From Streptosporangiaceae bacterium (GTDB taxonomy: Bacteria; Actinomycetota; Actinomycetes; Streptosporangiales; Streptosporangiaceae): a stretch of 13,435 bases of DNA. Shown here one piece after another: positions 1-13,435 of the stretch; positions within the stretch are counted from its first letter, which is position 1; each line of letters begins with the position of its first letter. The position numbers and the translations under genes are program-made. The notes beneath the pieces were generated by a model that saw nothing but the letters and a program-made list of their open reading frames with translations, ran no database searches and was not told the origin of the DNA. The stretch lies in the NCBI GenBank assembly GCA_030039095.1, contig JASHQP010000100.1, positions 1 through 13,435 of the forward strand. Reading direction: 5' to 3'.

Positions 1-2
1 CC

Positions 3-296
3 ACCGTCTCCGCTGCCTTGGACGAGTGCGTGGGCGCCTGGCAGGAGCCGCTTGGCCGTGACCAACCGCTGCAACAGGGGGACACCTACTCAGTAGCCGG
101 GAACGGAGGACATCGCTCCAGGCATGCAGAACCAATTTTCTGTTCGATAAGGAGAAGCCCAGTTCTGGTGGGAGCCAAAGTGGGAGCCAACGTGCACAGC
201 CACCAGGCGACGTGGGGCGACATCCAGCCAGCATTACCGCAGATGAAGCCCACATCGGGCGACGTGGAGCTACATGGAGCGACCAGATGGAGCTGA
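3..296 (+). other. Open frame from the left edge, unassigned (possible 3' end of a gene)
   Basis: This frame is open from the window edge to a TGA at 294-296, which lies one base before the tRNA-Pro core. Its start would be upstream of the window, or at the ATG at 18. The translation (begins TVSAALDECVGAW, later VLVGAKVGANVHSHQ) matches no family I recognise. The second half is simply the att arm region read through: GAKVGANVH recurs in the second att copy because the DNA is homologous. It could be the tail of a gene of the neighbouring element or non-coding. The region 1-166 shows no other feature that I can support. Confidence 0.15.
168..189 (+). repeat. Att copy 1, upstream arm repeats (2 x GTGGGAGCCA, 12-bp period)
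   Basis: GTGGGAGCCA occurs at 168-177 and again at 180-189. The pair lies 107 bp before the tRNA-Pro core, the same distance as in the second att copy. Paired short direct repeats flanking an att core are the usual arrangement of integrase arm-type binding sites; that role is inferred. Confidence 0.6.
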
Positions 297-344
297 TTTG
301 GGAGCAGGAGGCCGCGGGTTCGAATCCCGCCATCCCGACCATTT
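297..344 (+). other. Att core, copy 1: 3' half of tRNA-Pro(UGG)
   Basis: The sequence from TTTGGGA can be read as anticodon loop (TGG anticodon), then anticodon stem GCAGG, a T-arm GCGGG-TTCGAAT-CCCGC, acceptor strand CATCCCG, discriminator A and encoded CCA. The 5' half is absent: the bases before it (GGAGCTGAT) cannot supply CCTGC for the anticodon stem, and there is no D-arm or CGGGATG acceptor strand. It is therefore not a tRNA gene but the segment that a tyrosine integrase carries in its att site, starting at the anticodon loop where crossover is common. The same 48 bases recur at 7254-7301. Confidence 0.75.
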
Positions 345-364
345 TTCGAATATGCGATCTACTG

Positions 365-386
365 GTGGGAGCCAACCTGGTAGCCA
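365..386 (+). repeat. Att copy 1, downstream arm repeats (12-bp period)
   Basis: GTGGGAGCCA at 365-374 is followed at the same 12-bp period by the variant CTGGTAGCCA at 377-386, 20 bp after the tRNA-Pro core. With the upstream pair this puts arm sites on both sides of the core. The next ~170 bp (387-559) hold no gene or further repeat that I can support. Confidence 0.55.
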
Positions 387-559
387 GTTGTTGTAGCTCG
401 AGGTCGGCTGAACATCACCGCTCACCAGTCACGCCTGCCCGCATTGGTGTCTCGTCGCGAGAAAGCGCTGAATGACGGAGGGGTCCGTTAGGACGTGTGC
501 CGAGCCGCCCTTTCGCGTGACCGTTTGCCATGGTCTGCCGGTCATGGGTGCTGATCGGG

Positions 560-913
560 TCAGGCTGCTTCGGTGCCGGGTTCGATGAAGGCGAGCCGCT
601 GGTCGCCGAAGTCGGCGATGATCTCCAAGCGGCCGCCGAGGGCTTCGACGTAGGTGGCCAGGGTGCGCAGTTCGGTGGTGCCTGGCTTGGCGTGCTCGAT
701 GGCGGATACGCGACCTTGGGTGATCCCCATCCGGGCAGCGACTTGGGCCTGAGTGATACCGAGGCGGCGGCGCATCTCGGCGAGCCGGAAGGCGCGCTGC
801 TCAGCGCGCAGTTGCTTCATCCCGGCGGCGATGGCGTCCTTGTCAGCAGGGTCGGGATAGAACTCGGTGAAGAACTCATCGCGGGAGTAGTGGTGAAACT
901 CGCTGCGGCTCAT
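560..913 (-). CDS. XRE-family antitoxin of a HigBA/RelE-type toxin-antitoxin pair
   Basis: This is a 117-residue protein starting MSRSEFHHYSRDEF. The frame stays open upstream, but this ATG overlaps the toxin stop as ATGA (910-913), which decides the start. Residues ~45-95 form a helix-turn-helix: QLRAEQRAFRLAEMRRRLGI, then TQAQVAARMGITQGRVSAIE, typical of Cro/C1-type domains with the recognition helix around QGRVSAIEH. The C-terminus (LATYVEALGGRLEIIADFGD) is the usual tail of antitoxins paired with phage-Gp49/HigB toxins. In such systems the antitoxin neutralises the toxin by direct binding and represses the operon. The toxin-first order fits HigBA-like modules. A short relic of a homologous gene lies at 7358-7397. 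Confidence 0.85.
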   Translation of the reverse strand: MSRSEFHHYSRDEFFTEFYPDPADKDAIAAGMKQLRAEQRAFRLAEMRRRLGITQAQVAARMGITQGRVSAIEHAKPGTTELRTLATYVEALGGRLEIIADFGDQRLAFIEPGTEAA

Positions 914-1335
914 CGGATGTCCTCTTGTTTCAGGTAGTCCTCGTAACGCTGCTCGGCCAGTGGGATCGCCTGCCGGTACCAGGCCTCCCATTTGCCAGCT
1001 TTATCTCCGGCTGCCAGCAGGACCGCATTTCGCCGGGGGTCGAAGATATACAGGATGCGGATCTCGCTGCGTCCCGCGGAGCCCGGCCGCAATTCCTTCA
1101 GGTTGCTCAGCCGGGAGTGGTGGATGCGGTCCGCGAGCGGGCGGCCCAGTTCCGGTCCGGCTTCGAGCAGCAAGCCGATGGCCTGGCCGACCTGGATGGC
1201 GCTGGCCCGGTCACGCTTGCGCAAGTCGTGCAGCCATGCCCGGCCAGCCGCGCGACAACAGCAACCGGTGTTGCCCGAGGCGACCTCCTTGTGCTGCCGA
1301 TCCTCGGCCGTCCAGTTGCATCCAGTCCAGGCCAT
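910..1335 (-). CDS. RelE/HigB-type toxin (phage-derived Gp49-like family)
   Basis: The C-terminal ~85 residues are clearly of the Gp49-like/HigB family: ELGRPLADRIHHSRLSNLKE, then LRPGSAGRSEIRILYIFDPR, then LLAAGDKAGKWEAWY. Members are ribosome-dependent mRNA endonucleases; the basic and Arg residues in the RPGS..GRSE-R segment belong to the conserved core. The start is uncertain. ATG at 1335 lies 40 bp after the HAD gene with only a weak AGAGG, and the first ~30 residues (with an odd CCC run) align poorly with the family, so some N-terminal decay or a frameshift is possible. A good AAGGAGG further inside has no in-frame start at the right distance. The stop overlaps the antitoxin ATG. Confidence 0.75.
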   Translation of the reverse strand: MAWTGCNWTAEDRQHKEVASGNTGCCCRAAGRAWLHDLRKRDRASAIQVGQAIGLLLEAGPELGRPLADRIHHSRLSNLKELRPGSAGRSEIRILYIFDPRRNAVLLAAGDKAGKWEAWYRQAIPLAEQRYEDYLKQEDIR

Positions 1336-1375
1336 TGATGCTGGAGCGACCTCTTGGCGAGCGCTGCCAGTGGCG

Positions 1376-2095
1376 CTACCTGGCTTCTGCGGCTTGGGCT
1401 CGCGCACCCAGCCACTCTTTGAGCGCCCCGGTGACGTCGCCCACGTCATCGGGGCCCATCTTCCAGCGGATGGCAGTGCCACCGCAGGAACTAAAGGCGG
1501 TGCAATTGTCGGCGCGGTCGTCTATGAGCGCGGCGTCGGCGAAACCCATTCCGTTAGTGGCCAGCCATGGCCCGAAGAATGCTTGTGGGTCCTCGCCTTT
1601 GAGCGCGGCGACGTGACTGGAGCAGATCAGGTCGTCACAGATGACCGCCCAGTCAGCCAGGGTCTCGCGCTCGCGGGCCGGGCTGCGCCTGCGCCGTTGC
1701 GCTTGGTCGAATGCGCGGGCGAAGCAGTCCATGTTGTCGGTGGCGATCACGACCATCGCCTCGGCCCTCATCAGGCGCAGCAGCTCGAACAATTCAGCGT
1801 TGACGCGCATCCGGGCGCAGTCGAGGTCTAAGCGGCGGGCCAGGAAGTCGTCGCGGAACCGCCGGTCGAGCTGGATCCCCATCTCATCGATGATCTGGCC
1901 GGAGGACAGCAGGCCCTTCATCCACTCGTTGGCTAGGCCCTTTTCGCTGTTGAATACCCCGGCCATGCCGACTTCGAGTCTGGCGTGCAGCGGATGGGTA
2001 GCACTGCCGCGGATAGAGACCCAGAACGGGTCACGGGACAGCACGCCATGCCAGTCACAGAAGATCACTCGGTCCCACAGCGGCATCTGTTTCAT
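1376..2095 (-). CDS. HAD-superfamily phosphatase-like protein
   Basis: A 239-residue protein carrying all four HAD motifs: motif I VIFCDWHGVLS (nucleophile D14, with H16 where most members have Asp), motif II VVIATDN (T119), motif III lysine K166 (AALKGEDP), and motif IV ALIDDRADN (D192, D193). The insertion between motifs I and II is long and helical, as in a C1-capped HAD. A phosphatase or phosphotransferase acting on a small molecule is likely; the substrate is unknown. Its ATG overlaps the stop of the upstream small gene as ATGA (2092-2095), so translation is probably coupled. It lies 40 bp upstream of the toxin gene on the same strand. A DxHG motif I is less usual than DxDG, but the nucleophile is kept. 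Confidence 0.8.
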   Translation of the reverse strand: MKQMPLWDRVIFCDWHGVLSRDPFWVSIRGSATHPLHARLEVGMAGVFNSEKGLANEWMKGLLSSGQIIDEMGIQLDRRFRDDFLARRLDLDCARMRVNAELFELLRLMRAEAMVVIATDNMDCFARAFDQAQRRRRSPARERETLADWAVICDDLICSSHVAALKGEDPQAFFGPWLATNGMGFADAALIDDRADNCTAFSSCGGTAIRWKMGPDDVGDVTGALKEWLGARAQAAEAR

Positions 2096-2382
2096 GCGGT
2101 TCCCCGGATAGGGCGGTGCGTCACCAGAGGTCGCAGCCGCGTCCTGGTCAGCTGTGCCAGTTCTGCTGGGTCCAGCGTGGCATCAAGCCAAGCGACGCGT
2201 GACGGTTCCAGGCCGGCGAGTCTCAGGAAGTAGGAGCGGACGGCGGTGTTGAAGGTGGGATCGATGTAGATGCTGGCATACAGCGCTATAGCGCCGACGG
2301 CGGGCAGTCGGCTCATCGCCGGGCAGGCGTTCGTGACGGGCGCCCGCACCGCCGCTGGCCCGGCTGCGCTGTTTGTTTCCAC
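2092..2382 (-). CDS. Small hypothetical protein, first gene of the HAD/toxin-antitoxin run
   Basis: Up to 96 residues if translation starts at GTG 2382, or 74 from the ATG at 2316; neither has a strong Shine-Dalgarno site. I recognise no family. The part after residue 23 looks like a folded domain: AIALYASIYIDPTFNTAVRS, then RLAGLEPSRVAWLDATLDPA, then AQLTRTRLRPLV, with alternating hydrophobic residues and no cysteine. The stop overlaps the HAD start as ATGA, which supports real translation. The gene is divergent from the XRE-TPR regulator, so the 100-170 bp between them should hold promoters for both directions. It may be a truncated member of a longer family. Confidence 0.5.
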   Translation of the reverse strand: METNSAAGPAAVRAPVTNACPAMSRLPAVGAIALYASIYIDPTFNTAVRSYFLRLAGLEPSRVAWLDATLDPAELAQLTRTRLRPLVTHRPIRGTA

Positions 2383-2418
2383 TTGGGCAGGATGGCATCG
2401 TCAGCCAGAGTTGGCGGA

Positions 2419-2449
2419 GGGCCACCACAGGGGCCACGATGGGGGCCAC
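2419..2449 (+). repeat. Three GGGCCAC direct repeats, 12-bp period, upstream of the XRE-TPR gene
   Basis: GGGCCAC occurs at 2419-2425, 2431-2437 and 2443-2449, exactly one helical turn plus about 1.5 bp apart, in the intergenic region between the small minus-strand gene and the regulator start at 2484. The third unit in context (TGGGGGCCA) differs by one base from TGGGAGCCA of the att arms, which have the same period. It may be an operator for one of the XRE proteins or a cryptic integrase/accessory-protein site; both are inferred. Confidence 0.5.
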
Positions 2450-2483
2450 AGCCGATTTCGCTGAGGGCGACGAGGAGCCGTGT

Positions 2484-3731
2484 ATGGGTGACTGGTGGCT
2501 AACGGAGGAGACGGTCGGCGAGTTAATCGTGCGGGTGCGCGAGCACGTCGGTAAATCCCAGTACGCTCTGGCGGCGGCGCTACGCGAGGTGTCTGGGCGC
2601 AGCGACGGAGTACCTGACCGCAGCATGGTCGCTCGCTGGGAGACAGGGCGGCGGATCCCCACCCCGTACTGGCGCGCTCATCTTGCAGCCGTCTTACAAA
2701 TCCCTCCTGCGGAACTCGACAAGGCCGCCGCCGTCACCAGAGCACGGCGGGCAGATCAGACGGATGATCCGGAGCATGCCCAGCCGCTGCAGCCGGAGCG
2801 ACTGCGGTACGTTCTGGCACATCCTCGCGGCGTCGACCTGGTGACCGTGGCTCACTTGCGGGAGCAGGTCCGCAGTCTTGATGAGCGATACGACCGTGTC
2901 CCTTCGACACTGCTGATTCCCGAGGCGGCGCAGTGCCTAGGCCAGGTCGTCTTCCTGCGCATGCATGTGAGGCGGCCGTACGTGCGCCATGAGCTGCACG
3001 AGGCCGAGGCTGAGGCGGCGACGTTGATGGGTCAGCTGGTCTGGGACGCCTCGCAGCGGCGCGATCATGACACGGCAGTCGGCTATTTCGAGCAGGCGAT
3101 CGACGCAGCCCGTGAGCGCGGCAACAACGCCGCTGAAGGGCTGGCAGCGCTGCGTAAGAGTTTCGTCGCCCTGTATGGCTGGCGAGATCCGAAGGCAGGG
3201 CTCGCGCTCACCGAACGCACCGCCCACATCACCGCGACCACCAGCAAAGTCATTACAGGACTGGCGGTGCTCCACACTGCCGAGGCGCACGCCATGCTCG
3301 GTGAGCGGCGTGAATGCGAGCAGGCACTCGGAGACGCTGAAGCGCACTTCGGCCAGATTCAGCCCGGTGATCCGGCCATTGACCTGTTCTCTCCTGCGCA
3401 GCCTGGCCGGCTCGCGGGATCGTGCTACCTGTTCCTGGGCGACGCCAAGGCTGCTGTGAGCCTTCTGGAAGAGACGGCCCAGGCCCTCCAGGAGCGTCAT
3501 TCGAAGCCGCATGCGCTGGTCCTCGGCAACCTCGCCCTTGCCTACATCAGCCAGGGCGCCCTCGACGCAGCTGTGGCCAGCCTGCACCTCGCTATCGACG
3601 TGACCGAAGTCAGCCGGGGCGGCGGGGGCCTGAATGTCATCTTCACCGCGGGCCGCCAACTGCGGCGCTGGCGGCAGAACTCCGGCGTCCAGGACGTGTA
3701 CGACCGGATCATGGCCCTGATGGCGGCATAG
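2484..3731 (+). CDS. XRE-type HTH transcriptional regulator with C-terminal TPR domain
   Basis: A 415-residue protein. The start at 2484 is set by GAGGAG six bases upstream; the frame is open further 5' but without a ribosome site. Residues ~10-80 form an HTH (VGELIVRVREHVGKSQYALA, then SMVARWETGRRIPTPYWRAH). Residues ~150-410 are helical TPR-like repeats: QLVWDASQRRDHDTAVGYFE, AEAHAMLGERRECEQALGDA, YLFLGDAKAAVSLLEE, LALAYISQGALDAAVASLHL. This large actinobacterial family is often called a tetratricopeptide transcriptional regulator; XRE-TPR proteins of the RRNPP type bind peptides, but no ligand is known here. It is divergent from the HAD run and 11 bp upstream of the cyclo-ligase-like gene, so probably co-transcribed with it. 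Confidence 0.85.
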   Translation: MGDWWLTEETVGELIVRVREHVGKSQYALAAALREVSGRSDGVPDRSMVARWETGRRIPTPYWRAHLAAVLQIPPAELDKAAAVTRARRADQTDDPEHAQPLQPERLRYVLAHPRGVDLVTVAHLREQVRSLDERYDRVPSTLLIPEAAQCLGQVVFLRMHVRRPYVRHELHEAEAEAATLMGQLVWDASQRRDHDTAVGYFEQAIDAARERGNNAAEGLAALRKSFVALYGWRDPKAGLALTERTAHITATTSKVITGLAVLHTAEAHAMLGERRECEQALGDAEAHFGQIQPGDPAIDLFSPAQPGRLAGSCYLFLGDAKAAVSLLEETAQALQERHSKPHALVLGNLALAYISQGALDAAVASLHLAIDVTEVSRGGGGLNVIFTAGRQLRRWRQNSGVQDVYDRIMALMAA

Positions 3732-3742
3732 GGCGGTTGCCG

Positions 3743-4471
3743 GTGGGCGCGGGAATCGACGAAGCCAAGCAAGCGCTCCGCACGCAGGTGTGGGATCTGC
3801 TGGAACGCGAGCACGCCGTTGACCGCGGCGTGCACGGCCACATTCCTGCCTTCACCGGAGCCGACGCGGCGGCCATCCGGCTTGCGGGCCTGGCTGCGTG
3901 GCGTGCCGCCCACGTCGTCAAGGCAGTCCCGGACCGGGCACAGCTTCCCGTCCGAGAGCGAGCGCTGCGCGACGGCAAGCTGCTCTACATGGCTGTCCCT
4001 ATGCTCGCTGAGGACTGCCCGTTCTATGTTCTTGACCCAGGCACCCTGACGGTGCCGCCGCCGGTGGCCGCATCCCGCGAAGGAGCCGCCAGGGTTGCCC
4101 AGAGGACCGGTGTTGACCAGATGCGGCCGGTTGACATGGTGGTCTGCGGCAGCGTCGCGGTCAACCGGGACGGCGCCCGGCTGGGCAAGGGCGCCGGTTA
4201 CTCAGATATCGAGGTTGCCCTGCTGCAAGAGGCCGGGCTGATCGGCCCCACCACGCTGATCGTCACGACCGTCCACCGCCTGCAAGTCGTCGACGAAGCA
4301 ATTCCGGAGAGCGAGCACGACTTCAGCGTTGACCTGGTCGTCACAGCAGACGAAGTGATCGAGTGCGGCCCGCCGAGGCGACCGCACGGCCTGTACTGGG
4401 AACAACTGACCCCCACGAAGATCGCCGCCATACCCGTCCTGGCCAGCAGGGCAGCCTCGAACCAGAACTGA
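3743..4471 (+). CDS. MTHFSD-like 5-formyltetrahydrofolate cyclo-ligase family protein
   Basis: About 242 residues from GTG 3743, eleven bases after the regulator stop, with a weak GGGCGG upstream. The N-terminus has the KxxLR signature (EAKQALRTQVW). The nucleotide/substrate loop reads RLGKGAGYSDIEVALL (G148 region), and LIVTTVHRLQVVDEAIPESE is followed by HDFSVDLVVTADEVIECGPP and RPHGLYWEQL. These C-terminal motifs match the MTHFSD-like branch (GKGxGYADLE type) rather than classical MTHFS (GxGGGYYDR). Classical enzymes convert 5-formyl-THF to 5,10-methenyl-THF with ATP; for this branch the substrate is uncertain. Coupling to a TPR regulator recurs in streptomycetes to my knowledge, but its role is unclear. 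Confidence 0.8.
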   Translation: MGAGIDEAKQALRTQVWDLLEREHAVDRGVHGHIPAFTGADAAAIRLAGLAAWRAAHVVKAVPDRAQLPVRERALRDGKLLYMAVPMLAEDCPFYVLDPGTLTVPPPVAASREGAARVAQRTGVDQMRPVDMVVCGSVAVNRDGARLGKGAGYSDIEVALLQEAGLIGPTTLIVTTVHRLQVVDEAIPESEHDFSVDLVVTADEVIECGPPRRPHGLYWEQLTPTKIAAIPVLASRAASNQN

Positions 4472-4528
4472 ATCCCTCGCCTCTGCAGGTTTCTGAACTG
4501 GCCGCTCGCCTTCCCCTCTTGGGCCGGG

Positions 4529-4918
4529 TTACGCGGCTCGGTTGGCGGTCAGGTCGATGCTCTCGGCGATCAGGCGCAGGTGCTCCCTGGGGAACCGGTG
4601 TCCGTGGCGGCGCAACTGCCGGGCCAGAGTTTGCTGGCTGAGCCGCTCACCGCGTGCGGCGGCATAGCGGTATAGCGCGCTGGCATCACGCAGCACTCCC
4701 GGGCGCGGGCCCGAAGAGCTGCGATGCCGCAGCGGCTCCGCTGGCCAGCGCAGATACGTGGTGGTGGTGTTGCCGTTCGCCTCAGTGGAGCGGGCGGTGC
4801 CAGTGATGGTGGGCGACGGGGCGAGCATAAGGGCCGGCACGATGCGCGGTTCCTCGGCGCGCGCGTGGGTGTGCTGGCGAGTCATCTTCAGTACGAGCAG
4901 GCCGACGCTCAGCCTGGC
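4529..4918 (-). pseudogene. C-terminal fragment of an unidentified protein joined to the integrase relic
   Basis: The frame ends with TAA at 4529-4531. Its last ~55 codons have the strong GC3 bias of a real gene (YRYAAARGERLSQQTLARQL, then RRHGHRFPREHLRLIAESID). This looks like a short basic winged-helix or helical tail of the kind found at the end of actinomycete plasmid/transfer proteins, but I cannot name the family. Upstream, the same frame passes through a low-complexity linker (TITGTARSTEANGNTTTTYL) and then, near 4919, into integrase-like sequence. No start of its own is apparent. It is best read as the surviving 3' end of a gene fused by deletion to the integrase remnant. Confidence 0.45.
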
Positions 4919-5535
4919 GAAGGCGTCGGCCGGGATGTGCCCGTCGGATTCTCTGCCGCGCGGGGTGCGAGGGTCGTCCTTGCCTGCTGCCCGGCGGGTC
5001 CGGAGCGTGGTAGCTGAACAGCAGGTCATCAGGCCCCAGCCGGCGAGCGTTGACGAGAGCCATGATCTCGGCGGTGACCTGAGCGCTGAGCTTGAACCTC
5101 CGGTACTCCTCGTCCTTCGGGTAGCCCTTGACGAGAAACCGGCCTCCGGATGGGTGCTCGTCAGGGGGGACCTCAACCACGGCGCGACTGACGGTCAGGA
5201 TCCGCGTCGCAGGGTCCAGATCCCGGACCCGCAACTCCGTCAACTCGCCCCAGCGCGGACCTTTCGATATCAGTCTCGATCAGTAGCTGAGCGTCCGCGT
5301 TCGGCAAGGCTTTGTAGAGAAGTTCGAACTCGGCAGCAGTGATCCTTGTGTCTTCATTCTGGTGACCCACTGACGGACCTGCTCGGGCATGATGTCACGC
5401 ATCTTCATTGGCCCGAAGAAACGGCAGCAGGTGCTTGCGTATCTGCCTCCGGTACTCGCCTCGCACGCCGGGCTCCAGTTGATGATTCGGCAGCCACTTG
5501 TCGAGGACGTACGCTTCGAAGGTCTGCCGCCCCGG
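4919..5535 (-). pseudogene. Tyrosine site-specific integrase, frameshifted and internally deleted
   Basis: Four blocks in changing frames line up in order with one actinobacterial tyrosine integrase. (1) 5535-5395: TFEAYVLDKWLPNHQLEPGV then RGEYRRQIRKHLLPFL, the N-terminal SAM-like domain, ending in TGA. (2) ~5412-5350, shifted: MKMRDIMPEQVRQWVTRMKT. (3) ~5352-5258, shifted: RITAAEFELLYKALPNADAQ, LLIETDIE. (4) ~5257-4990, shifted: RWGELTELRVRDLDPATRIL, SGGRFLVKGYPKDEEYRRFK, LGPDDLLFSYH; then ~4996-4919 in yet another frame: RRAAGKDDPRTPRG...DGHIP. About 50 residues normally between blocks 2 and 3, ~30 residues before RRAAGKD, and everything from the HxxR box to the catalytic Tyr are missing. 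It cannot be functional. A TAG at 5536-5538 blocks the frame upstream. Confidence 0.75.
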
Positions 5536-5631
5536 CTAGGGTCACCTCCTCGACGAGCGCCACCTGCGCTAGGTCCTGACCGAGTAGCTGGTGCACTACA
5601 ACACCACCCGGCCCTCTCTACGGGCTGCCAT

Positions 5632-6912
5632 TTAAGCTGGCCCGCCAGCTGCGTCGGGACCGAGTGTCCACAGGGCTGAGATTGGCCAGGCGCGGAGCCG
5701 TTCTCCGAAAGGGAGCGCCTGGCCGCCGGCGTATAGGACGATTCCGGCCGTTAGGCGGTCGCCGAGTCGCCTGGCGATTCGCTGGATGCCGCGGAAGTCA
5801 CCGGATCGGACTGTTTCCGCAGCCTTGACTTCGCAGGCGATGACTTCGCCTGACGGTGCCTCGAGCACCGCATCTACCTCGTAGTGGTCTCGGTCGCGAT
5901 AGTGATAGAGCCGTACGGGCTCATCGGCGAGGGAGAGCTGGCGGGTGAGTTCGCCGAGTACGAAGGTCTCTATCAGCGGGCCGACGGGGGCGGTGGGCTG
6001 CCGGGCGCGCCGCAGGCTCATTCCGGTGAGATGGGCTGCGAGCCCGGAGTCGGTCAGGAGCAGTTTTGGCGTGGCGACTGCCCTGGTGGCGAGGTTGCTG
6101 GACCAGGCGGGGATGCGGCGGGTGACGAACAGCAGGTCGAGCAGGTCCAGGTAACGCTTAACCGTGCTGGCCGGGACTTGCAGGCGGCTGGCCATGGACG
6201 CCGGGACGGCGAGCGAGCCGGTCGAGGCAGCGACCAGGTTCACGAGGCGGCGCATGTCGGCGGGACGCTCGATGTCGGTGAGCTGCCGGACGTCGCGGTT
6301 GACCAGATCTGAAATATAGGACTCGAAGAAGCGGGCCCGGCGGCCGGTGTCGGTGCGGCGGACCGCCTCTGGGTAACCGCCGCGCAATGCCCGCTCGAGA
6401 TAGTCGTCACGTCGCAGGTCCGAGGCTGGTACGCGGAGGGCGACGCCGTGCCGGAGGACGGCGGCGACGAAGCCGTCAGGGCGGCGGTCTATCTCGCCCT
6501 GGGACAGGGGGGAGAGCTCGATGGTTTCCGACCTGCCGGGCAACAGGTCGGGGATATCGCGTAGCCCGGTGAGCCGGGCCGATCCAGTGAGCAAGAAACG
6601 GCCGGGTCGCGGATCGGTGTCGGCCTCGTGCTTGATGGCAAGGAACAGATCGGGCGCGCGCTGCACCTCGTCGATGACGAGGAGGCCGCTGTGGCGGACG
6701 AAGAAGGCCGGGTCTGCCAGCGCGGCCGCGCGGACCGGTGCCTCATCGAGAAAGCGCAACTCAGAACCGGGGAAATCTGCCATAACCAGCCGGGCAAGGG
6801 TGCTCTTGCCTGTCTGCCGCGCTCCGTTGATGACTACCACGCGGGTGTCGGACAGGGCGGCGGTGACAGCCGTCTGCGCATGACGAGGGATGAGGCCAGT
6901 TGGAGGCTGCAT
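5632..6912 (-). CDS. AAA-family ATPase with DUF4143 domain
   Basis: A 426-residue protein. Walker A is GARQTGKST (30-38), Walker B LLVIDE (77-82), and the sensor strand LLTGSAR (107-113), characteristic of the AAA_14 ATPase domain. The C-terminal DUF4143 domain contains LLFVTRRIPAWSSNLATRAV, TPKLLLTDSGLAAHLTGMSL and a PD-(D/E)xK-like segment EVDAVLEAPSGEVIACEVKA (345-364; D347, E361, K363). Such proteins are widespread in accessory regions; their function is mostly unknown. The gene is intact and full length, unlike the adjacent integrase. The start is ATG 6912; there is no Shine-Dalgarno site, but TAGACT (6924-6919) lies 6 bases before the ATG, suggesting a leaderless mRNA. A 6-bp hairpin (5635-5650) overlaps the last codons. 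Confidence 0.9.
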   Translation of the reverse strand: MQPPTGLIPRHAQTAVTAALSDTRVVVINGARQTGKSTLARLVMADFPGSELRFLDEAPVRAAALADPAFFVRHSGLLVIDEVQRAPDLFLAIKHEADTDPRPGRFLLTGSARLTGLRDIPDLLPGRSETIELSPLSQGEIDRRPDGFVAAVLRHGVALRVPASDLRRDDYLERALRGGYPEAVRRTDTGRRARFFESYISDLVNRDVRQLTDIERPADMRRLVNLVAASTGSLAVPASMASRLQVPASTVKRYLDLLDLLFVTRRIPAWSSNLATRAVATPKLLLTDSGLAAHLTGMSLRRARQPTAPVGPLIETFVLGELTRQLSLADEPVRLYHYRDRDHYEVDAVLEAPSGEVIACEVKAAETVRSGDFRGIQRIARRLGDRLTAGIVLYAGGQALPFGERLRAWPISALWTLGPDAAGGPA

Positions 6913-6918
6913 TCTGGC

Positions 6919-6971
6919 AGTCTACTTTGCATGTGGTTGATCTGCCGAGAGCTAGATGGTTGATCTGCCGA
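6919..6971 (-). promoter_or_regulatory. Putative leaderless promoter and tandem operator of the DUF4143 ATPase gene
   Basis: On the minus strand the -10-like TAGACT (6924-6919) is followed by six bases and then the ATG. Upstream are two exact copies of TCGGCAGATCAACCA (plus-strand positions 6934-6948 and 6957-6971), 23 bp apart; the nearer one covers the -35 region. No good TTGACA is present. Position and exact repetition suggest a binding site for a regulator; which one is unknown. Confidence 0.4.
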
Positions 6972-7124
6972 ATAAGTTGTGGTCACGTCGCCGACAGGTG
7001 CATGGCCGGTCCGCCACGCTTCTGACGCTACCGACCAGTGCCCTGGCCCGTCCGCCTGACTTTCTGCGACGGCTTGTTCACGGCCGTCTGCACGCCTATC
7101 AGCAATGCGGAAACGCTGGCCGAG

Positions 7125-7146
7125 GCGGGAGCCAAAGTGGGAGCCA
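7125..7146 (+). repeat. Att copy 2, upstream arm repeats (12-bp period)
   Basis: GCGGGAGCCA at 7125-7134 and GTGGGAGCCA at 7137-7146, again 107 bp before the core. The 129 bp from here to the core align without gaps to 168-296. The preceding 150 bp (6972-7124) hold no gene that I can support. Confidence 0.6.
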
Positions 7147-7253
7147 ACGTTCACAGACACCAGGCCAGGTCGGGCGATATCCAGCGAGCATCGTCCCAGT
7201 TAAACGCCACGCCAGGCGACGCCGAGCTATTGCTGGCGACCGGTTGGAGTTTG

Positions 7254-7301
7254 TTTGGGAGCAGGAGGCCGCGGGTTCGAATCCCGCCATCCCGACCATT
7301 T
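7254..7301 (+). other. Att core, copy 2: 3' half of tRNA-Pro(UGG)
   Basis: The 48 bases are identical to 297-344, from TTTGGGA through the T-arm and CATCCCGA to CCA plus TTT. The sequence before it (GGAGTTTG) again cannot form the tRNA 5' half, so this is a second att core and not a gene. Identity is complete within the core while the surrounding arms have diverged, as expected if the core is kept matched to the chromosomal tRNA by recombination. Confidence 0.75.
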
Positions 7302-7319
7302 CAAATATATCATCGACAG

Positions 7320-7341
7320 GTGGGAGCCATTCTGGTAGTCA
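7320..7341 (+). repeat. Att copy 2, downstream arm repeats (12-bp period)
   Basis: GTGGGAGCCA at 7320-7329 and CTGGTAGTCA at 7332-7341, 18 bp after the core, matching copy 1 in order, spacing and variant second unit. Similarity to copy 1 continues to about 7352. Confidence 0.55.
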
Positions 7342-7357
7342 GTTGCTGTTGCGCGAT

Positions 7358-7397
7358 GGCTTGGCGTGCTCGATGGCGGACGCGCGGCCCTGGTGAT
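7358..7397 (-). pseudogene. ~40-bp relic of an XRE antitoxin gene
   Basis: Bases 7358-7380 are identical to 684-706 inside the antitoxin gene, and similarity continues with substitutions and a 1-base deletion to 7397. On the minus strand the fragment would encode the recognition-helix segment (GRVSAIEHAKP in the intact gene). Nothing else of the gene is present: upstream is the att arm, downstream the LLM oxidoreductase begins at 7427. It marks a deletion joint at the right end of the element. Confidence 0.6.
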
Positions 7398-7426
7398 GGA
7401 GCCTGGCTCATGACTGATGCACCACG

Positions 7427-8473
7427 ATGACGGCCATGCGGTTCGGCCTGCCGGGAGGCCGGGGCGAGCTGAGCGCTTCGAGTCCGGACTCGAAGCTGGT
7501 GCAGGCTGCGGCCGCCGACGCGCTCGGATACGACTGCCTCTGGCTGGGCGAGCAGCACTTCGCACTCACCGGTGCCCCTGCAGAGCAGGCTCAGACGCGG
7601 CGCGGCCCGTCGTCGCCGATCGTGCTGGCGGCGGCGATTGCCGCCAGCACGCGGCGGATCCGGATCGGTTTCTCGCCGCTGCTCGTGCAACTGCACGACC
7701 CGACAAGGCTGGCGGAGGACGTCGCCACGATCGACTGCATCTCCGGCGGCCGCGTCAACCTGGGCATCGGCGGCGCCGGGCAGCCCCTCGCGGCTGCCTT
7801 CGGATGTGACCGGCAGCCCGCGCCGACAGTGGAGGCGGCTCTCGACGCCATCCTCGCCCTCTGGGCGGGCCAGCCGGTTCCGGTCGCCGGGATCGCGCAC
7901 CGGGTGACGCCGACGCCTGCGCAGCGTCCGCATCCTCCGGTATTCGTCACTGTCACCGCCGCCGACGACCGGCTCGTGAGCTGGGCTGCCGAGCGCGGGT
8001 ATCCAGTGATCTCGCCCGCTATGCTGTCCCGGGCCTCCCTGGCTCGGTTCCTCGAGGGCTTCGCCGACCGCGGCGGGCCGGTGGCGGAGTCACCTGTGGA
8101 GCGGTTCTGCCTGATTGCCGAGTCCGACTCCGCGGCCAGGGAACTTGCCCTGCCCCTGCTCCGGCAGCTCACCGCGAGGTACGGCCGTGGCGTCTCGCGG
8201 GAACCACCGGGCCTGGCCGCCGGCAGTGACCTCGACCCGGAACGCTTCTGCGAGGAGACGGCCCTGGTAGGGTCTCCCGACACGGTCGCCGGCAAGATCG
8301 CGGAACTGGGTGACTCCTGCGGCGTGGGCTCCGTCAACCTCCGCCCCTCTCTGGCCGGCCTGTGCCCGCTCCCGCAGCAGCGCACCACCGTCACGCTCTT
8401 CGCAGCCGAGGTCATGCCCCGGTTCCCCAGCGCGGCACGGACGGGCTCAGGTGAGCCGGGTCCCCGCCTATGA
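7427..8473 (+). CDS. LLM-class flavin-dependent oxidoreductase (luciferase-like monooxygenase family)
   Basis: A 348-residue TIM-barrel protein of the bacterial luciferase-like family. Seen in order: MRFGLPGGRGE (first strand), AAADALGYDCLWLGEQHFAL, AAAIAASTRRIRIGFSPLLV, then LHDPTRLAEDVATIDCISGG, with RVNLGIGGAG (phosphate-binding part) and a late ALVGSPDTVAGKIAEL typical of the family's end. These enzymes use FMN or F420; the sequence does not settle which, nor the substrate. ATG 7427 and ATG 7436 are both possible and neither has a clear ribosome site. The gene begins only 30 bp after the antitoxin relic, so its original promoter may have been replaced by the element. It is convergent with the Lrp gene. 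Confidence 0.85.
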   Translation: MTAMRFGLPGGRGELSASSPDSKLVQAAAADALGYDCLWLGEQHFALTGAPAEQAQTRRGPSSPIVLAAAIAASTRRIRIGFSPLLVQLHDPTRLAEDVATIDCISGGRVNLGIGGAGQPLAAAFGCDRQPAPTVEAALDAILALWAGQPVPVAGIAHRVTPTPAQRPHPPVFVTVTAADDRLVSWAAERGYPVISPAMLSRASLARFLEGFADRGGPVAESPVERFCLIAESDSAARELALPLLRQLTARYGRGVSREPPGLAAGSDLDPERFCEETALVGSPDTVAGKIAELGDSCGVGSVNLRPSLAGLCPLPQQRTTVTLFAAEVMPRFPSAARTGSGEPGPRL

Positions 8474-8545
8474 CGAGGAGCAAGCCGCTGGTTCCGGACG
8501 CACGACATACGGTTCCGGAGCCGGTGCAGCAAGCCGGGGCACGGG

Positions 8546-9043
8546 TTATCGTCCGGGGAGGGTGTCGAGCGCTATGCCGCGGTTACGGACGGGCGCTGAC
8601 TGCAGGATTGACGTGGTGGTCTGTCCGTAGGCGGCCAAGCGGTCGATGATCTCCTCGAGGTGCTCGATCGAGCGGACGTGGATGGTGATGATGTAGCAGT
8701 CCTCGCCGGTGATCCGCCGGCAGTCGACGACCTCGGGGATCTGCTGGGCGACTTCGGCTAGTTTGTGTAGCTGGCCGGGCGAGGGCCGGACGCGAACGAC
8801 GGCGCTGAGGCTCAAGCCAAGTGCCCGGGGATCGAGTTCGGCGTGGTAGCCGAGGATCACCTGCTCGTCTTCGAGTCGCTGCAGCCTCTCAGCGATTGCC
8901 GGGGAGGACAGCCCGACGCGCCGGCCGAGTTCGGCGAGGCTGATCCGCGCGTCGGACTGCAGCTCAGCGAGCAGCTGCAGGTTGATCGCGTCCAGCAGGG
9001 CACCATTGCCGTTACGGCTATTTCGCCTCAGATTACCAGGCAT
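8546..9043 (-). CDS. Lrp/AsnC-family transcriptional regulator
   Basis: A 165-residue protein of usual family length. Residues 16-62 form the AsnC-type winged HTH (LLDAINLQLLAELQSDARIS, then LAELGRRVGLSSPAIAERLQ, RLEDEQVILGYHAEL). Residues ~75-150 form the RAM/AsnC ligand domain (LSAVVRVRPSPGQLHKLAEV, DCRRITGEDCYIITIHVRSI). The family senses amino acids as an octamer and often controls a divergent exporter, here the EamA gene 64 bp away. The start at ATG 9043 is backed by TATAGT (9056-9051) seven bases upstream and the lack of a Shine-Dalgarno site, consistent with a leaderless message. Confidence 0.9.
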   Translation of the reverse strand: MPGNLRRNSRNGNGALLDAINLQLLAELQSDARISLAELGRRVGLSSPAIAERLQRLEDEQVILGYHAELDPRALGLSLSAVVRVRPSPGQLHKLAEVAQQIPEVVDCRRITGEDCYIITIHVRSIEHLEEIIDRLAAYGQTTTSILQSAPVRNRGIALDTLPGR

Positions 9044-9107
9044 AACCGCGACTATACCTATGCTCCGCCATGTACAAGCCGCTCACTCTCCAGCAAAGCT
9101 ATGCCTC
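9044..9107. promoter_or_regulatory. Divergent lrp-like / eamA-like promoter region
   Basis: This 64-bp interval separates the two divergent starts. On the minus strand TATAGT (9056-9051) is a good -10 for the Lrp gene. TTGTAC (9077-9072) is a poor -35 at 15 bp. On the plus strand TATGCT (9059-9064) is a weak -10 candidate for the exporter. No clear Lrp palindrome is visible; the overlap of the two promoters would by itself allow the regulator to control both. Confidence 0.4.
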
Positions 9108-10157
9108 ATGGATCGCGACCCCATGGGCCTGGGCAAGGCTCAGCCGACCGCTTCCAGCGGGATGCCTTCGGCCCCGGTCGGGCTGTCGCGTGCTGCGGCG
9201 CGGGTCTCGCAGGCTCCGCCGCACCTGTACTTCCTGGTCAGCGCGATCTTTCACTATCTCGGCCCGTCATTTGCGGTGCTGCTGTTCACCCGCGTGCAGG
9301 TCCTGGGTGTGGCGTGGCTGCGGATTGTGTCCGCGGCGGTGATCTTCGCCGCCTGGCGGCGGCCGTGGCGTGCGCTTGCGCAGCTGGACCGGTCGGGCCG
9401 GTGGCTGCTGGCGGGCTGGGGCGTGGTGCTGGCGGTGATGAACGCCTGCTTTTATGAGGCGATCAGCCGGCTGGCGCTGGGCACGGTGTCGGCGATCGAG
9501 TTCCTGCCTGTGATCGGCCTGGCGGCGCTCGGCGCGCGCCGTATGCGCAACGTCGCCGCGCTCGCGCTCGCGGTCGGCGGCGTGTACCTGCTGACCGACG
9601 TGCAGCTGGCCGGGGCCGTGCTCGGGTTCGTGTTCGCGTTTTGCAACGCGGCGCTGTTCTCGGTCTACATCGTGCTTGCCGACCGGGTCGCCAAACGGCC
9701 GCAGCTGAGCGGGATCGACGGTTTGGGTGCCGCGATGCTGATCGCTGCCGTGGTGATCTGCCCAATCGGCGGCTGGCAGGCCATGCCCGCGTTCAGCGAT
9801 CCGGTGGCGGTACTGGCCGGGATCGGTGTAGGGGTGTCCTCGTCGGTGATCCCTTACGTCACCGATCAGCTGGCGATGGCGCGGCTGCCACGCGCGACGT
9901 ACGCAACGATGGTGGCGCTGCTGCCCGCGATCGCCACGGTTATCGGGATCATTGTGCTCTCCCAGATCCCCGGACCGTTCGAGATCGCCGGCGTCGCGCT
10001 GGTCGTCGCCGGGGTCGCCGTACACCGGCCCCAGGACGTGGCGGCTCCCGACACCCCGATCCTCGACGCAGCCCCCGGCGCGCAGACGCCTTCGTACCGC
10101 CGTTCGAGTAGCGGGGTCAGCGGTGATGCGGTGCAACGAGCCGCCGACGACCATTGA
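9108..10157 (+). CDS. EamA-family exporter (RhtA-like, DMT superfamily)
   Basis: About 349 residues from ATG 9108; ATG 9123 and 9162 are also possible and no strong ribosome site decides. Roughly ten hydrophobic segments run through the protein, in two EamA halves. Typical RhtA-like stretches are NACFYEAISRLALGTVSAIE, FLPVIGLAALGARRMRN, YIVLADRVAKRPQLSGIDGL and VSSSVIPYVTDQLAMARLPR. The ~40-residue Pro/Ser-rich tail after the last helix is unstructured. Members export amino acids such as threonine, homoserine or cysteine derivatives across the membrane. The divergent Lrp/AsnC gene supports an amino-acid substrate; which one cannot be told. Confidence 0.85.
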   Translation: MDRDPMGLGKAQPTASSGMPSAPVGLSRAAARVSQAPPHLYFLVSAIFHYLGPSFAVLLFTRVQVLGVAWLRIVSAAVIFAAWRRPWRALAQLDRSGRWLLAGWGVVLAVMNACFYEAISRLALGTVSAIEFLPVIGLAALGARRMRNVAALALAVGGVYLLTDVQLAGAVLGFVFAFCNAALFSVYIVLADRVAKRPQLSGIDGLGAAMLIAAVVICPIGGWQAMPAFSDPVAVLAGIGVGVSSSVIPYVTDQLAMARLPRATYATMVALLPAIATVIGIIVLSQIPGPFEIAGVALVVAGVAVHRPQDVAAPDTPILDAAPGAQTPSYRRSSSGVSGDAVQRAADDH

Positions 10158-10207
10158 CCGGGAAGCTGTCGATGATCGGCACGCGCCGGAGGAGGTTGCG
10201 GGCAGCG

Positions 10208-10228
10208 CGGTGATTCACGGCATCACCG
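10208..10228. terminator. Possible bidirectional terminator hairpin
   Basis: CGGTGAT (10208-10214) and ATCACCG (10222-10228) are a perfect 7-bp inverted repeat around a 7-base loop, in the 93-bp gap between the convergent exporter and aldo/keto reductase genes. There is no U-tract, as often in actinobacteria. Placement is the main support. Confidence 0.4.
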
Positions 10229-10250
10229 GCGGCGGCCTGGTGAGTTGTCA

Positions 10251-11231
10251 TCAGGAGTGGCCGAGGACAGGGTGCGGCCGGTATGCCGCCTCCAGGCTGG
10301 CCGCTTCCTGCCCAGTCAGCGTGAGGCCGACCGCCGCGACCGCGTCGTCTAGGTGGGCCAGCCTGGTCGCCCCCACGATCGGCGCCGTCACCGCTGGCCT
10401 GCCGAGCAGCCAGGCCAGCGCGATCTGCGCGGGCGGCAGTCCGCGCCCGGCGGCAACCTCGCGCACCGCCTCGACCACGTCGAAATCCGCATCGGTGTAC
10501 ATGTCGTCCGCCAGCGGATCGCTGCCGCCCCGGACGGTCCGCCGCCGACCGTCGCGCTCCCGGGAACCTGTCAGCAGCCCGCGGGCTAGCGGGCTGTAGG
10601 GAATGACGCCGACACCCTGGTCCAGGCACAGCGGGATCATCTCCCGCTCCTCCTCCCGGTAGACCAGGTTGTAGTGGTTTTGCATGGAGACGAACCTGGT
10701 CCAGCCATGGCCGTCCGCGGTGCTCTGGGCCTTGGCGAACTGCCAGGCGTACATGCTGGACGCCCCGATGTAGCGCGCCTTGCCCGACTGCACCACCTGG
10801 TGCAGCGCGGCCATCGTCTCCTCGACGGGCGCCTGGTCATCCCAGCGGTGAACTTGATACAGGTCCACGTAATCGGTGCCGAGCCGGGTCAGCGAGGCAT
10901 CGATGGCCGCCAGCACGTGCTTGCGGGACAGCCCGCCGTCGTTCGGGCCCGCGCCCATCGGGAAATACACCTTCGTCGCCAGCACGTAGTCCTCACGGCG
11001 GGCGAACAGCTTGCCCAGCAGCCGACCGGTGATCTCCTCGCTCCGCCCGCCCGAGTACATGTCGGCGGTGTCGAAGAACGTCACCCCGGCCTCGACAGCT
11101 CTGGCCACGATCGGCTCCGCCGCGTCCTCATCCAGGTGCCATGCCCGCGTCCCGCTGTCGTCGTAGCTCATCATGCCCAGGCCGATCCGCGACACCTTCA
11201 GCCCCGCCGAACCCAACCGCAGATACTCCAC
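10251..11231 (-). CDS. Aldo/keto reductase
   Basis: A 326-residue (alpha/beta)8-barrel NADP-dependent oxidoreductase. The start is GTG 11231, preceded by AGAGGAG at five bases. The catalytic tetrad is visible: D54 and Y59 (TFFDTADMYSGG), K87 (VLATKVYF) and H128 (DLYQVHRW). Cofactor-site segments follow: MQNHYNLVYREEEREMIPLC, GVGVIPYSPLARGLLTG, and APIVGATRLAHLDDAV for the phosphate end. It resembles the general-stress/Gsp69-like and tas-like AKR branch that reduces varied aldehydes and ketones; the substrate is unknown. It is monocistronic, divergent from the broken PPOX gene and convergent with the exporter. Confidence 0.9.
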   Translation of the reverse strand: MEYLRLGSAGLKVSRIGLGMMSYDDSGTRAWHLDEDAAEPIVARAVEAGVTFFDTADMYSGGRSEEITGRLLGKLFARREDYVLATKVYFPMGAGPNDGGLSRKHVLAAIDASLTRLGTDYVDLYQVHRWDDQAPVEETMAALHQVVQSGKARYIGASSMYAWQFAKAQSTADGHGWTRFVSMQNHYNLVYREEEREMIPLCLDQGVGVIPYSPLARGLLTGSRERDGRRRTVRGGSDPLADDMYTDADFDVVEAVREVAAGRGLPPAQIALAWLLGRPAVTAPIVGATRLAHLDDAVAAVGLTLTGQEAASLEAAYRPHPVLGHS

Positions 11232-11338
11232 ACCGGCTCCTCTGCGTCGCGATACCCGCGCGTTCTTATGGCCCGAGCCAGCATTACCGGCCAGCCCCGG
11301 AATGTGAAGTAGGAAATAAAGCTAGAGTTCGATTCACT

Positions 11339-11353
11339 CCTTCGGATCGAAGG
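11339..11353. promoter_or_regulatory. Operator-like palindrome in the aldo/keto reductase upstream region
   Basis: CCTTCG-GAT-CGAAGG is a perfect 6-bp inverted repeat, 108 bp before the reductase start and 97 bp before the PPOX fragment. It could be an operator for either; nothing further supports it. The rest of 11232-11449 shows no gene or RNA that I can support. Confidence 0.3.
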
Positions 11354-11449
11354 TCAACAGCATGAACCACGCCCGCCGCCTGCCACCAGACGTTCCACAC
11401 GCTCGCCCCGGTTCAGCCCGACAGAACAGCCGGGCCCGGGAGGACCGCA

Positions 11450-11684
11450 ATGACCCCCGCCGAGATCGGCGTGATCCTGGATCAGGCCAGCCCACCCCTG
11501 CTCGGTGTGATTTCCGCACTGCGAGCCGATGGTGCTCCCCACGCCGTGCCGGTTTGGTACCACTGGGACACCCGAGGAGGGCACCGTCTTGTACCGCCAG
11601 CTCGACAGCTTCAGCCTCGAGCACCGCGTCATGTCCGACTGGCTGGACGAAGTGCTCAGCCGACTTACTGCCGTGCCACACTGA
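11450..11684 (+). pseudogene. Truncated PPOX-class (pyridoxamine oxidase-like) gene joined to another fragment
   Basis: GGGAGG six bases before ATG 11450 gives a sound start. The first ~45 codons (MTPAEIGVILDQASPPLLGV, then ISALRADGAPHAVPVWYHWD) are the first two strands of the split beta-barrel of flavin/F420-binding PPOX enzymes, normally ~130-150 residues. After ~11580 the frame turns into non-family sequence. A different frame from 11583 reads TVLYRQLDSFSLEHRVMSDW then LDEVLSRLTAVPH and stops at TGA 11682-11684. That is coding-like but unrelated, probably the tail of some other gene. A deletion seems to have fused the two. An alternative is a 31-codon ORF from TTG 11589, since AGGAGG sits just before it. 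Confidence 0.5.
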
Positions 11685-11764
11685 GGCAGGTCAGAGACAT
11701 GTAGGGCTGGCGGCATGAGTGCCTGCTGCTCCATGATGATGGCACTTGTCGCGAGGGAGGTCGT

Positions 11765-12844
11765 GTGTCAGCTGTGTCGAGCACAACAAGCGGGGTTGTC
11801 CATCAGCGAGGGCAGATCGGATCAGGGCTGCAGCCCGGCTGGGGTGTCACGCCCGAGCGTCAGCAGGTGGTCGCTGAGGTGCTCGACGGCCTGGTCCCGC
11901 AGACTGGGCGCCTTACGCCCGCTCAGCTGCGTGCTGTCACATCCGGCCTGGCGGCTCGCCGTAGCCTGTGGGCGGACCTGGTCGTCAGGGACCCGGACGT
12001 GCGCTGGTATCTGCCCTTGCACCGGTCCAACTCCTGCGATGTCTGGCTGCTGGCCTGGGAGCGCGGCCAGGACACCGACTGGCATGACCATGGCGGATCG
12101 TCGGGGTCGTTCGCCGTGGCCGAGGGCTGCCTGCTCGAGCAGTACCGGACCCCGGACGGACGGCGGATCGCCCGCAGGAGCCTGCAGGCGAGCCAGGCGG
12201 TGGCGTTCGGTCCGGCACATGTCCATGATGTCGCGCACGATGGCAGCGGGCCCGCGACCAGCATTCATGCTTACTCGCCGCCGCTGATGGCGATGACGTA
12301 CTACACCGCCACCGATTACGGTCTGATTGCGAGAGAGACCGCCGCAGTCGACGGGCCGGAGGGCGCGCTGGGCCGCGGCGGCTCCGGCACCGCGCTCGCC
12401 ACCGCCTCGGCGTCGGCGGCGAGGCTGACGTCCGAATCGCTGCCGACCGACGCACCGAGCATTGACGAGCTGCTGGCCGAGGCCCGTAGCGGCCTGGCCC
12501 GGCTGCGCCCGGAAGCGGCGTTCGCGGTCCTCACCGACGGAGCCGTCCTGGTCGACATCCGGCCCCTCGAGCAGCGGATGGCCGAGGGGGAGGTCCCAGG
12601 GGCGATCGTGATCGGCCGCAATGTGCTGGAATGGCGGCTCGACCCGCGCAGCGAGGCGCGCATTCCCGCGCTCGCCCGGCCCGAAGCGCAGATCATCGTC
12701 ATGTGCTCCGAGGGCTACGCCTCCACCCTTGCCGCAGCCACGCTACGGCGGATTGGCCTGCGCCAGGCGACCGATCTTGATGGCGGCTTCCGGGCATGGA
12801 AGGCAGTCGGCCTGCCGACGCGCCCGGCCCAGCCGCCCAGCTGA
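11765..12844 (+). CDS. Cysteine dioxygenase-like cupin fused to a rhodanese domain
   Basis: A 359-residue two-domain protein. The start is taken as GTG 11765 (GGGAGG just upstream, spacing short; GTG 11774 is an alternative). Residues ~40-190 form a cysteine dioxygenase-type cupin with iron ligands H107 and H109 in DTDWHDHGGSSGSFAV, and the third His probably H154 in AHVHDVAHDG, followed by SIHAYSPPL. Residues ~230-355 form a rhodanese domain with catalytic C314 in MCSEGYAS and the ending DLDGGFRAWKAVGLPT. Cysteine dioxygenase oxidises cysteine to its sulfinate; rhodaneses carry persulfide sulfur. A Ser/Ala-rich linker (190-230) joins them. The fusion suggests thiol or persulfide breakdown in the cytoplasm, though the true substrate is not shown. 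Confidence 0.85.
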   Translation: MSAVSSTTSGVVHQRGQIGSGLQPGWGVTPERQQVVAEVLDGLVPQTGRLTPAQLRAVTSGLAARRSLWADLVVRDPDVRWYLPLHRSNSCDVWLLAWERGQDTDWHDHGGSSGSFAVAEGCLLEQYRTPDGRRIARRSLQASQAVAFGPAHVHDVAHDGSGPATSIHAYSPPLMAMTYYTATDYGLIARETAAVDGPEGALGRGGSGTALATASASAARLTSESLPTDAPSIDELLAEARSGLARLRPEAAFAVLTDGAVLVDIRPLEQRMAEGEVPGAIVIGRNVLEWRLDPRSEARIPALARPEAQIIVMCSEGYASTLAAATLRRIGLRQATDLDGGFRAWKAVGLPTRPAQPPS

Positions 12845-12931
12845 GGTGCCAGAGGCTGAGCGGAAACACGCGGGCCGTCCCTGATCGTGGTCATTGATCG
12901 ATGCGGCTTGACCGGTGCCCGCCGTGCTGCT

Positions 12932-12956
12932 ATCACTCTGGGTGATCTTTGATCAC
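12932..12956. terminator. Overlapping inverted repeats after the dioxygenase-rhodanese gene
   Basis: ATCAC (12932-12936), GTGATC (12942-12947) and GATCAC (12951-12956) can pair as two mutually exclusive hairpins sharing the middle arm. The stems are short and AT-rich and there is no U-tract, so terminator function is weak; it could equally be a binding site. Between 12845 and 13042 I see no gene. The IS982 end must lie in this interval, but no inverted-repeat partner is in the window. Confidence 0.25.
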
Positions 12957-13042
12957 TTAGAGTTCTCACTCCGTCGCCTCTACGATCCGGGGCCGCAACC
13001 GCTCCGCATCTCCTAGATCGTTGAATGGGGTTTCTGGAGAGG

Positions 13043-13435
13043 TCAGGGGTTTACGTGATCGTAGGCGACCAGGGATCGTTTGACCGGCGCGCCGATCAGC
13101 CAGTTGTGCCAGATGACCGCGTTCAGGGCGAGCAGCCGCTGGACGATGCGGGCCCACAGCCCCGCGGGGACGCGGCCGCCATGGCGTTCGAGTCCGAGCT
13201 GGTTCTTCAGCGTCCAGATGATCGCCTCGACACGCTGCCGCAGCCAGTTCGGGAAGTACCGGGGCTGCTTCTCGTCTTTGCGGGCCGGGCGGACCAGAGT
13301 CAGCTGCAGGCCGTCGCTGCTGAAGAACTCTTCGGTTTCCTCCCCGGACAGGCCCTTGTCCGTGACGACGGCGGTGCCCGGGGCCGGGCGGTTGGCTGGC
13401 TGGTCGCTGAGCATCTGCCGGGCGGCTTCCCGTTC
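13043..13435 (-). mobile_element. IS982-family transposase, C-terminal part (cut by window edge)
   Basis: The reading frame is open from the right edge (EREAARQMLSD at the border) to a TGA at 13045-13043, about 130 residues. It matches the C-terminal half of IS982-family DDE transposases: VVTDKGLSGEETEEFF (second catalytic Asp), NWLRQRVEAIIWTLKNQLGL with the catalytic Glu, ERHGGRVPAGLWARIVQRLL, ALNAVIWHNWLIGAPVKRSL, VAYDH at the end. Nothing in the visible part is broken. The N-terminus and the far terminal repeat lie outside the window, so whether the copy is complete is unknown. Confidence 0.85.

Follow-up and report, generated by a model that had tools for sequence, protein, structure and literature searches.

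Two attachment-type sites and the DNA around them

The window considered here, i.e. the whole stretch of 13,435 nucleotides that was analysed, carries two attachment-type sites (Table 1), each made of a P arm, a 48-bp core matching the 3' half of tRNA-Pro(UGG) and a P' arm, placed in the same orientation with a spacing of 6,957 bp. The identity of the two 48-base cores, reported by a previous sequence-only reading of this DNA, is exact, and the next base differs on both sides. The two units align over 167-401 and 7124-7356 with a score of 140 (local alignment; 300 letter shuffles gave no score above 17). Upstream of the core, GTGGGAGCCA is present at positions 168 and 180 in site 1, and site 2 has GCGGGAGCCA at 7125 followed by GTGGGAGCCA at 7137, with a 12-bp period and 107 bases between the second repeat and the core in both cases. 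Downstream, an exact GTGGGAGCCA begins at 365 in site 1 (20 bases past the core) and at 7320 in site 2 (18 bases past it), each followed 12 bp further on by a second, degenerate repeat (CTGGTAGCCA at 377 and CTGGTAGTCA at 7332). Arm repeats on both sides at matching distances had been described in that reading: the distances stand, but the downstream arm consists of one good and one degenerate repeat, against two good ones upstream. With up to one mismatch allowed, GTGGGAGCCA matches six times in the window, always in these arms, a result equalled in 1 of 200 shuffles. ARAGORN identified no complete tRNA in the window, as expected since the cores are tRNA 3' halves only.

Table 1. Coordinates of the features at the two sites and in the DNA between and beside them
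Feature	Position	Strand	Basis or remark
P-side arm repeats, site 1	168..189	+	2 x 12 bp, GTGGGAGCCAAA
Remaining P region, site 1	190..296	+	
Core, site 1	297..344	+	tRNA-Pro(UGG) 3' half, anticodon loop to CCA plus TTT
P'-side arm, site 1	365..386	+	One exact and one degenerate repeat
HTH protein (HTH_3/HTH_37), left end of 7-kb unit	560..919	-	Pfam
Gp49/DUF891 protein	910..1341	-	Pfam; start codon uncertain
Cargo ORF	1376..2095	-	No Pfam match
Cargo XRE/TPR regulator	2475..3731	+	Homologues in public sequence collections reach 94% identity
Cargo 5-FTHF cyclo-ligase-like gene	3743..4471	+	Start inferred; adjoins the regulator's relatives among the matches listed
Tyrosine integrase relic	4782..5568	-	Similarity to L152 over 5118-5568; rest assigned by eye; no Pfam match
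AAA_14/DUF4143 ATPase gene, next to site 2	5632..6912	-	Pfam; 85% identical protein in G063
P-side arm repeats, site 2	7125..7146	+	
Remaining P region, site 2	7147..7253	+	
Core, site 2	7254..7301	+	Identical to 297-344
P'-side arm, site 2	7320..7341	+	One exact and one degenerate repeat
HTH gene remnant of third element	7357..7393	+	37 bases; abuts site 2 P' arm

The 7-kb unit between the sites is not one element but a mosaic, composed of the remnants of two or more. Its HTH protein and the neighbouring Gp49/DUF891 protein are candidates for what we take to be a HigA-like antitoxin and a HigB-like toxin, respectively. The integrase relic has suffered frameshifts, an internal deletion and the loss of its N-terminal part, and its relative, at locus L152 of genome G053, adjoins a tRNA-Pro core devoid of GTGGGAGCCA arms. 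ORF and Pfam scans revealed no intact integrase in the window and, because the sole relic resembles that of the armless L152, the integrase that used these arms is not seen there. In G063, the start of the AAA_14/DUF4143 gene adjoins a tRNA-Pro core. No relaxase, TraB or replication gene appears among the 9 + 10 window ORFs scanned against Pfam. The idea of one tandem-inserted element, put forward in the sequence-only reading, is thus too simple: the unit is a mosaic without an integrase of the arm-bearing type, and at least three elements contribute.

A third element starts right of site 2, reduced to 37 bases of its HTH gene: positions 7357-7393 share 89% identity with 683-719, part of the HTH gene behind site 1 (score 27; at most 15.5 in 300 shuffles). 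This remnant had previously been overlooked. The LLM gene further right has its best match, at 39% identity, in one of 22 relatives, and no match at E <= 1e-20 in the other 21, so that the right flank could not be placed.

A loose arm-pair pattern, run across 80 loci of the XRE/TPR regulator, matched only at L012, where the match is not arm-like. Relatives of the HigB-like protein occupy 12 loci in 8 of the 22 genomes, none with an arm match and one (L206) with a TpsiC-like segment. Those of the AAA/DUF4143 protein occupy 12 loci in 9 of the 22 genomes: L190 is linked to an att unit, its contig end overlapping L156, L200 lies on the same contig as L114, L194 has a degenerate arm pair, L196, L197 and L201 have a TpsiC-like segment, and the other six have neither arm nor such a segment.

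Counterparts in related genomes

An intact tRNA-Pro(UGG) gene lies to the left of the same P-arm/core unit in G056, G058 and G059, which belong to the same GTDB family as Microbispora. Of the mapped contigs, three (L107, L108 and L109) combine an intact tRNA-Pro(UGG) with a P-arm/core unit, and all three have the gene on the left, in the orientation of the core, at 2.3-5.0 kb core to core. The expectation in the sequence-only reading of an intact tRNA-Pro gene further left is thus borne out in relatives. G059 (L108) shows a complete P-core-P' junction, with a short integrase-like match behind it, and with this junction a second element begins. Full junctions or twin P-core sites exist in G059, G336, G052 and G339, the last three with twin P-core units at tRNA-Arg cores. 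The tRNA-Pro stretches fetched from nine other genomes (L153-L155, L157-L162) have no arm match. At L151 the P arm matches in both orientations, which counts against the explanation that we favour below. Across the family, GC[GC]A[CT] motifs of the P region lie mostly on a 10-bp phase, with 25 pairs in 20 units against a shuffle mean of 0.19 (largest value 2 in 500 shuffles), a count inflated by the homology of these units. The same P arm also recurs in units with different tRNA cores.

In L106, L111, L117 and L113, genes of the integrase family lie just behind the P' arms. The order is tRNA-Pro, P' arms, gene in L106 (G058), tRNA-Pro 3' part, P' arms, gene in L111 (G052), and tRNA, P' arms, gene at the tRNA-Ala(GGC) of L117. 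The L117 product shares 58% identity over 104 aa with that of L106 and has a PF00589 match at 3.8e-24 in its C-terminal part; the L106 and L111 pieces have Phage_int_M matches that fall below the cut-off. Two features of the window count against the explanation favoured below: its P' arms stand 11-13 bp nearer the core than in L106 and L108, and its P' side is without the AGGTCAGAGCC-like stretch found in L106, L117 and others.

Probable serial insertion and its alternatives

The most likely account is that a single proline tRNA gene received several related elements in succession, which later decayed. Such serial insertion, as the sequence-only reading had it, is well supported by the relatives with tRNA-Pro left of P-core units, and we hold it highly probable that integrative elements aimed at tRNA-Pro accreted here in tandem and have since decayed, with no working integrase left, in the manner of a CIME. 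That neither an intact tRNA-Pro nor an intact integrase occurs in the window weighs against this account. A tyrosine integrase would bind the GTGGGAGCCA arm repeats (arm binding is presumed) flanking a core that reproduces the 3' half of the tRNA. Positions 1-296 would then be the right end of one element, 345-7253 the middle unit with its mosaic content, and the third element, mostly deleted, would start from 7302, the order of insertions being putative. An integrase supplied in trans might still excise the 6,957-bp stretch.

Comparison of the P regions bears on whether a second insertion took place at all, since one att region might have been duplicated by ordinary homologous recombination, an event that we regard as very improbable. 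Between the two window units the P region is 76% identical, about as much as between units of different genomes, yet their cores are identical. In the P region, the site 2 unit (win2) is 65-75% identical to the Pro-core units of other genomes in 7 of 7 cases (L112 and L115, with truncated cores, included; the degenerate L156, at 40%, left out), with 75% for L107 and 74% for L109, which are 82% identical to each other. A recent duplication is therefore unlikely, the window units being hardly closer to each other than to units of other genomes; they are nevertheless mutually nearest, by 1-4 points, and this counts against successive insertions. Similarity also ends at 167/7124 on the left, which does not favour duplication, whereas the common orientation, the similar HTH piece behind both sites and the P' arms, 79% alike and giving, as query in the mapped loci, matches of no more than the arm's own length, would all suit it. 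A close pair of units in G339 agrees at 172 of 202 positions, so that duplication, or the insertion of nearly identical elements more than once, can occur in this family.

Just behind in likelihood, and improbable too, comes an assembly chimera, in which P-core and core-P' ends of different elements would have been joined at the 48-bp core. The core is indeed the sole long identical stretch between the sites and the window is apparently a whole assembled contig, but the accident must have happened twice in that contig, the HTH piece right of site 2 fits a genuine third element, and window-like anatomy is present in assemblies L108, L148 and L189, although these are draft contigs too. An interspersed repeat unconnected to integration, suggested by P arms with truncated or absent cores (L112, L115, L165, L167), is contradicted by what surrounds the arms, tRNA segments as well as integrase genes: a recognisable tRNA TpsiC segment closes 17 of the 21 P-arm units aligned, at a near-constant distance, as read from the alignment, and integrase-family genes follow P' arms as described above, so that the scattered, unrelated repeat envisaged earlier as the contrary outcome is not what is found.

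Known systems and a possible family of units

Successive insertion followed by decay is an event of a known kind; the difference here is that the docking arm is apparently also used by relatives at other tRNA genes. CIMEs, as reviewed in PMC5704250, are att-bounded DNA that has lost its integration genes and that successive rounds of site-specific integration have stacked, with ICEs and IMEs, in tandem at a single target gene. The window is alike in that att sites bound the unit on both sides, integration genes are lost or broken (a broken relic only, its scanned pieces having no Pfam match) and the target is conserved, with a tRNA-Pro(UGG) 3' half as core and the intact gene seen in three relatives, not in the window. 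It differs in having no transfer gene among the ORFs scanned, and its family in combining one P arm with different tRNA cores. In Streptomyces, AICEs and defective AICEs have accreted at tRNA-Arg (PMC9513070), and tandem AICEs are described in Frankia and S. avermitilis (PMC3218068). The likeness lies in the actinobacterial tRNA target, in the presence at a single site of several elements whose integrases differ and in remnants without transfer genes; the window differs in its unit of only 7 kb and in the absence of AICE replication or transfer genes among the ORFs scanned. An AICE unites an FtsK-like TraB translocase, Rep and Int (PMC3218068), none of which was found in the 19 window ORFs scanned, the broken integrase relic aside.

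No plasmid or phage record covers 80% of the att unit, and in the matches listed (20 of 74 and 20 of 224 records) what aligns is the immediate neighbourhood of the tRNA core, amounting to no more than 18% of the query. The integrase relic has no match in these collections and no relative in the viral-contig scan, where the one arm-repeat match (L001) was rejected as it lies inside a coding repeat. A first pattern scan of genome contigs gave 0 matches.

The locus is a clean, checkable case of how mobile DNA builds up in layers at a tRNA gene, from an actinobacterial lineage represented here mostly by draft contigs, and the P arm with its core provides a search signature that finds such layers without an integrase gene. 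If this arm truly serves elements at Pro, Arg and Ala tRNA genes, the arm-binding and core-binding parts of target choice would be separated. Chromosomal integrons hold cassette arrays with attC sites and an IntI integrase. Rows of small same-orientation units with recurring recombination sites, several of them with toxin-antitoxin-like genes, are common to both systems, but the sites in the window are tRNA 3' halves with arm repeats, not attC. It is conceivable, though we think it rather doubtful, that there exists a family of integrase-less units of about 1-7 kb, with a standard P arm (a pair of 12-bp repeats together with 10-bp helical-phase motifs) fused to the 3' half of the targeted tRNA and often a toxin-antitoxin-like pair at that end, which would form arrays at tRNA genes via trans-acting integrases, as a tRNA-anchored counterpart of integron cassette arrays.

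The toxin-antitoxin association was spotted after looking and is a lead, not a result. It concerns 18 units whose P-side DNA extends over 1 kb or more, leaving out win1, L112, L163 and L156 (less than 0.4 kb) and L107b (same DNA as L107); ORFs were picked by eye and those scanned are a subset. Among these ORFs, nine units (win2, L115, L148a, L149, L114a, L116, L164, L165 and L167) have no supported gene. Nucleotidyltransferase-like genes lie within 1.4 kb of at least 3 of the 18 (L107, identified by Pfam; L109, weakly similar to L107; and the coreless arm pair L114c, similar to L109), and an HTH_3 gene within that distance of at least one (L151). Weaker toxin-antitoxin-like genes, presumably VapC, HEPN, HicA and MntA, gained little from NCBIfam and PDB searches. 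PIN-type genes lie within 1.4 kb of at least 5 of the 18, identified by Pfam in L108, L150 (just below the curated cut-off) and L148b and by similarity to L108 in L114b and L166. The background of 195 PIN matches across 13 genomes (about 76.5 Mb) predicts some 0.06 in 25 kb, whereas profiles identified 3. L108 and L150 share one module.

The two sites and their divergence

Both sites of the window carry the same 48-base core, without a single change, running from the anticodon loop of tRNA-Pro(UGG) to its CCA end, while the bases immediately flanking it differ. The arm repeats, their spacing and the common orientation of the sites are also as the sequence-only reading had described them, and the alignment of the two units scores 140, where 300 shuffles reach 17 at most. 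By ARAGORN the window contains no complete tRNA. On the reverse strand the tRNA 3' half yields open frames with 'GMAGFEPAASCSQ'; databases may list frames of this kind as proteins, which could serve as a means of spotting att cores.

Upstream of the core the left (win1) and right (win2) units are 76% identical. Each is the other's nearest, by a narrow margin: win2 is 75% identical to the unit of L107 and 74% to that of L109, win1 72% to those of L107 and L150, and L107 and L109, contigs of different genomes, are closer to one another (82%) than the window pair. This divergence speaks against a recent duplication of the window units. Repeated exchange with the tRNA gene would be consistent with the identical cores, and so would selection acting on the site.

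Sites of the same kind in related genomes

Among 120 homologues listed for the XRE/TPR gene, the closest with a named organism belongs to a Streptosporangiaceae MAG (72% identity); for this reason the comparison set was the family of Microbispora hainanensis (genome G001, from L036), 341 genomes, and the mapped loci were entire contigs or pieces no longer than 20 kb. A two-repeat arm with at most two mismatches occurs at 22 places in 15 of these 341 genomes (reversed control pattern, one place), and 19 of 22 chosen genomes had DNA matches to the left unit, many of them to the tRNA core alone. The strict P-core-P' pattern was found in four of the 341 (G059, G234, G241, G339; reversed control, none); the GGGAGCC on the right lies outside any repeat in both G234 and G241 and may be a chance occurrence. 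The pattern missed G336, where the P'-side arms lie beyond its allowed distance from the core.

No arm match was seen near tRNA-Pro(UGG) in nine fetched stretches (L153-L155, L157-L162), L154 having only 384 bases after the tRNA. In L153 and L157-L162 tRNA-Pro(UGG) has a divergent tRNA-Gly(UCC) as a neighbour, no more than about 260 bases away. The same tRNA pair is present in G059 (L108), and beyond it, at a core-to-core distance of 5.0 kb, lies a P arm-core-P' arm unit oriented as the tRNA-Pro; after its P' arm, at the contig edge, comes a short match to an integrase N-terminus (25 aa, 52%). An intact tRNA-Pro likewise precedes a P arm and core by 2.3 kb in G056 (L109) and 2.5 kb in G058 (L107). 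In L106, another G058 contig, P' arms and an integrase-family gene directly follow tRNA-Pro; since L109 and L106 share genes upstream of tRNA-Pro, at differing distances, the two regions are probably one locus.

Twin P-core units in one orientation are found in G336 (spaced by 6.0 kb; both have a P'-side arm, at a greater distance from the core than the window's), in G052 (975 bp apart) and in G339 (2,975 bp apart, alike at 172 of 202 positions, then integrase-family matches). Head-to-tail order is not universal among neighbouring pairs: the P-arm matches of contig L151 point both ways. The P region also precedes cores matching tRNA-Arg and tRNA-Ala, partial cores being assigned by eye. In G241 the other core copy belongs to an intact tRNA-Arg(ACG), at a distance of about 7 kb from a P arm and core, and the arm adjoins integrase-like matches in L170 and in L172, the latter beside tRNA-Arg(ACG).

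Within the P region, the motif GC[GC]A[CT] has 70 copies across 20 units, mostly about 40, 50, 60 and 82, 92, 102 and 112 bases from the arm start, with the full set in no unit. A spacing of exactly 10 bp is shown by 25 pairs, where 500 shuffles gave a mean of 0.19 and a maximum of 2; as the units share ancestry, they do not amount to 20 independent tests. Repeats so phased would suit a protein binding cooperatively once per helical turn, as described for BldC in PMC11963761; our guess for the putative protein is an excisionase.

The 7-kb unit and its right flank

Between the sites the genes are, from left to right, HTH, Gp49/DUF891 (the two being HigA/HigB-like), an ORF without Pfam match, XRE/TPR, 5-FTHF cyclo-ligase-like, an integrase relic and AAA_14/DUF4143. 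The relic is 85-86% identical to contig L152 of G053 over two blocks, and lacks about 140 bases that L152 has between them; in L152 the integrase starts about 160 bases from a tRNA-Pro core that has no GTGGGAGCCA arms. In G063 (L214) the counterpart of the AAA gene is 85% identical, and the end of that contig overlaps L156, carrying the AAA gene start, degenerate arms and a tRNA-Pro core. The 7-kb unit is thus composite, an assembly of modules separately adjoining tRNA-Pro cores elsewhere. We infer that an intermediate core once lay between the relic and the AAA gene and has since been lost.

Directly after the P' arm of site 2 come 37 bases with 89% identity to the HTH gene found next to site 1. 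They look like what would be left of a third, sister element after loss of the 281 bases in between and nearly all DNA beyond. There follow LLM-type, Lrp/AsnC, EamA, aldo/keto reductase and CDO/rhodanese genes and a truncated ORF. No close match to the LLM gene was found in 21 of the 22 relatives, so the flank is assignable neither to the chromosome nor to another element. The CDO/rhodanese gene is a cysteine dioxygenase-like and rhodanese domain fusion; the truncated ORF, at the contig end, is transposase-like by eye only, with a weak DUF6112 match.

Coordinates of features in the window and in contigs of relatives
Feature	Contig	Positions	Strand
Core, site 1	window	297-344	
Core, site 2	window	7254-7301	
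Aligned unit win1	window	167-401	
Aligned unit win2	window	7124-7356	
Inferred lost core	window	about 5568-5632	
'GMAGFEPAASCSQ' frame	window	1-375	-
'GMAGFEPAASCSQ' frame	window	7099-7299	-
CDO/rhodanese fusion	window	11765-12844	+
Truncated ORF	window	13043-13435	-
PIN-type gene pair	L108	429-1165	
PIN-type gene pair	L150	4010-4749	
Two-gene module	L109	8228-9564	
Two-gene module	L114	7492-8410	
Two-gene module	L216	2046-2975	
Unnamed gene pair	L115	10699-11522	
Unnamed gene pair	L215	6424-7241	
Degenerate arm pair	L194	1764	

Known accretion and neighbours of the P arms

Serial insertion of related elements at one tRNA gene, as first proposed for these sites, proves right in substance and the finding real. 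The event is of a known kind: PMC5704250 describes how elements accrete in tandem and decay to CIMEs, and PMC9513070 and PMC3218068 describe accretion at actinobacterial tRNA genes. Literature searches, with most subscription papers outside their coverage, found no published description of the arm GTGGGAGCC; of 187 papers matching it, the 10 listed have titles on unrelated subjects. Two leads go beyond the known kind: a P arm that is uniform although the tRNA targets differ, and the toxin-antitoxin-like genes next to it.

Beside P arms, G059 (L108) and G052 (L150) have a PIN-type gene pair, with PIN proteins 93.6% identical and differing left neighbours. A two-gene module, whose first gene in L109 is 77% identical to that in L114, accompanies a Pro-core unit in one genome; in a second genome it lies next to an arm pair, on a contig with an Arg core. 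The unnamed gene pair by the G053 P arm recurs beside the AAA/DUF4143 gene of G061, at 63% and 83% identity. Also in G053, a degenerate arm pair near an AAA/DUF4143 relative is a possible further att unit.
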